A stretch of 64,000 nt of DNA from Flavobacterium frigidimaris (lineage in GTDB: Bacteria; Bacteroidota; Bacteroidia; Flavobacteriales; Flavobacteriaceae): contig FQWG01000002.1 in NCBI GenBank assembly GCA_900129595.1, positions 372,001 to 436,000 of the forward strand, in the 5' to 3' direction. The notes beneath the pieces were generated by a model. It worked only from the letters and a program-made list of their open reading frames with translations, made no database searches and had not been told where the DNA came from. This document shows, piece after piece, positions 1-64,000 of this stretch; positions within the stretch are counted from its first letter, which is position 1, and the number at the start of each line of letters is the position of its first letter. Position numbers and translations under genes: made by a program.

Positions 1-242
1 TCAAAAAAGTTACGGGTAATTTTCTTAGTTTTTAACTTGCTTATTATTACAGGGCTTCTCCCGAAGTCTCGGGACCTTCGGCCTGACAAAAAATACAATA
101 AAAAAATCTGTTCTTATCCGCGTTTTCACGAAGTGAATCCGTTAAATCCGCGTTCGATAATAACATTTCTGAATCGCTAAGTCTGATAAAAAAATGGCCT
201 TGAAATTCTCCAACATTTTTTCATAATGTTTTATTAACTCAC
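1..242. other. non-coding stretch with repeat remnants
   Basis: No convincing gene. Around 55-90 there is a short GC-rich palindromic stretch (cttctcccgaag ... ccttcgg). Around 110-155 there is a piece (ttatccgcgttttcacgaag) resembling repeat sequence seen again near 47240-47360. It may be the tail of an upstream intergenic repeat cluster cut by the window edge. Confidence 0.5.
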
Positions 243-273
243 TTGGCTTTTCATTCTAAAATAGATAGCTTTG
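243..273 (+). promoter_or_regulatory. Bacteroidota-type promoter of hpf
   Basis: TTG at 243-245 and TAGCTTTG at 266-273 are separated by 20 bases, matching the Bacteroidota -33/-7 pattern (TTG, then TAnnTTTG). The start codon follows 27 bases downstream. Assigned by pattern only. Confidence 0.5.
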
Positions 274-299
274 AGAATAATCATTAAATATAAACCGAT

Positions 300-614
300 A
301 TGAAAATTCAAATCAATACCGACAAGAACATCGAAGGACACGAAAGATTAGCAGCTTATTTTTCTGAAGAATTAGAAAAAGGTTTAGCGCGTTTTGAAGA
401 AAAAATAACCCGCATCGAAGTACATTTTGGAGATGAAAATGGAGAAAAATTCAGCTTAAACGATAAAAAATGCGTAATTGAAGTTCGTGTAGCCAATTTA
501 CAACCTTTAACCGTAACAGACCACTCCGAAACAATTGAAAAAGCGTTTAGCGGTGCTCTTGCCAAAGCAAAAAAATCACTTACTACGACTTTCGAAAAAC
601 AGAAATCGTTTTAA
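300..614 (+). CDS. hpf: ribosome hibernation promoting factor, HPF/RaiA family
   Basis: A 104-residue protein of the short HPF/YfiA (sigma-54 modulation) type, which binds the 30S decoding region and quiets ribosomes in stationary phase. The sequence begins MKIQINTDKNIEG and follows the family pattern of alternating strands and helices, with the lysine-rich final helix (residues about 78-104, KAFSGALAKAKKSL) that contacts 16S rRNA. There is no C-terminal dimerisation extension, so it is the short form rather than the long HPF of Firmicutes. It is monocistronic, with a promoter at 243-273 and a strong terminator at 635-666. A small ORF overlapping its 3' end in another frame is not real. Confidence 0.88.
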   Translation: MKIQINTDKNIEGHERLAAYFSEELEKGLARFEEKITRIEVHFGDENGEKFSLNDKKCVIEVRVANLQPLTVTDHSETIEKAFSGALAKAKKSLTTTFEKQKSF

Positions 615-634
615 TTTATATATATCAAATGCAA

Positions 635-666
635 ATGGCATTATCTCTAATCAGGATAATGCCATT
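635..666. terminator. intrinsic terminator after hpf
   Basis: ATGGCATTATC pairs with GATAATGCCAT around an 8-base loop and is followed by a T run on the plus strand. It separates hpf from the convergent gene ending at 669. Confidence 0.8.
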
Positions 667-668
667 TT

Positions 669-1328
669 TTATTTCAGCAATTTGGTCATTTCTTCCCACT
701 GCAGTATTTTGACTTTTTCGTTGAGTTGGTCCGCACTCTTTACCATTGTTTTGGCGATATCGCTCGCTTCTATTCCTTTATATTTATTCATTTCTCCCAC
801 AAACAACGGATTGATGAATTTGAATATTCCGATAAAGACTTTTTCCAGAGGCCGGCTTTCTTTTCTGTCTCCTAAAATCATCGATGGACGAAAGATATTG
901 GTGTGATCTAAATTCAGATTGATAATATCCTGTTCGGTTTCGCCTTTCATCCTCGTATAAAATATTGACGATTTTGCATTTGCTCCAATTGCCGAAACCA
1001 GAAAAACTGCTTTTGCTCCGTTTTCTTTGGCCAGTTTTGCGGCTAAAACCGGATAATCATGATCGATTTGATAATAGAGTTTTTTATCCGGGGTTTTCTT
1101 TTGCGTGGTACCAAGCGCAATAAAAATTTCATCTGCCTGAATACCTTTTACAACTTCGGATAATGAATTATAATCTCCAATTATGGTTTTTAGTTTTGGA
1201 TGCTCAATGTTCAGCGCTGTCCTGACTACAATTATGACTTGCTCGTAATTGGCGTTATTCAACAATGTTTCGAGAATATAAGATCCTACTAATCCGCTTG
1301 CTCCGTATACAATTGCTTTTTTTATCAT
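669..1328 (-). CDS. NAD(P)-binding Rossmann oxidoreductase (HTATIP2/NmrA-like)
   Basis: A 219-residue single-domain protein. A dinucleotide-binding motif GASGLVG lies near the N-terminus (residues 9-15) after the strand IKKAIVY. A YTRMKGETE segment in the middle has the Tyr-x-x-x-Lys spacing of short-chain dehydrogenases. The set of features fits the atypical SDR group around TIP30/HTATIP2 and NAD(P)H-binding YbjT-like proteins, cytoplasmic, substrate unknown. I chose the ATG at 1326-1328 because the motif follows directly, as in homologues. The 16 extra residues of the longer frame run into repeat DNA. It converges on hpf with a terminator between. Confidence 0.75.
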   Translation of the reverse strand: MIKKAIVYGASGLVGSYILETLLNNANYEQVIIVVRTALNIEHPKLKTIIGDYNSLSEVVKGIQADEIFIALGTTQKKTPDKKLYYQIDHDYPVLAAKLAKENGAKAVFLVSAIGANAKSSIFYTRMKGETEQDIINLNLDHTNIFRPSMILGDRKESRPLEKVFIGIFKFINPLFVGEMNKYKGIEASDIAKTMVKSADQLNEKVKILQWEEMTKLLK

Positions 1329-2058
1329 AAGGCGATTTGTTTTCTCGAAGTTAGAAAATTTTGCCACAGATTTCACAGATTAGAATGATTAATATATTTT
1401 TGTCTCACGCAGATTTTGCAGATTTTTTTTCTGATCTATTTATATGCGGCTATCTTTTAAACACATAGAGACATAGATTTTGAATTCTTAAAATTATTTT
1501 ACCACAGATTAAAGGATTAAAATGATTAATCTACTTTCTATGTGTTAATTTTTTTTCATGGAGATTTTGAAGATGGCTTCGCCTGTCTGCTGTTGCTCAG
1601 GTCTTGGCAAAAAACAAACCTATAATTTTTAATTTACAGCTCCATAGGAGCGACATATTTATAGCTAATTTATTATCCGTCCCTAAAATCAGCTCCAGCG
1701 GTGCGGCATATGCTTTTTATCACGATTCAATATATCACCCCGACGGGGTTCTGGTGGGTGTTGTTTTTAATTTTCTATAAATATTTCGCTCCTATGGAGC
1801 TATAAATATAGTGTCATGCTGTTCTATAGATGTGCCGCACTGATGGAGCTATAGAAGCTATCATCCTGTTGTTTTCTATAAATATGTTGTCCCGATGGGA
1901 CTAAAATTAACTATGCTTCATTGGACAATTAAGATAATAATAACGCTTTTTGGTATTGTAAGAAGTAATTTTGCAGTCCCAAAAAAGGAACTCGTTTTTG
2001 AAATAAAAACAGTTTCTTAATTGAGATTGTCCATTACAAATTATTAAAAAATATCTTC
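1329..2058. other. 730-base intergenic region made of repeats
   Basis: No gene. The first part (1360-1545) holds fragments of the common repeats 'cacagatt...', 'cacgcagattttgcagatt' and 'acacatagagacatagatt', which recur elsewhere in the window. The second part (1639-1905) holds paired REP-like palindromes, listed separately. The last 100 bases before 2059 are AT-rich and could hold the promoter of the next gene, but I see no clear -7 box. Confidence 0.7.
1639..1905. repeat. interleaved REP-like palindromes
   Basis: Two inverted pairs. The segment at 1639-1664 (starting GCTCCATAGGAGCGACATAT) is matched in reverse at 1775-1800 with one mismatch. The segment at 1692-1712 (GCTCCAGCGGTGCGG...) is matched less perfectly in reverse at 1829-1849. 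The arms alternate rather than nest, each about 136 bases from its partner. Further short GC palindromes are cccGACGGGG near 1740 and cccGATGGGAC near 1892. They look like REP/RAYT-type repeats, but no RAYT transposase gene is in the window. Confidence 0.6.
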
Positions 2059-3219
2059 ATGAAAAAGCAACTACTCGTATTATTAATCACAGTTTTTATA
2101 GGTTTTGGTGCCATTGCGCAAACAAAATCATCTGAAACCAATGTGCTGGTTTTGATTTATTCTCAAAACGGCGGAACATACAAAATGGCAAAAGCAATTG
2201 CCGAAGGTGTTCAGGAATATCCTAATACAAAAGCAATTTTAAAACGTGTTCCTTCTATTAACACAAAAGAAAAACTAAATGCTGAGGTAGAGAAATTACC
2301 TGTTGCAACAATAGAAGAATTGGCCAATTATGACGGAATCGCTTTTGGAAGTCCGGTTCATTTTGCGAATATTAGTGCTGATATGAATTACTTTTTCAGC
2401 CAGAGTATTCCGCTTTGGACATCAAGAACTCTGGAAGGAAAACCGGCAACCGTATTCATGTCGGCAGGATCGGGCGCAGGAAAAGAAGCTGCGATTTTAT
2501 CTTTCTGGAATATCCTGGCATCTCACGGAATGGTGATTGTACCAACCGGAATTATGGGAACGGCTACTTTAGACAAAACGGTTCCGCAAGGAAATACGCC
2601 TTTTGGTGCCACTTCATTAGCGGGATCAACCGGAACTCGTCCGTCGCAAAGCGAATTGAATCTGGCTAAAGAACAAGGAAAAGCTTTGGCAAGAGTGGCA
2701 TCGGGATTGAAAAATACGGCAAACATAAAAGGTGTTAAAACAACTTCGATTGAAAGTAAAAGTGATATCAACAAAACATTAAAAGACAATAATATTGTGC
2801 TTCCTGAAGCGCCTAAACCGGTTGGAAATTATGTTCCGTTTACGATTTCGGATCATAAAGTATATATTAATCAAGTCGCTTTGAAAGAGGGCAAAATCCT
2901 GAATCCGGGTAAAGTTGGCGCAACAGTTACTGAAGATCAGGCGAAAGAAGCCACATACCAAACAATGCTAAATGTAATTGCGGTATTGAAAGAGGCTTGC
3001 GGAGGCGATTTGAACAAGGTAAAACAATGTGTGCAACTAACAGGATATTTTAATACCACTCCGGAATATACGCAACATGCCGGACTTATGAATTCGGCTT
3101 CGAATTTGACGGCTTTGGTTTTTGGCGAAAAAGGAAAACACGCGAGAGCAACTATTGGAGCTGCTTCGTTACCGATAAATTCTGTTGTAGAAATTCAGGC
3201 GATTTTTGAGATTGAATAA
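2059..3219 (+). CDS. exported WrbA-like flavodoxin fused to a RidA domain
   Basis: A 386-residue two-domain protein. Residues 1-21 are a signal peptide (hydrophobic LLVLLITVFIGFGAIA, then Q). Residues about 27-215 match NAD(P)H:quinone oxidoreductase WrbA: an FMN loop (YSQNGGTYKMAKA), the GIAFGSPVHFANIS segment, and a FMSAGSGAGKEAA stretch like the family's second FMN loop. Residues about 255-386 match RidA/YjgF enamine deaminases, keeping the arginine of the HARATIGAASLP motif and the final VEIQAIFEIE. WrbA reduces quinones and RidA destroys reactive 2-aminoacrylate imines; both normally act in the cytoplasm. Here they are joined and apparently exported, and the substrate is unclear. It stands alone between repeat regions. 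Confidence 0.8.
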   Translation: MKKQLLVLLITVFIGFGAIAQTKSSETNVLVLIYSQNGGTYKMAKAIAEGVQEYPNTKAILKRVPSINTKEKLNAEVEKLPVATIEELANYDGIAFGSPVHFANISADMNYFFSQSIPLWTSRTLEGKPATVFMSAGSGAGKEAAILSFWNILASHGMVIVPTGIMGTATLDKTVPQGNTPFGATSLAGSTGTRPSQSELNLAKEQGKALARVASGLKNTANIKGVKTTSIESKSDINKTLKDNNIVLPEAPKPVGNYVPFTISDHKVYINQVALKEGKILNPGKVGATVTEDQAKEATYQTMLNVIAVLKEACGGDLNKVKQCVQLTGYFNTTPEYTQHAGLMNSASNLTALVFGEKGKHARATIGAASLPINSVVEIQAIFEIE

Positions 3220-3256
3220 GGGTTGATAAATATAACTTGTTGGTACAAAATTGATT

Positions 3257-3393
3257 TTAACACATAGAAACATAGACTATGTAAATGCAGAAAAAAGGCG
3301 TTTCACTTATTTAAGCACACAGAGCTATGTGAAGTAAAGATGTTTACTTTTTTGCATTCTTTTTATTTTATTATCTATGTTTCTATGTGTTAA
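3257..3393. repeat. palindromic repeat, 'cacatagaaacatag' family
   Basis: The left arm ttaacacatagaaacatag and right arm ctatgtttctatgtgttaa are inverted copies about 100 bases apart. The core contains 'ggcgtttcactt'. Related elements occur at 4552-4690, 22118-22208 and 29881-30023, always between genes. Confidence 0.75.
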
Positions 3394-3428
3394 ATATTTT
3401 TTATCTCATTTATTTTACACATGATCTA

Positions 3429-3713
3429 TTTTTTTTGCGTGAGGGATAGAGCTCAATGTCATTAAGTTAAGAAAAACAGCCGCAATACTGTACCGAATAA
3501 ATCTCACGCAAAGTCGCCAAGCCGCCAAGTTTACGCCTAAAACCTTTGCGCTTTTGCGTCTTTGCGCGAAAAAGAATTAACCATTATTAGATCAAAAGTG
3601 CTTAACTTAATGACATTGGGATAGAGCTAAGCTACCGCAGTAGCAGTGATAGCCCGACAGCAATAAAAGAAGGGGCCGACTAAGCGATTTGCATAGTTGG
3701 CCCCTTTTTTTAT
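3429..3713 (+). ncRNA. possible structured small RNA with terminator, interrupted by a MITE
   Basis: If the 165-base insertion at 3454-3618 and one target copy are removed, what remains is GAGGGATAGAGCTAAGC... followed by GATAGCCCGAC, an A-rich stretch and a very strong hairpin (GGGGCCgACTA / TAGTtGGCCCC, 3672-3704) with a T run. GAGGGAT...GATAGCCCGAC is a recurring pattern that I recall between flavobacterial genes, so this may be a small structured RNA or a decorated terminator. The identification is from memory and needs a covariance model. The terminator itself is clear. Confidence 0.4.
3454..3618. mobile_element. 165-bp MITE with 18-bp terminal inverted repeats and 10-bp target duplication
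   Basis: The left end CAATGTCATTAAGTTAAG (3454-3471) is perfectly inverted at the right end (3601-3618). Directly outside, GGATAGAGCT occurs at both 3444-3453 and 3619-3628, a 10-bp target-site duplication. The inside carries another palindromic repeat (cgcaaagtcgccaagccgcc ... gcgtctttgcgcg) and no reading frame. This is a textbook non-autonomous element. A 10-bp duplication would fit transposases such as the IS4 group, but that assignment is inference and no partner transposase is in the window. Confidence 0.85.
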
Positions 3714-3746
3714 TGGTGGCACGCCCAGATTATTATTGACTTACTA

Positions 3747-4400
3747 TTATGATTTTGGCAATGGCGCTCCAACGGCGATATCACAGCGATGTCCGGGTTT
3801 TCCGTGTGCTGGATTCATTCCGTCTGCTACTGCTGTTTCTTCGGTGCTTAATAAGGCCGGAACTGCATTATTTGCAGGCGGTGGTGTAACGGTAAAGTTT
3901 TGTGATGTCGTACCGCTTTGGGCTGTAGTGGTGGCAGGTTGTTTCGCCGGCGCAGAATTTAAAGGTGCTCCAACCGCAATATCACATCTGTGTCCGGGTT
4001 GTCCGTGCGCAGGATTCATTCCTTTGGCTACTTTTGCAGGCGCAACAGTTGTTGTGGTTACTACATTTTGCTGACCCGCATTTACTTGTACAGGTTGTGC
4101 AGTTTGCGTTGTCTGTCCTTGCGTTGGAGCTGAGTTTAAAGGTGCGCCAACAGCAATATCGCAACGATGTCCGGGTTGCCCGTGAGCAGGATTTATTCCG
4201 TTGTTTTCACCCATTACGGTATTAGGATTCGTTGCCGGATTCTGAACTACTGCTTGCTGTGTGTTTGTGGTGTCTTTTGCCAGTCCTAGTTTTACCAATT
4301 CAGATGTTGGTGTGTTTTCCTGTGGTTCTAATTCTTTTTTGCAAGAAGTAAAAACCAGGGAAGTAACAAATATGGAGGTGATAAGTATTTTTGGATTCAT
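3747..4400 (-). CDS. lipoprotein with three copies of an NPAHGxPGHRCDIAVGAPL motif
   Basis: A 217-residue lipoprotein. Residues 1-19 are a signal peptide and the lipobox VFTSC places the lipidated cysteine at residue 20. After a Thr/Gln/Asn/Pro-rich linker, a 21-residue motif occurs three times (about 68-88, 127-147 and 194-214), each with NPAHG[QK]PGHRCDIAVGAPL. The copies are almost identical, while the linkers (50-60 residues) are unlike and low-complexity. Each motif has two His and one Cys, so metal or heme binding is conceivable but unproven. I know the motif from unnamed Bacteroidota proteins, not a characterised family. The start was taken at the ATG that immediately precedes the signal peptide (4398-4400). 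Confidence 0.75.
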   Translation of the reverse strand: MNPKILITSIFVTSLVFTSCKKELEPQENTPTSELVKLGLAKDTTNTQQAVVQNPATNPNTVMGENNGINPAHGQPGHRCDIAVGAPLNSAPTQGQTTQTAQPVQVNAGQQNVVTTTTVAPAKVAKGMNPAHGQPGHRCDIAVGAPLNSAPAKQPATTTAQSGTTSQNFTVTPPPANNAVPALLSTEETAVADGMNPAHGKPGHRCDIAVGAPLPKS

Positions 4401-4438
4401 GATGTAGATTTTTAAAGCTCTCAAATATAGTAAGATTT

Positions 4439-4746
4439 CACCATATAAGTAATATAAGACAATTTAAGATTGCGGTAAAATTTTCACCATATAAGTAATG
4501 TAAGTTCATATTAATTATGACAAGCCTTATAAATGTTACAATTACTTGATGAAACACATAGAAACATAGATTTTGAATTGGAGAATGAAGATGCTAATAG
4601 AAAATCATGATTTTTTCGCATAGTACTATGCGATTTATTTTTAGTGAAGCGCCTTTTCCCACAAGGATAAGCTATGTCTCTATGTGTTAGAAAATTGCGC
4701 AAAGAAACTTTTTAAATGAACTTACATTACTTATATGGTGAAAGAA
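4439..4746. repeat. nested palindromic element, 'caccatataagt' outer arms around 'cacatagaaacatag' inner arms
   Basis: The outer arms TTTCACCATATAAGTAATGT (from 4486) and ACATTACTTATATGGTGAAA (ending about 4746) are long perfect inverted repeats continuing through gttcat/atgaac. Inside them is a second inverted pair (aacacatagaaacatag near 4553, ctatgtctctatgtgtt near 4674-4689). A further half copy of the outer arm lies just to the left (4439-4462). This is one repeat family sitting inside another. Confidence 0.75.
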
Positions 4747-4789
4747 TACTGCAATATTCCTTAACTTTAAATCCAAAATAAAACCTCTC

Positions 4790-5281
4790 ATGAAAAAATC
4801 AATCCTCCTTTTATTATTCGTTGCAACTTTTGCAAATGCACAAACTTCTGAGAAAGACAAAGTCAGTCAAACTATCGATGCATGGCATAAAGCTGCGGCC
4901 GATGTAAAATTCGATGCTTACTTTAATCTAATTGCTGAAGACGGAATTTTCATAGGAACTGATGCTACTGAAAACTGGACAAAAAAAGATTTTAAAGTTT
5001 GGGCTAAACCATTTTTCGACAAAGGAACTACCTGGAATTTTACGGCTCTGGAACGTCATATCTTTTTTGATCAATCAGGAAAAATTGCCTGGTTTGATGA
5101 ATTGCTGAATACGCAGATGAAAATTTGCCGCGGTTCGGGTGTTTTGGTTAAAGTGGGGAAAGAATGGAAAATTCAGCATTATGTGTTATCGATGACAATC
5201 CCAAATGACGAAGTGGATGCGGTTACTAAAATAAAAGCGCCTATCGAAGACGTTTTGATTGCGAAGCTTCAGAAAAAATAA
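4790..5281 (+). CDS. exported SnoaL/NTF2-like protein
   Basis: A 163-residue protein with an 18-residue signal peptide (MKKSILLLLFVATFANAQ) followed by an NTF2/SnoaL-like fold (DUF4440/SnoaL_3 type). Typical features are the first helix with IDAWHKAAADVKFDAYFNLI, the EDGIFIGTDATENWTKKDF segment, and the closing strands WKIQHYVLSMTIPNDE. The family includes ketosteroid-isomerase-like enzymes and non-enzymatic binders, and catalytic function cannot be assigned. It is probably periplasmic. The gene stands alone between a repeat element and the ammonium channel gene. Confidence 0.7.
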   Translation: MKKSILLLLFVATFANAQTSEKDKVSQTIDAWHKAAADVKFDAYFNLIAEDGIFIGTDATENWTKKDFKVWAKPFFDKGTTWNFTALERHIFFDQSGKIAWFDELLNTQMKICRGSGVLVKVGKEWKIQHYVLSMTIPNDEVDAVTKIKAPIEDVLIAKLQKK

Positions 5282-5497
5282 ACAATTTCGAACTTTCTTA
5301 TTATAATCCTAACTTTTATAGTACTTTACCCATTCTAATACTAAATTAATTATAATACAATTGACAATTTTATCCGTAAATTAGAAGTTCAAAATAAGAT
5401 ACTCTCAAAAAAATGGATCGAATTTTACAAAATTGACTAAAATAAAAACACTACCTCTATTTTAACAGCCCTTAAAATCAAAATCTTTATTTTTTTT

Positions 5498-5505
5498 TAA
5501 CTTTG
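5498..5505 (+). promoter_or_regulatory. -7 box upstream of amt
   Basis: TAACTTTG fits TAnnTTTG and lies 38 bases before the amt start. No clear -33 partner was seen, so this is tentative. Confidence 0.35.
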
Positions 5506-5543
5506 ACCCCAAAAAAAATAGGGTTCAATAAAGTATTTGAAAA

Positions 5544-6926
5544 ATGAAAATAGAAAAACGCTGGATCATCTCCTTTATTATTATAAGTATTGTTTGTATT
5601 ACGGGCGCATTTTGGCCAACTGTTACTGAAAATAGTTACGTATTATCTGAATTTGGCACAACCGATCATATCGTTCCTGCCGATGTTGCCTGGATGTTGA
5701 CCTCCTGTTGTCTGGTTTTGATCATGACGCCCGGATTATCTTTTTTCTACGGAGGAATGGTAGGCCGAAAAAATGTAATCTCGACCATGTTGCAAAGTTT
5801 TATTTGTTTGGGCGTTGTAACGCTTTTATGGGTTGTAGTGGGTTTTAGTCTGGCTTTTGGTGATCCTGTAGGTTTTGGCTCCGGAGAACATTTTTATAGC
5901 TTTTTCGGGAATCCAACCACTTTTGCTTTTATGGATTATGTGGGTGTTTTGCCTCATAAACAATTGGCCAATACAATTCCGTTTATGTTGTTTGCTTTAT
6001 TCCAGATGAAATTTGCCATTATTGCTCCGGCCATTATTACGGGTTCGTTTGCAGAACGCGTTCGATTTATCTCTTATTTATTATTCATTAGTTTATTTAC
6101 GATATTTATTTATGCTCCTTTGTGCCATTCGGTTTGGTATCCAACAGGAATTTTAGGAAGTTATTTTGGCGTAAAAGATTTCGCCGGAGGAACGGTAGTA
6201 CATATGAGTTCAGGATTTGCTGCTTTGGCAGGAGTACTGGTTTTAGGAAAAAGAAAAAATAGTGCCCATATACCAACCAATATTCCATTTGTATTATTAG
6301 GAACGGGAATGTTATGGTTTGGCTGGTTCGGATTCAACGCGGGTTCTGCTCTTGCTGCCAACGGAACTGCTGCAATGGCTTTTGCTACAACAACAACTTC
6401 ATCTGCCGCTGCAATGTTGACCTGGGTTTTCTTTGATCGAATGAACGGAAGAAAAGTTTCTGCTCTTGGTGCTTGTATTGGTGCTGTTGTAGGTTTAGTA
6501 GCTATTACTCCGGCCGCAGGATTTGTGTCGGTTCCTGAAAGTATGTTCTTTGGTTTCATCACGGCTTTAGTTTCAAACTCGGTTGTAAATTGTCGTTTCT
6601 CTAAAAGATTTGATGATACGCTTGACGTTTTTGCCTGTCACGGTGTTGGTGGAATCATGGGAATGATTTTAACCGCAATTTTTGCTCACGGCGAAGATGC
6701 AAGTTTACTTCACGGAGGCTGGAATGTATTTGGACACCACATGATGGCATTAGTTTTGGTTTCGATCTTTACTTTCTTCGGGGCTTATTTCTTGTTTAAA
6801 GTAACGAACTTTATTATTCCGCTAAGAGTTTCAGAAGAAAACGAACACATTGGACTTGATTTATCACAACATGATGAAACGCTTGATCCAAAATTAAAAC
6901 CTATTACTGAGGCGCATTACGGGTAA
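5544..6926 (+). CDS. amt: ammonium transporter, Amt/Mep/Rh family
   Basis: A 460-residue polytopic membrane protein, the ammonium channel of the inner membrane. It has an N-terminal hydrophobic segment, about eleven membrane helices and the Amt hallmarks DVAWMLTSCCLVLIMTPGL and SFAERVRF. The twin pore histidines are at His220 (GGTVVHMSSG) and His366 (FACHGVGGIMG). The C-terminal cytoplasmic tail (LDLSQHDETLDPK) is where a PII protein would normally act. No glnK/glnB gene is adjacent, unlike the common amt-glnK pair. A -7 box at 5498-5505 suggests its own promoter. The closing part is followed by a palindromic repeat. Confidence 0.93.
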   Translation: MKIEKRWIISFIIISIVCITGAFWPTVTENSYVLSEFGTTDHIVPADVAWMLTSCCLVLIMTPGLSFFYGGMVGRKNVISTMLQSFICLGVVTLLWVVVGFSLAFGDPVGFGSGEHFYSFFGNPTTFAFMDYVGVLPHKQLANTIPFMLFALFQMKFAIIAPAIITGSFAERVRFISYLLFISLFTIFIYAPLCHSVWYPTGILGSYFGVKDFAGGTVVHMSSGFAALAGVLVLGKRKNSAHIPTNIPFVLLGTGMLWFGWFGFNAGSALAANGTAAMAFATTTTSSAAAMLTWVFFDRMNGRKVSALGACIGAVVGLVAITPAAGFVSVPESMFFGFITALVSNSVVNCRFSKRFDDTLDVFACHGVGGIMGMILTAIFAHGEDASLLHGGWNVFGHHMMALVLVSIFTFFGAYFLFKVTNFIIPLRVSEENEHIGLDLSQHDETLDPKLKPITEAHYG

Positions 6927-6936
6927 TATTAAAAAG

Positions 6937-7026
6937 TTTCACCACAAATTACACAAATTTTCACAAATTTTTTTTGACTTTGCTCATTATATTAATTTGT
7001 GGAAATTTGTGTAATTTGCGGTGAAA
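6937..7026. repeat. palindromic repeat between amt and trmB
   Basis: TTTCACCACAAATTACACAA at the left and its near-perfect inverted copy ending at 7026 form about 33-base arms around a short AT-rich loop. It could act as a transcription end for amt. Its right arm overlaps the longest possible reading frame of the next gene, which argues for the later trmB start. Confidence 0.7.
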
Positions 7027-7128
7027 AAAGATCCAAAATGTAAAAATTGGTGGCAAAAAACTTTAAAACCCAATTGCGCTATTTTCATTCGTTTATATTC
7101 CTTAATTTTGCTGAAAATTTTTGTAAAA

Positions 7129-7806
7129 GTGGGAAGTAAAAATAAACTAAAAAGATTCAGAGAAAACGAAACATTTCAAAACGTTTTTCAACCAACCAGA
7201 GAAGAAGTTGTAGGCGATTTAATGCCTCTGAAAGGGAAATGGAACTCTGATTTCTTTAAAAATGATAATCCATTAGTTTTAGAATTAGGATGTGGAAAAG
7301 GAGAATATTCTGTTGGATTAGCAGAAAGATATCCTGACAAAAATTTTATTGGAATCGACATTAAAGGAGCGCGTTTCTGGAGAGGTGCTAAAACTGCTGT
7401 AGAAACCGGACTTCATAACGTGGCTTTTATTCGTACTCAAATCGAATTGATCGACCATATTTTTAATGAAAATGAAGTGGATGAAATCTGGATTACTTTT
7501 CCGGATCCGCAAATCAAGTACAAAAGAACGAAACACAGAATGACCAACTCTGAGTTTTTGAAATTGTATAAAAAAATCCTTAAAAAAGACGGTGTTGTCA
7601 ACCTTAAAACCGACAGTGAATTCATGCACGGTTATACGCTTGGATTGCTTCACGGTGAGGGACATGAGGTTTTATATGCAAATCATAACGTATATACAAA
7701 CGAAGGAAGTCCTGAGGAAGTTACTGCTTTTCAGACTTTTTACGAGAAACAATATTTAGAAATTAACAAGGCAATTACGTATATTCGCTTTAAGATTAAA
7801 GACTAA
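7129..7806 (+). CDS. trmB: tRNA (guanine-N7)-methyltransferase
   Basis: TrmB makes m7G46 in tRNA variable loops using S-adenosylmethionine. The SAM-binding motif LELGCGKGEYSVGLAERYP and the downstream NFIGIDIKGARFWRG are textbook. The WITFPDPQIKYKRTKHRMTN segment carries the Asp and RxxKxR residues that bind guanine. I start at the GTG at 7129 (GSKNKLKRF follows, as in homologues), giving 225 residues. The frame is open back to 7021, but those 36 residues derive partly from a palindromic repeat and look non-native. A LysE-type exporter gene follows 40 bases later. Confidence 0.88.
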   Translation: MGSKNKLKRFRENETFQNVFQPTREEVVGDLMPLKGKWNSDFFKNDNPLVLELGCGKGEYSVGLAERYPDKNFIGIDIKGARFWRGAKTAVETGLHNVAFIRTQIELIDHIFNENEVDEIWITFPDPQIKYKRTKHRMTNSEFLKLYKKILKKDGVVNLKTDSEFMHGYTLGLLHGEGHEVLYANHNVYTNEGSPEEVTAFQTFYEKQYLEINKAITYIRFKIKD

Positions 7807-7846
7807 GTAAGTTTTAAAAACATTTTTCAACCCATTAAATAACTGA

Positions 7847-8482
7847 ATGGCATTACTTACCCCATTACTTTCAGGTTTTATTGCCGCTTTCATTGGGATT
7901 ATTCCGCCAGGTTTAATCAACATGACGGCTGCGAAAGTGAACTTAAAAGAAGGGAAGAAAAATGCCTTATGGTTTGTTGCCGGTGCGGTTTTAGTAATCT
8001 TTTTTCAGGTTTCTTTGGCCGTTTTATTTGCTCAGGTAATCGATAATCGCCCTGATGTTGTAACATTACTGCGCGAGGTTGGATTTGCTATATTTTCTGT
8101 TCTGACGATTTACTTTTTGTTTATCGCAAAAGAACCAAAAGCCAAGAAATCGAAGATTAAGAAAAGCAGTAAAAAAAGCCGGTTCTTTTTAGGAATGCTG
8201 CTTTCAGGATTGAACTTCTTCCCTATCCCGTATTATGTTGTGGTAAGTGTTACGCTAGCTTCTTATCACCTTTTTGTGTTTGAAAACAACATTATTTTCA
8301 CTTTTGTATTCGGATCTGTTTTAGGTTCGTTTGCGGCACTGTACAGCTATATTGGTTTCTTTGGAAGAATCGAGAAGAAAACCGATTATCTGATGAAAAA
8401 TATGAATACGATTATAGGAAGTATTACGGGTTTAATTGCCATTATTACGCTTTTCAATATCCTGAATTACTATTTTGGTTAA
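7847..8482 (+). CDS. LysE/RhtB-type amino-acid exporter
   Basis: A 211-residue inner-membrane protein with about six membrane helices. It opens with the LysE-family pattern: a hydrophobic helix followed by IGIIPPGLINMTAAKVNLKEG, in which the PPG(P) element is typical. A charged cytoplasmic loop (AKEPKAKKSKIKKSSKKSR) splits it after helix three. Members export basic or neutral amino acids and the substrate here is unknown. It may be co-transcribed with trmB (40-base gap). Confidence 0.75.
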   Translation: MALLTPLLSGFIAAFIGIIPPGLINMTAAKVNLKEGKKNALWFVAGAVLVIFFQVSLAVLFAQVIDNRPDVVTLLREVGFAIFSVLTIYFLFIAKEPKAKKSKIKKSSKKSRFFLGMLLSGLNFFPIPYYVVVSVTLASYHLFVFENNIIFTFVFGSVLGSFAALYSYIGFFGRIEKKTDYLMKNMNTIIGSITGLIAIITLFNILNYYFG

Positions 8483-8668
8483 TAAAATATAAGCCACTCC
8501 CGATAGCTATCGAGATTCACAGATTAAAATGATTTTCGAATTTGTTTCATGCAGATTTTGCAGATTAAAGCAGATGAAAATTTAAAAAAAATCCTTTTGA
8601 ATCTGCTTTAATCTATTTAAATCTGCGTGAAATTTTATAAATGAGTACTTCAAAGTAAAATCAATTTT
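8483..8668. repeat. palindromic 'cagattttgcagatt' repeat
   Basis: Contains the small palindrome CGATAGCTATCG (8500-8511). It also holds an inverted pair, tttcatgcagattttgcag (from 8546) against aaatctgcgtgaaat (to 8635), with agcagat/atctgct repeated inside. It is intergenic and has no reading frame. Confidence 0.6.
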
Positions 8669-8995
8669 ATGGCTGAAGATAATTTTTTTGAACGCGTTTA
8701 TGCGATCGCCAGACAAATTCCGTACGGAAAAGTAACTTCTTATGGCGCAATTGCAAAAGCCTTAGGAACCGCTCGTTCTGCACGAATGGTAGGCTGGGCA
8801 ATGAATGCATGTCATAACATGGAAGACGTTCCGGCACACAGGGTCGTAAACCGAAAAGGACTTTTGACCGGAAAACACCATTTTGACGGAACTAATTTAA
8901 TGCAGCAGCTGCTGGAAAGCGAAGGAATTGAAGTCGTAAATAATCAAATTATAGATTTCGAAAAGCACTTTTGGATGCCTGAGGTTGAATTTTAA
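8669..8995 (+). CDS. alkyltransferase-like protein (ATL), O6-alkylguanine recognition
   Basis: A 108-residue protein equal to the DNA-binding C-terminal domain of O6-methylguanine-DNA methyltransferase. It has the helix-turn-helix with arginine finger (TARSARMVGWAMNACHN) and the active-site loop. In true methyltransferases that loop reads PCHR, but here residues 55-58 are PAHR, so the alkyl-accepting cysteine is alanine. This places it with ATL proteins, which bind alkylated guanine and hand it to nucleotide excision repair without removing the group. The length and single domain agree. It is followed by a nested repeat element, with no evident operon. Confidence 0.85.
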   Translation: MAEDNFFERVYAIARQIPYGKVTSYGAIAKALGTARSARMVGWAMNACHNMEDVPAHRVVNRKGLLTGKHHFDGTNLMQQLLESEGIEVVNNQIIDFEKHFWMPEVEF

Positions 8996-9000
8996 AGGTT

Positions 9001-9180
9001 TTCACCATATAAGTTATATAAGTTCATTTAAAGTATTGTCTTGATTCACTTTGTCATTTAATCTCGCAAAGACGCGAAGTCGCAAAGTTTTATTTTTAAA
9101 TTTTCTTTGCGACTCTGCGTCTTTGCGAGAGATTTATGCGTAATGCTTAATATGAACTTATATCACTTATATGGTGAAAA
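9001..9180. repeat. nested palindromic element (outer 'caccatataagt', inner 'gcaaagacgcgaag')
   Basis: The outer arms TTTCACCATATAAGTTATAT (left) and ATATCACTTATATGGTGAAA (right) extend into gttcat/atgaac, as in the element at 4486-4746. Here the inner palindrome is a different family: ctcgcaaagacgcgaagtcg against cgactctgcgtctttgcgag (9062-9132). The same outer frame therefore carries a different core. Confidence 0.75.
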
Positions 9181-9184
9181 AAAA

Positions 9185-10510
9185 TCAAATCAAACAAATC
9201 ACAAAGCTCGTTTTATCTTCATCAGTTTGGTAGCTTAGGTAACCGCCATGGGCTTCGATAATATTTTTAGAAAGCGTTAAACCAATTCCGGCACCGTCTT
9301 TTCGGGTGGTAAAAAATGGAAGGAATACTTTATCCCTAATTTCCTGATCGATTCCTTTTCCGTTGTCTGAAATGATGATGAAAAAACGATTGTTCTCTGT
9401 ATAACTGGACAGAAACATTTTCTTTTCAGCCTTTTCTTTCAAGGCATAAACGCTATTCGTAATTAGATTAATAATCACTTGTTCGATCTGACTTTTATCA
9501 ATCAAAATAGATCGTGGACTACTAATTTCGTTTACCAATTCGATATTTTCCGCTTTCAGGATTGGACTCATAATGCGCATACAATCTTCGAAAAGTAAAT
9601 TTATTGGCGTCATTTGTTTGGTTGGAGTTGGGAGCATCGCCAGCTTTCTGTAATTTTCAACAAAAACCTGCAAGTGGTCACTTCTGTTTATGATGGTCGA
9701 AATACTGCTCTTGATATCATCAAAATCATCATCCTCCAGTTTTTCCTGATCCACAATATGAAGTAAATTCTGCGAAAGCGCACGAATTGGCGTTAAGGAA
9801 TTCATTAATTCATGTGAGATGATTTTCATCAGATTAATCCAGGCCTCTTTTTCTTTTTTCTCAATCACACGCTGAATACTGTCCAGTAAAATAATAAAAT
9901 ACTCTTTGTTATAGGTTTTCGTATAAGAGGTTTGGAGCATAAAGGTCTGTAAATCCTGATCTTCGATTTTAATCGAAATTGCGGATTTTAATTCTGTAAA
10001 TTCTGTTTGCTCAATTTCATTGCAAAGTGACGGCAAATAATTTTTAAGGTATTTCCAATGACTGACTTTTGGCACTTTGAATAAACCGGAGAAACAATCA
10101 TTCATTAAAAAAATATTCCAGTCTTCGTTTTCTTTTTCAAGAATTAAAGTCGCCGTATCAATATTATTCAAAATCGATTTATAAATCAATTCTTTTGAAG
10201 TCTGATCTTGCTGCTGGTATTTTAAGGTATTATATAAAAGGTACAGATTATTAAATTTCTGCTCTTTATAGTCTTCCGGAAAATTGGTCGAAAAATCATT
10301 CTGCAAAATCGAAAGCAATATTTTATCATAAAACAATGAATGATTTTTGATATAAAAATACATTTCAAACAACAATAAAAACATAAAAAAACCTACCAAA
10401 ATTGCGTTGTAATAAAGCGTTTTATAAATCAAAAAAACGCAAAAGAAAAAGGGAATCATAATAAAGAGAACCCTTATAAACAAAGCATTATAAAATTTCC
10501 AGTTTTTCAT
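9185..10510 (-). CDS. sensor histidine kinase, NtrY-like
   Basis: A 441-residue membrane sensor kinase. Two membrane helices lie near the N-terminus with almost no periplasmic loop, followed by a PAS-like region (about 110-235). The HisKA box is ISHELMNSLTPIRALSQNLL, in which the HExMNSLTPI form is that of NtrY/NtrB-like kinases. The HATPase boxes are N (QVIINLITNSVYAL), G1 (ISDNGKGI) and G2 (GAGIGLTLSKNII). The ATG at 10508-10510 starts right before the membrane helix; longer frames run into a repeat. It lies directly downstream of its response regulator gene, 148 bases away with a palindromic repeat between, and presumably phosphorylates it. Confidence 0.85.
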   Translation of the reverse strand: MKNWKFYNALFIRVLFIMIPFFFCVFLIYKTLYYNAILVGFFMFLLLFEMYFYIKNHSLFYDKILLSILQNDFSTNFPEDYKEQKFNNLYLLYNTLKYQQQDQTSKELIYKSILNNIDTATLILEKENEDWNIFLMNDCFSGLFKVPKVSHWKYLKNYLPSLCNEIEQTEFTELKSAISIKIEDQDLQTFMLQTSYTKTYNKEYFIILLDSIQRVIEKKEKEAWINLMKIISHELMNSLTPIRALSQNLLHIVDQEKLEDDDFDDIKSSISTIINRSDHLQVFVENYRKLAMLPTPTKQMTPINLLFEDCMRIMSPILKAENIELVNEISSPRSILIDKSQIEQVIINLITNSVYALKEKAEKKMFLSSYTENNRFFIIISDNGKGIDQEIRDKVFLPFFTTRKDGAGIGLTLSKNIIEAHGGYLSYQTDEDKTSFVICLI

Positions 10511-10547
10511 TATTATTTTTTTTATTGGCATCTGTAGCTGAATATTT

Positions 10548-10658
10548 AACCGCAAGGTTCGCAAAGGTTTCGCAAAGTTCGCTAGAAACAGCTTTGCGAA
10601 CTTAATAAAACCAATTAAAAACAAACCTAAAAAATACCTTGCGTGCTTTGCGGTAAAA
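10548..10658. repeat. palindromic 'ccgcaaggttcgcaaag' repeat inside the two-component operon
   Basis: The left part ttaaccgcaaggttcgcaaag and right part ttgcgtgctttgcggtaaaat form outer arms, with cgcaaagttcgc/gctttgcgaac inside. The same family is found at 34741-34893. It fills the gap between the response regulator and kinase genes. Confidence 0.65.
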
Positions 10659-12002
10659 TTAATTTTTTAAGTCATATTTCTCGATTCTTCTGTATAAAGC
10701 TGCTCTTGATAAACCCAATTCTTCGGCCGTTTTACTGATGTTTCCGTTGTATTTGAAGAGTGTTTTTTCTATCGCACTTTTTTCCATTTCTGATAACGGA
10801 TTTTCATCGTTTTCCTGAATTTCTTCGAAATCGAGAATATCCAGATTATTTACCGAAATAGTATTGTTATCCGCCAGAATCAAGGCGCGCTCAATTTTAT
10901 TTTCCAATTCTCGTATGTTTCCTTTCCATGGATATTTTTCTAAATATGGCGCTACATTATCATCAAAACGCCAATTTTCCTGATGGTATTTTTCGGCAAT
11001 CTTATCCAGAATAAAATATGCCATTGGTACAATATCATCTTTTCGTTCGCGTAACGAAGGCAAATGAATTTCCATGGTATTAATGCGATACAGCAAATCT
11101 TCGCGGAAGGTTTTGTTTTTGACCTCCGTTTTTATATCACTATTTGTAGCTGCAATTACCCGAACATTCAATGGTCTTGCTTTACTCTCGCCCAAACGGG
11201 TTACGGTTTTGGTTTGCAAAACGTGCAATAGTTTCGATTGTAAATGCAACGGAATATTCCCAATTTCATCCAGAAAAATAGTACCGCCAGAAGCTATTTC
11301 AAATCTGCCTGCAGTATCTGTTTTGGCATCTGTAAAAGCGCCTTTGGCATAACCAAAAAGTTCACTTTCGAATAAATTATCACTCAAAGAACCTAAATCA
11401 ACATGCACAAAAGGCTGTGATTTCCGTTCTGAATTCAGGTGAATAAAGTCGGCAAAAACATACTTTCCTGTCCCATTCTCCCCTAAGATCAAAACATTTG
11501 CATCTGTTCTGGCAACTCTTTCAGCGATAGAATAGGCTTGTTTTATTTTAAGAGAATTGCCAACAAAATAGTTTTTTGCCGGTTTTTCTTCTACTACTTT
11601 TTTGGTGTTTTTTCGGCTTTCGGTTACGGCCTTATCAATTATTTCGAGCAGTTTTTCGTTGTTCCACGGTTTTAAAACATAATCAAAAGCACCAATTTTT
11701 ATTCCTTCAACAGCGGTATCAATTTTTCCAAAAGCCGTCATTAAAATCACAACGGTTTGAGGCGAAAGTGTTTTTATTTCTTTGAGCCAGTGAATGCCTT
11801 CCCGCCCATCTTCAAAACCAATTCTATAATTCATGTCTAACAAAACCACGTTTATTTCATTTTCATTTAAAATAGAAATGATTTTTTTAGGACTATTTGC
11901 AGTAAAAATGGTTTCAAAATGTTTTTTGAGGATCATTTTTGCCGAAAAAAGAATTTCTTCCTGGTCGTCAACGATTAATATTTGGGCTAGTTTTCTTCGC
12001 AT
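10659..12002 (-). CDS. NtrC-type sigma-54-dependent response regulator
   Basis: A 447-residue regulator in three parts. The receiver domain (about 1-120) has acidic residues VDDQEE and phospho-acceptor Asp in VVLLDMNYR. The AAA+ domain (about 145-375) has Walker A GENGTGK, Walker B IFLDEIGNIPL and the sigma-54 contact loop GAFTDA instead of the usual GAFTGA. A Fis-type helix-turn-helix closes the protein (NISKTAEELGLSRAALYRRIEKY). It activates sigma-54 RNA polymerase from upstream sites. I use the ATG at 12000-12002 because the longer frame runs through the two palindromic operators. Its likely target is the divergent ABC export operon at 12160. Confidence 0.9.
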   Translation of the reverse strand: MRRKLAQILIVDDQEEILFSAKMILKKHFETIFTANSPKKIISILNENEINVVLLDMNYRIGFEDGREGIHWLKEIKTLSPQTVVILMTAFGKIDTAVEGIKIGAFDYVLKPWNNEKLLEIIDKAVTESRKNTKKVVEEKPAKNYFVGNSLKIKQAYSIAERVARTDANVLILGENGTGKYVFADFIHLNSERKSQPFVHVDLGSLSDNLFESELFGYAKGAFTDAKTDTAGRFEIASGGTIFLDEIGNIPLHLQSKLLHVLQTKTVTRLGESKARPLNVRVIAATNSDIKTEVKNKTFREDLLYRINTMEIHLPSLRERKDDIVPMAYFILDKIAEKYHQENWRFDDNVAPYLEKYPWKGNIRELENKIERALILADNNTISVNNLDILDFEEIQENDENPLSEMEKSAIEKTLFKYNGNISKTAEELGLSRAALYRRIEKYDLKN

Positions 12003-12015
12003 GGTATCTTTTTTT

Positions 12016-12052
12016 GTTCGATAACGAACGGTCAACTGTTCATTATCGAACA
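12016..12052. promoter_or_regulatory. two palindromic operator sites (putative NtrC-type enhancer)
   Basis: GTTCGATAACGAAC (12016-12029) and TGTTCATTATCGAACA (12037-12052) are two related dyads sharing TTATCGAAC. Their centres are 22 bases apart, about two helical turns. They lie between the divergent regulator and export genes and 64-100 bases upstream of the sigma-54-like promoter. This is the spacing expected for the regulator of the adjacent pair. The role is inference and the dyads are visible. Confidence 0.65.
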
Positions 12053-12115
12053 CTTCTTTTTTGAATGTTTTTTAAAGCTTCTTTAAAATCAATGCTTTAC
12101 AAATAATACTTTTTA

Positions 12116-12131
12116 TGGCACAGTATTTACC
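12116..12131 (+). promoter_or_regulatory. sigma-54-like (-24/-12) promoter of the export operon
   Basis: TGGCACAGTATTTACC matches the consensus TGGCACrNNNNTTGCW except for one change in the -12 GC (AC here). It sits 29 bases before the adaptor gene start and downstream of the paired operators, so a sigma-54 promoter driven by the divergent NtrC-type regulator is plausible. Confidence 0.55.
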
Positions 12132-12159
12132 TATTGGTAATCAGTAAATTATTAAAGAA

Positions 12160-13404
12160 ATGGACAAAGTAATTCCTCGTAAAAATAGAAAATTTAGATA
12201 TCTCACAATAGCAATTGGAGTTTTTTTAGTTTTGGCTACAATCGTCTTTTTATCATTTAACACTAAAAGAAGTTTAAATGTAAAAGCTGAAGAACTAAGT
12301 ATTCAAAAAGTTGAAAAAGCCTTTTTTGAAGATTTTGTTGTTTTTCAGGCCAAAGTAGAACCTCTAAATGTCATGCTTGTCAATGTTACAGAAGGAGGGT
12401 CTGTAAAAGAGATTTTTGTCGAAAATGGCGCAACAGTTACTAAAGGTCAATCATTGGCACGTTTGTACAACCCAAATACTGAATTGAATTACCTGACTCA
12501 GGAAACTGCAATTATCGAGCAAATCAATAATTTGAACACAGGGAAACTGAATATTAGAAATCAGGAATTAAATTTGAACAAAGATTTGGTTTTGATCGAA
12601 CACGATTATAATGATGCCAAAAGATTATACGACATGAATGCCAAATTGTATGAGAAAGAGGTGATTTCCAGAAATGACTGGAATACGTTTAAAGAAAGCC
12701 TTCGTTTTCAGGAAGAACGAAAAAGAACAATTCAGCAAAGTATTCAGAAAGAGAAACAAACCAATCAGATTCAGATTTCGCAAATCAACAATTCGATTCA
12801 GACCATGGAAAAGAGTTTGGATATTTTGAGAAACAATAAAAAGAATTTCCTGATTACAGCTCCGGAATCTGGTCGGCTGACTTCGTTTCAGCCTGTTTTA
12901 GGAAAAACATTTCAGGCTGGCGAAAGTATTGGAAAAATAGATTCTAAGCAAGGTTATAAACTTACTGCCGATGTTGATGAATTTTATCTTGAAAAAATAC
13001 GCGAAGGCTTGAAAGGGCAAGTTGAATTCAAAGGAAAAAATCTGGAAGTTCTGGTTACAAAAGTGATCCCGGAAGTAAAAGGCGGACATTTTATCGTAGA
13101 ACTGGCTTTTATCTCTAAAGATGCTATTGCATTACAGGACGGATTGAGCTTTGGAGTGAAACTGATTTTATCCGAGAAAAACAAAACTCTTGTGATTCAA
13201 AAAGGAAGTTTTAATCAGGAAACAGCAGGAAAATGGATCTTTGTCGCAAAAGGAAATAAAGCCGTAAGAAGAAATATAAAGTTAGGACGTGAAAATCCTT
13301 CGTATTACGAAGTTCTGGAAGGTTTAAAAGAAGGCGAATCTGTCATTACTTCCTCTTATACTGACTATAAAGATATTGAGGAGCTGTCGATTAATACTCA
13401 GTAA
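12160..13404 (+). CDS. MacA-like periplasmic adaptor (membrane fusion protein)
   Basis: A 414-residue adaptor. It has a single N-terminal membrane anchor (residues about 14-33), a split biotinyl-lipoyl-like domain beginning VLVNVTEGGSVKEIFVENGA, and a long coiled-coil hairpin (about 115-225, rich in Glu/Gln/Asn/Lys). A beta-barrel and membrane-proximal part with ITAPESGRLTSF follow. Such proteins bridge a MacB-type ABC permease to an outer-membrane channel. It is the first gene of an operon with an ATPase and a permease. It is transcribed from a sigma-54-like promoter and likely controlled by the divergent two-component system. No TolC-type gene is in the operon, so the channel must come from elsewhere. 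Confidence 0.85.
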   Translation: MDKVIPRKNRKFRYLTIAIGVFLVLATIVFLSFNTKRSLNVKAEELSIQKVEKAFFEDFVVFQAKVEPLNVMLVNVTEGGSVKEIFVENGATVTKGQSLARLYNPNTELNYLTQETAIIEQINNLNTGKLNIRNQELNLNKDLVLIEHDYNDAKRLYDMNAKLYEKEVISRNDWNTFKESLRFQEERKRTIQQSIQKEKQTNQIQISQINNSIQTMEKSLDILRNNKKNFLITAPESGRLTSFQPVLGKTFQAGESIGKIDSKQGYKLTADVDEFYLEKIREGLKGQVEFKGKNLEVLVTKVIPEVKGGHFIVELAFISKDAIALQDGLSFGVKLILSEKNKTLVIQKGSFNQETAGKWIFVAKGNKAVRRNIKLGRENPSYYEVLEGLKEGESVITSSYTDYKDIEELSINTQ

Positions 13405-13539
13405 CGGTTTTCAGTTTTCAGTCGCAGTTTTCAGTCACAGATTACAATTCACAATTAATAATTCACAATTAATAATTTACAATTAGTAAAGTTTCAATCA
13501 TCAATCAAAATAATCATTAACAACTAAAATTTTAGAACT
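13405..13539. repeat. short direct repeats between adaptor and ATPase genes
   Basis: Contains 'ttttcagt' repeated three times and 'acaattaataattcacaatt' style tandem units. It looks like slippage-prone intergenic filler. No stem strong enough to end transcription was seen. Confidence 0.4.
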
Positions 13540-14247
13540 ATGATAACAATTCAAAATTTAACCAAAGTTTTTAGAACCGAAGAAGTAGAAACAGCAGCTT
13601 TAAGCGGGATTTCTTTAGAAATAAAAAAAGGAGATTTCCTCACTATTATGGGACCTTCTGGTTGCGGAAAATCTACTTTATTAAATATCATAGGACTTTT
13701 AGACAGTGCCAATGGCGGAAGTTATAAATTATTAGATCAGGAAATGATTGGTTTAAAAGAGAAAGGAAGAGCTGTTGTTCGTAAAGAAAATATTGGTTTC
13801 ATTTTCCAGAACTTTAACCTCATCGATGAGCTTTCGGTTTATGATAATATCGAACTGCCTTTGCTTTATAACAATGTAAAAGCAGCCGACAGAAAACAAA
13901 AAATTGAAGCCATTGCCGAGAAATTAAATATCTCTCATAGATTAAAACATTATCCGCAACAGCTTTCCGGAGGACAACAACAAAGGGTTGCTGTAGCAAG
14001 GGCTTTGGTAAACGACCCGAAAATTATTCTTGCCGATGAGCCAACAGGAAATTTGGACAGTAAAAATGGTAATGAAGTAATGGAACTTTTAACTGACCTA
14101 CACGCTAAAGGCGCTACTATTTTGATGGTAACACACTCTGATTATGATGCTTCGTTCTCGCAAAAAACAATTCATATGAAGGATGGCGTTATATTTTCTG
14201 AAAAATTAAACCAGAGAAATGTTGATGTTTTTATGGACGCTAAATAA
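13540..14247 (+). CDS. ABC transporter ATP-binding protein, MacB/LolD type
   Basis: A 235-residue stand-alone nucleotide-binding subunit. Walker A is GPSGCGKST, the signature is LSGGQQQRVAVARAL, Walker B is IILADEPTGNLD and the H-loop is in MVTHSDYD. The segment ENIGFIFQNFNLIDELSVYDNIELPL is typical of the MacB/LolD/FtsE branch, which powers mechanotransmission rather than substrate passage. It works with the permease that begins at 14380 and the adaptor upstream to move a substrate from the periplasm outward. Confidence 0.9.
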   Translation: MITIQNLTKVFRTEEVETAALSGISLEIKKGDFLTIMGPSGCGKSTLLNIIGLLDSANGGSYKLLDQEMIGLKEKGRAVVRKENIGFIFQNFNLIDELSVYDNIELPLLYNNVKAADRKQKIEAIAEKLNISHRLKHYPQQLSGGQQQRVAVARALVNDPKIILADEPTGNLDSKNGNEVMELLTDLHAKGATILMVTHSDYDASFSQKTIHMKDGVIFSEKLNQRNVDVFMDAK

Positions 14248-14255
14248 TTTCAAAA

Positions 14256-14327
14256 ATGATAAAGTTTATTGTAACAGCAATTTTGATCCTAATTGGATTT
14301 GTTTGCAAAGTATTAGCAATGATATAA
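14256..14327 (+). CDS. possible 23-residue membrane peptide
   Basis: A tiny frame, MIKFIVTAILILIGFVCKVL and three more residues, lies 8 bases after the ATPase gene and in the same direction. It is one hydrophobic helix with a lysine at each end, as in small membrane regulators of transporters. Nothing else supports it; the 132-base gap before the permease makes a small gene possible. Coding is uncertain. Confidence 0.3.
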   Translation: MIKFIVTAILILIGFVCKVLAMI

Positions 14328-14379
14328 AACCTGTCAGGTTACTAAAAAAGCAACTGTAATAACTATAAAAAAACACAAA

Positions 14380-16809
14380 ATGATTTTTAACTGGTTTAAA
14401 ATATTCATATATCATTTAAAGCAAAACAAATTGTTTTCGTTTTTAAATGTCCTGGGATTAAGCATTGGAATTGCCGGAGTAGTTTTCGCCATTTTATACT
14501 GGAACAATGAAAACGCCTATGACCAATGGAATCCTGAGAAAAAAAATGTCTATCAGGTTCTTAACAAAATTGGAGCAACTGGGGACATCTGGGCCTCAAG
14601 TACTATTCCGTTTGGCGTAACCTGCAAGGCAACAATTCCTGAAATCGAATCTATTTGCTTTTTTGACAGCTGGTATTATGAAGAGGTAATAAAATACCAA
14701 AATCAAAAATGGATGGGCAAAAAAATAATAGTTGCTGATTATGACTTTTTTGACATTTTTCCTTTTCCAATTGTTAAAGGCGCAAAAAAGGATATTCTTA
14801 AAGAGAAAAATAGTGTCGCCATTTCAGAAGATGAAGCAAAAAGAATCTTTAAAAACGAAGATCCTATTGGCAAAATTCTTATAAACGACAGCAAGCCTTA
14901 TGTCATAAAATCAGTTTATAAAGTTATGAGCCCTTCTTCTATTGAACCAAATTATGTTTTTGGAGGTTTATTAGAAGGTGGCGACGTTAACAGTTGGGGA
15001 AACTTCAATTACACCTTGATGATCAAAACCAAAAAAGGTGCTGACAGGGAAACTGTTTTAAAGAAGATGCAAAATGTAAATTTTGTCAACAGGACCATGA
15101 AAGACGCTAAAGCAAATGGCCAGACTCCTGAAGAATATGTGAAAGAAAATGGTGAGGTTAAGGTTATCCTTGATCAATTGGATGAATCCCGATTGTACGG
15201 TACAAAATCTGCTGCCAGCTATAATTTTCCTGAAGGAAGAGGCAATTTGCAACTGCTTTATATCATGGTAGGTTTATCTGTATTGATCCTGATCTTATCA
15301 CTTGTAAATTACATCAATTTAGCAACTGCTTCTGCCGTAAAACGCGCTAAAGAAGTAGGCGTGCGTAAAGTTGTAGGGGCAAGCAAAATGCAAATTACCA
15401 GACAATTTATATTTGAAACGGCTATTATTGTAGTTTTAGCCATTCTTTTTGCTCTGGCGATAGTAGAACTTTCGTTACCCTACTACAACAACTTCCTGAG
15501 CAAATCTTTGACCATGAATGGCAGTGAATTTTACCTCCAGCTTATTTTTATATTTGGATTAGTGATTGTTCTTGCCGGTATATTCCCTGCCGTTTATATT
15601 TCAAATTTTGAAACATTAAAAGTTTTAAAAGGAAACTTTTCCAGAAGCAAAAGCGGTATCTGGATTCGAAATTCTATGCTGATTTTTCAATTTGGTATTG
15701 CTGCTTTTTTTATCATTGGTGCTTTGATTGTGAACTCACAAGTAAGTTACATGTCTAGTAAAGATCTTGGTTTTAGTGGTGATCAGGTAATCAAAATTCC
15801 GTTTAAAACTGCCGACCGCAATAAAAAAATAGAAAAATACCTGACTATAAAACAAGAAATCCAAAAATTATCCGGTGTTCAGGATGTCTCTACTTTTGCC
15901 GGTTCTTTTGGCAACAGCACCAACTCAAGTTCCGGATTTACATACAATGGTGTTTTTGTACAGCCCCGAAATGTCGATATGGATTTTGGTTTTCTTGATA
16001 TGATGAAAATTAAGGTTGTAAAAGGACGGGATTTGTCTCCAAAATATGCTTCAGACACTATTAGCAACTGGCTGATAAATGAAACACTCGCCAAAACACT
16101 GGGACTTAAAAACCCAATAAATACAATAATAAGTTCCGGTTGGGGAAATGAAAAAGGGAACTTAAAGTTTAAAGTTGTTGGTGTTGTCAAAGACTTTCAC
16201 ATTACCGGACTTCAAAACAAAGTACCGCCAATGGTTTTTATTAGTATTAAAACTTTAAAATGGAATAATTTTGACAATGTTTATGTAAAGGTTTCTCCAA
16301 ATAATCTGACGGAAACTCTGGACAAACTCAAAACCTATTGGGAGAAAAATATCAATCAGGATTATCCTTTTCAATACGAATTTGTAAACAAGGGATTTGC
16401 TAAAACTTATCAGGAACAGGTGAAACAAAAAGATTTATTTTTCATCTTAAACCTTGTAGTAATTATTATAGCTGTTTTTGGATTATTCGCTTTGGCTTCT
16501 TTTTCGATGGAGAGAAGACTGAAAGAGATTGCGATCAGAAAAACATTGGGCGCAGAAACGGATATCTTACTCAAAGAGCTATCAAAACAATACGTCGTTT
16601 TTTGCTTAATAGGTTTTGTAATTGGCATTGTACCTGCTTACCTTTTATTGCAAAAATGGCTTGAAGATTTCGCTTACAGAATCAATGTTTCGGTTATTCC
16701 TTTTAGTATTGCGTTAGTTTCTTTATTGGCTCTTACTTTAATAATCGTTTTGGCTAAAGCCTATCAGGTAACCAGAATAGACATTCTGAAATATTTAAAA
16801 TACGAATAA
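14380..16809 (+). CDS. MacB-like ABC transporter permease (FtsX domains)
   Basis: An 809-residue permease of the double-FtsX type. It begins with a membrane helix (FLNVLGLSIGIAGVVFAIL), then a large extracytoplasmic MacB-like core domain (about 45-285). Three helices around 290-430 follow, then a hydrophobic segment and second periplasmic domain (about 440-680), and a final set of three helices near 690-805. Both FtsX halves carry the hallmark cytoplasmic stretch (ASAVKRAKEVGVRKVVGA and FSMERRLKEIAIRKTLGA). The ATPase is a separate protein, unlike E. coli MacB. Many Bacteroidota encode strings of such permeases; this operon has one. A terminator follows at 16831-16865. Confidence 0.88.
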   Translation: MIFNWFKIFIYHLKQNKLFSFLNVLGLSIGIAGVVFAILYWNNENAYDQWNPEKKNVYQVLNKIGATGDIWASSTIPFGVTCKATIPEIESICFFDSWYYEEVIKYQNQKWMGKKIIVADYDFFDIFPFPIVKGAKKDILKEKNSVAISEDEAKRIFKNEDPIGKILINDSKPYVIKSVYKVMSPSSIEPNYVFGGLLEGGDVNSWGNFNYTLMIKTKKGADRETVLKKMQNVNFVNRTMKDAKANGQTPEEYVKENGEVKVILDQLDESRLYGTKSAASYNFPEGRGNLQLLYIMVGLSVLILILSLVNYINLATASAVKRAKEVGVRKVVGASKMQITRQFIFETAIIVVLAILFALAIVELSLPYYNNFLSKSLTMNGSEFYLQLIFIFGLVIVLAGIFPAVYISNFETLKVLKGNFSRSKSGIWIRNSMLIFQFGIAAFFIIGALIVNSQVSYMSSKDLGFSGDQVIKIPFKTADRNKKIEKYLTIKQEIQKLSGVQDVSTFAGSFGNSTNSSSGFTYNGVFVQPRNVDMDFGFLDMMKIKVVKGRDLSPKYASDTISNWLINETLAKTLGLKNPINTIISSGWGNEKGNLKFKVVGVVKDFHITGLQNKVPPMVFISIKTLKWNNFDNVYVKVSPNNLTETLDKLKTYWEKNINQDYPFQYEFVNKGFAKTYQEQVKQKDLFFILNLVVIIIAVFGLFALASFSMERRLKEIAIRKTLGAETDILLKELSKQYVVFCLIGFVIGIVPAYLLLQKWLEDFAYRINVSVIPFSIALVSLLALTLIIVLAKAYQVTRIDILKYLKYE

Positions 16810-16830
16810 GCTTGTAGACCATTTTTTTAA

Positions 16831-16865
16831 GAAACCCACCAGATTACTGAAATCTGGTGGGTTTC
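16831..16865. terminator. bidirectional terminator
   Basis: GAAACCCACCAGATT and its inverted copy form a long perfect stem around ACTG, flanked by T/A runs. It serves the export operon on the plus strand and the L,D-transpeptidase gene on the minus strand. Confidence 0.85.
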
Positions 16866-16887
16866 TTTTATTCTATTTAGCTTATTT

Positions 16888-18507
16888 TTATTTTGCAGCT
16901 ACAGCGTCAGAATACAATAATTTATCCAATTGAGGATCTCTGTCGTATACATCCGGATAAAAACCTATTTCGCCGTCGTTATTTACCCAGGCTGTAAAGT
17001 AACCAATATAAATAGGAATTTTATTTTTTAGCGTACAAGTCGTTTCTTTTTCACCGCTCATCGCCTGATCTATTTTATCGACTGGCCAATCCGGATTGTC
17101 TTTTAAAATCGCAAGTGCCAAACCTTTTGCTTCTTTTACATTGATACATCCGTGGCTAAAAATACGCTTCTCAAAATCAAACAAACTTTTGGCCGGCGTA
17201 TCATGCAGGTAAATATCATTGGGGTTCGGGAACATGAATTTAACCAATCCCAGAGAATTTTTAGGTCCTGGTTTTTGTCGGACATTGCCTCCGTTCCATT
17301 CCATATTATGATCTGCCAGATAGTTTTTATCTTCAGCCATTTTTAGCTTTAATTCATTTTTAATGATACTCTGCGGTACATACCAATACGGACTAAACAC
17401 AATCCTGTCCATCATTCCGCTAAAAATCACTGTTTCGGTCATTCTCGTTCCAACAAAAACATCAGACATTAGTTCATATTTACCATCTTTTACATATACC
17501 AGTACAAACGAAGGTATGTTTACCATTATATATTCGCTTGCCTGAGCTAAGTTTGCTGGTATCCAGCGACATCTTTCCATGTTCAGCATTATGGTCTTAA
17601 TTCTATTTCCAATTGGTTCATTCATCTGATTGATATGCTCTCTTGTAAGGGCATAATTCAGCTTAAGTCCGTATCTTTTTTTATACTTCAGGATCCCGGC
17701 CATCATCTCCTCATCGTATACATCTCTTTTAGAATCCTGCGCTAAATCTCCCACCACAAACAATCGTGTTCTGATTTGCTTTACCGCCACACCACTATCA
17801 AAAGGTTTTAAGTCTTTGTAAGTCGCACTGTCGATATCGATTTTTGTCCATTGATTATTTTGTTCAATAGTTCGGTATTTTTTCAACATTGCTTTCAGCT
17901 TATAATATTGTCCAAATAAAAGATTTTCGTCTTTATTCAATCTGTCCGGATCCACCATTAAGGAGTCTAATATCTTTGCATACGAAATACTTTTTGCAGG
18001 CAAAAACCAGCCTATTTTCTTTAACGTTGCGGGGTCAACACCAGAGTAGACATTACTGGCATAAAACACATACATATTAGACAATAAAAGTTCTGTGTCG
18101 ATCTGAGGAAGCTTGTTCGATACACTTTCATTAAAAACATCATCTACCAAATCCATATAAGGCATCGTTGCCTTGATTCCCTGATCACTCAATAAACGTA
18201 TTTTATGATACAACAATGAACCAAATTCGCTCACCCTTTTATCATCATGCCAGATGGCATTGTACTCTTTCTTTTTATAAAGATCTAAAACGTCATTTTG
18301 GTATTTCTTTAATTTGGGGTATTTCTTGTAAAACTGATCAATTGAAGCAGCATCGACAGTAACTTTCGAAACATACTTATTGCTCATAAAAGTATTCTCA
18401 AATTCGGCCATTTTAATTTTCATATCGATTTCCTTCGCTGAAGATTCAAAGGAAAACATCGAAAAAATAACGGCTGCAACAACAGACAAAGAAGTAAAAT
18501 TTCGCAT
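16888..18507 (-). CDS. murein L,D-transpeptidase (YcbB-like, YkuD domain)
   Basis: A 539-residue exported enzyme that forms 3-3 crosslinks or attaches proteins to peptidoglycan. A signal peptide (residues about 1-24, ending SSAKE) is followed by the YcbB-type scaffold domain (about 55-230), a short peptidoglycan-binding-like segment (FDSGVAVKQIRTRLFVVGD), and the YkuD catalytic domain (about 325-500). The active site is SHGCINV with His452 and Cys454. The chain length and layout match LdtD/YcbB rather than small YkuD proteins. It is convergent with the export operon and seems to be a single-gene unit. Confidence 0.87.
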   Translation of the reverse strand: MRNFTSLSVVAAVIFSMFSFESSAKEIDMKIKMAEFENTFMSNKYVSKVTVDAASIDQFYKKYPKLKKYQNDVLDLYKKKEYNAIWHDDKRVSEFGSLLYHKIRLLSDQGIKATMPYMDLVDDVFNESVSNKLPQIDTELLLSNMYVFYASNVYSGVDPATLKKIGWFLPAKSISYAKILDSLMVDPDRLNKDENLLFGQYYKLKAMLKKYRTIEQNNQWTKIDIDSATYKDLKPFDSGVAVKQIRTRLFVVGDLAQDSKRDVYDEEMMAGILKYKKRYGLKLNYALTREHINQMNEPIGNRIKTIMLNMERCRWIPANLAQASEYIMVNIPSFVLVYVKDGKYELMSDVFVGTRMTETVIFSGMMDRIVFSPYWYVPQSIIKNELKLKMAEDKNYLADHNMEWNGGNVRQKPGPKNSLGLVKFMFPNPNDIYLHDTPAKSLFDFEKRIFSHGCINVKEAKGLALAILKDNPDWPVDKIDQAMSGEKETTCTLKNKIPIYIGYFTAWVNNDGEIGFYPDVYDRDPQLDKLLYSDAVAAK

Positions 18508-18820
18508 ACTTTTCAGATTTTAATTTTAATAAATAAATTGTATCAAAAAATAACGAAAACCCATGATTTACTACAACCAAGTTTTCAGATAGTTTTTAAA
18601 AAATAGTTGCAATAACAAATTTAGGGTACTCAAATATAGCGAAGATTATTGAGATTTTAGTCCGCCTATTCTTAAAATTTATTGTAAAATTCATCTGTTT
18701 TTACTCAGAAAGCACTCTGTAAATGAAACCGTATTTAGATTTTTGCCATTTGAGAAAGCAAATACAAACAACAGAATCATTTTGAACAATCTCAATATCA
18801 ATAAATACAATTTAAAAGGG
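18508..18820. other. intergenic, nothing recognised
   Basis: About 310 bases between the divergent L,D-transpeptidase and mrp genes, AT-rich, without a convincing reading frame or repeat. It must hold the minus-strand promoter. The promoter of mrp begins at its right edge. Confidence 0.6.
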
Positions 18821-18850
18821 TTTGAATCCGAACATAATCTGTTATCTTTG
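18821..18850 (+). promoter_or_regulatory. Bacteroidota-type promoter of mrp
   Basis: TTTG at 18821-18824 and TATCTTTG at 18843-18850, 18 bases apart, match the -33/-7 pattern well. The start codon is 70 bases downstream. Confidence 0.6.
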
Positions 18851-18920
18851 TAGTCTGAAATCAGTTTAAATAAACACAATGCTTAAATCGGTTTCATTCA
18901 ATAGAAAACAGTAGATTAAA

Positions 18921-20054
18921 ATGAAATTAGATAGAAAAGAAATTCTTAAAGCTCTAGAGACAATCACTATAGCTGGCGAAGGAAAAAATATGGTTGAAAG
19001 TGGTGCTGTTGCCAATGTAATCACGTTTGGCGATGAAGTTGTAGTAGATTTAGTTTTACATACACCGGCAATGCACATTAAAAAAAGAGCTGAAGATGAT
19101 ATCAAAAAAACAATTCTTGAATTGGTATCTCCTGAGGCAAAAATCAAAGTAAACATTAAAGTTGAAGCCAAGGAAAATCCGAACGAAATAAAAGGAAAGG
19201 CTATTCCGGGAATCAAAAATATTATTGCCGTTGCTTCTGGTAAAGGTGGCGTTGGAAAATCAACTGTTACTGCAAATCTTGCTGTAACACTTGCCAAAAT
19301 GGGTTTTAATGTTGGTGTTCTTGATGCAGATATTTACGGGCCATCGATGCCTATTATGTTTGATGTTGAAAACGAAAAACCAATTTCTATCACTGTTGAT
19401 GGAAAATCAAAAATGAAACCGGTTGAAAGTTATGACATAAAAATACTGTCTATTGGTTTTTTCACAGCTCCTAGTCAGGCTGTAATCTGGAGAGGTCCAA
19501 TGGCAGCAAAAGCTTTGAACCAAATGATTTTTGATGCTGATTGGGGAGAACTTGATTTTATGTTAATCGATTTACCTCCGGGAACCGGAGATATTCATCT
19601 TTCGATCATGCAATCATTACCAATTACCGGAGCTGTTGTAGTAAGTACACCTCAGGCTGTGGCTCTTGCCGATGCTAAAAAAGGAGTTGCGATGTTTATG
19701 CAGGACAACATTAATGTTCCCGTTTTGGGAATCATCGAAAATATGGCGTACTTTACACCTGAAGAATTACCTGACAATAAATACTATATCTTTGGTCAGG
19801 AAGGTGCAAAAAACCTTGCTGAAGATCTGAATGTTCCATTTTTAGGAGAAGTACCAATCGTACAATCTATTCGTGAAGCGGGAGATTATGGCCGTCCTGC
19901 AGCAATGCAGACCGCATCAGCAATCGAAACCGTTTTTGAAGAAATAACCAGAAATGTAGTTCAGGAAGTAGTAAACAGAAATGATAATTTACCAGCAACA
20001 GAAGCCATTAAAATTACAACTATGGCAGGTTGTTCAGCAGTAAAGAAAAATTAG
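18921..20054 (+). CDS. mrp: Mrp/ApbC-family P-loop ATPase, Fe-S cluster carrier
   Basis: A 377-residue protein with an N-terminal MIP18/DUF59 domain (about 1-90) and a deviant Walker A P-loop GKGGVGKST (residues 107-115). LIDLPPGTGDIHL forms Walker B. Mrp proteins carry and transfer Fe-S clusters. Where ApbC/Nbp35 have a CxxC pair for the bridging cluster (ENMSyf.C..C), this protein reads ENMAYFTPEELPDNKYYIFG with no cysteine; the only late Cys is in MAGCSAVKKN at the C-terminus. That form is, as far as I recall, common in Flavobacteriia. An Nfu-type scaffold gene follows 106 bases later, supporting an Fe-S role. Confidence 0.9.
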   Translation: MKLDRKEILKALETITIAGEGKNMVESGAVANVITFGDEVVVDLVLHTPAMHIKKRAEDDIKKTILELVSPEAKIKVNIKVEAKENPNEIKGKAIPGIKNIIAVASGKGGVGKSTVTANLAVTLAKMGFNVGVLDADIYGPSMPIMFDVENEKPISITVDGKSKMKPVESYDIKILSIGFFTAPSQAVIWRGPMAAKALNQMIFDADWGELDFMLIDLPPGTGDIHLSIMQSLPITGAVVVSTPQAVALADAKKGVAMFMQDNINVPVLGIIENMAYFTPEELPDNKYYIFGQEGAKNLAEDLNVPFLGEVPIVQSIREAGDYGRPAAMQTASAIETVFEEITRNVVQEVVNRNDNLPATEAIKITTMAGCSAVKKN

Positions 20055-20160
20055 ATAATTTAGATAATGAGATAATTAGGTAATGCTATTGGTAATTTTA
20101 AAAATTATCTGATTGAGACATTTTCTAATTGGCACATTCTTTAATTGACACATTAATATT

Positions 20161-20400
20161 ATGACAACAGAAGAATTAACAAACAACGTATTATTGGCTT
20201 TAGACGAAATCAGACCTTTTTTAAATTCTGACGGAGGAGACATTACGCTAATTTCTATAGACGATGACAAACATGTCAAAGTTCGTCTTGAAGGAGCCTG
20301 CATTAGCTGTAGCGTAAACCAAATGACTCTAAAAGCAGGAGTTGAAACAACAATAAAAAAATATGCTCCACAAATAGAAACTGTGGTTAATATAATGTAA
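20161..20400 (+). CDS. NifU C-terminal (Nfu) domain Fe-S scaffold
   Basis: A 79-residue protein consisting only of the NifU_N-lacking Nfu domain. It has the DGGDI turn and the cluster-binding cysteines Cys47 and Cys50 in GACISCSVNQMTLKAGVE. Nfu proteins assemble or deliver [4Fe-4S] clusters, usually as dimers. Its place behind mrp suggests the two work together. The gap contains short AT repeats but no terminator. Confidence 0.88.
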   Translation: MTTEELTNNVLLALDEIRPFLNSDGGDITLISIDDDKHVKVRLEGACISCSVNQMTLKAGVETTIKKYAPQIETVVNIM

Positions 20401-20615
20401 TAAAAGCCATGTTTTTTTCTGTTTTTAGATTTTATCAATTAACAAGAATAATAGTTCTTTGAGTGCTTTGATTTGTGAATTTTCAAAAATTCAATACGAA
20501 CAAAGCCAGTTATTGCGAATTTAGCAAAAAACAACGTAAAGATTTAAGAGTTTTAGTTAAGGAATTGTTACATTTTTAACTTAAATTTGTCACATAACCC
20601 CAAAATCTTAAATTT

Positions 20616-21098
20616 ATGAAGAACTATTACGCTCTGTTTTTATTGTTATTTTTTGTTTCTGTAAGTTATGCCCAGCAAACTACACAAACCCTAATTGTTG
20701 ATAAAGCCTGGTTAAACGAAGCAGAAGAATGGTCCGACTTTAAATACGCAGGTCAGATTGTATTTTCGACTAATGCAAGTGATGAAGAAGGCAGCCTGAG
20801 AATTGGCAATTATGATTTCTTATTCGATTTCTGTAACGGAAAAGCTAAATTTGCAAACAAAGCGACTTATAGCACAGCAAATTTTAGTCATCCTAGAAAA
20901 GTATCTGTAACAACAGACAAACAAGGAGTAATGAATTCGACTTACGAAGGAACTCTAATCTTTCAGGGAGACAAAGATTATTATTCCGTAATTGCTTTTG
21001 TAACCATACTGGAGAAAAACGGAAATACCCTTGGTGTAAAAATGCGCCTTAAAGAAGGCAACAAAAAAGAATACGCATTTAGTATAAAAAATAGTTAA
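20616..21098 (+). CDS. exported protein of unknown function
   Basis: A 160-residue protein with a clear signal peptide (MKNYYALFLLLFFVSVSYAQ). The rest is beta-rich with alternating strands (IVFSTNASDEEGSLRIGNYD, YEGTLIFQGDKDYYSVIAFV) and no cysteine pair or catalytic motif that I recognise. It could be a small beta-barrel or lipocalin-like periplasmic protein. It lies between nfu and ferredoxin genes, all on the same strand, with gaps of 216 and 60 bases. A link to Fe-S work is not shown. Confidence 0.6.
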   Translation: MKNYYALFLLLFFVSVSYAQQTTQTLIVDKAWLNEAEEWSDFKYAGQIVFSTNASDEEGSLRIGNYDFLFDFCNGKAKFANKATYSTANFSHPRKVSVTTDKQGVMNSTYEGTLIFQGDKDYYSVIAFVTILEKNGNTLGVKMRLKEGNKKEYAFSIKNS

Positions 21099-21158
21099 TG
21101 TAATTAGGGATTTTTTCACGTTATAAAATCCTAAACAGTAAAATTCCAAATAATTAAA

Positions 21159-21476
21159 ATGGATGTATTAATAAAGATTAAAGATCGAGAAGGAGTTATA
21201 CACGAGTTACAAGCTCCAACTGATATGGCAATGAACATAATGGAGTTATGCAAAGCATACGAACTACCTGTTGAAGGAACCTGTGGCGGAATGGCCATGT
21301 GTGCTTCTTGTCAGTGTTATGTTCTTAATGATGTTGCATTACCTGAAATGGGAGATGATGAAGAAGCCATGTTGTCGGAAGCATTTTATGTTAAATCAAA
21401 TAGCCGTTTGGGCTGTCAGATTCCAATTACTACCGAGTTAGAAGGATTAGAATTAGAATTAGCACCTGAATACTAA
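21159..21476 (+). CDS. [2Fe-2S] ferredoxin, adrenodoxin type
   Basis: A 105-residue ferredoxin with the vertebrate/bacterial ISC-type spacing. Cys42, Cys48, Cys51 and Cys86 (TCGGMAMCASCQCYV ... LGCQI) give CX5CX2CX34C. An acidic stretch (PEMGDDEEAML) follows, as in adrenodoxin and ISC Fdx, which donate electrons for Fe-S assembly. It is 60 bases downstream of the exported protein and near mrp and nfu. This makes the 18.9-21.5 kb interval look like a loose Fe-S neighbourhood. Confidence 0.9.
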   Translation: MDVLIKIKDREGVIHELQAPTDMAMNIMELCKAYELPVEGTCGGMAMCASCQCYVLNDVALPEMGDDEEAMLSEAFYVKSNSRLGCQIPITTELEGLELELAPEY

Positions 21477-21559
21477 AAAAAATAAATTACAATTTTTAAA
21501 AATTCCAAATTCCAAAAATAGCAATTGCTCTTTGGTATTTGGAATTTTTTATTTGAATC

Positions 21560-22060
21560 TTACGTAAGTTCATTTGGATCAAAAGGTTCAAATTCTCTTT
21601 CAGAAAATGGTTCAGTCAGAATATCTGATGTACACAACCAGGTTATGGTTTCCTCCAGCGTAGTTCCGGCTTTATAAATCATTTCGCTATGTCTTGGTAA
21701 AACAAAATATTCTCCTTTATAAAGAATAATTTCATCTCCATCAAAAGTATCGCCAATTCTCACAGAGTTTAATACTTCCTCTTTTGTCAGCACCTCTTTG
21801 CCTTCATCCCAAAACCAATATTCAGTAATACGATTTTTCCATTCATCCATCGTTAGTATTATAGTTTCGGGAAGATAAATTCTAATATAAGTTCCGCCAA
21901 GGATCCCACTTCCGTAAGTAGAAACGTATTCTTTATAATCTTCATCAAAAACAATATTTAAAGTCTTTTCACAAGCCAGGATTTCTTCTCTTTCGGCAAG
22001 GAATAAATTGGTTTGATTGGTTTTATAGTTCGGAATGATTTTATAATTATCGAAGTTCAT
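21560..22060 (-). CDS. SMI1/KNR4 (SUKH) family protein, probable immunity protein
   Basis: A 166-residue protein of the SUKH superfamily. The N-terminal part has the pattern LAEREEILACEKTLNIVFDEDYKEYVSTYGSG, then a beta-rich middle and a late acidic tail. SUKH proteins in bacteria are mostly immunity proteins that neutralise secreted toxins of polymorphic systems. The next gene upstream on the same strand is also of an immunity family, which fits an immunity cluster. No toxin gene is nearby. Cytoplasmic location is expected. Confidence 0.7.
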   Translation of the reverse strand: MNFDNYKIIPNYKTNQTNLFLAEREEILACEKTLNIVFDEDYKEYVSTYGSGILGGTYIRIYLPETIILTMDEWKNRITEYWFWDEGKEVLTKEEVLNSVRIGDTFDGDEIILYKGEYFVLPRHSEMIYKAGTTLEETITWLCTSDILTEPFSEREFEPFDPNELT

Positions 22061-22117
22061 CTTGTTCGTAGTTTTAATAGCTAAGATACGCTTTTCATAA
22101 ATCTTTGTGTTTTATTT

Positions 22118-22208
22118 TAACACATAGAAACATAGATTTCGAAAATGTACAATAGTCGCTTCACTTTAAATAAAAACACGGAGCATAATTACAAAACTAT
22201 GTCTATGT
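22118..22208. repeat. palindromic 'cacatagaaacatag' remnant
   Basis: Left arm ttaacacatagaaacatag with a weak right arm aactatgtctatgtta. The core has the same 'tcgcttcactt' sequence as the full elements at 3257 and 29881. It lies between two immunity genes. Confidence 0.55.
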
Positions 22209-22211
22209 TAC

Positions 22212-22613
22212 TCAAATATTATATTCAATTTCTCCTATATATAATAAATCAAATTGTAAGTTACCTATTGAAACAGGCTTTTCAATTTGGTCTTTCGAAA
22301 TAAATACGAGCGTATTAATATCTTCCAGATTTTGATTTTGGTAACGTAATCTGTTTTTCACTTCGGGAATCCATTGCTCAGCATAGGAATATTTCAGGAA
22401 TTTTTCTTCGAAGGAAACAGCCTCATTTTCAAATCCGCTTTCCATAAAGTCATGATCTAAAAAATTCTCATTTTGGGACTTTGCAAACTCAGATATGTAA
22501 TTTTCTTCAATATCATCGTCTTCATAATACGTTTCACTTTCACCTAAAAAATCAGAATATTCTTTTTCTGATTTAAATTTCCCCAACCAAAAATGACTAA
22601 TCTCTGTTCTCAT
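22212..22613 (-). CDS. Imm22-like (DUF4284) immunity protein
   Basis: A 133-residue acidic protein beginning MRTEISHFWLGKFKSEKEYSDFL, a start I associate with immunity protein 22 (DUF4284). The middle reads SEFAKSQNENFLDHDFMESGF, also as in that family. Such proteins protect against contact-dependent or secreted nuclease toxins. It precedes the SUKH gene (151-base gap with a repeat) and follows the 22638-23318 gene by 24 bases. Family assignment is by memory of the pattern and moderately sure. Confidence 0.6.
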   Translation of the reverse strand: MRTEISHFWLGKFKSEKEYSDFLGESETYYEDDDIEENYISEFAKSQNENFLDHDFMESGFENEAVSFEEKFLKYSYAEQWIPEVKNRLRYQNQNLEDINTLVFISKDQIEKPVSIGNLQFDLLYIGEIEYNI

Positions 22614-22637
22614 TATTTCATTTCTTTTATTTAGCCT

Positions 22638-23318
22638 CTATTGCTTATAATACTCGCTAATTTTATACTTTTTAGTTTTACTTTGCCACTTATTATTTAC
22701 AAGATTTCTTGTAGTCACCGTTACAACTTCACCATTCATTGCATCTTCTTCAAATTCATAAACCTTACGCAGCCCTTTATTGGGAACAACTTCATATTCT
22801 GCCGTTATATGCCAGCAACATCCTGACTTAGAATACGTAATTAGTCTTTTCCTTTTATGATCTGTTTCAAACATACCTAAATTATCCACAGCCAGATTGG
22901 TTAATTGTTCACTAAAAACCAATTGTTTTTTTGTCGAATTATAGACATACACATCATAAGACGGACCTCCGTAAGCACTTTCGTTTCCATTCCTAATGGC
23001 CAAATCTTCTGTTCCGTCAAAATTAAAATCATTAAATATTAATGGGCTTTGTTCATTGTAAAGCTGAATTACATTTACAGTTGGATTTTGCTTTTCATCC
23101 AGAAAAAAATACAAATTATCTGAGCTCAATGTCTGAAAAAATCGATTTGTTTTTTTATCCATTAACTTTATAGTTGCTTTTCCTTCGCAATTTTCATTAC
23201 TGCAACTATCTACAGAAATTTCTGCAGAATATTTTCCTGAACCGTTTTTTATTTCAAATTTATTTTGTGCTACGCAGAAACCTGAAATTAAGATCAATAT
23301 GAATTGTATGTTTTTCAT
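22638..23318 (-). CDS. exported XAC2610-like protein
   Basis: A 226-residue protein with a short signal peptide (MKNIQFILILISGFCVAQ). Its centre, LIFNDFNFDGTEDLAIRNGN followed by SAYGGPSYDVYVYN, has a calcium-binding-like DxNxDG loop. This is the pattern of XAC2610-related proteins, whose founding member inhibits lysozyme-like or T4SS effector activity in Xanthomonas. Two cysteine pairs (CSNENC, CC) may form disulfides in the periplasm. It is the first gene of a three-gene minus-strand run with Imm22-like and SUKH genes. A protective, immunity-type role for the group is inference. Confidence 0.6.
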   Translation of the reverse strand: MKNIQFILILISGFCVAQNKFEIKNGSGKYSAEISVDSCSNENCEGKATIKLMDKKTNRFFQTLSSDNLYFFLDEKQNPTVNVIQLYNEQSPLIFNDFNFDGTEDLAIRNGNESAYGGPSYDVYVYNSTKKQLVFSEQLTNLAVDNLGMFETDHKRKRLITYSKSGCCWHITAEYEVVPNKGLRKVYEFEEDAMNGEVVTVTTRNLVNNKWQSKTKKYKISEYYKQ

Positions 23319-23410
23319 TTGTATAATTTTTATAAAATTAGCTCAAATTAAATTACAGGATTTTCTCAAAAGAGTATAAAAATATTAAAATAAGCTATTT
23401 TAAAAATACA

Positions 23411-23447
23411 AAAAAACCGCAATTACATTGCTGCAATCGCGGTCTTT
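23411..23447 (-). terminator. terminator of asd
   Basis: A hairpin (ACCGC ... GCGGT with partial inner pairing) followed on the minus strand by a run of Ts. It lies just downstream of the asd stop codon. Confidence 0.65.
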
Positions 23448-23476
23448 CCTTTATAACAATTTTATTTAATCTCTGA

Positions 23477-24466
23477 TTATACCAAACCTGCCTGAATTAA
23501 ATATTCAGCGATTTGAATCGTGTTTGTTGCAGCTCCTTTTCTTAAGTTATCAGCAACGATCCACATATTTAAAGTGTTTTCCTGGCTTTCGTCACGACGG
23601 ATTCTTCCAACAAAGACATCATTTTTACCTTCAGCATATAATGGCATTGGGTAGGTAAAAGTATCTAAATTATCCTGAACTACTACTCCGTCTGTATGGT
23701 GTAAAATCTCGCGTACTTCGTTTACGTCAAAATCATTTGTAAACTCAACATTTACTGCTTCACTGTGTCCGCCAACAACAGGTACACGAACTGCAGTTGC
23801 CGTAACTCTAATTGTATTATCACCAAGTATTTTTTGAGTTTCACGAACTAATTTCATTTCTTCTTTAGTATATCCGTTCTCTTCAAAACTATCGCAATGT
23901 GGAATCGCGTTTCTGTGAATTGGATATTTATAAGCCATTTCTCCCTGAACTCCTGCGTATTCATTCTCTAATTGTCTTACTGCTTTTACACCCGTTCCGG
24001 TGATCGATTGGTAAGTAGAAACAATGATTCTTTTGATGTTGTATTTTCTATGCAATGGAGCCAAAGTCAACACCATCTGGATGGTTGAACAGTTTGGGTT
24101 TGCTATAATTTTATCTTCTTTTGTTAAAGTATCTGCATTGATTTCAGGAACGATCAACTTTTTTGTAGGATCCATTCTCCATGCCGAAGAATTATCGATA
24201 ACAGTTGTTCCGGCAGCAGCAAATTTTGGTGCCCATTCTAATGAAGTATCACCTCCGGCTGAGAAAAGAGCAATATCAGCTTTCATATCAACAGCAGTTT
24301 GCAATCCTACAACTTTATATTTTTGACCTTTATATTCAATTTCTTTTCCTACTGATTTTTCAGAAGCAACAGGAATTAACTCAGTAACAGGAAAATTTCT
24401 TTCTGCTAAAACTTTAAGCATTATTTCGCCAACCATACCAGTGGCACCTACAACGGCTATTCTCAT
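23477..24466 (-). CDS. asd: aspartate-semialdehyde dehydrogenase
   Basis: Catalyses reduction of aspartyl phosphate to aspartate semialdehyde for lysine/DAP, threonine and methionine synthesis. The 329-residue protein starts MRIAVVGATGMVGEIML with the NADP loop. The catalytic cysteine is in NPNCSTIQM, and the substrate-binding ITGTGVKAVRQLENE and VPVVGGHSEAVNVEF segments are present. The ATG at 24464-24466 is right at the Rossmann strand; the upstream 14 residues of the longer frame are unlikely. A promoter with both elements precedes it (24506-24535), and a terminator lies at 23411-23447. Confidence 0.95.
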   Translation of the reverse strand: MRIAVVGATGMVGEIMLKVLAERNFPVTELIPVASEKSVGKEIEYKGQKYKVVGLQTAVDMKADIALFSAGGDTSLEWAPKFAAAGTTVIDNSSAWRMDPTKKLIVPEINADTLTKEDKIIANPNCSTIQMVLTLAPLHRKYNIKRIIVSTYQSITGTGVKAVRQLENEYAGVQGEMAYKYPIHRNAIPHCDSFEENGYTKEEMKLVRETQKILGDNTIRVTATAVRVPVVGGHSEAVNVEFTNDFDVNEVREILHHTDGVVVQDNLDTFTYPMPLYAEGKNDVFVGRIRRDESQENTLNMWIVADNLRKGAATNTIQIAEYLIQAGLV

Positions 24467-24505
24467 TTTTATATTTTTAGTATGAATTAATCTAATTTTA
24501 CAGTA

Positions 24506-24535
24506 CAAAAGTATACATAATAAAAATCAAAACAA
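24506..24535 (-). promoter_or_regulatory. Bacteroidota-type promoter of asd
   Basis: Read on the minus strand, TTG (24533-24535) is followed after 19 bases by TACTTTTG (24506-24513), matching TTG-N19-TAnnTTTG. The start codon is 39 bases further on. Confidence 0.6.
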
Positions 24536-24580
24536 GGCGCTTCACAAAAAATAACAAAATGTTACAAATCAAACAAAACT

Positions 24581-24611
24581 AAAAAAAACCGTCCCAATTA
24601 AGGAACGGTTA
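24581..24611 (-). terminator. terminator of mscL
   Basis: AACCGTCCC and GGAACGGTT (24587-24610) pair with one mismatch, and on the minus strand a run of Ts follows at once. Confidence 0.75.
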
Positions 24612-24635
24612 AATTAGACTTAGTGTAGCGGTATA

Positions 24636-25016
24636 TTATTTATTTTTCAACAGATCTCTAATCTGAATAAGCAATTCTTCCTGTGTTGGTCCTGCTGGTG
24701 CAGCCGGTACCGGAACTTCTTTCTTTTTTGCATGATTTATTCCTTTAATGATCAAGAATAAAACAAAAGCAACAATTAAAAAGTTAATTACTGCTGAAAG
24801 AAACAAACCGTACTTAACACCTCCAAAAGCTGTCAGCTCCTCTATCGTCGATAAATGCGCTGCATCTAGTGCCGGTTTTAGTATTAATGGTGTAATTACA
24901 TTTTCAATTAATGAGCTTACAATTTTACCAAAAGCAGCTCCAATGATCACACCGACAGCCAAATCGACTACGTTGCCTTTCATTGCAAATTCCTTAAATT
25001 CTGAAAACATCCCCAT
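24636..25016 (-). CDS. mscL: large-conductance mechanosensitive channel
   Basis: A 126-residue MscL, the osmotic emergency valve of the inner membrane, acting as a pentamer. The first part, MGMFSEFKEFAMKGNVVDLA, has the N-terminal amphipathic helix and GNVVDLAVGVIIGAAFGKIV pore helix. The second helix is AVINFLIVAFVLFLIIKGI. The C-terminal bundle (PTQEELLIQIRDLLKNK) ends as in E. coli MscL. It has its own terminator. Confidence 0.95.
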   Translation of the reverse strand: MGMFSEFKEFAMKGNVVDLAVGVIIGAAFGKIVSSLIENVITPLILKPALDAAHLSTIEELTAFGGVKYGLFLSAVINFLIVAFVLFLIIKGINHAKKKEVPVPAAPAGPTQEELLIQIRDLLKNK

Positions 25017-25084
25017 AATTGTTTATTTTAGTTTATAATTAATTGATATCGAAAATACGTAATTTTCTGCATAATTTCATAATT

Positions 25085-27556
25085 CTATCTAAAAAATACC
25101 CTTTTTACCCGTTGCGAAATACTGGTCATTATTTCATAAGGAATTGTTTTTAAGGCTGCTGCCATCTCTATAACGGTTGGATTTTCTCCAAAAATAATAA
25201 CCGAATCTCCTTCTTTACAATCAATACGACTCACATCAACCATGAGCATATCCATACAAACATTGCCCACAATTGATGCTTTTTGGTTTTTAATCACTAC
25301 ATAGCCAACCTGATTTCCCCATAGACGCGAAATTCCGTCAGCATAACCAATTGGAATTGTCGCAATTTTAGTTTCTTTTTCGGCCATAAAACGACGTCCA
25401 TACCCTACACTATCTCCGGCCGGAATGGTACGAACCTGAGAAATTATTGATTTTAAGGTTCCAACATTTTCAAGATATTTTTGTTCTGCCGGATCGTTTG
25501 AAACTCCATACAAACCAATTCCTAAACGCACCATATTGTATTGCGCATCAGGAAAATTACTAATTCCGGATGTATTCAGAATATGACGAATAGGGTCTAT
25601 ATTTAATTCTGAAATTAATCTCGACGATAATTTTTCGAATAAATTAATTTGAGAATGAACAAAATCAAAATGTTTTACTTCGTCACTTGTTGCCAGATGT
25701 GACAAAACACTTTTTATTTTTACTGTTGAATTTCCTTTTAAGGTCTGAATCAGTTCGTCGAGTGTGTTTTCTTCAAAACCCAAACGATGCATTCCTGTAT
25801 CTAGTTTTATATGAATAGGGAAATCTTCTAAATTCTTTTCCCGTGCAATTTTCAGGAAAGCTTTCAAACCTTTGACACTATAAATTTCAGGTTCGAGATT
25901 GTACTGAATAATAGAAGGAAAACTGGTCGATTCCGGATTCAAAACCATAATAGGCAATTTTATTCCGCCATTTTTTAATGAAATGCCTTCATCGGCAAAA
26001 GCCACACCTAAATAATCTACTTTATGATGTTCGAGCAATTTGGCAATTTCCAACCCGCCGTTGCCATAACCAAATGCTTTTACCATCACCATCAATTTGA
26101 CATTATTGGCTAATTTCGATTTGTAATAATTTAGGTTATAGCTAATAGAGTTCAGATTAATTTCGAGAACTGTTTCATGCGTTTTCTCTTCCAGTAACGA
26201 CACAATTTCTTCGAATTGAAATGATCTGGCTCCCTTTATTAAAATAGTTTCATTTTCGAAATTCAGATTTTCGATCTGAGCAATAAATTCGGCTGTATTT
26301 TGAAAAGTAATAACATTAGAAAATTTAGACTTAAAAGCCGAAATTGTAGCTCCAATCGCTATTACTCTATTAATCTTATTATCGGTAATTAATTGTCCTA
26401 CTTTCGAATATAATTCTTCATTAGAAAATCCGCTTTGAACAATATCAGACAGAATAATCGTTTTTGAAGCATTCTTTTTCTTTTGGCTTTCCAGGAAGTC
26501 CAGAGCAATTGTAAGCGACTCAAAATCTGAACTGTAGCTATCGTCTATTATGCTGCAGTTATTGATTCCGTTTTTTACTTCCAAACGCATATGCACAGGA
26601 TACAAACGCTCAAATCTATTTTGAATTGTTTCGAAATCATAATTCAAATAAAGCAAAACTACCAAACATGAAATGGCATTTTCTATAGAAGCCGTATCAC
26701 TAAAAGGAATTTCTAAATTGAAAACTTCCTCTTTATATTGGTATTGAATATGAGTTGAATCGCTTTTATTTTCTTTATTTAAAATAAAAACATCTGCAGA
26801 AGTATCTGTAAAACTCCAGGAAAAAAGTGTTCTTGGATGCATCATATATTCAGCCACAAACTGAGACAAACAAGAGTCGACAATTTCGTTCTTTTGATAG
26901 ATTATTACCGGACAGTCTTTAAATAAAATTAATTTTTCGTCAATCTTTTGTACTAAATTCAAAAAACCCTCATCGTGTGCACTTCCTATATTGGTAAGCA
27001 CTCCAATTGTAGGTTTGATCATTTTTTCCAGATTTACCATTTCGTTAACCGTAGAAATTCCAGCTTCGAAAATACCTAGATTATGCTTTTCATTTATGGC
27101 AATTACAGATAACGGAACCCCAACCTGTGAGTTATAACTTTTTGGACTTCTGATAATATTATAATCCGGACTCAACAAGAAATTAAGCCACTCTTTTACT
27201 ATTGTTTTGCCATTGCTTCCGGTCAATCCGATAACAGGAAAATGAAAAAGGTCCCGATAATACGCGGCAAATTTCTGAAGCGTCTTAAGCGTGTCCTTTA
27301 CTACCAGAAAATTGGCTTTTCCTGCAGAATTCTCAGGAATATGCTGTACCGCAAAATTCCGAACTCCTTTTTCGATCAACTCTGCAATATACAAATGAGC
27401 ATCATTATTTAGACCTGACAAGGCAATAAACAAAGTTCCGGATCCGTTTTGTAACGAACGGCTATCTATTGAAATATGATCGACAAAAATATCAGTGTCT
27501 GAACCGATCCATTCGGCATCAAGAACAGGGATAAGGCTTTTTATATTTAGGCTCAT
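25085..27556 (-). CDS. bifunctional MurF ligase / alanine racemase
   Basis: An 823-residue fusion. Residues 1-450 are UDP-MurNAc-tripeptide:D-Ala-D-Ala ligase, with P-loop GLTGSNGKTIVKEWL, the carbamylated-lysine region and FEAGISTVNEM. Residues about 455-823 are alanine racemase, with the PLP lysine in VMVKAFGYG, then FADEGISLKNGG, HIKLDTGMHRLGF and the tyrosine of DSVGYGRRF. One chain thus makes D-alanine and uses D-Ala-D-Ala for peptidoglycan precursors. This fusion is characteristic of Bacteroidota. It is followed by mscL on the same strand (68-base gap). Confidence 0.94.
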   Translation of the reverse strand: MSLNIKSLIPVLDAEWIGSDTDIFVDHISIDSRSLQNGSGTLFIALSGLNNDAHLYIAELIEKGVRNFAVQHIPENSAGKANFLVVKDTLKTLQKFAAYYRDLFHFPVIGLTGSNGKTIVKEWLNFLLSPDYNIIRSPKSYNSQVGVPLSVIAINEKHNLGIFEAGISTVNEMVNLEKMIKPTIGVLTNIGSAHDEGFLNLVQKIDEKLILFKDCPVIIYQKNEIVDSCLSQFVAEYMMHPRTLFSWSFTDTSADVFILNKENKSDSTHIQYQYKEEVFNLEIPFSDTASIENAISCLVVLLYLNYDFETIQNRFERLYPVHMRLEVKNGINNCSIIDDSYSSDFESLTIALDFLESQKKKNASKTIILSDIVQSGFSNEELYSKVGQLITDNKINRVIAIGATISAFKSKFSNVITFQNTAEFIAQIENLNFENETILIKGARSFQFEEIVSLLEEKTHETVLEINLNSISYNLNYYKSKLANNVKLMVMVKAFGYGNGGLEIAKLLEHHKVDYLGVAFADEGISLKNGGIKLPIMVLNPESTSFPSIIQYNLEPEIYSVKGLKAFLKIAREKNLEDFPIHIKLDTGMHRLGFEENTLDELIQTLKGNSTVKIKSVLSHLATSDEVKHFDFVHSQINLFEKLSSRLISELNIDPIRHILNTSGISNFPDAQYNMVRLGIGLYGVSNDPAEQKYLENVGTLKSIISQVRTIPAGDSVGYGRRFMAEKETKIATIPIGYADGISRLWGNQVGYVVIKNQKASIVGNVCMDMLMVDVSRIDCKEGDSVIIFGENPTVIEMAAALKTIPYEIMTSISQRVKRVFFR

Positions 27557-27589
27557 TTAGAAATTCTTTTTTGTCAAATTTAAAAAAAC

Positions 27590-27822
27590 GTTTGCCACGA
27601 ATTTCACAAATTTTCACTAATTATTTACGAGACATTCTTTCACAGATAAAAAAGTTTGCCACAAAGTGCACAAATTATTTTTCACACAGATTTAAAAAGA
27701 TTTTGGCAGATGTGCACAGATTTTTTATTCTTTAAATCTGCAGAATCTGCGTGAAACAAATATTAAAAAGTTTGCCACAAATTAAAATTCGTGTAATTCT
27801 TTTAATTCGTGGCAAAAAAACA
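27590..27822. repeat. mosaic of 'gccacaaatt' and 'cagatttaaa' repeats
   Basis: Several inverted and direct units: gccacgaatttcacaaatt, gccacaaagtgcacaaatt, then cacacagatttaaaaagatt against aaatctgcgtgaaac, and gccacaaattaaaattcgtg against attcgtggc. It separates the divergent murF-alr and membrane protein genes, with no reading frame. Confidence 0.6.
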
Positions 27823-27863
27823 TTATTTGTTTATATTTGTTTAACACCGCTAAATACAACGTT

Positions 27864-28469
27864 TTGAAAAGAATCCTTCCTTTATTTTCGTATATATTAC
27901 ATCCGATTTTTATCTCGATGTATGCCACTTTATTCTATCTTTTCTGCAAAAATGATGCTTTTACCAATCAGGAAAAATATTATGTTTTATTTCAGATCCT
28001 GATCATTACGATTCTGGTGCCGGTATTGTTTTACTTATTGCTTCGTTCAACAGGACATGTAAAATCAGTGATGATTCATGAAACTTCGCAGCGCAAAATT
28101 CCACTTATTTTACAGTGTTTTTTGTACATTTTATTGGTAAAAAGAAGCATTGTCATCGCACGATATCCTGAGTTACATTTCTTTTTTCTGGGCGCTTTGT
28201 TTAGTACTATTTTAGCTTTGGTATGCTCTTTATTTAAGATAAAAGCCAGCTTGCACATGATGGCAATAAGCGGGTTTACCATTTTTGTTATCGGACTGAA
28301 TATGCATCTTCAAATGCAAAACCCTTATTGGGCTGCTTTTTTGATTTTAATGACTGGTATTGTAGCTTCGTCACGATTAGAAATGGAGGCACATTCGCCA
28401 AACGAATTGTTGATTGGGACCTTTATTGGAATACTGCCGCAATTGCTGTTTTTATATTTATGGTTATAA
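27864..28469 (+). CDS. polytopic membrane protein of unknown function
   Basis: About 201 residues with six hydrophobic segments. The opening KRILPLFSYILHPIFISMY and ending ELLIGTFIGILPQLLFLYLW resemble unnamed flavobacterial membrane proteins that I would place near the PAP2 superfamily by shape only. The catalytic PAP2 motifs are not evident. The start is uncertain: TTG at 27864 fits homologue-like beginnings, the frame stays open from a TTG at 27837, and the first ATG is at 27918. The stop overlaps the convergent barrel-protein gene by 6 bases. Confidence 0.6.
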   Translation: MKRILPLFSYILHPIFISMYATLFYLFCKNDAFTNQEKYYVLFQILIITILVPVLFYLLLRSTGHVKSVMIHETSQRKIPLILQCFLYILLVKRSIVIARYPELHFFFLGALFSTILALVCSLFKIKASLHMMAISGFTIFVIGLNMHLQMQNPYWAAFLILMTGIVASSRLEMEAHSPNELLIGTFIGILPQLLFLYLWL

Positions 28470-29168
28470 AATATAGAAAATCAAACCAATATTCATAGTG
28501 TTCAATCCTATACTTTCACCTGAAAGTGTTTTTACAGATTTATCAAACAAACCATTCAGTCCGTAGTAACAATACACATTCCAGGTATTGTATCCTGCCG
28601 ACACATATACGCCGTACTGAAACTGATTGACATCCTTATTATTTGAGATTTTATAGGTGTTTTCTCCATCATTTAAAATTGATTTGTCAGAGAAAATATA
28701 ACTCAGTTTTACACCACTGTAAATCCTCCAGAACTTATAGCTTTCATAGGTAGAATTTCTCCATCTAAACTCAATCGGAACATCAACTGAATACTGTTTG
28801 TATCTATTCGAAACATATTCACTGGAACTGTTTACTCCATAAATGTTGCCTCCGTTCTGATCTTTGGAGATGGTCAGATTTTGATAAAAATTTTGATAGC
28901 TCAACCCTAAACCGGCTGCAATTGCAATAGTTCTGGTTTTATTGATAGGCATATCACGCAAAAAACCTCCTGAAAGTCCTGCCGAGAATTTATCCTGCTT
29001 TAAACCGGTTGGCCCCTGCAGCAATAGATTATAGGTTACCGAAAAATAAAACTGATCTTCGCGGTATAAAGAATCAATTTTTACGATAGGTTTTATCTCC
29101 GGCTTAACCTCCTGCGCAAAGGAATTAAAAAACGATACTAAAAATAAACAACTGAAAAGTAATCGCAT
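28464..29168 (-). CDS. outer-membrane beta-barrel protein (PorT-like fold)
   Basis: A 234-residue exported protein. The signal peptide MRLLFSCLFLVSFFNSFAQ is followed by an acidic/basic linker and a chain of amphipathic strands (YFSVTYNLLLQG, FRDMPINKTRTIAIAAGLGL, VDVPIEFRWRN, YGVYVSAGYNTWNVYCYYGL), ending in a hydrophobic residue pattern (MNIGLIFYIL). This is the OMP_b-brl_2/PorT-like type of eight- to ten-strand barrel. A specific role, such as in type IX secretion, cannot be claimed. The start at 29168 is the ATG before the signal peptide. Confidence 0.65.
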   Translation of the reverse strand: MRLLFSCLFLVSFFNSFAQEVKPEIKPIVKIDSLYREDQFYFSVTYNLLLQGPTGLKQDKFSAGLSGGFLRDMPINKTRTIAIAAGLGLSYQNFYQNLTISKDQNGGNIYGVNSSSEYVSNRYKQYSVDVPIEFRWRNSTYESYKFWRIYSGVKLSYIFSDKSILNDGENTYKISNNKDVNQFQYGVYVSAGYNTWNVYCYYGLNGLFDKSVKTLSGESIGLNTMNIGLIFYIL

Positions 29169-29375
29169 ATCGTGTTTTGGTTTTAAAGAGTTTTTCAAGT
29201 AAACGTTTTTTAGAGTAAATTTATTTTACTTACAAATATAATATAATGCTAGTTCAGGATGCAATTAGATCGTAATTATTCGCTTTTTCGTTCATAATAA
29301 AATCATTTGTTGCACTTTTTTCAACAAATAGACAACAGAATCCAAAAAATAAATCAATTTTACTTTGATCTTTTA

Positions 29376-29383
29376 TACCTTTG
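29376..29383 (+). promoter_or_regulatory. -7 box very close to a start codon
   Basis: TACCTTTG fits TAnnTTTG and ends only 6 bases before the ATG at 29390, so the transcript would be nearly leaderless if this box is used. Confidence 0.4.
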
Positions 29384-29389
29384 TCGGGA

Positions 29390-29743
29390 ATGAAAAGAAA
29401 ACAACTCATATTAAGTGTTTCTTTGGCTCTGACAGTATTGTTCTCAATATTGTTTCAGTCGATACACAGTTATGAGCATATTGTAAAGCAACTTTCAGAA
29501 AAACAATGCCATCACAATTATAATGATCCTAATGGCGAGATCACACATCAGCATCATGATTATGATGTATGTTTTGTTTGTCATTTTGTTTTTGGAAGTT
29601 ATATTGTTCCTGAACAATTTGCTTTTCAATTTCATACTTTCAACAACGAAATCCCTTATTTTTTCGCCCTTTCAGAAAAAATATTTTCAATTTCAGAAAA
29701 CCCGTATCAATTACGTGGCCCGCCTGCAGCTATAGCTTCTTAA
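29390..29743 (+). CDS. His/Cys-rich small membrane-anchored protein
   Basis: A 117-residue protein with one N-terminal hydrophobic segment (LILSVSLALTVLFSILFQ) and then a possible metal-binding stretch. CHHNYNDPNGEITHQHHDYD is followed by VCFVCHFVFG, giving five His and three Cys within about 35 residues. The C-terminal part has no recognised motif. It directly precedes a TonB-dependent receptor gene on the same strand (356-base gap with a repeat). A metal-handling partner for that receptor is a reasonable but untested guess. The ATG was preferred over the TTG nine bases earlier, which lies in the -7 box. Confidence 0.6.
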   Translation: MKRKQLILSVSLALTVLFSILFQSIHSYEHIVKQLSEKQCHHNYNDPNGEITHQHHDYDVCFVCHFVFGSYIVPEQFAFQFHTFNNEIPYFFALSEKIFSISENPYQLRGPPAAIAS

Positions 29744-29880
29744 TTTCGAAACCTTCGAAATAAAATCAACATCCTTTGAATCTAATTCTTAAAAATTAGT
29801 CAATTTCCCATTCTGAAACTTTCAGGACCGGCAAATTTTACTATAATTTATCTGTTGGCTGCAATTACTAAAAAATTCAT

Positions 29881-30023
29881 TTAACGCATAGAAACATAGA
29901 TTTAGAATCTGTAAAAAAGATTGTAAAAAGAAGCATGTTTCTTACACAAAGCTGAACTCTGTGCTTTATAAACAAGTGAAACGCCTTTTTTAAGCGTTTA
30001 GAATCTATGTTTCTATGTGTTAA
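29881..30023. repeat. palindromic 'cacatagaaacatag' element
   Basis: The left arm taacgcatagaaacatagatt and right arm aatctatgtttctatgtgtta (30003-30023) are inverted copies. The core holds cacaaagctgaactctgtgc and 'gtgaaacgcc', as in the relatives at 3257 and 4553. Confidence 0.75.
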
Positions 30024-30099
30024 AACTAATTACAACCAATGGGTTATAATTTTTATTTTTCAAAGGATCAAAATCAATTAACTATAGCATCTTTTTCAA

Positions 30100-32307
30100 A
30101 TGAAAAAACTAATATTAGCCCTTATTTTAGGGTTTTCGAGCATTCTTTCTGCTCAAAATTCGGTTTCAGGAACAGTAACAAATCTTGAAAACCAACCGTT
30201 GGCAAACGTATCCGTTTATGCACCGGAATTACACAAAGGAACAACTACGGATACAAACGGAAAATATGAATTTAAAAACCTTCCAAACGGGAGTTTTCGA
30301 CTTTCTTTCACTTTTGTCGGGTTTACTACTCAAAGTAAATCAATCTCTAAATTATTAAAAGAAAACACCATTGACATAACGCTTACTGAATCTGTTTTTG
30401 AAATGGATGAAGTAGTGGTTTCGACACCTTTCAATAAACTGCAATCGCAAAACGTGATGAAGGTTGAACATGAAAGCATCAAAACATTACAACAAAAAGG
30501 GACTTCTACTTTAATTGAAGGTTTGGCAACAATTCCCGGAGTTTCACAGATTTCTACGGGAACTTCTATCGGAAAACCGGTAATTCGCGGATTGAGCGGA
30601 AATCGTGTTTTAGTATATTCTCAGGGTGTTCGTATCGAAAACCAGCAATTTGGCGACGAACATGGTTTGGGTTTAAACGATGCCGGAGTCGAAAGTGTTG
30701 AAGTGATCAAAGGACCTGCTTCTTTATTATACGGTTCTGATGCTTTGGGTGGAGTTCTGTATTTTAACCCCGAAAAATTTGCCGATGCGAACACTTTCAA
30801 GGCAAATTTCAGTCAAAAATATTTCACCAATACACAAGGAAGCAATTCTTCTATTGGATTAAAAACTTCAACCGATAACTGGAAATTTCTGGCTCGCGGA
30901 AGTTTCAACACCCATTCTGATTATAAAATTGCCGATGGTGATCGCGTAACCAATACCCGTTATAATGAAACTGATTTTAAAACCGGAATTGGCTACAGTA
31001 ACTCTAGTTTCTCCAGTGTTTTGAGATACAATTACAACAAGCTTGATCTTGGAATGCCTGAAGATGGAATCGCAGAACAATCGTCAAGCAAAAACACGAT
31101 GTTCCCGAGACAAGGAATTTTCAATCATTTATTGAGTTTAAACAACGTTATCTTTTTTCAAAATTCTAAATTAGATGTTGATTTGGGTTATATCGCGAAT
31201 GACAGAAGTGAGTTTGAAGACAGCAATGAAGCCTCTCTTCATATGAGATTGAATACCTTTAATTATAATGCGAAGTATCATTTTCCGAAATTGGGCAAGA
31301 TTGAAACGATTCTGGGTGTTCAGGGAATGCATCAAACGAATAAAAATTCCGGAGAAGAATATTTAATTCCGGATGCTACCACAAATGATATTGGTGTTTT
31401 TGGAACGGCAAACTACGAATGGGACAATAGTGTTGTACAAGCAGGATTGCGTTTTGACAACCGAAACATTACTTCAATAGCACATGGTACTGAAGGTGAA
31501 GAAGGGTATTTTTTACCTTTAGACCGATCTTTTGACAGCTTTAATGCTTCTTTGGGATATAAAACAAAACTGGCTGAACCGCTGACACTTCGACTGAATG
31601 TCGCAACTGGATTTAGAGCTCCAAATTTAGCTGAGCTAACTTCAAATGGGGTTCACGAAGGAACCAACCGATATGAAATTGGAAATGCTGATTTAAAAAC
31701 AGAACAAAACGTTCAGACTGATTTAAATTTAGAATTTAAAAACACGCATTTCGAGTTTTTTATTAATGGTTTTTACAACCACGTAAACAATTATATTTTT
31801 ACTTCGCCAACGGGAGAAACCCGCGATGATAATGATGTTTTTGCTTATGTTCAGGACAATGCAAAATTATATGGTGGTGAAGTTGGTTTACACTTTCACC
31901 CGCATCCATTAGACTGGCTGCATTTTGAAACGAGTTTTGAAACTGTAACGGGTAAAAAACAAAACAATGATTATCTGCCTTTAATTCCTGCCAACAACTG
32001 GAACAATACATTAAGAACTGAATTTAAAATCAAAAACTGGTTCGAAGAAGGTTATGCTTCCTTAAACGTTTCATCTACTTTCGCGCAGAAAAATGTGAGC
32101 GGTTTCGAAACAGCTTCAGACGGATATACTTTGGTAAATCTGGGTTTTGGCGGAACAGTAAAATTAGGCAAACATGCTTTTGATGTTAACCTGAACGGAA
32201 ACAACTTGTTCGATAAAAAATATATTGCGCACCTGTCAAGATTAAAAACAGACGGAATCCCAAATATCGGACGAAACATTGTTTTGGGAGTCAATTTCAA
32301 CTTATAA
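30100..32307 (+). CDS. TonB-dependent outer-membrane receptor
   Basis: A 735-residue receptor. After the signal peptide (MKKLILALILGFSSILSAQ) comes a CarboxypepD_reg-like domain (about 20-110, SVSGTVTNLENQPLANVSVY), typical of Bacteroidota. The plug domain (about 115-225) has LIEGLATIPGVSQISTG and VIRGLSGNRVLVYSQGVRIE. The 22-stranded barrel ends with a final aromatic-like strand NIVLGVNFNL. The His-rich segment FHPHPLDWLHFE in an extracellular or periplasmic turn, and the His/Cys-rich neighbour upstream, hint at a metal or metal-chelate substrate. No SusD gene follows, so it is not a SusCD glycan system. Confidence 0.9.
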   Translation: MKKLILALILGFSSILSAQNSVSGTVTNLENQPLANVSVYAPELHKGTTTDTNGKYEFKNLPNGSFRLSFTFVGFTTQSKSISKLLKENTIDITLTESVFEMDEVVVSTPFNKLQSQNVMKVEHESIKTLQQKGTSTLIEGLATIPGVSQISTGTSIGKPVIRGLSGNRVLVYSQGVRIENQQFGDEHGLGLNDAGVESVEVIKGPASLLYGSDALGGVLYFNPEKFADANTFKANFSQKYFTNTQGSNSSIGLKTSTDNWKFLARGSFNTHSDYKIADGDRVTNTRYNETDFKTGIGYSNSSFSSVLRYNYNKLDLGMPEDGIAEQSSSKNTMFPRQGIFNHLLSLNNVIFFQNSKLDVDLGYIANDRSEFEDSNEASLHMRLNTFNYNAKYHFPKLGKIETILGVQGMHQTNKNSGEEYLIPDATTNDIGVFGTANYEWDNSVVQAGLRFDNRNITSIAHGTEGEEGYFLPLDRSFDSFNASLGYKTKLAEPLTLRLNVATGFRAPNLAELTSNGVHEGTNRYEIGNADLKTEQNVQTDLNLEFKNTHFEFFINGFYNHVNNYIFTSPTGETRDDNDVFAYVQDNAKLYGGEVGLHFHPHPLDWLHFETSFETVTGKKQNNDYLPLIPANNWNNTLRTEFKIKNWFEEGYASLNVSSTFAQKNVSGFETASDGYTLVNLGFGGTVKLGKHAFDVNLNGNNLFDKKYIAHLSRLKTDGIPNIGRNIVLGVNFNL

Positions 32308-32418
32308 TTTTTTTAATTAAACCATGTAAGTATAGTATCAGTTTATTTTGTTTTTGGTTGAACTTGTATTTCTTGCGTGGTTTATTTCATTATTCTCTTT
32401 AGACTCAATTCTTTATTA

Positions 32419-32490
32419 CACCATATAAGTCATATCAGTAAATATTAGCTAAACTTAAATTAAATGAACTTACAGGACTTATATGGTTTA
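32419..32490. repeat. short 'caccatataagt' palindromic element
   Basis: Outer arms CACCATATAAGTCATATCAG and, inverted, CTTACAGGACTTATATGG, with only about 30 AT-rich bases between. It is a core-less relative of the elements at 4486-4746 and 9001-9180, sited between the receptor and peptidase genes. Confidence 0.65.
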
Positions 32491-32526
32491 GTTCCTTATC
32501 ACTTTTATTTTCACAACAAAAAGCGC

Positions 32527-32534
32527 TATTTTTG
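32527..32534 (+). promoter_or_regulatory. -7 box before the prolyl oligopeptidase gene
   Basis: TATTTTTG fits TAnnTTTG, 22 bases before the start codon. No clear -33 element. Confidence 0.35.
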
Positions 32535-32556
32535 TGACAACTGTTAAACTTAAACT

Positions 32557-34665
32557 ATGAAAAAAACATTTCTTATAATGGCAATCACAACTGCAGGAAT
32601 TTCATTTGCACAAAATAAAATTCAATATCCACAAACTAAAAAAGGCGAAACAGTTGATGTCTATTTTGATACAAAAGTAAACGACCCGTATCGTTGGCTT
32701 GAAGATGACAAATCAGCTGAAACTGGTGCCTGGGTAAAAGCCCAAAACGAAGTTACTTACGGTTACTTAGATAAAATCCCTTTCCGCGAAGAACTTAAAA
32801 AACGCATGGAAAAATTATGGAACTATGAGAAAATCAGTGCTCCATTTGTAGAAGGAAAATTCACTTATTATTCCAAAAACAACGGACTTCAGAATCAATC
32901 TGTGATTTATAGAAAAGGAACTGATGGGAAAGAAGAAGTTTTCTTAGACCCGAATACTTTCTCTAAAGACGGAACGACTTCGCTTGGCGGTTTAGATTTT
33001 TCTAAAGATGGAAATAAAGCGGCTTATGCCATTTCTGAAGGAGGAAGTGACTGGAGAAAAGTAATCATCATTGATGCTTTGTCTAAAAAAGTGTTGGAAG
33101 ACACACTTGTTGATGTAAAATTCAGCGGAATTTCATGGCATGGGAACGAAGGTTTTTATTACTCTAGTTATGAAAAACCAAAAGGAAGCGAATTATCAGC
33201 AAAAACAGATCAGCATAAATTATATTACCATAAACTTGGAACTTCTCAAAAAGAAGACAAAGTTATTTTTGGAGCAGATCAAAAAAGAAGATACGTAGGC
33301 GGTTATGTTACTGAAGATGACAAATATCTGGTAATCTCAGCAGCTAATTCTACTTACGGAAACGAATTATACATTAAAGATTTAACAAAAGCCAATAGCC
33401 AGATTGTAACGATTGTAGACAATTTTAACAGCAGCAATCAGATTATCGAGAATGAAGGAACTAAATTGTTTATTGAAACGGACTTAAATGCACCAAATAC
33501 GCGCGTTGTAACTGTAGATGTAAGCAATCCAAAACCTGAAAACTGGAAGGACTTCATTAAAGAAACTCAAAACATTCTGTCTCCTTCAACAGGTGGTGGA
33601 TACTTTTTTGCCAATTATACTAAAGATGCCGTTTCATTTGTACAACAATATGACTATAGCGGAAAATTAGTGCGCGAAATCAAACTTCCTGCTGTAGGAA
33701 CTGCGGGCGGATTTGGAGGAAAAAAACACGAGAAAACTTTATACTACAGTTTTACCAACTACACCACTCCGGGAACAATTTATTCATTGGAGCCAAAATC
33801 TGGTAAATCCGAAGTATACCAAAAACCTGTAGTTGATTTTAAAAGTGAAGATTACGAATCAAAACAAGTATTCTACACGTCAAAAGACGGAACAAAAATT
33901 CCGATGATTATCACTTATAAAAAAGGATTAAAATTAGACGGTAAAAATCCAACAATCCTTTACGGTTATGGTGGATTCAACATTAGTTTAACACCAAGTT
34001 TCAGTATTGCAAATGCTGTTTGGCTAGAAAACGGTGGAGTTTATGCTGTTGCCAATTTAAGAGGTGGTGGTGAATACGGTAAAAAATGGCACGATGCGGG
34101 AACTAAATTGCAAAAACAAAATGTATTTGACGATTTTATTGCTGCTGGCGAATATCTAATCGCTCAAAAATATACTTCATCAGATTTCTTAGCGATCCGC
34201 GGAGGTTCTAACGGAGGTTTATTAGTAGGAGCAACAATGACTCAACGCCCGGACTTAATGAAAGTAGCATTGCCGGCAGTTGGTGTAATGGATATGTTAC
34301 GTTACCATACTTTTACGGCTGGCGCAGGTTGGGCTTACGATTACGGAACGTCTCAGGATAACAAAGAAATGTTCGAATACCTAAAAGGATATTCTCCTGT
34401 ACAAAATGTAAAAAAAGGAGTTCAATATCCTGCAACTATGGTGACAACAGGAGATCACGATGACCGTGTTGTTCCTGCACATAGTTTTAAATTTGCAGCT
34501 GAATTACAAGAAAAACAAACAGGACCTAATCCGGTTTTAATTCGTATTGATGTAAAAGCAGGTCACGGAGCAGGAAAATCTGTTGCAGCTACAATTCAGG
34601 AAAATGTAGACATTCAAGCATTTACTCTATATAATATGGGATTCAAAGCTTTACCGAAAAAGTAA
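32557..34665 (+). CDS. exported prolyl oligopeptidase, family S9A
   Basis: A 702-residue serine peptidase that cleaves short peptides after proline. It has a signal peptide ([19 protein letters not shown]), an N-terminal part [20 protein letters not shown] joined to [20 protein letters not shown], a seven-blade propeller and the alpha/beta-hydrolase domain from about residue 430. The nucleophile is Ser551 in [11 protein letters not shown], with the Asp in GDHDDRVVP and the His in AGHGAGKS completing the triad. The export signal is usual for Bacteroidota homologues, so it works in the periplasm on imported peptides. It is a single-gene unit. Confidence 0.93.
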
Positions 34666-34740
34666 AACTTTAATCTGTTTTTTTACAGCCACGAATTCAC
34701 GAATTATTTTTGTGAGTTCGTAGCTTTGTTTTTTGTGAAG

Positions 34741-34893
34741 AATTTTACCGCAAAGCACGCAAAGTTTTTGTATCAGCTTGGCTTTCTAAAACACAAAGTT
34801 CGCAAAGCTGGTTCAATACAAAGCTTTGCGAACTTTGTGTTTTTATAAAATCCTCTAAGCATAAAATCTTTGCGTGCTTTGCGGTAAAATTAA
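34741..34893. repeat. palindromic 'ttaccgcaaagcacgcaaag' repeat
   Basis: The left arm aattttaccgcaaagcacgc and right arm gcgtgctttgcggtaaaatt are inverted, with an inner pair aacacaaagttcgcaaag/ctttgcgaactttgtgtt. It is the same family as 10548-10658. Confidence 0.75.
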
Positions 34894-34987
34894 ATCCTGC
34901 AAAATCTATATGAAAAAATAATTCGGGAAAATTAGTGCAATTCATGGCAAACCTTTTTAAATTTGGATTAACTAAAAAACCAGAAAA

Positions 34988-35980
34988 ATGAAAATTGTAA
35001 AATGGGGAATTATAGGCTGTGGAAATGTGACCGAAGTTAAAAGCGGTCCGGCTTTTCAGAAAACACCTAACTCAGCTTTAGTTGCCGTAATGCGAAGAGA
35101 TGCAGCTCTTGCCGAAGATTATGCCAAACGACATAACGTTTCTAAATGGTACTCTAACGCAGTTGACCTGATCAATGATCCTGAAGTTGATGCTGTTTAT
35201 ATTGCTACACCGCCATCCTCTCATAAAGAATATACTATTTTATGTGCCAAAGCCGGAAAACCGGTTTATGTGGAGAAGCCAATGGCATTAAATTTTGAAG
35301 AATGCAACGAAATGATCAGCGTTTGCAAAGAACATAATGTACCATTATTTGTAGCCTATTACAGAAGAAGTTTACCACGATTCCTAAAGATAAAAGAACT
35401 AATTGATCAAAATAAAATTGGCACCGTAAGACACGTAAATTGCGTTTTATACCATCCGTTTGAAGAACGATACGATGATGAAATCAATTTGCCCTGGACG
35501 GTTTTACCACATATTTCAGGTGGCGGAATATTTGTCGATCTGGCTTGTCATACTTTAGATTTTCTTGATTTTGTATTCGGGTCAATTCAATCGGTTCGCG
35601 GGCATGCAAGTTCTCAGCTAAAAGCGTATCCTGCAGAAGATTCAGTTTCGATGTCTTTTTTATTCGAAAATGGAATTCATGGAACCGGATTGTGGAATTT
35701 CGCCAGTTTTGAGCGTTATGACAATACGGACATTGTAGGCGATAAAGGAAAAATATCTTTCTCTACTTTTGGCAATGACCCCATTCACATTCAATATAAA
35801 AATGGTGAAAAAGAAAGTATTACGATCGAAAATCCGCTTCATATTCAGCAGCCTCTAATAGAAACTGTAGTTGCAGAGATTCTGGATAACAAAGGTATTA
35901 ATCCATCAAAAGGAACATCAGCAGCCAGAACAACCTGGGTGATTGATGAAGTTTTGAAGGAATTTAGAGGATTGAAGTAA
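34988..35980 (+). CDS. Gfo/Idh/MocA family NAD(P)-dependent oxidoreductase
   Basis: A 330-residue dehydrogenase. The N-terminal Rossmann domain begins KIVKWGIIGCGNVTEVKSGP. The family's EKP motif is in VYVEKPMALNFEE, and the C-terminal beta-sheet domain contains the substrate histidine in GGGIFVDLACHTLDFLDFV. Members oxidise or reduce sugars and sugar-like alcohols; the substrate is unknown. It has no nearby sugar genes, so its pathway cannot be read from context. The gene is bounded by a repeat on the left and the Flavo-1-like element on the right. Confidence 0.85.
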   Translation: MKIVKWGIIGCGNVTEVKSGPAFQKTPNSALVAVMRRDAALAEDYAKRHNVSKWYSNAVDLINDPEVDAVYIATPPSSHKEYTILCAKAGKPVYVEKPMALNFEECNEMISVCKEHNVPLFVAYYRRSLPRFLKIKELIDQNKIGTVRHVNCVLYHPFEERYDDEINLPWTVLPHISGGGIFVDLACHTLDFLDFVFGSIQSVRGHASSQLKAYPAEDSVSMSFLFENGIHGTGLWNFASFERYDNTDIVGDKGKISFSTFGNDPIHIQYKNGEKESITIENPLHIQQPLIETVVAEILDNKGINPSKGTSAARTTWVIDEVLKEFRGLK

Positions 35981-36049
35981 TGAAACTAAACGAATTATCA
36001 TAACATATTTTCATCCCGATTTCTATGATAAAACCAAATCTTTTTTTTT

Positions 36050-36133
36050 CAGGAGCTAATCCCGCTATCCGTTTCAATCTTTTGTGTCCGCAGCGGCGGA
36101 CACAAAAGGATTTCCACTTCTATCGGGGCTAGG
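36050..36133 (-). ncRNA. Flavo-1-like structured RNA element
   Basis: Read on the minus strand: AGCCCCGATAGAAGTGGAAA, then a perfect hairpin (TTTTGTGTCCGCCGC / GCGGACACAAAA), then GATTGAAACGGATAGCGGGA, TTAGCTCC and an A run. This alternation of CCCCGATAG, a variable stem and GGATAGCGGG is what I remember for the Flavo-1 RNA motif of Flavobacteria. The pattern is visible, while the name is from memory. No gene follows on its strand within the next 70 bases. Confidence 0.5.
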
Positions 36134-36197
36134 CAATTATTTTCATGACAATATTTTCCTATAGTTTGTTATTCCGAGGAACGACAAGATTGTTCAA

Positions 36198-38096
36198 ATC
36201 GGATAGGAGCCTAGGGATTAATTCCCTAGGCGACCTTCCACACCACCCGGCATACGGATCCGTACCAAGGCGGTTCTTAATTTACGATACATTTTAGGTA
36301 GATGTCAGTCAGGGACATATATCCGGCTTTTCTTAGAGTTTGCGTGTTTAGGGCTCTATGCAGGACTGGACTAAGCGCAGTTCGACAGTATCCCTTTCGG
36401 GTATTAGCCCACTGGTAGGCTTGGTTGTCTTTAACTCCAATCTTTTTAAGATTGTTGTATTTAGTGCTTATCTTCCTCCAGCTTTTCCATATTAACATTC
36501 GTATTCTAAATCGAAGCCATTCGTCTATACGTTTAATCTTGCCTGACATATCGGCTAGTTTAAAATAGGATACCCAACCCTGCAAGTAATATCGCAAGAG
36601 CTCTTTTGTCTTTTGATATCCCATACCATTACTGCGATTAGTAATTCCCTTTAACCTGTCTTTGAGTTTACCATAACTTTTCGGGTGTACACATAATCCC
36701 CATTTCCCTTTACTTTTGTTATAGAAGCTATACCCAAGGAATTTCTTTCCTTTGATATACCCAACCGTAGTTTTCTCTTTGTTTACCCTTAAGTATAATA
36801 CGCCTTCAATAAACGCAGTTATACTTTCCTTGACACGAAGACATGCTCTCTTACTTTTACAGAAGATTAAACAATCATCTGCATAACGTACAAAGCGGTG
36901 TCCGCGTCTGGCAAGTTCCTTATCCAGTTCATGGAGCATTATATTGCTCAACAGTGGACTTAATGGACCGCCTTGAGGAACACCCAGTACACTTTCTTCG
37001 AATTTACTCCCCACAACAACTCCCGCTCTTAGATACTTATGGATCAGCGATATCACTCGCGGGTCTTTGACTTTCTTTGATAACAGTTCGATGAGTCTAC
37101 TGTGATTCACAGTATCAAAGAACTTCTCTAAGTCTAAATCCACTACGTAACTGTACTTATCATTAAGATGCCTTTCTACTTCTTTCAAAGCAGTATGACA
37201 CCCTCTTTTAGGTCTAAAACCGTGGCTACTTGTGTGGAATTCTTGTTCGTAAATAGGGGTTAGAATTTGGGCAATACTTTGTTGCACTAAGCGGTCTACA
37301 ACAGTAGGAATTCCAAGTGATCTTCTCTTACCTCCCTCTTTAGGTATCTCAACTTTTCGAACAGCCTGAGGTTTGTATTTCCCATTCTCTAGCCACTGGA
37401 GTAGAGACTCTTTATGTTCTAAGAGCCATTCTTGTAAGTGCTCAGTGGATAAATTGTCTATTCCAAAACTTCCTTTATTGGATTTGACTCTTTTATAAGC
37501 CAAATTCATATTGGAGGGACTCAGAATTAGCTCTAAGAGTTTCCCCTGACCTAAATGTACTTCCATGAGGTTGTTTTCAGTTATCCCAATAAAGGTCTGC
37601 ACTCCCTGGTAGCTGTCGGATTCCGTCCTATCCTTGCCAAGGTAGTTATCAAAATGATTTGATATTTTCTGCATTCGTTCCTTCATGGGTAACATTCATT
37701 TACTACTCACTTAATTAAGTTCAGTCCTTCAGTACCAAGTAGTACCTACTATGACCTCTGCTGACTTCTTATAGCAATTGTTAATCCATAGTGCTGTAAA
37801 AAAAAAACTTCCCTATGTCTATAAGACCTCCCCAGGTAAGAACGATAACTTTCCTCTCATATACCTGCTATATTTACCATGATGTTTCCGTACAGTTTGG
37901 GACTTCAGTTTGGTTTGCAACTTTATCCAACATTTCTGGCCTTGTATATAGTTTCTGTTCGTCAGGCCAAGAGTTTGCCTACTGCTTCCTTCAGATTCCA
38001 CCTCGCGATGGACACCCTTGCATTCAGCTAACACTTCCCACTGTAAAGGCGTGCTCGGGACTTACACCCTAGAGTTATCGCCCATGCTGGGCGCAC
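36198..38096 (-). mobile_element. group II intron, complete
   Basis: About 1.9 kb on the minus strand. The 5' end is GTGCGCCCAGCATGGGCG (38096 downwards), matching the GUGYG start, and the 3' end is ...CTATCCGAT at 36198. A domain V-like hairpin lies at 36242-36274 with a CGC in its lower stem (as in the CGC triad of group IIC introns), and a domain VI-like stem lies at 36209-36231. It carries an intact reverse transcriptase frame. It is inserted 4-5 bases after the terminator hairpin of the minus-strand barrel gene, the site preference known for group IIC introns. The exact class is not settled. Confidence 0.85.
36277..37695 (-). CDS. ltrA: group II intron reverse transcriptase/maturase
   Basis: A 472-residue intron-encoded protein. 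The reverse transcriptase domain (about 60-330) has FRPKRGCHTALKEVERHLN, VVDLDLEKFFDTVNHSRLI, the PQGGPLSPLLSNIMLHELD block and catalytic FVRYADDCLIF (YADD). A maturase domain follows (about 350-440, YYLQGWVSYFKLADM). No HNH endonuclease motif is present, and the C-terminus, ending LTDIYLKCIVN, is that of endonuclease-lacking forms. The frame is intact, so the intron may be able to splice and move. The start could be the first or fourth residue (MLPM). Confidence 0.9.
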   Translation of the reverse strand: MLPMKERMQKISNHFDNYLGKDRTESDSYQGVQTFIGITENNLMEVHLGQGKLLELILSPSNMNLAYKRVKSNKGSFGIDNLSTEHLQEWLLEHKESLLQWLENGKYKPQAVRKVEIPKEGGKRRSLGIPTVVDRLVQQSIAQILTPIYEQEFHTSSHGFRPKRGCHTALKEVERHLNDKYSYVVDLDLEKFFDTVNHSRLIELLSKKVKDPRVISLIHKYLRAGVVVGSKFEESVLGVPQGGPLSPLLSNIMLHELDKELARRGHRFVRYADDCLIFCKSKRACLRVKESITAFIEGVLYLRVNKEKTTVGYIKGKKFLGYSFYNKSKGKWGLCVHPKSYGKLKDRLKGITNRSNGMGYQKTKELLRYYLQGWVSYFKLADMSGKIKRIDEWLRFRIRMLIWKSWRKISTKYNNLKKIGVKDNQAYQWANTRKGYCRTALSPVLHRALNTQTLRKAGYMSLTDIYLKCIVN

Positions 38097-38101
38097 AAAC
38101 A

Positions 38102-38137
38102 AAAAAAGAGGACATTCATATGAATATCCTCTTTTTT
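38102..38137. terminator. terminator of the barrel gene, next to the intron
   Basis: AAAAAAGAGGA and TCCTCTTTTTT form a strong stem with an inner ATTCATATGAAT palindrome. On the minus strand it ends the gene at 38160 and is followed at once by the intron boundary at 38096. Confidence 0.85.
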
Positions 38138-38159
38138 ATAAAGTATAATTTTCTAAGAA

Positions 38160-39113
38160 TTATAAGCTGTATTTAACACCTACAGTCAAACCCAAACCTG
38201 AAATACCAACATAAGAACTTAACTCATCCATTTTATCATTTGGTCTTGTTGTGTCTTTTGTATCTGGTGTAGCTGTATTAGGATTAAACAAAGGGTTATT
38301 AGAATTCACATCCAATCTATCTCTGTAAGTTGTATATCTTTGAGCAGTTGTTCTACTTGCTAAAGCATCATTTCCATTCACTTTAAATTCTGTAGTTTCT
38401 TTACTTTTTCCGTGAACTGTAAAGTTACGGTATTCTAATTCTCCAAATAAAGAAAGATTTTTTGCTATTTTATAAGATGTCCCTAAAACTGCCATAAAAC
38501 CAACTGTTGGATTTGGTTTTACTTTATCAACACTATGAACATTTCCAAAAGCAACCGGAGCTCCTGTTGTTGGATTAAAAGCAATTGGAGCATAGGCATC
38601 AGAAGTAATTTCTAAATCTCCATGAACAGGAACTAAAATACCTACTTTAGTATAAGGTTCAAAACCTTTGTGCTCTCCTAAAAACAATACTAAAGCCGGA
38701 GCAAGATCAAAAGCAGTAATCTGACCTACAGATTTAAAAGCATATACACCAGTTGGCGTAATAGGCACATCTGATCTTGTTTGTGCCATTGTCTTATCTC
38801 TACTTGTGTAATAATTAACACCTAATTCAACCCCTAAACGAGTATTAAATCTATATCCCGCAGTTATTCCGGTTCTGAAACCTTCTCCAAAAGAACCTGT
38901 AACACTTTCTTCAGAAACTAATTTTCCTCCTACATAAGTTCTGTCTAAAGGAAGATTTCCTCCTACAGTTGGAAATTCAGTAGCAGCAGTCTGGATAAAA
39001 TAAGAGCCTCCTAATTTAAAATACCACGTTTCTGGCTTATCTGCTTTTTCTGTTTGCGCCATTGTCGCCATAGAGCAAACTAATAATCCGAGTAAAAATA
39101 GGTTCTTTTTCAT
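38160..39113 (-). CDS. outer-membrane beta-barrel protein
   Basis: A 317-residue exported protein: signal peptide MKKNLFLLGLLVCSMATMAQ, then an OmpA/OMP_b-brl-type barrel of about 12-14 strands (YFKLGGSYFIQ, FRTGITAGYRF, LGVELGVNYYTS, FDLAPALVLFLG, VGFMAVLGTSY, LSLFGELEYRNFTV). It ends LGLTVGVKYSL, as expected for outer-membrane insertion. Long polar loops contain Asn/Thr/Lys-rich stretches. Function is unknown; no partner lipoprotein is adjacent. Its terminator carries the group II intron right behind it. Confidence 0.8.
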   Translation of the reverse strand: MKKNLFLLGLLVCSMATMAQTEKADKPETWYFKLGGSYFIQTAATEFPTVGGNLPLDRTYVGGKLVSEESVTGSFGEGFRTGITAGYRFNTRLGVELGVNYYTSRDKTMAQTRSDVPITPTGVYAFKSVGQITAFDLAPALVLFLGEHKGFEPYTKVGILVPVHGDLEITSDAYAPIAFNPTTGAPVAFGNVHSVDKVKPNPTVGFMAVLGTSYKIAKNLSLFGELEYRNFTVHGKSKETTEFKVNGNDALASRTTAQRYTTYRDRLDVNSNNPLFNPNTATPDTKDTTRPNDKMDELSSYVGISGLGLTVGVKYSL

Positions 39114-39292
39114 AATTCTGTTTTTTAATTATTTTTTACAAACATAGAATATTTTAACATATTCTTACAGTTTGTAATGTTAGACATGGAACGAAATCGT
39201 TGTAATTTTAGTCTAAATTACTAAAAAACTACTATGCATGCATATTTTTAACTAAAAAAAAATGCATTATCTCAAATTTTAACTGTTAAAAT

Positions 39293-42200
39293 TTAGTTTA
39301 GCTTAAAATTTACCTGCATTTTCTCTAATTCTATCAATAACTCGGTCGAGATCTTAACTTTTAACCTGCGGCTTGGCATCGTTAATTTAGTAACTACCTT
39401 TATTTCTTCGACCTCATTTACTTCCTGAATCTTAGTTTCTTCAAGAGCAGCATCTGCATCTTCATTCTCATCTGCAAAAACAGCATCGTTTGTTTCTTCA
39501 AAATCGGCAGGAGTTTCTACCTCAACCAAACGCTTTATTTTTTCTAACTCCATGATCTCAAAAGTCACAGAATTATCTCCTTTATTCTCATTAAATAAAT
39601 GACTTAGTTTATGAATAAATTCAGTTTGCAAATCTTTTATATTCAGCAATAAAATTATTTTTTTAGCAAAAGCTTCCAGGATATCCTGCAATTGCCTAAT
39701 CTCAACAAATTGCATTCTCGGATCTGATTTTTTACCTGTATCATGATTTACCCAACCGTCTTTTATTAAAATTTTAATGAAAGCAAAATTATTCTGAATC
39801 AGGAAATGGCGGAATTTCAGGTATTCTTCACCAAAAATCTTGAATTCATAACTTTCATCATATCCTTCTAAATTAAATACTGCCCAGCCTTTCCCGTTTT
39901 TTGCTACACGGTGCTGTACATTATTAATGATGCCGGCAAAGTTTAGATTTTTACCTACATATTCATTCATGCTTTTCAGGGACTCTAATCGGGAATTACA
40001 GAAGTATTTCATTTCGAATCTGAAATCATCAAGAGGATGTCCTGAAATATAAATTCCAACTACTTCCTTTTCTTTGGCCAATTTCTCCATCGTGCTCCAG
40101 TCTTCACACGGAGGCACAACCGGTTCATCAATCTGTACTTCACTTGATTCTCCAAATAAACTTACCTGGGATGAATTTTCGTTTTCCTGAAACTTCGATC
40201 CGTAGCGAATCGCTTTTTCATAAAAAGTAATTCCATCACCATCATCATGAAAATATTGTGCTCTTGTCGTTCCTTCAAACGAATCAAAGCCACCGGCCAA
40301 AGCCAGATTTTCGATTGCTTTTTTGTTGGCTGCACGTAAATCTATTCGTTTCGCCAAATCAAAAATCGATTTGTACCTGCCATCTTTTCTACTTTCTACG
40401 ATTGTTGCCACAGCTCCGGAACCTACTCCTTTAATAGCACCCATTCCAAAACGTACTGCATATTCATCGTTTACAGTAAATTTATAAAACGACTCATTTA
40501 CATCCGGCCCTAAAACCTGTAATCCCATTCGTTTACATTCTTCCATAAAAAATGATACTTGTTTAATATCATTCATATTATTTGAGAGAACTGCCGCCAT
40601 ATATTCTGCCGGATAGTGTGCTTTTAAGTATGCCGTTTGATACGCAATCCAGGCATAACAAGTAGAGTGCGATTTATTAAAGGCGTAACTCGCAAATGCT
40701 TCCCAGTCTTTCCAGATCTTCTCTAAAACTTTTGCATCATGCCCTTTTTTTGCCGCCTGTTCTACGAACTTCGGTTTCATTTTATCCAGTACATCCTTTT
40801 GTTTCTTACCCATCGCTTTACGCAAAACGTCGGCCTCACCTTTTGTAAAGTCAGCCAGCGATTGCGACAAGAGCATTACCTGCTCCTGATAAACCGTAAT
40901 ACCATACGTTTCTCCTAAATATTCCTCACAGGCATCTAAATCGTATTTGATTTCTTCTTCGCCGTTTTTTCTTCGAACGAAAGATGGGATATACTCTAAA
41001 GGCCCCGGGCGATACAAGGCATTCATGGCAATTAAATCTCCAAAAACCGTTGGCTTCAGATCTTTCATGTATTTCTGCATTCCGGGTGACTCGTATTGGA
41101 AGATTCCAACCGTTTCACCTCTCTGGAAAAGGGCATATGTTTCTTCATCATCAATCGGGAATGTATCCGGATCCAGATCAATTCCGTTTCTGTATTTTAC
41201 CAGTTTTACGGTATCTTTTATTAAAGTAAGAGTCTTCAGACCCAGGAAGTCCATTTTCAGCAATCCTGCACTTTCCGCAACCGAGTTATCAAACTGTGTT
41301 ACATATAAATCAGAATCTTTTGCTGTGGTCACAGGAACGAAATTCGTAATATCCGATGGCGTAATGATTACCCCACAGGCGTGAATTCCGGTATTTCGCA
41401 TCGATCCTTCAAGGATTTTTGCCTGCTGAATTGTTTCACCGGCCAAATCATCTTCATTGGCAATGGCGATTAATTCTTTTACATTATCAAATTCATCAGA
41501 ACGAAGTGCTTTTTTAACCTCGTCTTCACTTTCAGAAATAAAACGCGCCAAATTCCATTTAGATGGCATCATTGCCGGAATCAGTTTTGCAATTCTATCG
41601 GCTTCAAACAATGGTAAATCCAGTACACGAGCCGTATCACGAATCGCAGATTTGGTTGCCATTTTACCATAGGTAATAATTTGCGCCACCTGATTCTGAC
41701 CATATTTATTGATTACATAATCCATAACACGACCACGACCCTCGTCATCAAAATCGATATCAATATCGGGCATCGATACACGATCCGGATTCAGGAAACG
41801 CTCAAAAAGCAAATCGTACTTAATCGGGTCAATATTGGTAATTCCTAAACAATACGCAACGGCAGATCCCGCTGCAGATCCACGACCAGGTCCTACAGAT
41901 ACATCCATGTTTCGGGCTTCGGCGATGAAATCCTGAACGATAAGGAAATATCCCGGATATCCTGAATTCGAAATCGTTAATAATTCAAAATCCAAACGTT
42001 CCTGAATCGATTCCGTAATCTCGCCATATCTCTTTTTCGCCCCCACCATCGTAAGGTGTCGCAAATATTTATTTTCACCACGAACTCCGCCATCAGCTTC
42101 GTCTTCTTCAACTACAAATTCCTGAGGAATATCAAATTTAGGAAGCAATACATCACGATAAAGTGAGTAAATCTCGACCTTGTCTACAATTTCCTGAATG

Positions 42201-43831
42201 TTGATAATCGCTTCCGGTAAATCAGCAAAGAGGTTTTTCATCTCTTCCTGAGACTTATAGTAGTACTCCTGATTGGGTAATCCGTAACGATATCCTCGGC
42301 CGCGGCCAATTGGCGTCGCTTGTTTTTCACCATCTTTTACACACAACAAAATGTCGTGCGCATTGGCGTCTTCTTTTTTTAAATAATAGGTATTGTTTGT
42401 CGCAATTAATTTTACGCTGTGTTTCTGAGAAAATTCAATCAGGGTTTTATTGACACGATTTTCGTCTTCCTGATTATGGCGCATGACCTCCAGATAAAAG
42501 TCATCGCCAAATTGTTCTTTCCACCAAATCAAAGCTTCTTCAGCCTGATTTTCACCAACGTTCAGAATTTTACTCTGGATCTCTCCATATAAATTCCCGG
42601 ACAAAACCATGATGTCTTCTTTGTATTTTTCGACAATTTTTCGATCAATTCTGGGAACATAATAAAACCCGTTCGTAAAAGCGATCGAAGATATTTTTGC
42701 CAAATTGTGATACCCGTTTTTGTTCTTGGCAAGCAAAACAACCTGATTTCCGTTGTCTTTTTTACTTTTATCCAAATGGTTGTCGCAAACATTGAATTCG
42801 CAACCTACAATAGGCTTCATTTCGGTTTCTGTTGGTTCTTCACCAGCCTCAACCAAAGCTTTATTTTTTGCAGATGCCGCTTTATTGTGATTCATAACAG
42901 CGCTCACAAAGTGAAAAGCCCCCATCATGTTTCCCGTATCTGTCATCGCAACAGCCGGCATTCCGTTTTTGGCTGTAGCTGCAACAATATTCCCAATTCC
43001 TATAGTCGATTGTAAAACCGAGAACTGTGTATGATTGTGTAAATGCGCGTATTTTGCCGCTTTAAAATCTTCTCTGTCAGAATGTGAAACTGTAGTTTCT
43101 TTACCAACTCCTTCTAAAGCTTTTAGCTGCTCTCTGATTTTATCAGAAGCCGCTTTTAAATTGATGTGTTTTAAACCAATTAAAGGAAATTCCTGTGGAT
43201 TTCTATTTTGGAATTCCTTAAAATAATCCTTCGGAACATCCAGTTCTTCTTTGGTAAAAACTTCTCTTCTGATTAATTCTAAGAAACAACGCGTGGTTGC
43301 CTCAACGTCGGCAGTTGCGTTGTGCGCTTCTGCGAAAGGTTTATTAAAAAGATATTCGTGTAATTCTGTTAAGGTTGGTAATTTGAATCTTCCTCCACGA
43401 CCTCCGGGAAGTTTTAATAATGAAGCTGTAACTTCTGTACAGGTATCTAAAACCGGCATCGAACTCATTGGAGAATCTACACCCATTCTATGGAATTCAG
43501 CTCCCATAATATTAACGTCGAAACCTAAATTCTGACCAACAATAAATTTGGTTTTACTTAAAGCAATATTGAATTTCTCTAAAACTTCTGCCAGAGTAAT
43601 TCCATCGGCTTCCGCCAATTCAGTCGAAATTCCGTGAATACGTTCTGCATCATACGGAATGTTGAATCCGTCCGGTTTAACTAAGTAATCCTGATGCTCG
43701 ATAAGCGTTCCCATTTCGTCGTGGAGCTGCCATGCGATCTGAATACAGCGAGGCCAGTTATCAGAATCAGTTATGGGAGCGTCCCAGCGTTTTGGTAATC
43801 CGGTTGTTTCGGTATCGAATATTAAATACAT
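39293..43831 (-). CDS. dnaE: DNA polymerase III alpha subunit with N-terminal 3'-5' exonuclease
   Basis: A 1512-residue replicative polymerase. Residues about 1-190 are a DnaQ-like DEDDh exonuclease: FDTETTG (Asp/Glu), QNLGFDVNIMG and HNATADVEAT provide the acidic and His residues, so proofreading looks active. Residues about 265-560 hold the PHP domain (AHLHNHTQFSVLQ). The polymerase core follows, with catalytic aspartates in PDIDIDFDDEG and the MDFLGLKTL segment, and an OB-fold and C-terminal tail ending the chain. E. coli uses separate DnaE and DnaQ proteins, whereas here both are one chain. A -7 box (TAATTTTG, minus strand at 43845-43852) precedes the gene. Confidence 0.95.
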   Translation of the reverse strand: MYLIFDTETTGLPKRWDAPITDSDNWPRCIQIAWQLHDEMGTLIEHQDYLVKPDGFNIPYDAERIHGISTELAEADGITLAEVLEKFNIALSKTKFIVGQNLGFDVNIMGAEFHRMGVDSPMSSMPVLDTCTEVTASLLKLPGGRGGRFKLPTLTELHEYLFNKPFAEAHNATADVEATTRCFLELIRREVFTKEELDVPKDYFKEFQNRNPQEFPLIGLKHINLKAASDKIREQLKALEGVGKETTVSHSDREDFKAAKYAHLHNHTQFSVLQSTIGIGNIVAATAKNGMPAVAMTDTGNMMGAFHFVSAVMNHNKAASAKNKALVEAGEEPTETEMKPIVGCEFNVCDNHLDKSKKDNGNQVVLLAKNKNGYHNLAKISSIAFTNGFYYVPRIDRKIVEKYKEDIMVLSGNLYGEIQSKILNVGENQAEEALIWWKEQFGDDFYLEVMRHNQEDENRVNKTLIEFSQKHSVKLIATNNTYYLKKEDANAHDILLCVKDGEKQATPIGRGRGYRYGLPNQEYYYKSQEEMKNLFADLPEAIINIQEIVDKVEIYSLYRDVLLPKFDIPQEFVVEEDEADGGVRGENKYLRHLTMVGAKKRYGEITESIQERLDFELLTISNSGYPGYFLIVQDFIAEARNMDVSVGPGRGSAAGSAVAYCLGITNIDPIKYDLLFERFLNPDRVSMPDIDIDFDDEGRGRVMDYVINKYGQNQVAQIITYGKMATKSAIRDTARVLDLPLFEADRIAKLIPAMMPSKWNLARFISESEDEVKKALRSDEFDNVKELIAIANEDDLAGETIQQAKILEGSMRNTGIHACGVIITPSDITNFVPVTTAKDSDLYVTQFDNSVAESAGLLKMDFLGLKTLTLIKDTVKLVKYRNGIDLDPDTFPIDDEETYALFQRGETVGIFQYESPGMQKYMKDLKPTVFGDLIAMNALYRPGPLEYIPSFVRRKNGEEEIKYDLDACEEYLGETYGITVYQEQVMLLSQSLADFTKGEADVLRKAMGKKQKDVLDKMKPKFVEQAAKKGHDAKVLEKIWKDWEAFASYAFNKSHSTCYAWIAYQTAYLKAHYPAEYMAAVLSNNMNDIKQVSFFMEECKRMGLQVLGPDVNESFYKFTVNDEYAVRFGMGAIKGVGSGAVATIVESRKDGRYKSIFDLAKRIDLRAANKKAIENLALAGGFDSFEGTTRAQYFHDDGDGITFYEKAIRYGSKFQENENSSQVSLFGESSEVQIDEPVVPPCEDWSTMEKLAKEKEVVGIYISGHPLDDFRFEMKYFCNSRLESLKSMNEYVGKNLNFAGIINNVQHRVAKNGKGWAVFNLEGYDESYEFKIFGEEYLKFRHFLIQNNFAFIKILIKDGWVNHDTGKKSDPRMQFVEIRQLQDILEAFAKKIILLLNIKDLQTEFIHKLSHLFNENKGDNSVTFEIMELEKIKRLVEVETPADFEETNDAVFADENEDADAALEETKIQEVNEVEEIKVVTKLTMPSRRLKVKISTELLIELEKMQVNFKLN

Positions 43832-43996
43832 AAGCTTAAAAAGACAAAATTAAATTCCAAAACTCACATCTCACCGCACATAATCTACTGATTTAATGCG
43901 TTGTACAAAACCGTGAAATATAAAATAGAGGAAGTTCAAATTTAGTCTTTTTTTAGACAAATTAGCTAAGGAATTTTGTTAAGAATTGTACTTATT

Positions 43997-44416
43997 TTAT
44001 TCCCTGCCTTTTACAAAGACCATTAACGAAATTGCCAAATATGGAATGTCTTTTAAAATAAAAAAATCAGTTACCGGAAAACCTTCCACGCTTTTAAAAA
44101 CACCGGGAGTGGTGATTAAGAAACTCAGTGTTGTAACAAATATTAGGGCAGAAGCAAAACCTGCATAAAAACCAATTTTCTTAAAAAACAAAGAAAGCAG
44201 CAACCCTATTCCCGTAACAACTTCAAAAATCCCGATGCAATTCGAAACCTGCTGAACGGTCATCACTTTGTACATCCAACCCATTGCAAAATGATTTTCG
44301 ACTAAACCTTTTATTGCACCGGCTTCGACAGCTGTGAATTTAAAAAGCCCAACCCAGATCAAAATAATTACAGTCCCAATAACTCCAAGCTTGTACGCAA
44401 ATTCATTTAATTTCAT
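43997..44416 (-). CDS. DUF417/RclC-like membrane protein
   Basis: A 139-residue inner-membrane protein with four hydrophobic segments. It begins YKLGVIGTVIILIWVGLFKF, then has the characteristic WVGLFKFTAVEAGAIKGLVE and later FEVVTGIGLLLSLFF. This matches the DUF417 family, whose E. coli member RclC belongs to the reactive-chlorine response. Function in this organism is not known. It is divergent from the leucine operon leader, with no partner redox gene beside it. Confidence 0.75.
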   Translation of the reverse strand: MKLNEFAYKLGVIGTVIILIWVGLFKFTAVEAGAIKGLVENHFAMGWMYKVMTVQQVSNCIGIFEVVTGIGLLLSLFFKKIGFYAGFASALIFVTTLSFLITTPGVFKSVEGFPVTDFFILKDIPYLAISLMVFVKGRE

Positions 44417-45002
44417 GCTCTTTTTTTTAAATTTAGAATTGTCAATATTAGTCCTTATTTTAAAAAGTAAATGTCAGCTACTTGTCATAATCGATGAATT
44501 TGCAGAGTCTAAACTTTTTTAATTTTCATTTAATTTCATTCTAAAAAACAAAAAAACCATTTCTTGGATGTCGTATTATTTTAATTAAAAAAATGATCCG
44601 AAATCTAATTTTAAATTCCTTAAAAAGGACAATAAAATTCTGGATTTCAAAACTTGAAAAAGAATTCAAAAATAACAATTATTACTATTTTTATTCATTT
44701 TGTTACATTTTTTTTAATTAAAACCTATATTTTATACTGATTTTGAGATAAATTTGCCAACTATTAAAATTAAAGCATTTCTATCAAAATTGAGCCAAAA
44801 AAGAAAAGTAAAATCAATTTATATCCATTCTGCAACCAAATCTGATTACAAAAAAGCCAATCGCAATTTGTATTTTGGTTTGGGTATCGTATATAATGAG
44901 ATATTGAAATTGACGACCTTATATCTTTTTCTAATTTTGTTTTTCTATTATAATGAGCAGGAAATTGCTGTGGTTAGAAATTACAATTAAAAAAAATAAA
45001 AA
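44417..45002. other. long upstream region of the leucine operon
   Basis: About 590 bases with no convincing gene. TAAATTTG at 44749-44756 fits a -7 box, placing a 5' leader of roughly 240 bases before leuC. The stretch up to the start is AT-rich and I found no clear terminator hairpin or leucine-rich leader peptide that would signal attenuation. A frame at 44754-44990 has no ATG start and overlaps the -7 box, so I do not call it. Confidence 0.5.
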
Positions 45003-46397
45003 ATGAGTAAGACATTATTTGACAAAGTATGGGATTCACATGTAGTGCGTAAAATTGAAGATGGACCGGATGTGTTTTTTATTGACCGTCATTTCATTCA
45101 TGAGGTTACGAGTCCTGTTGCTTTTTTAGGATTAAAAGCCAGAGGCGTTACCGTTTTATATCCGGAACGTACTTTTGCAACTGCCGATCACAATACACCA
45201 ACCATAAACCAACATTTACCAGTTGAAGATGCTTTATCTGCCAATCAGCTTAAAGCGCTTGAAGATAATGCTGCCGAATACGGAATTTCGCACTGGGGAT
45301 TAGGTCACATTAAAAACGGAATTGTACACGTAGTAGGTCCTGAAAACGGAATTACTTTGCCAGGTGCTACTATTGTTTGTGGAGACTCTCACACTTCTAC
45401 TCACGGTGCTTTTGGAGCTATTGCTTTTGGTATCGGAACTTCTGAGGTGGAGATGGTACTTTCTACTCAATGTATCATGCAGCCAAAACCAAAGAAAATG
45501 CGTATCAACGTAAATGGTGAATTAAGCAAAGGTGTTGGTCCAAAAGATGTTGCTCTTTATATTATTGCACAATTGACTACTTCCGGAGGAACGGGTTATT
45601 TTGTTGAATACGCCGGAGATGTTTTCGAAAATATGACTATGGAAGGTCGTATGACAGTTTGTAACCTAAGTATCGAAATGGGTGCCCGTGGAGGAATGAT
45701 TGCTCCTGACCAAAAAACTTTCGATTTCCTTGAAGGACGTTTGTTCGCTCCAAAAGGAGAAGCCTGGGATAAAGCAGTTGCTTACTGGAAAACTTTAAAA
45801 ACCGATGATGATGCTGTTTTTGATGCTGAATTAAACATCAATGCTGCTGACATTGAACCAATGATTACTTATGGTACAAACCCTGGAATGGGAATTGGTA
45901 TCACAAAACATATTCCGAACGCCAACCAAGTTGAAGGCGGAGAGGAAACTTATAAAAAATCTCTAGCCTATATGGGCTTTGAAGAAGACGATGTCATGAT
46001 TGGAAAACCAATTGATTTTGTTTTCTTGGGAAGTTGCACAAATGGCCGAATTGAAGATTTCAGGGCTTTTACAGAAATTGTAAAAGGAAGAAAAAAAGCA
46101 GATAATGTTACCGCTTGGTTAGTTCCGGGTTCTCACGTAGTTGAAGCTCAGATCAAAGAAGAAGGCTTATTGGATATCCTTACAGAAGCTGGTTTTGTAT
46201 TACGTCAGCCTGGTTGTTCAGCATGTTTAGCAATGAACGATGATAAAGTTCCTGCAGGGAAATATGCAGTAAGTACATCAAACAGAAACTTCGAAGGTCG
46301 TCAGGGTCCTGGTTCAAGAACATTATTAGCCAGCCCGATTATGGCTGCTGCTGCTGCTGTTACAGGAAAACTAACTGATCCAAGAGAATTATTTTAA
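45003..46397 (+). CDS. leuC: 3-isopropylmalate dehydratase large subunit
   Basis: Interconverts 2- and 3-isopropylmalate in leucine synthesis, with LeuD. The 464-residue aconitase-fold subunit carries the three [4Fe-4S] ligands: Cys in [10 protein letters not shown] and the pair in [13 protein letters not shown]. It also has [20 protein letters not shown], the family's substrate and cluster signature. It is the first gene of leuC-leuD-leuA-leuB, with a probable leader of about 240 bases. The gap to leuD is 169 bases of 'agctttaagc' repeats. Confidence 0.95.
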
Positions 46398-46404
46398 TTC
46401 TGCT

Positions 46405-46562
46405 GTAAGCTTTAAGCAATAGGCTTTAAGCTTCTAACAAATTTTAAAAAGGCTTACAGCTTATAGCTTACCGCCTGAAGCAAAAAAATATAAAACGCTG
46501 TGCAAAAAGCTTAAAGCATACAGCTTATAGCCTAAAGCAGAAAAACAGCCTAAAGCAAAACA
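46405..46562. repeat. 'gctttaagc' inverted/direct repeat cluster between leuC and leuD
   Basis: Multiple units such as taagctttaagcaataggc, ggcttacagcttatagc and agcttaaagcatacagc in both orientations. They can fold into several alternate hairpins. No T run follows any of them, so a full stop of transcription is not implied. Confidence 0.65.
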
Positions 46563-46566
46563 AAAA

Positions 46567-47163
46567 ATGGCATACGATAAATTTAACATACTTACTAGTA
46601 GTGCTGTGCCACTACCAATTGAAAACGTAGATACAGATCAAATTATTCCGGCTCGTTTCTTAAAAGCTACAAAACGTGAAGGTTTTGGAGACAATCTTTT
46701 TAGAGACTGGCGATATAACGGAGACGATTCTCCAAAAGCTGATTTCGTTTTAAACGATTCAACTTACAGCGGAAAAATCCTTGTTGGAGGAAAAAACTTC
46801 GGTTCAGGATCTTCAAGAGAACACGCTGCGTGGGCAGTTTACGATTATGGTTTCAGAGCTGTAGTTTCTAGTTTCTTTGCAGATATCTTCAAAGGAAACT
46901 GTTTGAATATTGGAGTATTACCTGTTCAGGTTAGCCCTGAATTTGCTGACACTATTTTCAAAGCAATCGAAGCTGATCCTAATACACAATTAGAAATCAA
47001 CCTGCCAAACCAAACCATTACTTTATTGGCAACGGGTCAATCAGAATCTTTTGCGATTAACGGATACAAAAAGAACAATATGGTTAATGGCTTCGATGAC
47101 ATTGATTATTTACAGAATATTAAAGAAGATATTGTGGCTTTCGCCGATAAACTTCCGTATTAA
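46567..47163 (+). CDS. leuD: 3-isopropylmalate dehydratase small subunit
   Basis: A 198-residue swivel-domain partner of LeuC. Typical features are [20 protein letters not shown] near the N-terminus and the [20 protein letters not shown] substrate loop. [20 protein letters not shown] follows. It forms the active dehydratase with LeuC. The next gene, leuA, is 254 bases downstream, with a palindromic terminator-like hairpin in between. Confidence 0.95.
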
Positions 47164-47184
47164 TAAAATCTCGTTCGATCTATT

Positions 47185-47217
47185 AGACCCGACAGGTTTT
47201 TGAAACCTGTCGGGTCT
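47185..47217. terminator. perfect palindrome between leuD and leuA (terminator-like)
   Basis: AGACCCGACAGGTTT and AAACCTGTCGGGTCT form a 15-bp stem around TTG followed by TTTC. This could stop or lower transcription inside the leucine operon, or be a mobile palindromic repeat common in these genomes. Confidence 0.6.
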
Positions 47218-47224
47218 TTCTAAA

Positions 47225-47380
47225 TTAAATGAGAAAACATAGAACGCGGATAAAAACTGATTTGCTATCGCAAAAACGCGAAAAAAAACTGATTATCTTT
47301 TAGCTAAAGAAAAATCCGTGATAATCTGCATCTTCGCAAAAAGCGAATCCGTAAAATCAGTGTTCAAATTAAAACATGGG
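47225..47380. repeat. 'aacgcggataaaaactgat' palindromic repeat
   Basis: Inverted units: gaacgcggataaaaactgat against atccgtaaaatcagtgttc, and atcgcaaaaacgcg against tcttcgcaaaaagcg. It resembles the piece at 110-155. It occupies the leuD-leuA gap. Confidence 0.5.
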
Positions 47381-47417
47381 ATAGCATACCCAAACAGTTA
47401 GAAATTAGAATATCAAT

Positions 47418-48941
47418 ATGGAAAAAAGAAAAATTGAAATAATGGACACGACGCTCCGTGATGGTGAACAAACCTCAGGAGTATCTTTTTCTGCTGCAGA
47501 AAAACTAACCATTGCACAATTGTTGTTGGAAGAATTAAATATTGATAGAATCGAAATTGCTTCGGCCCGTGTCAGCGAAGGCGAGTTTCAGGCCGTAAAA
47601 GGCATTACATCCTGGGCAGCCGAGAAAGGATACACTAATCGTATTGAAGTACTTTCGTTTGTAGATGGAGGCGTTTCGATCGAATGGATGAAAAAAGCAG
47701 GTGCAAAAGTGCAAAATTTATTGACTAAAGGCTCAATGAATCACTTAACTCATCAATTAAAAAAAACTCCGGAACAACATTTTTCCGAGATTGCACAAAT
47801 CATCTCTTTAGCCAAAGAAAACAATATTGAAACCAACGTTTATCTGGAAGACTGGAGCAACGGAATGCGAAATTCACCGGAATATGTTTTTCAATTTCTT
47901 GATTTTCTATCTACTCAACCCGTTAAAAGAATTTTACTTCCGGATACTTTAGGCGTTTTAATTCCGTCCTTAACTTTTGAATTCATTTCAAAAATCAGAG
48001 CAAAATACCCGCAAATTCATTTTGATTTTCACGCGCACAACGATTACGATTTGAGCATTGCCAATGTTATGGAAGCTGTCAAAGCCGGCATAAACGGACT
48101 TCATGTTACGGTAAACGGAATGGGAGAACGAGCAGGAAATGCTCCGCTCGAAAGTACTGTTGCCGTGATAAATGATTATTTACCGGAAGTCAGCATCAAC
48201 ATCAAAGAAACTTCTTTATACACGGTTAGCAAATTAGTTGAAACTTTTACAGGATACAGAATTCCTGCCAACAAACCAATTGTCGGCGATAATGTTTTTA
48301 CGCAAACTGCGGGAATTCACGCTGACGGTGACAATAAAAACAATTTGTATTTTAATGATTTGCTTCCGGAACGTTTCGGAAGAAAACGTAAATATGCTTT
48401 AGGTAAAACTTCGGGAAAAGCCAATATCGAAAAAAATCTTCAGGAATTAGGCTTAAAACTAAATCAGGAAGACCTGAAATTGGTTACGCAAAGAATCATC
48501 GAATTAGGCGATAAAAAAGAAACTGTTACTAAGGAAGACCTTCCCTACATTATATCAGATGTTTTGGACAGTCATACTTATGAAGATAAAATCACCATAG
48601 AATCCTACGTATTAATGCATTCCAAAGGAATGCGCCCGTCAACGACTTTGCTTTTAAAAATTGACGATGAAATTATCGAAGAAAGCGCTCAGGGAGACGG
48701 TCAGTTTGATGCTTTTATGAATGCTTTATCAAAAATTTACAAAAGCAAAAAACTAACGCTTCCAAAATTAATTGATTACGCCGTTCGAATCCCACCAGGA
48801 AGTAGTTCTGATGCATTGTGCGAAACCATCATCACCTGGGTAAACAACGGAAAAGAATTCAAAACCAGAGGATTAGATTCAGACCAAACGGTTGCAGCAA
48901 TTATTGCAACTCAAAAGATGTTGAATGTGATTACTCAATAA
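47418..48941 (+). CDS. leuA: 2-isopropylmalate synthase (LeuA-type; citramalate synthase possible)
   Basis: A 507-residue enzyme condensing acetyl-CoA with a 2-oxoacid. The TIM barrel has MDTTLRDGEQTSGVSFSAAE with the metal Asp and catalytic Arg, DFHAHNDYDLSIANVMEAVK with the metal histidines, and the HVTVNGMGERAGNAPLE signature. The C-terminal LeuA dimerisation domain (about 370-505) is where leucine would feed back. The pathway position in leuCDAB favours isopropylmalate synthase. The closely related (R)-citramalate synthase cannot be excluded without phylogeny. The frame begins with MEKRKIEIMDTT. Confidence 0.82.
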   Translation: MEKRKIEIMDTTLRDGEQTSGVSFSAAEKLTIAQLLLEELNIDRIEIASARVSEGEFQAVKGITSWAAEKGYTNRIEVLSFVDGGVSIEWMKKAGAKVQNLLTKGSMNHLTHQLKKTPEQHFSEIAQIISLAKENNIETNVYLEDWSNGMRNSPEYVFQFLDFLSTQPVKRILLPDTLGVLIPSLTFEFISKIRAKYPQIHFDFHAHNDYDLSIANVMEAVKAGINGLHVTVNGMGERAGNAPLESTVAVINDYLPEVSINIKETSLYTVSKLVETFTGYRIPANKPIVGDNVFTQTAGIHADGDNKNNLYFNDLLPERFGRKRKYALGKTSGKANIEKNLQELGLKLNQEDLKLVTQRIIELGDKKETVTKEDLPYIISDVLDSHTYEDKITIESYVLMHSKGMRPSTTLLLKIDDEIIEESAQGDGQFDAFMNALSKIYKSKKLTLPKLIDYAVRIPPGSSSDALCETIITWVNNGKEFKTRGLDSDQTVAAIIATQKMLNVITQ

Positions 48942-48944
48942 AAG

Positions 48945-49030
48945 AGACAAAGGTTCAAAGCTACAGAGGAACAAAGGTTTTCTCCTTGCTGTTTTTAAAC
49001 TTTGCGCCTTTGTCACTATGAACCTTAAAA
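48945..49030. repeat. palindromic 'gacaaaggttcaaag' repeat between leuA and leuB
   Basis: gagacaaaggttcaaagc near 48945 is inverted at about 49008-49028 (tttgtcactatgaacctt), with acaaaggttt/aaactttgcgcc inside. A small weak-stem repeat. The leuB start follows after 20 bases. Confidence 0.55.
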
Positions 49031-49050
49031 ATTAACATAATACCTAAATA

Positions 49051-50112
49051 ATGAAATTTAACATAGCCCTTTTAGCCGGTGACGGAATCGGACCAGAAGT
49101 AATTAATGAAGCAGTAAAAGTATCTGATGCAATTGCAAAAAAATTCAATCACGAAATAACTTGGACACCAGCTCTTACCGGAGCAGCTGCAATTGATGCG
49201 GTTGGAGTTCCTTACCCTGACGAAACGCATGAAGTTTGTATGAAAGCCGATGCTGTTTTGTTTGGGGCAATTGGTCATCCAAAATACGATAACGATCCAA
49301 GCGCACCAGTTCGTCCGGAGCAGGGATTATTATTGATGCGTAAAAAATTAGGTTTGTTTGCTAACGTACGCCCTACTTTTACTTTCCCTTCTTTGATTGA
49401 TAATTCTCCTTTAAAAAGAGAAAGAATCGAAGGAACTGATTTGGTTTTCTTAAGAGAATTAACCGGAGGAATCTACTTTGGAGAAAAAGGAAGAAGAGAC
49501 GACGGAGAAACTGCGTTTGACAACTGTGTTTACACAAGAGCAGAAGTACAGCGTTTAGCCAAAAAAGGTTTTGAATTAGCGATGACTCGTAGCAAAAAAT
49601 TATGCTGCGTTGACAAAGCAAACGTTTTGGAAACTTCACGTTTATGGAGAGAAACAGTTCAGGCAATGGAAAAAGATTATCCTGAAGTAACGGTTTCTTA
49701 TGAATTTGTTGATGCTGTAGCGATGCGTTTAGTACAATGGCCAAATTCTTATGACGTTTTAATTACTGAAAACCTATTTGGAGACATCTTAACTGACGAA
49801 GCTTCTGTAATTTCAGGTTCAATGGGATTAATGCCTTCTGCATCTGTTGGAGAACACACTTCATTATACGAACCAATTCACGGATCTTATCCTCAGGCAA
49901 CCGGATTGAATATCGCTAATCCGTTAGCGACTATTTTATCAGCAGCCATGATGTTCGAAGATGCTTTTGGATTAAAAGACGAAGCCGAAACAATTAGAGC
50001 CGTTGTAAACAAATCATTAGAACAAGGAATTGTTACTGAAGATTTAGCTGCAAAGGGAACTAAAGCATACAAAACCAGCGAAGTTGGAGACTGGCTAGTT
50101 GCTAACTTATAG
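49051..50112 (+). CDS. leuB: 3-isopropylmalate dehydrogenase
   Basis: The last step of leucine carbon-skeleton synthesis, oxidative decarboxylation with NAD+. The 353-residue protein begins MKFNIALLAGDGIGPEVINEAV with the family's nucleotide-loop start, followed by LFGAIGHPKYD, the metal-binding segment and the LTDEASVISGSMGLMPSASVG signature. It ends the operon. A terminator at 50191-50220 is shared with the convergent RRM gene. Confidence 0.95.
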   Translation: MKFNIALLAGDGIGPEVINEAVKVSDAIAKKFNHEITWTPALTGAAAIDAVGVPYPDETHEVCMKADAVLFGAIGHPKYDNDPSAPVRPEQGLLLMRKKLGLFANVRPTFTFPSLIDNSPLKRERIEGTDLVFLRELTGGIYFGEKGRRDDGETAFDNCVYTRAEVQRLAKKGFELAMTRSKKLCCVDKANVLETSRLWRETVQAMEKDYPEVTVSYEFVDAVAMRLVQWPNSYDVLITENLFGDILTDEASVISGSMGLMPSASVGEHTSLYEPIHGSYPQATGLNIANPLATILSAAMMFEDAFGLKDEAETIRAVVNKSLEQGIVTEDLAAKGTKAYKTSEVGDWLVANL

Positions 50113-50118
50113 TTAATT

Positions 50119-50177
50119 TTGTTTCAGGTTTCAAGTTTCAGGTTGTTGGAACGTGAAACCTGAAACTTGAAACAAAA
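50119..50177. repeat. 'tttcaggtttcaagtttcag' palindrome
   Basis: tttcaggtttcaagtttcag and ctgaaacttgaaac form an inverted pair about 20 bases apart. This is a common short flavobacterial repeat type, sited between leuB and its terminator. Confidence 0.6.
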
Positions 50178-50190
50178 AATTCACCATAAA

Positions 50191-50220
50191 AAAAGGGATC
50201 AATTTGCATTGATCCCTTTT
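50191..50220. terminator. bidirectional terminator
   Basis: AAAAGGGATCAA and TTGATCCCTTTT form a perfect stem around TTTGCA and serve leuB on the plus strand and the RRM gene on the minus strand. Confidence 0.85.
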
Positions 50221-50241
50221 TATATATTTTAGAAAAAAATA

Positions 50242-50601
50242 TTAATATCCTCCTCTGTTACCACCACGGTCATTTCCACCACGGCTGTTTCCTCCACCAT
50301 AACCTCCGCGTGAATCTCCACCACGACTGTTATTGTTGAAGCTTCTTCTTTCGCCTTCTGGTTTCGGTTCAGATTTATTAACCACAATTGCACGACCTTG
50401 AACAGTAGCTCCGTTCAATTCATCAATTGCTTTTTGAGCTTCAGCATCGTTTGGCATCTCTACGAAACCAAAACCTTTGCTTCTTCCTGTAAATTTATCA
50501 GTAATGATTTTAACTGAATCTACTGCTCCGTAAGCCTCGAAAGACTCTCTTAAATCTGCTTCCTCAATACTGAATGGAAGGCTTCCAACAAAAATGTTCA
50601 T
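50242..50601 (-). CDS. small RRM RNA-binding protein with RGG tail
   Basis: A 119-residue protein. The RRM (about 1-80) has RNP2 IFVGSLP and RNP1 KGFGFVEM, plus VDSVKIITDKFTGRS. The tail after residue 84 is rich in Gly, Arg and Asn (RGGDSRGGYGGG), like cold-shock glycine-rich RNA-binding proteins of plants and cyanobacteria. Bacteroidota have several of these, whose targets are mRNAs and which are thought to tune translation. The gene has its own terminator, shared with leuB. Confidence 0.88.
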   Translation of the reverse strand: MNIFVGSLPFSIEEADLRESFEAYGAVDSVKIITDKFTGRSKGFGFVEMPNDAEAQKAIDELNGATVQGRAIVVNKSEPKPEGERRSFNNNSRGGDSRGGYGGGNSRGGNDRGGNRGGY

Positions 50602-50735
50602 ATGTACTTATTTATAATAATGTAGCAAATGTAGTCTTATTTTTCTGTAATCTACTATATATTAGTTTATTTATGTTTTTATTTTGATTTAAAAAAGTAG
50701 AATTCAACAAAACCAAACAATTGTTAATGAAAAAC

Positions 50736-51224
50736 TTAATTATTAATAGTCATATTAGAAGAAATCGGAATTTTATAAAACACACCTTCTGTAAAATTTA
50801 CTCCGGTTTTTTCAACATTTGAATCATCAACATTTGCCGCATTAAACTTAAATGTTCCTGAAATAGTTTTTGTTTCAGCATTATATTCGGTAACTACAAT
50901 TTCTCCGTTACCTTTATTCTTTCCTGTTGTAAACTCTTCTAATTGAGACGGAAGAATATTAGAATAGGATGCAGTCGCTACATCATTAATACCTAATGTA
51001 TACGTTTTTTGAGATACGACCGGCAATCTTAAAATTACTTTTTCATAACCTAATGAGCCTTCCAGAACTAAACTACCATTTGTCAGTATAGTTGCCTTGT
51101 AACTTTGAGCCCTCCAAAAAACGTTATCCTTTAGACCCTGAAATGCAGGATTATTGAATTTTACATCTTCTGTACAAGATGCAAAAATCAAAATAGTAAT
51201 CAGCAAGTAAATGTATTTTTTCAT
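50736..51224 (-). CDS. DUF6252-type lipoprotein
   Basis: A 162-residue lipoprotein with lipobox ILIFASC near residues 11-17 and a beta-rich body. The segment KFNNPAFQGLKDNVFWRAQS is followed by TLGINDVATASYSNILPSQL and ISGTFKFNAANVDDSNVEK. The pattern matches the DUF6252 family of unknown function in Bacteroidota. I use the ATG at 51222-51224 because it opens the signal peptide. It is probably on the inner leaflet of the outer membrane or surface exposed. It stands alone. Confidence 0.6.
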   Translation of the reverse strand: MKKYIYLLITILIFASCTEDVKFNNPAFQGLKDNVFWRAQSYKATILTNGSLVLEGSLGYEKVILRLPVVSQKTYTLGINDVATASYSNILPSQLEEFTTGKNKGNGEIVVTEYNAETKTISGTFKFNAANVDDSNVEKTGVNFTEGVFYKIPISSNMTINN

Positions 51225-51364
51225 AAAACGATGAATTTGAGGCAAAAGTATCGCATTTGAGCTGAAATACTAAATTTCCAACTTGAAAAACAGCTAAAAA
51301 ACAGCCAAAACTGACCTCAAATATATTTAATAAAATTTGGAATGCATAATTCATAAAAAAATTA

Positions 51365-51372
51365 TATCTTTG
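51365..51372 (+). promoter_or_regulatory. -7 box of rpsP operon
   Basis: TATCTTTG fits TAnnTTTG 49 bases upstream of the rpsP start. TTTG lies 25 bases further upstream (51336-51339), a spacing longer than usual, so the -33 is uncertain. Confidence 0.45.
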
Positions 51373-51421
51373 CGCCCTTAATTAACAGAGGTCGAGTACC
51401 TCAAAATTTAATCATAAGATT

Positions 51422-51985
51422 ATGTCAGTAAAAATTAGATTACAAAGACACGGTAAAAAACAAAAACCTTTTTACTGGGTTGTAGCTGCAGATGCACGCT
51501 CAAAAAGAGATGGTAAATATTTAGAGAAAATCGGTACTTACAATCCAAACACAAACCCTGCAACTATCGAATTAAACATTGATAGTGCTGTAAAATGGTT
51601 GCACAATGGTGCTCAACCTACTGATACAGCTAGAGCAATCCTTTCTTACAAAGGTGCTTTATTGAAACACCACCTTGATGGAGGTATTCGTAAAGGCGCT
51701 TTGACTCAAGAGCAAGCTGATGCTAAATTATCTGCTTGGTTAGATGCTAAAGCTGGAAAAGTTGATGCTAAAAAAGACGGTTTAACAAAAGCGCAAGCTG
51801 ATGCTAAAGCTAAAGCTTTTAAAGCAGAACAAGAAGTTAACGCTAAACGTTTAGCTGCTGCAGCTCAGGCTGAAGCTGATGCTATCGCTGCTGCAACTCC
51901 TGCAGTTGAAGAAGAAGTTGCTGAAGTTGAATCAACTGAAGAAACTCCTGCTGCTGAAGAAAATAACGAAACAACTGAAGCATAA
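51422..51985 (+). CDS. rpsP: 30S ribosomal protein S16
   Basis: The first 80 residues are S16 (SVKIRLQRHGKKQKPFYWVV, then DARSKRDGKYLEKIGTYNPN). The remaining 100 residues are an Ala/Lys/Glu-rich, mostly helical and acidic extension, ending in EE-rich sequence, typical of Bacteroidota S16 (187 residues in total). Its role is not known. The next gene, rimM, follows after 15 bases, as in the classical S16 operon, though trmD and rplS are not present here. Confidence 0.95.
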   Translation: MSVKIRLQRHGKKQKPFYWVVAADARSKRDGKYLEKIGTYNPNTNPATIELNIDSAVKWLHNGAQPTDTARAILSYKGALLKHHLDGGIRKGALTQEQADAKLSAWLDAKAGKVDAKKDGLTKAQADAKAKAFKAEQEVNAKRLAAAAQAEADAIAAATPAVEEEVAEVESTEETPAAEENNETTEA

Positions 51986-52000
51986 TTATAATAAGCGAGA

Positions 52001-52525
52001 ATGCGTAAAGAAGAATGTTTTTATTTAGGTAAAATCGCTAAAAAATTTAGTTTCAAAGGTGAAGTTCTGGCTTATTTAGACACGGACGAACCTGAGTTAT
52101 ACGAAAATCTGGAATCAGTGTTTATTGAATGCAATAAACACCTGGTTCCTTTTTTTATTGAAAAAAGTTCCTTGCACAAAAACGATTTCCTAAGAATTCG
52201 TTTTGAAGACATGAACACCGAAGAAGATGCAGATGCCATTATGGGTAATGCAATTTATCTTCCTTTGAATATGTTGCCAAAACTTACCGGCAACAAATTT
52301 TATTTCCATGAGGTTATTGGTTTCGAAATCGAAGATCAGCGCTTAGGTATTTTTGGAAAAATCGCTGCCGTTAATGATAGTACAGCACAGCCACTTTTTG
52401 AAGTTTTAAATGGTGAAGTAGAAATGCTGATCCCAATGATCGATCACTTCCTTGTAAAAATTGATCGCGAAAACAAAAAAGTAATTATGAACCTTCCGGA
52501 AGGATTGGTTGAGATGTACCTTTAG
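52001..52525 (+). CDS. rimM: 16S rRNA processing protein RimM
   Basis: A 174-residue ribosome maturation factor that helps form the 30S head and binds S19. It starts MRKEECFYLGKIAKKFSFKG and has the RimM N-terminal domain followed by the PRC-like barrel (FYFHEVIGFEIEDQRLGIFG). EMLIPMIDHFLVKIDRENKK lies near the end. It sits 15 bases after rpsP. The downstream tRNA methyltransferase gene begins 91 bases later. Confidence 0.93.
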   Translation: MRKEECFYLGKIAKKFSFKGEVLAYLDTDEPELYENLESVFIECNKHLVPFFIEKSSLHKNDFLRIRFEDMNTEEDADAIMGNAIYLPLNMLPKLTGNKFYFHEVIGFEIEDQRLGIFGKIAAVNDSTAQPLFEVLNGEVEMLIPMIDHFLVKIDRENKKVIMNLPEGLVEMYL

Positions 52526-52615
52526 ATAGATTTTCAGACTTCTTAGATTGTTGGATTTTTAGATTATATTTAATTTCTAAAAAATCTAATTGTTAACCTA
52601 TAATCATGAATCCAA

Positions 52616-53323
52616 ATGTTTCAGTTCAAGCAATTTTCTGTACAACAAGATAAAACTGCCATGAAAGTTGGCACAGATGGCGTTTTATTGGGCTCTTGGG
52701 CTCCAATTTATCATAATCCGTTTAGTATATTAGATATTGGTGCAGGAACCGGAATTATTGCTTTGATGCTTGCTCAGCGCACTCACGCGGAACAAATTGA
52801 TGCGCTTGAAATCGATGAAGATGCATACGAACAAGCCGTTGATAATTTCGAAAACTCTCCCTGGAGCGATCGTTTATTTTGTTTTCATGCCGGTTTGGAT
52901 GAATTTATCGAAGAGCCGGAAGATGAATACGATCTGATTGTTTCAAATCCTCCTTTTTATTCAGAAGATTATAAAACCGACAACGAACAACGTGATCTAG
53001 CCCGTTTTCAAGATGCCATGCCTTTTGAAGAACTAGTTGAAGCTGCCGATTTATTCCTTTCTGAAAACGGAATATTTGCCGTTATCCTTCCGTTCAAAGA
53101 AGAAGCAAACTTTATTTCTTTAGCCAAAGAATCAGAATTATATCCCGTAAAAATTACCAGAGTAAAAGGAACACCAACTTCAACAATAAAAAGAAGCTTA
53201 TTGGCTTTTAGCCGAAATGAAAATCCGGAAATTGAAATCGATGAGCTAACAATCGAAATAGACAGGCATGTTTATACTCCTGAATATATTGATTTGACTA
53301 AAGATTTTTATCTGAAATTCTAA
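52616..53323 (+). CDS. trmN6: tRNA1(Val) A37 N6-methyltransferase family protein
   Basis: A 235-residue SAM-dependent enzyme modifying adenine 37 in tRNA. The SAM motif LDIGAGTGIIALMLAQR and the catalytic adenine-methylase motif VSNPPFYSEDY (NPPF) are diagnostic. FKQFSVQQDKTAMKVGTDGV is the family's N-terminal signature. It is the last gene of the rpsP-rimM cluster and overlaps the end of the convergent HlyD gene by 4 bases, so it ends without space for its own terminator. Confidence 0.9.
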   Translation: MFQFKQFSVQQDKTAMKVGTDGVLLGSWAPIYHNPFSILDIGAGTGIIALMLAQRTHAEQIDALEIDEDAYEQAVDNFENSPWSDRLFCFHAGLDEFIEEPEDEYDLIVSNPPFYSEDYKTDNEQRDLARFQDAMPFEELVEAADLFLSENGIFAVILPFKEEANFISLAKESELYPVKITRVKGTPTSTIKRSLLAFSRNENPEIEIDELTIEIDRHVYTPEYIDLTKDFYLKF

Positions 53324-54612
53324 ACCTGCTCAAAAATACTTTTGAACTGATATAAAATCCTTTCTATTAGTCGCAAATCTTCAGTTACGATTTCAGCACT
53401 TCCTTTCATTTCCTGCTGAAAAACAATTCGTTTTTTATAAGACGTCAGCAATCCGTTTGGAAGGGCAACATCTAATAATAAATTTCCATCTTTATCGGGA
53501 ACCAGAGAAATGTTTCTGATCTTGCCTTTTAGCACACCAAACTCCCGATCAGGGAAATTTGCTAATCTGATATTGACTACTTGCCCTACTTTTATTTTAC
53601 CGGAATTCAATGCCGGTGCTTTTACTTTTCCAACAAAACCATTTTTTGTATCCGGAATAATAGAAAAAACATTATCGCCCACATTTATCGTTTGATTTTC
53701 TGTCCAGACCTGCAAAAAAGTAACTACGCCACTTACGGAAGATTTTAGGGTATAAGCCATTTCCCAATCTTTTATTACTTTTTTAAGCTGATAAAAAGAT
53801 TGGGCCATGTTCCTGCCTAAGTTAACTTCTTCTTTAGTACCGCTTATCTGCGAATTCCGACTTAATTTTGAATTATCAATCAAAGAGGACTTTAACTGTG
53901 AAATAGACGTCAAAAGGCTTTTATAACTCTTTTGAGCCTGGAGATAACCTAATTTTTTAGCTTCCATCTCCTGAGCCGAAATAATCCCTTTATTGAACAA
54001 GGTTTCAAAACGGGAAATTTCATTTTTCTGAAGCTGCAATTCGCTCTCGTTGATTACTTTTTGCTGCTGAAGAATCTCCAGCCTTTCTTTTATCTGAACT
54101 TTTTCAGAAACCTGTGCTCTGTTTTCGACTGCAAAAGGCTGCAGGTCTTTATTCAGCTGTTCGGCCTGATAATCTTTCTGGAAAACGGCAAAAGCGCTTT
54201 CAATTTCTCCCAGTTGTGTATTTTTTAGCAAGTCAAACGGAAATGCTTTTTCAGGATTATTGATATCATATTGATCAACGATCTTTTTCAGTAAAAAGAC
54301 ATCTTTATAATTGGCTGTATTTTCGATAATCGCCAGTGTACTGTTTTTTGCAACTATCGATTTGTCTTTTACCAGAATAGCTTCTATACGCCCTGAAGAT
54401 TTAGAAACTATTTTTTCCGGCGGAATATTGGTGGTAATTACAATTTCAGTGTTTACAACGTCCGGATATTTAATAAACCAGGATACAAAAAACAACATAA
54501 AAATAATTACGAATATCAAAACAGTTCCCCAACGAATCATCCAGTGCGGTACTTTGGTGAGAATGTCCTGAACCTCTTCACTTCTTAGTTCGAATGTAGT
54601 GTCTTCTGCCAT
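53320..54612 (-). CDS. HlyD-family adaptor of the peptide exporter
   Basis: A 430-residue membrane-fusion protein. One membrane helix (about 24-49) follows a short cytoplasmic tail, then a lipoyl-like half, a long coiled coil (about 165-255, QLQKNEISRFETLFNKGIIS), a second lipoyl-like half (SSVSGVVTFLQVW) and a beta-barrel. It starts 3 bases after the ABC transporter gene, so they form a transcriptional and functional pair. It bridges the ABC exporter to an outer-membrane TolC-like channel not encoded here. Its cargo is likely the double-glycine peptides of this locus. Confidence 0.87.
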   Translation of the reverse strand: MAEDTTFELRSEEVQDILTKVPHWMIRWGTVLIFVIIFMLFFVSWFIKYPDVVNTEIVITTNIPPEKIVSKSSGRIEAILVKDKSIVAKNSTLAIIENTANYKDVFLLKKIVDQYDINNPEKAFPFDLLKNTQLGEIESAFAVFQKDYQAEQLNKDLQPFAVENRAQVSEKVQIKERLEILQQQKVINESELQLQKNEISRFETLFNKGIISAQEMEAKKLGYLQAQKSYKSLLTSISQLKSSLIDNSKLSRNSQISGTKEEVNLGRNMAQSFYQLKKVIKDWEMAYTLKSSVSGVVTFLQVWTENQTINVGDNVFSIIPDTKNGFVGKVKAPALNSGKIKVGQVVNIRLANFPDREFGVLKGKIRNISLVPDKDGNLLLDVALPNGLLTSYKKRIVFQQEMKGSAEIVTEDLRLIERILYQFKSIFEQV

Positions 54613-54615
54613 GAT

Positions 54616-56808
54616 TTAATTTCCTAATTGTAACTGATTTTTAACCAACTCAAAATAATTTCCTTTTTGTTCTACCAAAGCTGCGTGATTTCCTATTTCG
54701 ATGATTTTTCCTTTGTCTAAAACTACAATCTGATCTGCATTCATAACGGTGCTTAACCTGTGCGCAATAACAATTACCGTTTTATTCTTAAAGAAAACAT
54801 CGAGTTTTTGCATAATTTCTTTTTCATTGTTAGCATCTAAAGCCGATGTAGCTTCATCAAAAAACAATATTTCAGGATTTTTATACACTGCTCTGGCAAT
54901 TAACAAACGTTGTTTTTGCCCTGTACTCATCCCCACGCCTTCTGCACCAATTTTAGTGTTATAGCCCAATGGCAAACCACTGACATATTCTTTTATATTG
55001 GCAACATCTGCTGCATATACCAATCTTTCCTTATCCACTTTATCTACTCCAATAGCGATATTATTGGCAATGGTATCACTAAAAATAAACCCCTCTTGCA
55101 TTACTGCCCCAATGTTGGACCGCCAGGCTTTTTGCGAAATATTTTTAAGCTGTGTGTTTCCTATAGTAACTTCTCCTTTTTCAGGTTCGTAAAATTTAAG
55201 AAGTAATTTCATTAAGGTCGTTTTTCCACTTCCGCTAACACCAACAATCGCAGTTACTTTATTGGCCGGGATTTTCAGGGTGAGATCATCCAAAACAGGA
55301 ATATCAGATCCCAGATAACGATAGGAAAGATTCTTTATATCAATATCACAATCATACGGAACATCACTGGTCTGATGAACCTCTTGTTGTGTTTCATCTT
55401 CTTTCTCATGAATTTCAGACAATCTGGCCAATGATATTTTAGCATCCTGAAGTTCTCTCACAAATTCTATAAGCTGAGTGATTGGCCCGTTTAAACTTCC
55501 TACGATCGAACTTATCGCCAGCATCATCCCCAACGTTATAGAACCATCAATTACCAATTTTGCAGAAAGAAATATAATGAAGATATTTTTCAATTCATTG
55601 ATTACTGAGGAACCAATCGTTTGTGTCTGTTCTAAAACCAACCCTTTTATAGAAACCCGAAACAATCTTGCCTGAACATATTCCCACCCCCAACGTTTTT
55701 GTTTTTCGGCATTGTGAAGCTTGATTTCCTGCATTCCGTTAATGAGCTCCATGACTTTGCTTTGCTCTTGCGAAACTTCTGCAAAACGTTTGTAATCCAG
55801 AACTTCTCTTCGTTTTAAGAATAGCGTAATCCATCCAAAATAAAGTATACTTCCTGCAAAAAACACAAAAAATATCTGAAGATTAAAATAAGCCAAAACA
55901 CCTCCCATAACGAACATGTTGATTACAGAAAACAAAACGTTTAACGAGGATGTAGTCAGTATTTTTTCGATTCTGCGATGATCGTTGATACGCTGCATAA
56001 TGTCTCCTGTCATTCGCACATCAAAAAATGAAATAGGCAGGTTCATTAATTTAATGAAGAAATCTGAAATCAGCGAAATATTGATTCTGGTAGAAAGATG
56101 GAGCAAGATCCAGCTCCTGATAAGTTCTAATCCTGTTCTCCCGGCAAAAAGGAACAGTTGCGCAAAAAGAATGAGATAGATAAAATGAATGTTCTGATTC
56201 TGAATCCCAACATCGACAATACTTTGAGTTAAAAAAGGAAAAATTAACTGTATTAAACTACTCGCCAATAAACCTATGCTCAATTGAATTAAAAATAATT
56301 TATATCGCAATACATACTGCGACAATAATCTAAATCCTAATCCTTTATTTTCCTCTTTATCAAATTCTGACTGAAAAAACTTTGGTGAAGCTTCAATCAG
56401 CAACGCAATACCTTCCTGAGTTGAATCATCTGCATTGTTTCCTATCCAAAATTTAAGAAAATCATGTTTGTTATATTCAATTAAACCAAAAGCCGGATCA
56501 GAAATATAATAGGTATTTTTTTTTATTTTATAAAGTACTACATAATGGTTTTTATTCCAGTGTAAAATACAGGGTAATGGCGCTTCTTCTAATCGTTCTA
56601 AGTTTAATTTTACCCCCAGAGTTCTAAACCCAACTTTTTCTGCCGCATCACTCAAAAAAAGCAAATTACTTCCTTCACGAGTGGTTTCACTTGCGTCGCG
56701 GAGTTCCTGAATATTAATTGTTTTTCCGTAGTGCTTTGCGATTATTTTTAAGCATGTAGGACCGCAATCTTTATGATCTGCTTGTTTATAATGGGTAAAT
56801 TTTTTCAA
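54616..56808 (-). CDS. peptidase-containing ABC exporter (C39, bacteriocin type)
   Basis: A 730-residue PCAT that cleaves double-glycine leaders and exports the mature peptide. The N-terminal C39 domain has Gln9 and catalytic Cys15 in KQADHKDCGPTCL, with His and Asp in LHWNKNHYVV and YYISDPAFGL. Six membrane helices lie at about 165-440. The nucleotide-binding domain has Walker A GVSGSGKTTL, a modified signature MSTGQKQRLLIARAV and Walker B EILFFDEATSALD. It is followed by its adaptor. A -7 box (TATTTTTG, minus strand, 56865-56872) lies between it and a terminator upstream. It can thus be transcribed apart from the peptide genes. Confidence 0.92.
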   Translation of the reverse strand: MKKFTHYKQADHKDCGPTCLKIIAKHYGKTINIQELRDASETTREGSNLLFLSDAAEKVGFRTLGVKLNLERLEEAPLPCILHWNKNHYVVLYKIKKNTYYISDPAFGLIEYNKHDFLKFWIGNNADDSTQEGIALLIEASPKFFQSEFDKEENKGLGFRLLSQYVLRYKLFLIQLSIGLLASSLIQLIFPFLTQSIVDVGIQNQNIHFIYLILFAQLFLFAGRTGLELIRSWILLHLSTRINISLISDFFIKLMNLPISFFDVRMTGDIMQRINDHRRIEKILTTSSLNVLFSVINMFVMGGVLAYFNLQIFFVFFAGSILYFGWITLFLKRREVLDYKRFAEVSQEQSKVMELINGMQEIKLHNAEKQKRWGWEYVQARLFRVSIKGLVLEQTQTIGSSVINELKNIFIIFLSAKLVIDGSITLGMMLAISSIVGSLNGPITQLIEFVRELQDAKISLARLSEIHEKEDETQQEVHQTSDVPYDCDIDIKNLSYRYLGSDIPVLDDLTLKIPANKVTAIVGVSGSGKTTLMKLLLKFYEPEKGEVTIGNTQLKNISQKAWRSNIGAVMQEGFIFSDTIANNIAIGVDKVDKERLVYAADVANIKEYVSGLPLGYNTKIGAEGVGMSTGQKQRLLIARAVYKNPEILFFDEATSALDANNEKEIMQKLDVFFKNKTVIVIAHRLSTVMNADQIVVLDKGKIIEIGNHAALVEQKGNYFELVKNQLQLGN

Positions 56809-57081
56809 ATTTAATGTATGAATTAAATCATTATCAAAATATAATATTCTTATCGTGTATCTTACAAAAATATGATATTTACTTACTATTAAGTTAATTA
56901 TTTTCGATTTCTACAACGATTTTAGGTAATACGCTTTAAACTGGTGAATTAGCTTTACCAAGATACCTCAAAATGAGGTTTCACAAAAAAAAATAAACTT
57001 AGGGAATATATTTTAAAGAATACCTGAAAACAATTATCCCCTGCAATAAAAGCCTCAAAAGAAACTCTATCTCTTAAGAAA
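56809..57081. other. upstream region of the ABC exporter
   Basis: AT-rich stretch of about 270 bases. On the minus strand TATTTTTG at 56865-56872 is a candidate -7 box. No gene or repeat was recognised. Confidence 0.5.
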
Positions 57082-57117
57082 CAAAAAAAAACAGAGAAGA
57101 TATTCATCTTCTCTGTT
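57082..57117 (-). terminator. terminator between peptide genes and exporter
   Basis: AACAGAGAAGAT and ATCTTCTCTGTT pair perfectly around ATTC (57090-57117), followed on the minus strand by a T run (57082-57090). It should end transcripts that come from the oxidase and peptide genes. Confidence 0.85.
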
Positions 57118-57261
57118 TAGGTATTTAAAAACATATTTATTAGAAATACAATTTCTGTAGGACATGGCACTGGCTAACCCTAACCAAATAAAAATCAAAC
57201 CAGTGGCCAATTTTCCTAAAGAATCCCAACACCAATCATCAATGTGGGGAAAATTGCTCAA
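57118..57261 (-). other. possible remnant of a membrane peptide gene
   Basis: On the minus strand a frame reads SNFPHIDDWCWDSLGKLATG, then LIFIWLGLASAM. It has no ATG, and its far end would cross the terminator at 57082-57117, so it is not a normal gene. Its tryptophan-rich and hydrophobic character and its position between the peptide and exporter genes would suit the core of a decayed bacteriocin precursor. A stop precedes it and no double-glycine leader is visible. Confidence 0.25.
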
Positions 57262-57349
57262 TGTTCCACGATCGAGCGCCTACAAATTAAAAAAAACATG
57301 ACTAAATTCTAAAAAAGGCTGTACTGTATTTCTCTTAAAACGTTAAAAA

Positions 57350-57541
57350 TTAACAACAAAGACGGTTTGTATCACAAATACCTGGCAACGTATTTACGGG
57401 ACAAGTTCCGCCTGCGGATATCAAAACACATCCAGCTTCAATTGCATAAATCCAACATTCAGGAATTCCTCCTTTTATTGTTTTTTGCTCATTTTTGCTG
57501 ATATGCTGAGCACTCTCTAAATTCAAAATTTTCTTTAACAT
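57350..57541 (-). CDS. double-glycine precursor with a six-cysteine peptide (A)
   Basis: A 63-residue precursor. The leader MLKKILNLESAQHISKNEQK ends TIKGG, a typical double-glycine cleavage site for a C39 exporter. The mature part, 38 residues (IPECWIYAIEAGCVLISAGG, then TCPVNTLPGICDTNRLCC), contains six cysteines, presumably paired in disulfides. It follows the peptide B gene and the thiol-oxidase gene on the same strand and precedes the terminator and the exporter. No modification enzyme other than the oxidase is near. Function, bacteriocin or signal, is unknown. Confidence 0.75.
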   Translation of the reverse strand: MLKKILNLESAQHISKNEQKTIKGGIPECWIYAIEAGCVLISAGGTCPVNTLPGICDTNRLCC

Positions 57542-57597
57542 CTTATAAGATATTGCAATTCAAGATTCAACTATTTTATAGCTATCTGCATCTAATT

Positions 57598-57810
57598 TTA
57601 ACACGGAGCCATTAATATTGAACATTGATTGGATCCAATATATGCCGGTCTTAAATTATACGGATAGGCCAAACATTGAGCTTCTGTGGCACGGAATACA
57701 ACAAACTCATTACACTGACCATCTGGCGGAATACTTCCTCCGTTTATACTTTTTTGCTCAGGTATACCCAACGCTTCAGCTCCGGGTAAGTTTAAAATGT
57801 TTTTTATCAT
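57598..57810 (-). CDS. double-glycine precursor with a four-cysteine peptide (B)
   Basis: A 70-residue precursor. The leader MIKNILNLPGAEALGIPEQK is followed by SINGG. The mature part of 45 residues, beginning SIPPDGQCNEFVVFRATEAQ, contains four cysteines and ends in MAPC. The leader is related to that of peptide A (IKNILNL versus LKKILNL at the start), while the cores differ. The ATG at 57808-57810 directly starts the leader; the longer frame to 57843 is not needed. It lies 92 bases after the thiol-oxidase gene. Confidence 0.72.
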   Translation of the reverse strand: MIKNILNLPGAEALGIPEQKSINGGSIPPDGQCNEFVVFRATEAQCLAYPYNLRPAYIGSNQCSILMAPC

Positions 57811-57902
57811 AATTTCATGATTTGTTTGTGAGTTATACTTCAATCATTTACAGACATTTGAAGCTGTATGTCTCCATTACGCAAAAATATTTTTAGTAAG
57901 CA

Positions 57903-59462
57903 CTATGCGGTCTTTTTTTCAAGAATCTCAATTTCTTCAACAAAATCATTTAAAAAATATTTCAATTCACTGAGTTCATATTCATTTGGAAAAACTCTTT
58001 CATTTACAATTTTAACGGGTGTATAATTAAAATTATTCTTAGAGCACCACTCATATTGTTTTTGTATTTCCTGGGTGATCATCATACTAACGGAATCAAC
58101 ATTCCATTTTTTCAACCATTTTTTAAGACCTATTTTTTTAATATGCCAGTCTGATATCGCTTCAACCGTTTTTCCTGGAGTTACTCTATTTATTGTCAAA
58201 AGTCTTTCTACAACAGATTTATATGGATTCTCTGCATTTTCGGGATTAATATTGAACAAAATATTTAGAAAAATTTTGTCCGGAAATCTTAAAACCAAAT
58301 CAAACGCTTCCTGAAATGTTTTATGACAATGCTCACAACTTGGACTTATAATAATAGAAAGCTTAACTGCAGCATTTCTGTTTCCAAAAGTCAGACCTCT
58401 CAGATCCTCAAATCCACTAGTGTAAGAAACTTTTTTTGATAAGAAATTTAATAATGAATAATTTCTTTTAAACTTTTTCATCTCTTTAAGTAAATTCTCA
58501 GTACCCAGAATATTTTTTATCACTGTTTTTAATCCCAGCCACATAGGAATAAGAAGCGCTACAGAGAATAAAAACGGAAACACATCATAAAAACTGAAGC
58601 TTAACGTAAACAAATCTGAAGCAAACCATATAACACTTTGTATAAAAATTAAAGCTGAAACGGCCAGACACATTACGCACCATTTTTGAATTTCAAATTT
58701 TTGAATCCATATAGAGGATACAATTACCGGTATCGCCAATAAACTTAAAAAACCAACGAAAATTGCCGATTGTAAAGGCTGAACTAAAATGGCTATTACA
58801 CTTGAACCAAAGAAAATAAGGGGCAAATCTGAAAAACTAAGCCATTTATTATTAATTCCTTCTTTAAAACTAATCACAGAATTACAAGACGAATCTGTAC
58901 TCAGGTTACAAAACTTTGAAATAATGCTATTTTTAAAACCTAATTTTTCCTGAACTATAAAAACACTCACTATAAATCCTAAAACGGATGTTGTTAAAAA
59001 AACAAGACTAAAAAGATTATAGACGTTATAGAAAACAGACAAACCAACCAAAAGCAAAAGAGGCAGAAAATATTTTAGCCAACTAAATTCAATTTTTAAA
59101 TTTTCTCTGGCAATAACATTATTTGGTTCTATTGCAACTATTACTCCATTCCAGTCTAAAAGAAACTTCTCATACGATAATTTTAAACTTCCTTTTTTGA
59201 TTGTATTAATACGTACAAAATCTTTAGCCTTTTCTACCAATATAAGTTCGTCTTTGAAATAGGCTAAAAAATTGGATGGCAAATCTACTATCTGTTCTTT
59301 CGAAACTCTTACTGCAGCATTCTCTACAGACAATAAATCCAAAGAGTCTGTTATCGCAAATAAACTAGGATAATTTGGATGAGAAAGAAACAAATCCTTA
59401 AACTCATTTTTGATTTCCGAGTATCTATTTATTTGTAGAAATTTTTGGACAAGTTTTAACAT
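57903..59462 (-). CDS. VKOR/thioredoxin membrane thiol oxidase with degenerate C39-like N-terminus
   Basis: A 519-residue membrane protein. Residues 1-115 resemble a C39 peptidase domain (HPNYPSLFAITDSLDLLSVE), but without a catalytic cysteine. The vitamin K epoxide reductase domain (about 130-310) has Cys185, Cys193 and the active pair in WCVMCL (Cys262, Cys265). The last part (about 355-505) is a DsbA-like thioredoxin fold with SCEHCH (Cys376, Cys379). VKOR-Trx fusions make disulfides using quinone as acceptor. Beside cysteine-rich precursors and a peptide exporter, its likely role is to oxidise the exported peptides. The dead C39 domain may hold leader peptides. Confidence 0.8.
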   Translation of the reverse strand: MLKLVQKFLQINRYSEIKNEFKDLFLSHPNYPSLFAITDSLDLLSVENAAVRVSKEQIVDLPSNFLAYFKDELILVEKAKDFVRINTIKKGSLKLSYEKFLLDWNGVIVAIEPNNVIARENLKIEFSWLKYFLPLLLLVGLSVFYNVYNLFSLVFLTTSVLGFIVSVFIVQEKLGFKNSIISKFCNLSTDSSCNSVISFKEGINNKWLSFSDLPLIFFGSSVIAILVQPLQSAIFVGFLSLLAIPVIVSSIWIQKFEIQKWCVMCLAVSALIFIQSVIWFASDLFTLSFSFYDVFPFLFSVALLIPMWLGLKTVIKNILGTENLLKEMKKFKRNYSLLNFLSKKVSYTSGFEDLRGLTFGNRNAAVKLSIIISPSCEHCHKTFQEAFDLVLRFPDKIFLNILFNINPENAENPYKSVVERLLTINRVTPGKTVEAISDWHIKKIGLKKWLKKWNVDSVSMMITQEIQKQYEWCSKNNFNYTPVKIVNERVFPNEYELSELKYFLNDFVEEIEILEKKTA

Positions 59463-59722
59463 CTTTTCGAATCTTTAAAATCATAATTACACTGCAAATA
59501 TTATTGTTTTTACCGAGAAAAAAACGTCGCGCACACACATTTTATCAATTATACTACATACAATTTATAAATTATATCAGTCTGAATAAAACACACAATT
59601 ACCTGTATTACAGCTTTTTATGCTTGTAATTTTTCATCAAAAACCCTCAAAACCCTATTCTCGACTAAGGGTTTTGCTTTTTGTCTAGTTTTGATAAATC
59701 ATTAACCCTAACACATAAAAAC
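59463..59722. other. divergent intergenic region between oxidase and peptide array
   Basis: About 260 bases. A terminator-like hairpin AAAACCCT...AGGGTTTT (59649-59675) with following Ts, and a weaker one (TTACAGC...GCTTGTAA, about 59610-59635), face the plus strand although no plus-strand gene precedes them. They may act as an attenuator or block read-through. A -7 box lies at 59686-59693. Confidence 0.5.
59686..59693 (+). promoter_or_regulatory. -7 box of the small-peptide array
   Basis: TAGTTTTG fits TAnnTTTG and lies 30 bases upstream of the first precursor gene. A -33 element at the right spacing is not evident. Confidence 0.45.
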
Positions 59723-59857
59723 ATGACAAATCAATCATTAAGATTTGAAGATTTTCAAATCGAAAAATTATCTAAAAATCAACAAAAAACAGTTCAGGGA
59801 GGAGAAAACAATGACTCAATTGACCCAAGCAAAGGAACTGGAAAAGGAAGTAATTAA
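59723..59857 (+). CDS. double-glycine peptide precursor, copy 1
   Basis: A 44-residue precursor beginning MTNQSLRFEDFQIEKLSKNQ, then QKTVQGG, the predicted cleavage site. The mature peptide is 17 residues, ENNDSIDPSKGTGKGSN. It has no cysteine and a strongly hydrophilic, Gly/Lys/Ser-rich composition, unlike pore-forming bacteriocins. It is the first of six tandem copies on the plus strand. The C39 ABC exporter in this locus could process it. Confidence 0.8.
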   Translation: MTNQSLRFEDFQIEKLSKNQQKTVQGGENNDSIDPSKGTGKGSN

Positions 59858-59890
59858 TACTAAAATCAATAATACTAAAACATACAATTT

Positions 59891-60025
59891 ATGAAAAATT
59901 ATAAAGCAACATTCGAAGAATTTGAAGCAAAAAAAATGTCTAAAAATGAACAAAAAACTATCCATGGTGGAGGTGGAGACGATCCTATCGATCCAAGTAA
60001 AGGAACTGGTAAAGGAAGTAATTAA
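59891..60025 (+). CDS. double-glycine peptide precursor, copy 2
   Basis: A 44-residue precursor whose leader is the most divergent of the intact copies (MKNYKATFEEFEAKKMSKNE, then QKTIHGG). The mature part GGDDPIDPSKGTGKGSN starts with two further glycines. The C-terminal IDPSKGTGKGSN is unchanged, so the leader varies more than the product, as expected if the product is what is selected. Confidence 0.8.
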   Translation: MKNYKATFEEFEAKKMSKNEQKTIHGGGGDDPIDPSKGTGKGSN

Positions 60026-60043
60026 TCATAAAAACAATAAATC

Positions 60044-60169
60044 ATGACAACTAAAAAACTAACATTCGAAGATTTTCAAATCGAAAAATTATCTAAAAAT
60101 CAACAAAAAACAGTTCAGGGAGGAGATGACATCGATCCAAGTAAAGGAACTGGTAAAGGAAGTAATTAA
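60044..60169 (+). CDS. double-glycine peptide precursor, copy 3
   Basis: A 41-residue precursor (MTTKKLTFEDFQIEKLSKNQ, then QKTVQGG). Mature peptide DDIDPSKGTGKGSN, 14 residues. The coding sequence is identical to copy 4, base for base, and the repeat unit is 145 bases, pointing to a recent tandem duplication. Confidence 0.82.
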   Translation: MTTKKLTFEDFQIEKLSKNQQKTVQGGDDIDPSKGTGKGSN

Positions 60170-60188
60170 ATAATAAAAACAATAAATC

Positions 60189-60314
60189 ATGACAACTAAA
60201 AAACTAACATTCGAAGATTTTCAAATCGAAAAATTATCTAAAAATCAACAAAAAACAGTTCAGGGAGGAGATGACATCGATCCAAGTAAAGGAACTGGTA
60301 AAGGAAGTAATTAA
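60189..60314 (+). CDS. double-glycine peptide precursor, copy 4
   Basis: Identical to copy 3 over all 126 coding bases, giving the same leader and the same 14-residue product. The upstream spacer (ataaaaacaataaatc) is also shared. Two identical copies would raise dosage of one product. Confidence 0.82.
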   Translation: MTTKKLTFEDFQIEKLSKNQQKTVQGGDDIDPSKGTGKGSN

Positions 60315-60332
60315 TCAATAACACACAAAGAC

Positions 60333-60461
60333 ATGAAAAATAATAAATTGAATTTTGAAGATTTTCAAATCGAAAAATTATCTAAAAAACAACAAAAAAC
60401 AGTTCTGGGCGGAGACGAACCAATCGATCCAAGTAAAGGAACTGGCAAAGGAGCTAATTAA
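60333..60461 (+). CDS. double-glycine peptide precursor, copy 5
   Basis: A 42-residue precursor (MKNNKLNFEDFQIEKLSKKQ, then QKTVLGG). Mature peptide DEPIDPSKGTGKGAN, 15 residues. The only change in the conserved C-terminal block is Ser to Ala at the second-last position. The codons differ from the other copies (ggcaaaggagct versus ggtaaaggaagt), so it is an older copy under constraint. Confidence 0.8.
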   Translation: MKNNKLNFEDFQIEKLSKKQQKTVLGGDEPIDPSKGTGKGAN

Positions 60462-60475
60462 TTAATCAATAATTT

Positions 60476-60538
60476 ATGATAATTAAAAAACTAATATTCG
60501 AAGATTTCGAGATACAAAAATTGTCTAAAAAGCTCTAA
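60476..60538 (+). pseudogene. double-glycine precursor copy 6, decayed
   Basis: Begins MIIKKLIFEDFEIQKLSKKL and then meets TAA. Aligned with copy 5, the stop replaces the second Gln of KQQKTV (CAA to TAA). The downstream frame (KQIVSNHYNL) has lost both glycines and the mature peptide. The leader is recognisable, the product is gone. A weak terminator-like hairpin (AGTTT...AAACT then Ts) follows near 60688-60707. Confidence 0.7.
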
Positions 60539-60708
60539 AAACAGATTGTTAGCAATCACTACAATTTAATGTTTACAATTATAAGATTAGAAAAACTTCA
60601 AAAACTAACAATATTGAAGACAAATGACAGGAGAGAGAAATCTATCATGTATCAAAAATGGTAAACCAAATACTCAAAACCAAAAAAAATAGTTTCTAAA
60701 AACTTTTT

Positions 60709-61023
60709 TTAAATATTATTCGCAAATTGAGCTGGAGATACTCCAGTTCTTTTGCGAAATGATTTTGCAAATGATACTGCATTTTTAAATCCTACGCTTT
60801 CAGCAATGGCCTGAGTAGAATATTTACGATACATATGATTTGTGATCATTTCATTAATGACATAATTAATCTTAAGTTCATTAGAGTATTCTCCAAAAGA
60901 TTTACCAAATCGTTTATTTACAACATAAGATAAATAAGTAGTGTTCGTTTTTATCTTTTTAGCCACATAAGGCAAAGTAAAGTCGGCGTTTAAGTATTCA
61001 TGTTTACTTTCCAGGGCTAGCAA
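60709..61023 (-). pseudogene. C-terminal AraC-type DNA-binding part of the split TPR regulator
   Basis: 104 residues with no ATG at the start (TTG, reading LLALESKHEYLNADFTLPYV). They form an AraC/XylS helix-turn-helix pair (FGEYSNELKINYVI and STQAIAESVGFKNAVSFAKSF), ending RKRTGVSPAQFANNI. In Bacteroidota this domain is normally the last 100 residues of a TPR-membrane-AraC protein. Here it is in a different frame from the part encoded upstream. A single missing base (or a -1 frameshift) near 61035-61047 would join them through KENKIVEKLLALE. It may be a broken gene, a programmed frameshift, or a sequence error. Confidence 0.7.
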
Positions 61024-61031
61024 CTTCTCGA

Positions 61032-62459
61032 CTATCTTATTTTCTTTGCTTCATCAATACTTAAATTAACGTTTTCTTTCTTCAGATGAATCTCTTCTTC
61101 CGGTTCCAAATCCAGGACAATTTCCTCGGTTTCGGGTAAATTTTTCTTCTCAAGATTGGCTTTGAATTCTTCAATTAAGGCGTTCATTTTTTTATGTGCC
61201 TTATTTTTATCCCTTATATTTTTAATCAACAAGAATACAATAGCCACAAATAAAACGACATAAAAAACTTTCAGGGCTTTATTCAGAAAAACATCGTATT
61301 TATATTTCTCCTGAATAGTAACCATCTCATCGGTCAAATCTCCTACCCCTAATTTATAATTTACTTCTAAAACTTCCTCATTTAATTTTGCTTCTGATTT
61401 TTCGTAATTATCTAAATAAATTTTTGAATGTTTATAAGCCAGTTCAGGTTCCTTAAGTATATTGTAAATCTTTGCCTGATAATAATTAGATTTTAAATAA
61501 TCTACCTCATTGCTTTTTGTTTCAGCAGCAATAGAGTCTGTCTTTTTAAAAAAAACTAATGCCTTATCGTATTTCTTTGTTGTATAATACAGATCGCCTA
61601 AGTTATAATTCGCAGAACATAACATATCGGGCATATTATTTTGATCTGCCAGAAAAATAATATCGTAATAGGTTTTCTCAGCATTTGCATAATCTTTCTG
61701 CCAACTATAAATATTACCTAAACTTAATTTTGCTACAATCTTATTGTCCGGAAAATTTTGAGAATAACTAATTGTCTTTTTATAAAAATATTTAGCCGAA
61801 TCAAGCAAGACTGCTTGCTTTGCATTTTTCATATAATAATTTTCATATGAGCCTGCCAAAGTCAAATTGATATTACTTTTATTATTTAAAAATTGTTCTT
61901 TATTATAAACACTTTCATTTTTATCAACGAAATCATTAAGTTGTCTTAGATCTTTAATCGCTAAGCGATAATTACCTACTGCATCATTTATAGACGCAAT
62001 ATTATTCTTAAACTTTACTATTTGCACAATGTCCCTAATTTGCGTAGAAAGCTTTACTCCCTCTTGGTAGTTTTCAAGAGCCTTACTAAAATTACCTCTT
62101 TTCCATTCAGCCAGTCCCGCATAATTATACAGATAAGTTGTAAGTTGTACTTTATCGCGTGACTCAGGTATTTTTGCTAAATATTTTAATGCTAAGCTAT
62201 ATTTCTCTTTCGATTTATTAGTATTTCCCTCTAGCTGAGTCAAATAAGACAATGCCGCATTTGCAAAAGCCAAATGCTTATTATTGTTAGATTTTGCCAT
62301 CTGGTTAGCAAATACCATAGCACTATCTATATTGGCATTCGCCGTTAGACGAATTTTATCTTGTAATACTAAATACTCTTGTTCTGTCAAAGCATCTTTC
62401 TGCTGAGAAATTGCGGAATTCAGAACAAAAAAGAATAAAAAGGAGATGATCAGCCTCAT
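61032..62459 (-). CDS. TPR membrane protein, N-terminal part of an AraC-type peptide-locus regulator
   Basis: A 475-residue protein. A signal peptide (MRLIISFLFFFVLNSAISQQ) is followed by about eight TPR-like helical hairpins (35-380; for example NYAGLAEWKRGNFSKALENY and SANYNLGDLYYTTKKYDKAL). One membrane helix lies near 395-418 (KVFYVVLFVAIVFLLIKN), then a charged linker ends LSIDEAKKIR. The TPR part should be periplasmic and the lost AraC part cytoplasmic. This is the shape of one-component membrane regulators of Bacteroidota. It converges on the array of secreted peptides, so peptide sensing is an attractive guess. A -7 box (TATTTTTG, minus strand, 62480-62487) precedes it. Confidence 0.8.
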   Translation of the reverse strand: MRLIISFLFFFVLNSAISQQKDALTEQEYLVLQDKIRLTANANIDSAMVFANQMAKSNNNKHLAFANAALSYLTQLEGNTNKSKEKYSLALKYLAKIPESRDKVQLTTYLYNYAGLAEWKRGNFSKALENYQEGVKLSTQIRDIVQIVKFKNNIASINDAVGNYRLAIKDLRQLNDFVDKNESVYNKEQFLNNKSNINLTLAGSYENYYMKNAKQAVLLDSAKYFYKKTISYSQNFPDNKIVAKLSLGNIYSWQKDYANAEKTYYDIIFLADQNNMPDMLCSANYNLGDLYYTTKKYDKALVFFKKTDSIAAETKSNEVDYLKSNYYQAKIYNILKEPELAYKHSKIYLDNYEKSEAKLNEEVLEVNYKLGVGDLTDEMVTIQEKYKYDVFLNKALKVFYVVLFVAIVFLLIKNIRDKNKAHKKMNALIEEFKANLEKKNLPETEEIVLDLEPEEEIHLKKENVNLSIDEAKKIR

Positions 62460-62573
62460 TCATTTTGTTTTTTGAATCTCAAAAATAGCGCATATATTTT
62501 CAATAAACTAAAATAATGTAGTGTTTATATTATTTTTCTTCTTTATCTGTTAAAAAAATATAACATTTTAACA

Positions 62574-62605
62574 TTGTTTTGTTATATTTTTATTACGTAA
62601 ATTTG
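62574..62605 (+). promoter_or_regulatory. promoter of the acyl-CoA dehydrogenase gene
   Basis: TTG at 62574-62576 and TAAATTTG at 62598-62605 with 21 bases between fit the Bacteroidota pattern. The start codon is 22 bases downstream. Confidence 0.55.
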
Positions 62606-62626
62606 TTTTTGTAAAACTATCAAAAA

Positions 62627-63805
62627 ATGAAACCAGACTTATTTCAAGCTCCAGATTATTACAACCTAGATGATTTGCTGACAGACGAACATAAATTAGT
62701 TCGCGAATCTGCTCGTGCATGGGTAAAAAGAGAAGTTTCTCCTATTATAGAAGAATATGCTCAAAAAGCTGAATTTCCAAAACAGATCATAAAAGGGCTT
62801 GGAGAAATTGGAGGTTTCGGACCTTATATCCCTGTTGAATACGGAGGTGCCGGTTTAGACCAAATTTCATACGGCTTAATCATGCAGGAAATCGAACGTG
62901 GTGATTCCGGTGTCAGATCGACCTCATCTGTTCAATCCTCATTGGTAATGTACCCCATCTGGAAGTATGGAACTGAAGAACAACGTATGAAATATTTACC
63001 CAAACTCGCTACAGGAGAATTCATGGGCTGTTTTGGCCTGACAGAGCCTGATCATGGTTCTGATCCGGGAAGTATGATTACTAATTTTAAAGACAAAGGC
63101 GATCATTATCTTTTAAATGGTGCCAAAATGTGGATCTCAAATGCCCCTTTTGCCGATATTGCTGTTGTTTGGGCAAAAGACGAAACAGGAAGAATTCACG
63201 GATTAATTGTTGAGCGTGGCATGGAAGGTTTTACAACTCCTGAAACGCACAATAAATGGTCACTTCGTGCCTCATCTACAGGAGAATTGATTTTTGATAA
63301 TGTGAAAGTTCCTAAAGAAAACCTTTTACCGAATAAATCCGGATTAGGCGCACCTCTTGGATGCCTGGATTCTGCTCGTTACGGGATTGCCTGGGGAGCA
63401 ATAGGAGCTGCAATGGACTGTTATGATACTGCCTTACGATATGCCAAAGAAAGAATTCAGTTTGGGAAACCAATTGGAGGAACTCAATTACAGCAAAAGA
63501 AATTAGCCGAAATGATTACTGAAATCACAAAAGCGCAATTATTGACCTGGCGTTTAGGCGTTTTGAGAAATGAAGGAAAAGCCACAACGGCACAAATCTC
63601 AATGGCAAAACGTAATAATGTAGATATGGCAATTCATATTGCCCGTGAAGCCAGACAAATGTTAGGCGGAATGGGGATAACGGGCGAATATTCGATTATG
63701 CGTCACATGATGAACCTCGAAAGCGTTATTACTTATGAAGGAACTCATGACATTCATTTATTGATTACGGGAATGGATGTAACTGGAATTCCAGCTTTTA
63801 AATAG
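62627..63805 (+). CDS. acyl-CoA dehydrogenase, glutaryl-CoA dehydrogenase-like
   Basis: A 392-residue FAD enzyme of the acyl-CoA dehydrogenase family. The FAD/substrate signatures are CFGLTEPDHGSDPGSMITNF and QMLGGMGITGEYSIMRHMMN. The catalytic base is the Glu of ITYEGTHDIHLLITG, the position used in glutaryl-CoA dehydrogenase. RSTSSVQSSLVMYPIWKYG and the absence of a C-terminal extension also favour the glutaryl-CoA (GcdH) branch, which oxidises and decarboxylates glutaryl-CoA in lysine and tryptophan breakdown. A terminator hairpin follows at 63840-63870. Confidence 0.88.
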   Translation: MKPDLFQAPDYYNLDDLLTDEHKLVRESARAWVKREVSPIIEEYAQKAEFPKQIIKGLGEIGGFGPYIPVEYGGAGLDQISYGLIMQEIERGDSGVRSTSSVQSSLVMYPIWKYGTEEQRMKYLPKLATGEFMGCFGLTEPDHGSDPGSMITNFKDKGDHYLLNGAKMWISNAPFADIAVVWAKDETGRIHGLIVERGMEGFTTPETHNKWSLRASSTGELIFDNVKVPKENLLPNKSGLGAPLGCLDSARYGIAWGAIGAAMDCYDTALRYAKERIQFGKPIGGTQLQQKKLAEMITEITKAQLLTWRLGVLRNEGKATTAQISMAKRNNVDMAIHIAREARQMLGGMGITGEYSIMRHMMNLESVITYEGTHDIHLLITGMDVTGIPAFK

Positions 63806-63839
63806 TAAACAACTATTAAAATATATACAAAATCAATAT

Positions 63840-63870
63840 AAAAAGCTTCTTCTAACCGAGAAGCTTTTTA
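63840..63870 (+). terminator. terminator after the acyl-CoA dehydrogenase gene
   Basis: AAAAGCTTCT and AGAAGCTTTT pair around CTAACCG and are followed by TTATATTT. The last bases overlap the -7 box of the next gene. Confidence 0.7.
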
Positions 63871-63876
63871 TATTTG
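63869..63876 (+). promoter_or_regulatory. -7 box before the DUF3050 gene
   Basis: TATATTTG fits TAnnTTTG, 16 bases before the start codon. A -33 element is not evident. Confidence 0.4.
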
Positions 63877-63892
63877 CACAAAATTTACTAAA

Positions 63893-64000
63893 ATGAATAT
63901 TGAAACTATACACAATAGCATTCAACCTCAAAAAGATCAACTTTTACAACATTCTTTATACAATAAAATCCAGAGTATTGATGATTTACATAGCTTCTTA
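63893..64000 (+). CDS. DUF3050 family protein, start only
   Basis: The first 36 codons of a gene cut by the window end: MNIETIHNSIQPQKDQLLQH, then SLYNKIQSIDDLHSFL. This matches the opening of DUF3050 proteins (heme-oxygenase-like fold, function unknown) as I remember them. Family assignment rests on this short piece. Confidence 0.6.
   Translation, partial: MNIETIHNSIQPQKDQLLQHSLYNKIQSIDDLHSFL

Follow-up and report, generated by a model that had tools for sequence, protein, structure and literature searches.

A conserved Flavobacterium locus with a candidate peptide signal and a predicted membrane TPR-AraC receptor

Many Flavobacterium species likely signal to their own kind, because a conserved locus holds a small set of peptides that are particular to the species and predicted to be exported, along with a predicted membrane sensor-regulator that changes together with them. 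We probably see here a self-signalling circuit, in which a Cys-free peptide would be read by a membrane TPR-TM-AraC protein that switches on the divergent genes. This reading starts from what the DNA itself displays, namely the gene set and its order, a conserved repeat, peptide copies that resemble each other within each locus, and a peptide core that changes along with the TPR part. The locus was delimited by ORF and domain scans in Flavobacterium frigidimaris, in a 64,000-nucleotide stretch of DNA that we call the window (Table 1).

Table 1. Features of the F. frigidimaris locus (53320-62459 of the window), with the Cys-free array at 59723-60461 and the regulator gene at 60709-62459
Feature	Position	Strand	Match or basis
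Membrane fusion adaptor for the exporter, HlyD type	53320..54612	-	PF13437, 50 bits
C39 peptidase ABC exporter, predicted GG-leader cutter	54616..56808	-	PF03412, 123.6 bits, and ABC domains
Cys-rich GG-leader peptide, IPECW type	57350..57541	-	
Cys-rich GG-leader peptide, second	57598..57810	-	
VKOR/thioredoxin thiol oxidase, C39-like N-terminus predicted non-catalytic	57903..59462	-	PF07884, 36.3 bits
Tandem direct repeat of two 17-bp half-sites with 23-bp spacing; presumed regulator operator	59537..59576	+	
TAGTTTTG, presumed promoter of the peptide array	59686..59693	+	conserved block in relatives' alignment
Cys-free GG peptide copy 1	59723..59857	+	
Cys-free GG peptide copy 2	59891..60025	+	
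Cys-free GG peptide copy 3	60044..60169	+	
Cys-free GG peptide copy 4	60189..60314	+	
Cys-free GG peptide copy 5	60333..60461	+	
Sixth peptide copy, degenerate: leader alone, early end	60476..60538	+	
AraC-type HTH part of the regulator, own frame here	60709..61023	-	PF12833, 53 bits
Regulator N-terminus (signal-peptide-like by eye), TPR superhelix, predicted TM helix	61032..62459	-	PF13424, 43.2 bits

The sequence-only reading of this DNA had described an exporter with its HlyD adaptor, a VKOR protein, two Cys-rich precursors and a tandem set of Cys-free precursors in one block, and ORFs and domain scores confirm this description. The C39 exporter has DCGPTC in its N-terminus. The VKOR protein carries the motifs WCVMC and CEHC and matches PF13462 at 20.1 bits, which is below the cut-off. 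Its N-terminus gives a partial C39 match, also below the cut-off (PF03412, 18.1 vs 22 bits, covering only model positions 46-132 of 133), and its first Cys is residue 185, so this part is predicted to be non-catalytic. No histidine kinase or response regulator was found in the ten products scanned, nor by eye in the other long ORFs, between 51 and 64 kb. The tandem direct repeat and the truncated sixth peptide copy are additions to the sequence-only reading.

The five Cys-free precursors form a tandem repeat with a spacing of 144–168 nt, and the NCBIfam model NF047798 scores copies 1, 2 and 5 at 20.2, 20.9 and 15.7 bits against a cut-off of 23.5. In the related loci, the cores of such peptides are hydrophilic and rich in Gly, Pro, Asn and Asp, with a median length of 20 residues, and they are similar inside one locus and different from species to species. 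It had been proposed that IDPSKGTGKG, or IDPSKGTGKGSN, could serve as a search motif in flavobacteria. Degenerate DNA for DPSKGTGKG matched only the own genome, one of 299 genomes of the genus; the core being species-specific, IDPSKGTGKGSN is unfit as a motif across flavobacteria. Weaker matches to the array profile occur in the own genome at C32 (E 0.003) and C28 (E 0.018), and no sensor was seen by eye among the ORFs near the former.

The regulator gene is convergent with the array, and its C-terminal HTH_18 domain scores 53.0 bits against a curated cut-off of 33.6. The TPR part is predicted to be periplasmic, with a TM helix between TPR and HTH, a topology that rests on reading by eye and on a hydropathy scan; in the intact regulator P0002 the scan places the hydrophobic peak within residues 389–417, followed by basic residues. 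The earlier claim of a convergent membrane TPR/AraC regulator thus holds for the domains and the convergence and is borne out by intact relatives, with the amendment that in this assembly the regulator is two ORFs, one for TPR-TM and one for the HTH. Over the TPR-TM part, the intact 583-aa regulators (P0002, P0004-P0006) show 98–100% identity, and another cluster, P0003 (489 aa), is listed without an HTH domain. A structure model of P0002 (mean pLDDT 80.2) matches RapF and NprR, but other TPR proteins score equal or higher, so the match speaks to fold class only.

Relatives were gathered with the VKOR protein as query, which gave 80 loci, 75 of them on a stretch that reaches the regulator. One locus, L020, belongs to Flavobacterium johnsoniae strain CI04. 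All 75 show the same order of regulator, facing peptide(s) and VKOR, and the co-occurrence of peptide and regulator, a check that the sequence-only reading had asked for beforehand, holds in 75 of 75. Between regulator and VKOR lie 223 GG-leader peptides, always facing the regulator, of which 7 contain Cys. The arrays of L026, L034 and L080, along with some copies elsewhere, escaped a first leader regex and were recovered by all-frame reading and an HMM. This HMM was built from Cys-free leaders and undercounts Cys-rich peptides; it finds at least one Cys-rich peptide in 58 of the 75 loci and, of the two in the window, detects only one. Of the 80 loci, 76 have a match for C39 and 72 for HlyD. 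At least one regulator copy with an HTH is kept in every one of the 75, while four of them (L058, L061, L067, L070) hold extra TPR-TM copies of 422–451 aa without an HTH. Among diverged homologues the layout is kept in 18 of 19 cases. An order-wide search at E 1e-60 gave matches in 11 of 296 genomes and 1 of 91 genera, with four candidates scored per genome and more distant members possible.

The tandem repeat sits between the divergent VKOR and array genes. Its 23-bp spacing is found in 80 of 80 loci and 20 bp of it are invariant in 79 of 79, the window included in both counts. A 30-bp stretch of the repeat has exactly one copy per genome in 47 genomes, all of which carry the regulator, and occurs once in the own genome; the candidate operator was seen at this locus alone. 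AraC-family regulators typically read two half-sites in direct tandem, separated by some two helical turns. The operator-like repeat, together with its single occurrence per genome, gives the AraC part a plausible DNA target. In the diverged set, the repeat was not above shuffles at 6 of 20 VKOR starts, where the null came from shuffling single nucleotides of AT-rich DNA and is a weak control. One half-site is kept in L151-L153; no regulator stands immediately ahead of the VKOR of L155 or of the first VKORs in L150 and L162; L157 clears the threshold by a single point (26 vs 25), and L158 and L161 lie outside the test. On the array side, TAGTTTTG fits the Bacteroidota -7 consensus, TAnnTTTG. 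An attenuator, formed by a hairpin and T-run between VKOR and array, was also considered and set aside, because, judged by eye in the 12 loci displayed, the stem is not conserved while TAGTTTTG mostly is; Rfam gave no match.

In disjoint pairs of relatives, change in the peptide core tracks change in the TPR part of the regulator (partial rho 0.73–0.80), exceeding the background of four control genes, and the partial tests show no tracking of C39 or VKOR by the core. Before any such control, the core in these pairs also correlates strongly with control genes (VKOR 0.81, AcCoA 0.58), and the case for coupling therefore rests on the partial values. With protein and synonymous change of VKOR and synonymous change in the C-terminal half of the regulator (which lies between TPR and array) held, the core-TPR partial rho is 0.67, and with the leader and four genes held it is 0.72 and 0.61. 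In L040 and L044, VKOR is almost identical (distance 0.03), while the TPR part (0.28) and the cores differ. The leader also tracks the TPR part with the core held (0.33 and 0.41), as the core does synonymous change in the C-terminal half with the TPR part held (0.15, p 0.001), so the coupling is partly a matter of linkage, with the array and the regulator gene moving jointly. In exporter-tree pairs the core tracks AcCoA too (0.37, p 0.018), the last 12 core residues do so in both pair sets (0.34, 0.35), and the Mantel test gives p 0.046 for HlyD. An association of leader and C39 (Mantel 0.18, p 0.002) was left unused because the pair tests (-0.13, -0.25) do not show it. Sites on the presumed TPR ligand face are only weakly enriched for coupling (p 0.04–0.05) and do not clearly exceed the remainder of the domain in variability (p 0.10).

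From these observations we infer the processing, the export, the periplasmic placement of the TPR part, the binding and the activation. The Cys-free peptides would be cleaved at the double-glycine leader, and the C39 ABC transporter would export them. The mature peptide, of ~1.3 kDa, would have to reach the periplasm from outside and bind the TPR part there, and the AraC-type DNA-binding end would then activate the divergent genes from the tandem-repeat site. The likeliest target would be the operon for the oxidase, the Cys-rich peptides and the exporter, because the half-sites lie ~75–115 bp upstream of the VKOR start codon; the array is a possible second target. Activation of the VKOR operon would imply positive feedback on export. 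The Cys-rich peptides, predicted to be bacteriocin-like, with disulfides from the VKOR protein, would be the payload and the Cys-free peptides the signal, a division of roles like that of inducing peptides and bacteriocins in streptococci. The sequence-only reading had already assigned the roles of signal, sensor and output to peptide, TPR part and AraC part; co-occurrence, coupling and the operator-like repeat speak for this assignment, whereas IDPSKGTGKGSN as a general motif fell away and the regulator is frame-broken here. We lean slightly towards a wider proposal, a peptide quorum-sensing class of Flavobacterium's own, with concertedly evolving GG pheromone arrays, one-piece TPR-AraC receptors, a dedicated tandem operator, species as pherotypes, and the HTH-less duplicate receptors as decoys or co-receptors.

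Coupled change could also arise from an arms race if the Cys-free peptides were bacteriocins or effectors and the TPR membrane protein an immunity or titrating partner, its HTH serving dose feedback. Toxin-immunity pairs too are expected to show hypervariable cores and a matching membrane partner, the exporter and Cys-rich peptides resemble a bacteriocin locus, and the extra TPR-TM copies lacking an HTH would fit. We nevertheless consider this unlikely, given the hydrophilic composition and length of the cores, the retention of an HTH-bearing copy in every locus and the conserved operator; in our judgement, several similar copies per locus suit a signal more than an arsenal. Another explanation would be that the regulator senses some other ligand (Cys-rich peptides, envelope state or something else), the Cys-free peptides being merely a regulated product and the coupling a co-transfer of neighbouring DNA. 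The tracking by leader and linked synonymous sites goes some way towards this, as does the apparent abundance of regulators of similar make-up (75 first-look candidates in the own genome, 4 scored), but the core-TPR coupling survives the joint controls and the Cys-rich peptides show no coupled change with the TPR part, which makes it rather improbable. We reject as very improbable a reading of the Cys-free peptides as radical-SAM-modified RiPP precursors, which the name 'rSAM-modified peptide' of one of five homologues found and a weak TIGR04149 match of copy 5 (best of three copies scanned) might suggest, since that match scores 23.3 bits against a 25-bit cut-off, the 99.99%-complete own genome has no SPASM domain (present in 8 of 14 control genomes), and no maturase was found in the ten products scanned, nor by eye in the other long ORFs, between 51 and 64 kb.

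Most of what is known about peptide signalling concerns Gram-positive bacteria, and a review cited in PMC6363468 reportedly discusses peptide pheromone export by Gram-negatives. In open-licence PubMed Central, we found no description of this locus by title or abstract start, and none of a receptor of TPR-TM-AraC form in Bacteroidota. The locus offers a defined candidate signal, a candidate receptor and a DNA site with dozens of natural variants, so that one can directly test ligand specificity, the switching of pherotypes and how a bacteriocin-like export operon is controlled. If the signalling reading is true, the one-piece receptor would unite peptide sensing outside the inner membrane and DNA binding in a single protein.

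The RRNPP sensors of Firmicutes (Rap, NprR, PlcR, ComR) share the TPR superhelix with the Flavobacterium regulator, but their HTH, where present, is N-terminal, whereas here it is C-terminal and of AraC type, with a predicted TM helix before it, and the peptide leader is of GG type. RRNPP receptors are intracellular and the propeptide gene adjoins the receptor gene (PMC10075063), and receptor and peptide coevolve (PMC8605241). Rap/Phr systems of Bacillus phages hold several pheromones within one propeptide (PMC11343458); more than one pheromone copy is common to both, but here the copies are separate genes, each with its own leader. PMC6363468 describes quorum peptides carried by C39 exporters. 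The streptococcal peptides ComC and BlpC are likewise specific signals with a GG leader beside a C39 exporter that also serves bacteriocin-like peptides; the present locus differs in its Gram-negative host, its tandem array of signal genes and the predicted single membrane TPR-AraC receptor in place of a kinase and response regulator at the locus. Graspetide and rSAM RiPP precursors of Bacteroidetes (PF14406, TIGR04149) have a similar GG leader and evolve fast (PMC8939145), but here the scores lie under the cut-offs and the SPASM domain is missing from the genome. The leader match to the Chryseobacterium-type 'bacteriocin-like protein' model NF047798 is weak and sub-cut-off, and the model spans 18 leader positions and is silent on the core. 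As to the Cys-rich peptides, ones resembling the IPECW type were seen by eye in several related loci.

Every element that the sequence-only reading had placed in one block at 53320–62459 is present there: exporter, adaptor, thiol oxidase, Cys-rich pair, Cys-free array and convergent regulator. Its description of a single TPR/AraC regulator holds for the domains and for the orientation relative to the array, but in this assembly the gene is split, with the frame break at window positions 61024–61032. The protein database holds four near-identical clusters of a 583-aa regulator with the HTH. If the break is real and no assembly fault, the window strain would make the peptides yet be unable to respond to them.

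Genes of the peptide export locus in the window
Feature	Position	Strand or state
HlyD adaptor	within 53320–62459	minus
C39 ABC exporter	within 53320–62459	minus
Two Cys-rich GG-leader peptides	within 53320–62459	minus
VKOR/thioredoxin protein	57903–59462	minus
Five Cys-free GG-leader peptides, plus truncated sixth	between VKOR and regulator	plus, divergent from VKOR
TPR-TM-AraC regulator	convergent with peptide array	two frames in this assembly

A search with no query but the VKOR protein gave 90 relatives, of which the best 80 supplied the Flavobacterium loci compared here. In 75 of these the stretch reaches the regulator; the remaining five end at contig ends, and peptides are still visible in three of them. 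All 75 have a full-length regulator (580–593 aa), and between it and VKOR stand one or more GG peptides, always oriented toward the regulator; the expected co-occurrence of peptide family and regulator in other genomes was thus found at 75/75 loci. The literal peptide motif, suggested earlier as a search handle across flavobacteria, found only the window's own genome (1/299 genus genomes). The 75 loci encode 223 peptides, one to seven per locus, of which seven contain cysteine; the cores have a median length of 20 residues and consist mainly of Gly, Pro, Asn and Asp. Mean core distance is 0.34 within a locus (60 multi-copy loci) vs 0.65 between loci, and in the window's five copies third codon positions vary while the peptide end, DPSKGTGKG(S/A)N, is constant. 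Copies this uniform within a locus look like a species-specific signal, and we infer that gene conversion keeps the copies alike.

The core and the TPR part of the regulator change together. In a partial Mantel test on the 66 loci whose exporter and adaptor are complete, core against TPR given four control genes (VKOR, C39, HlyD, AcCoA) gave r 0.26 (p 0.001), compared with 0.05, −0.05, 0.08 (p 0.046) and 0.03 for core against these genes in the same order; the leader gave 0.20 with TPR, 0.24 with AcCoA, 0.18 with C39 and 0.12 with HlyD. In 37 disjoint pairs, core and TPR were rank-correlated at 0.92 (alongside 0.81 for VKOR, 0.58 for AcCoA and 0.77 for the leader), at 0.75 given VKOR (core–VKOR given TPR, 0.03), and at 0.67 with VKOR and the synonymous change of VKOR and of the regulator's C-terminal half held jointly. 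Two further sets of 33 pairs, each drawn from a different tree, gave 0.80 and 0.73 given the four genes; restricted to the final 12 core residues, the values were 0.53 and 0.67. The Cys-rich peptides, in the same kind of test, gave −0.26 and −0.38 (23 pairs each). Coupling through neighbouring DNA that moves together nevertheless remains a rival explanation. The leader follows TPR with the core held (0.33 and 0.41 in two pair sets), and AcCoA is followed by the core in one pair set (0.37) and by the final 12 core residues in both (0.34, 0.35). Array and receptor therefore move together in part, and some background is left in these values. The regulator's HTH part is nearly frozen (mean distance 0.04), in contrast to TPR (0.37).

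A 17-bp half-site between VKOR and the array is repeated after 23 bp in 80/80 loci, counting the window with 79 relatives and leaving out L081, whose stretch is too short. Twenty consecutive bases are invariant in 79/79 loci, window included, and for 78 loci their distance to the VKOR start is 77–79 bp. With up to 3 mismatches allowed, 47 of the 299 genus genomes contain one and only one match to a 30-bp stretch of the repeat, and none matches its reversed pattern; all 47 carry the regulator at no less than 67% identity. At the search stringency used, the circuit therefore looks closed upon itself; G099, a further genome whose regulator is that similar, has the site in slightly altered form. 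Since the repeat is nearer to the VKOR operon, that operon would be the likelier target.

An AlphaFold model of P0002, an intact 583-aa protein near-identical to the window's regulator, was built from a 60-row alignment (mean pLDDT 80.2, pTM 0.59; TPR part mostly >90, linker <50) and contains a TPR superhelix. The solved structures that match it include peptide-free NprR at 24.6, peptide-bound NprR at 22.0, RapF in complex with its peptide at 24.3 and Rap bound to CSF at 24.0. TPR proteins with other functions score 25–29, and the fold therefore makes it possible, no more, that the TPR part binds peptide. On the presumed ligand face of the TPR domain, variability exceeds that of other A-helix sites (p 0.002), though not clearly that of the domain as a whole (p 0.10), and coupling to the core is slightly higher (p 0.04–0.05); these signals are weak.

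We propose that the Cys-free precursors would be cleaved at GG and exported by the C39 system, and that the peptide would be bound in the periplasm by the TPR part, with binding transmitted through the TM helix to activate from the tandem repeat; the payload under this control would be the Cys-rich peptides. A rival reading takes the TPR membrane protein as an immunity partner of the Cys-free peptides. A reading as rSAM-modified peptides fails because a SPASM domain had no match in the window's own genome.

The N-terminus of the VKOR protein has a partial C39 match, below the cut-off and free of cysteine. Non-catalytic C39-like domains are required for substrate recruitment in some type I exporters (PMC6363468). 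By analogy, this N-terminus may present GG leaders to the oxidase for disulfide formation.

We file the locus as a new variant form of peptide signalling that would work like a GG-peptide quorum system. It resembles ComC/Blp systems in this respect, but no counterpart of their histidine kinase and response regulator was seen at the locus, and unlike RRNPP receptors, which have no TM segment and an HTH, where present, at the N-terminus, its regulator has a predicted TM segment and a C-terminal HTH. Searches of the open-licence literature yielded no description of this locus.

Extra regulator-like copies occur in seven loci, all with a single peptide (7/7 vs 8/68 others; Fisher p 3e-6, a statistic that ignores kinship). 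In four of these (L058, L061, L067, L070) the extra copies lack the HTH; these TPR-TM proteins of 422–451 aa, between full regulator and single-peptide array, are possible decoys, co-receptors or immunity proteins.

Seventeen genomes carry a regulator at 42–54% identity without a 30-bp match. The diverged set comprises 18 regions and 19 regulators, not counting the HTH fragment of L152 or the decayed second regulator of L159. Eighteen of the 19 are faced, from the other strand, by a short ORF whose leader is similar (seven found by leader HMM, the others by eye), with a cysteine-free core in 17/18 and cysteines in one (L154); the cut site is GG in 12 and other residues in six. At the nineteenth regulator (L155) a graspetide-like insert, judged by eye, takes the peptide's place. 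This insert (L155:9353–13952), between regulator and VKOR, has ATP-grasp-like and SPASM-like ORFs (by eye) and a Cys-containing leader peptide, and stands in place of both Cys-free peptide and tandem repeat. At 14 of the 20 VKOR starts tested, G099 included, the repeat scores above all of 100 shuffles. In L158 no VKOR follows the regulator–peptide pair within its stretch. Identity to P0002 is 64–82% in the HTH part and 35–46% in the TPR part in 16 of 19 copies compared.

Two VKOR genes occur in L147, L150 and L162, and in L147 the regulator–peptide–VKOR trio stands twice in tandem as a unit, each module with its own peptide. A decayed second module in L159 (12157–14000) has broken regulator and VKOR frames flanking a GG peptide that closely resembles its intact counterpart. 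Lastly, 14 Cys-rich GG-leader peptides follow one VKOR in a run at L151:11648–15857, a candidate for a large, varied bacteriocin set.
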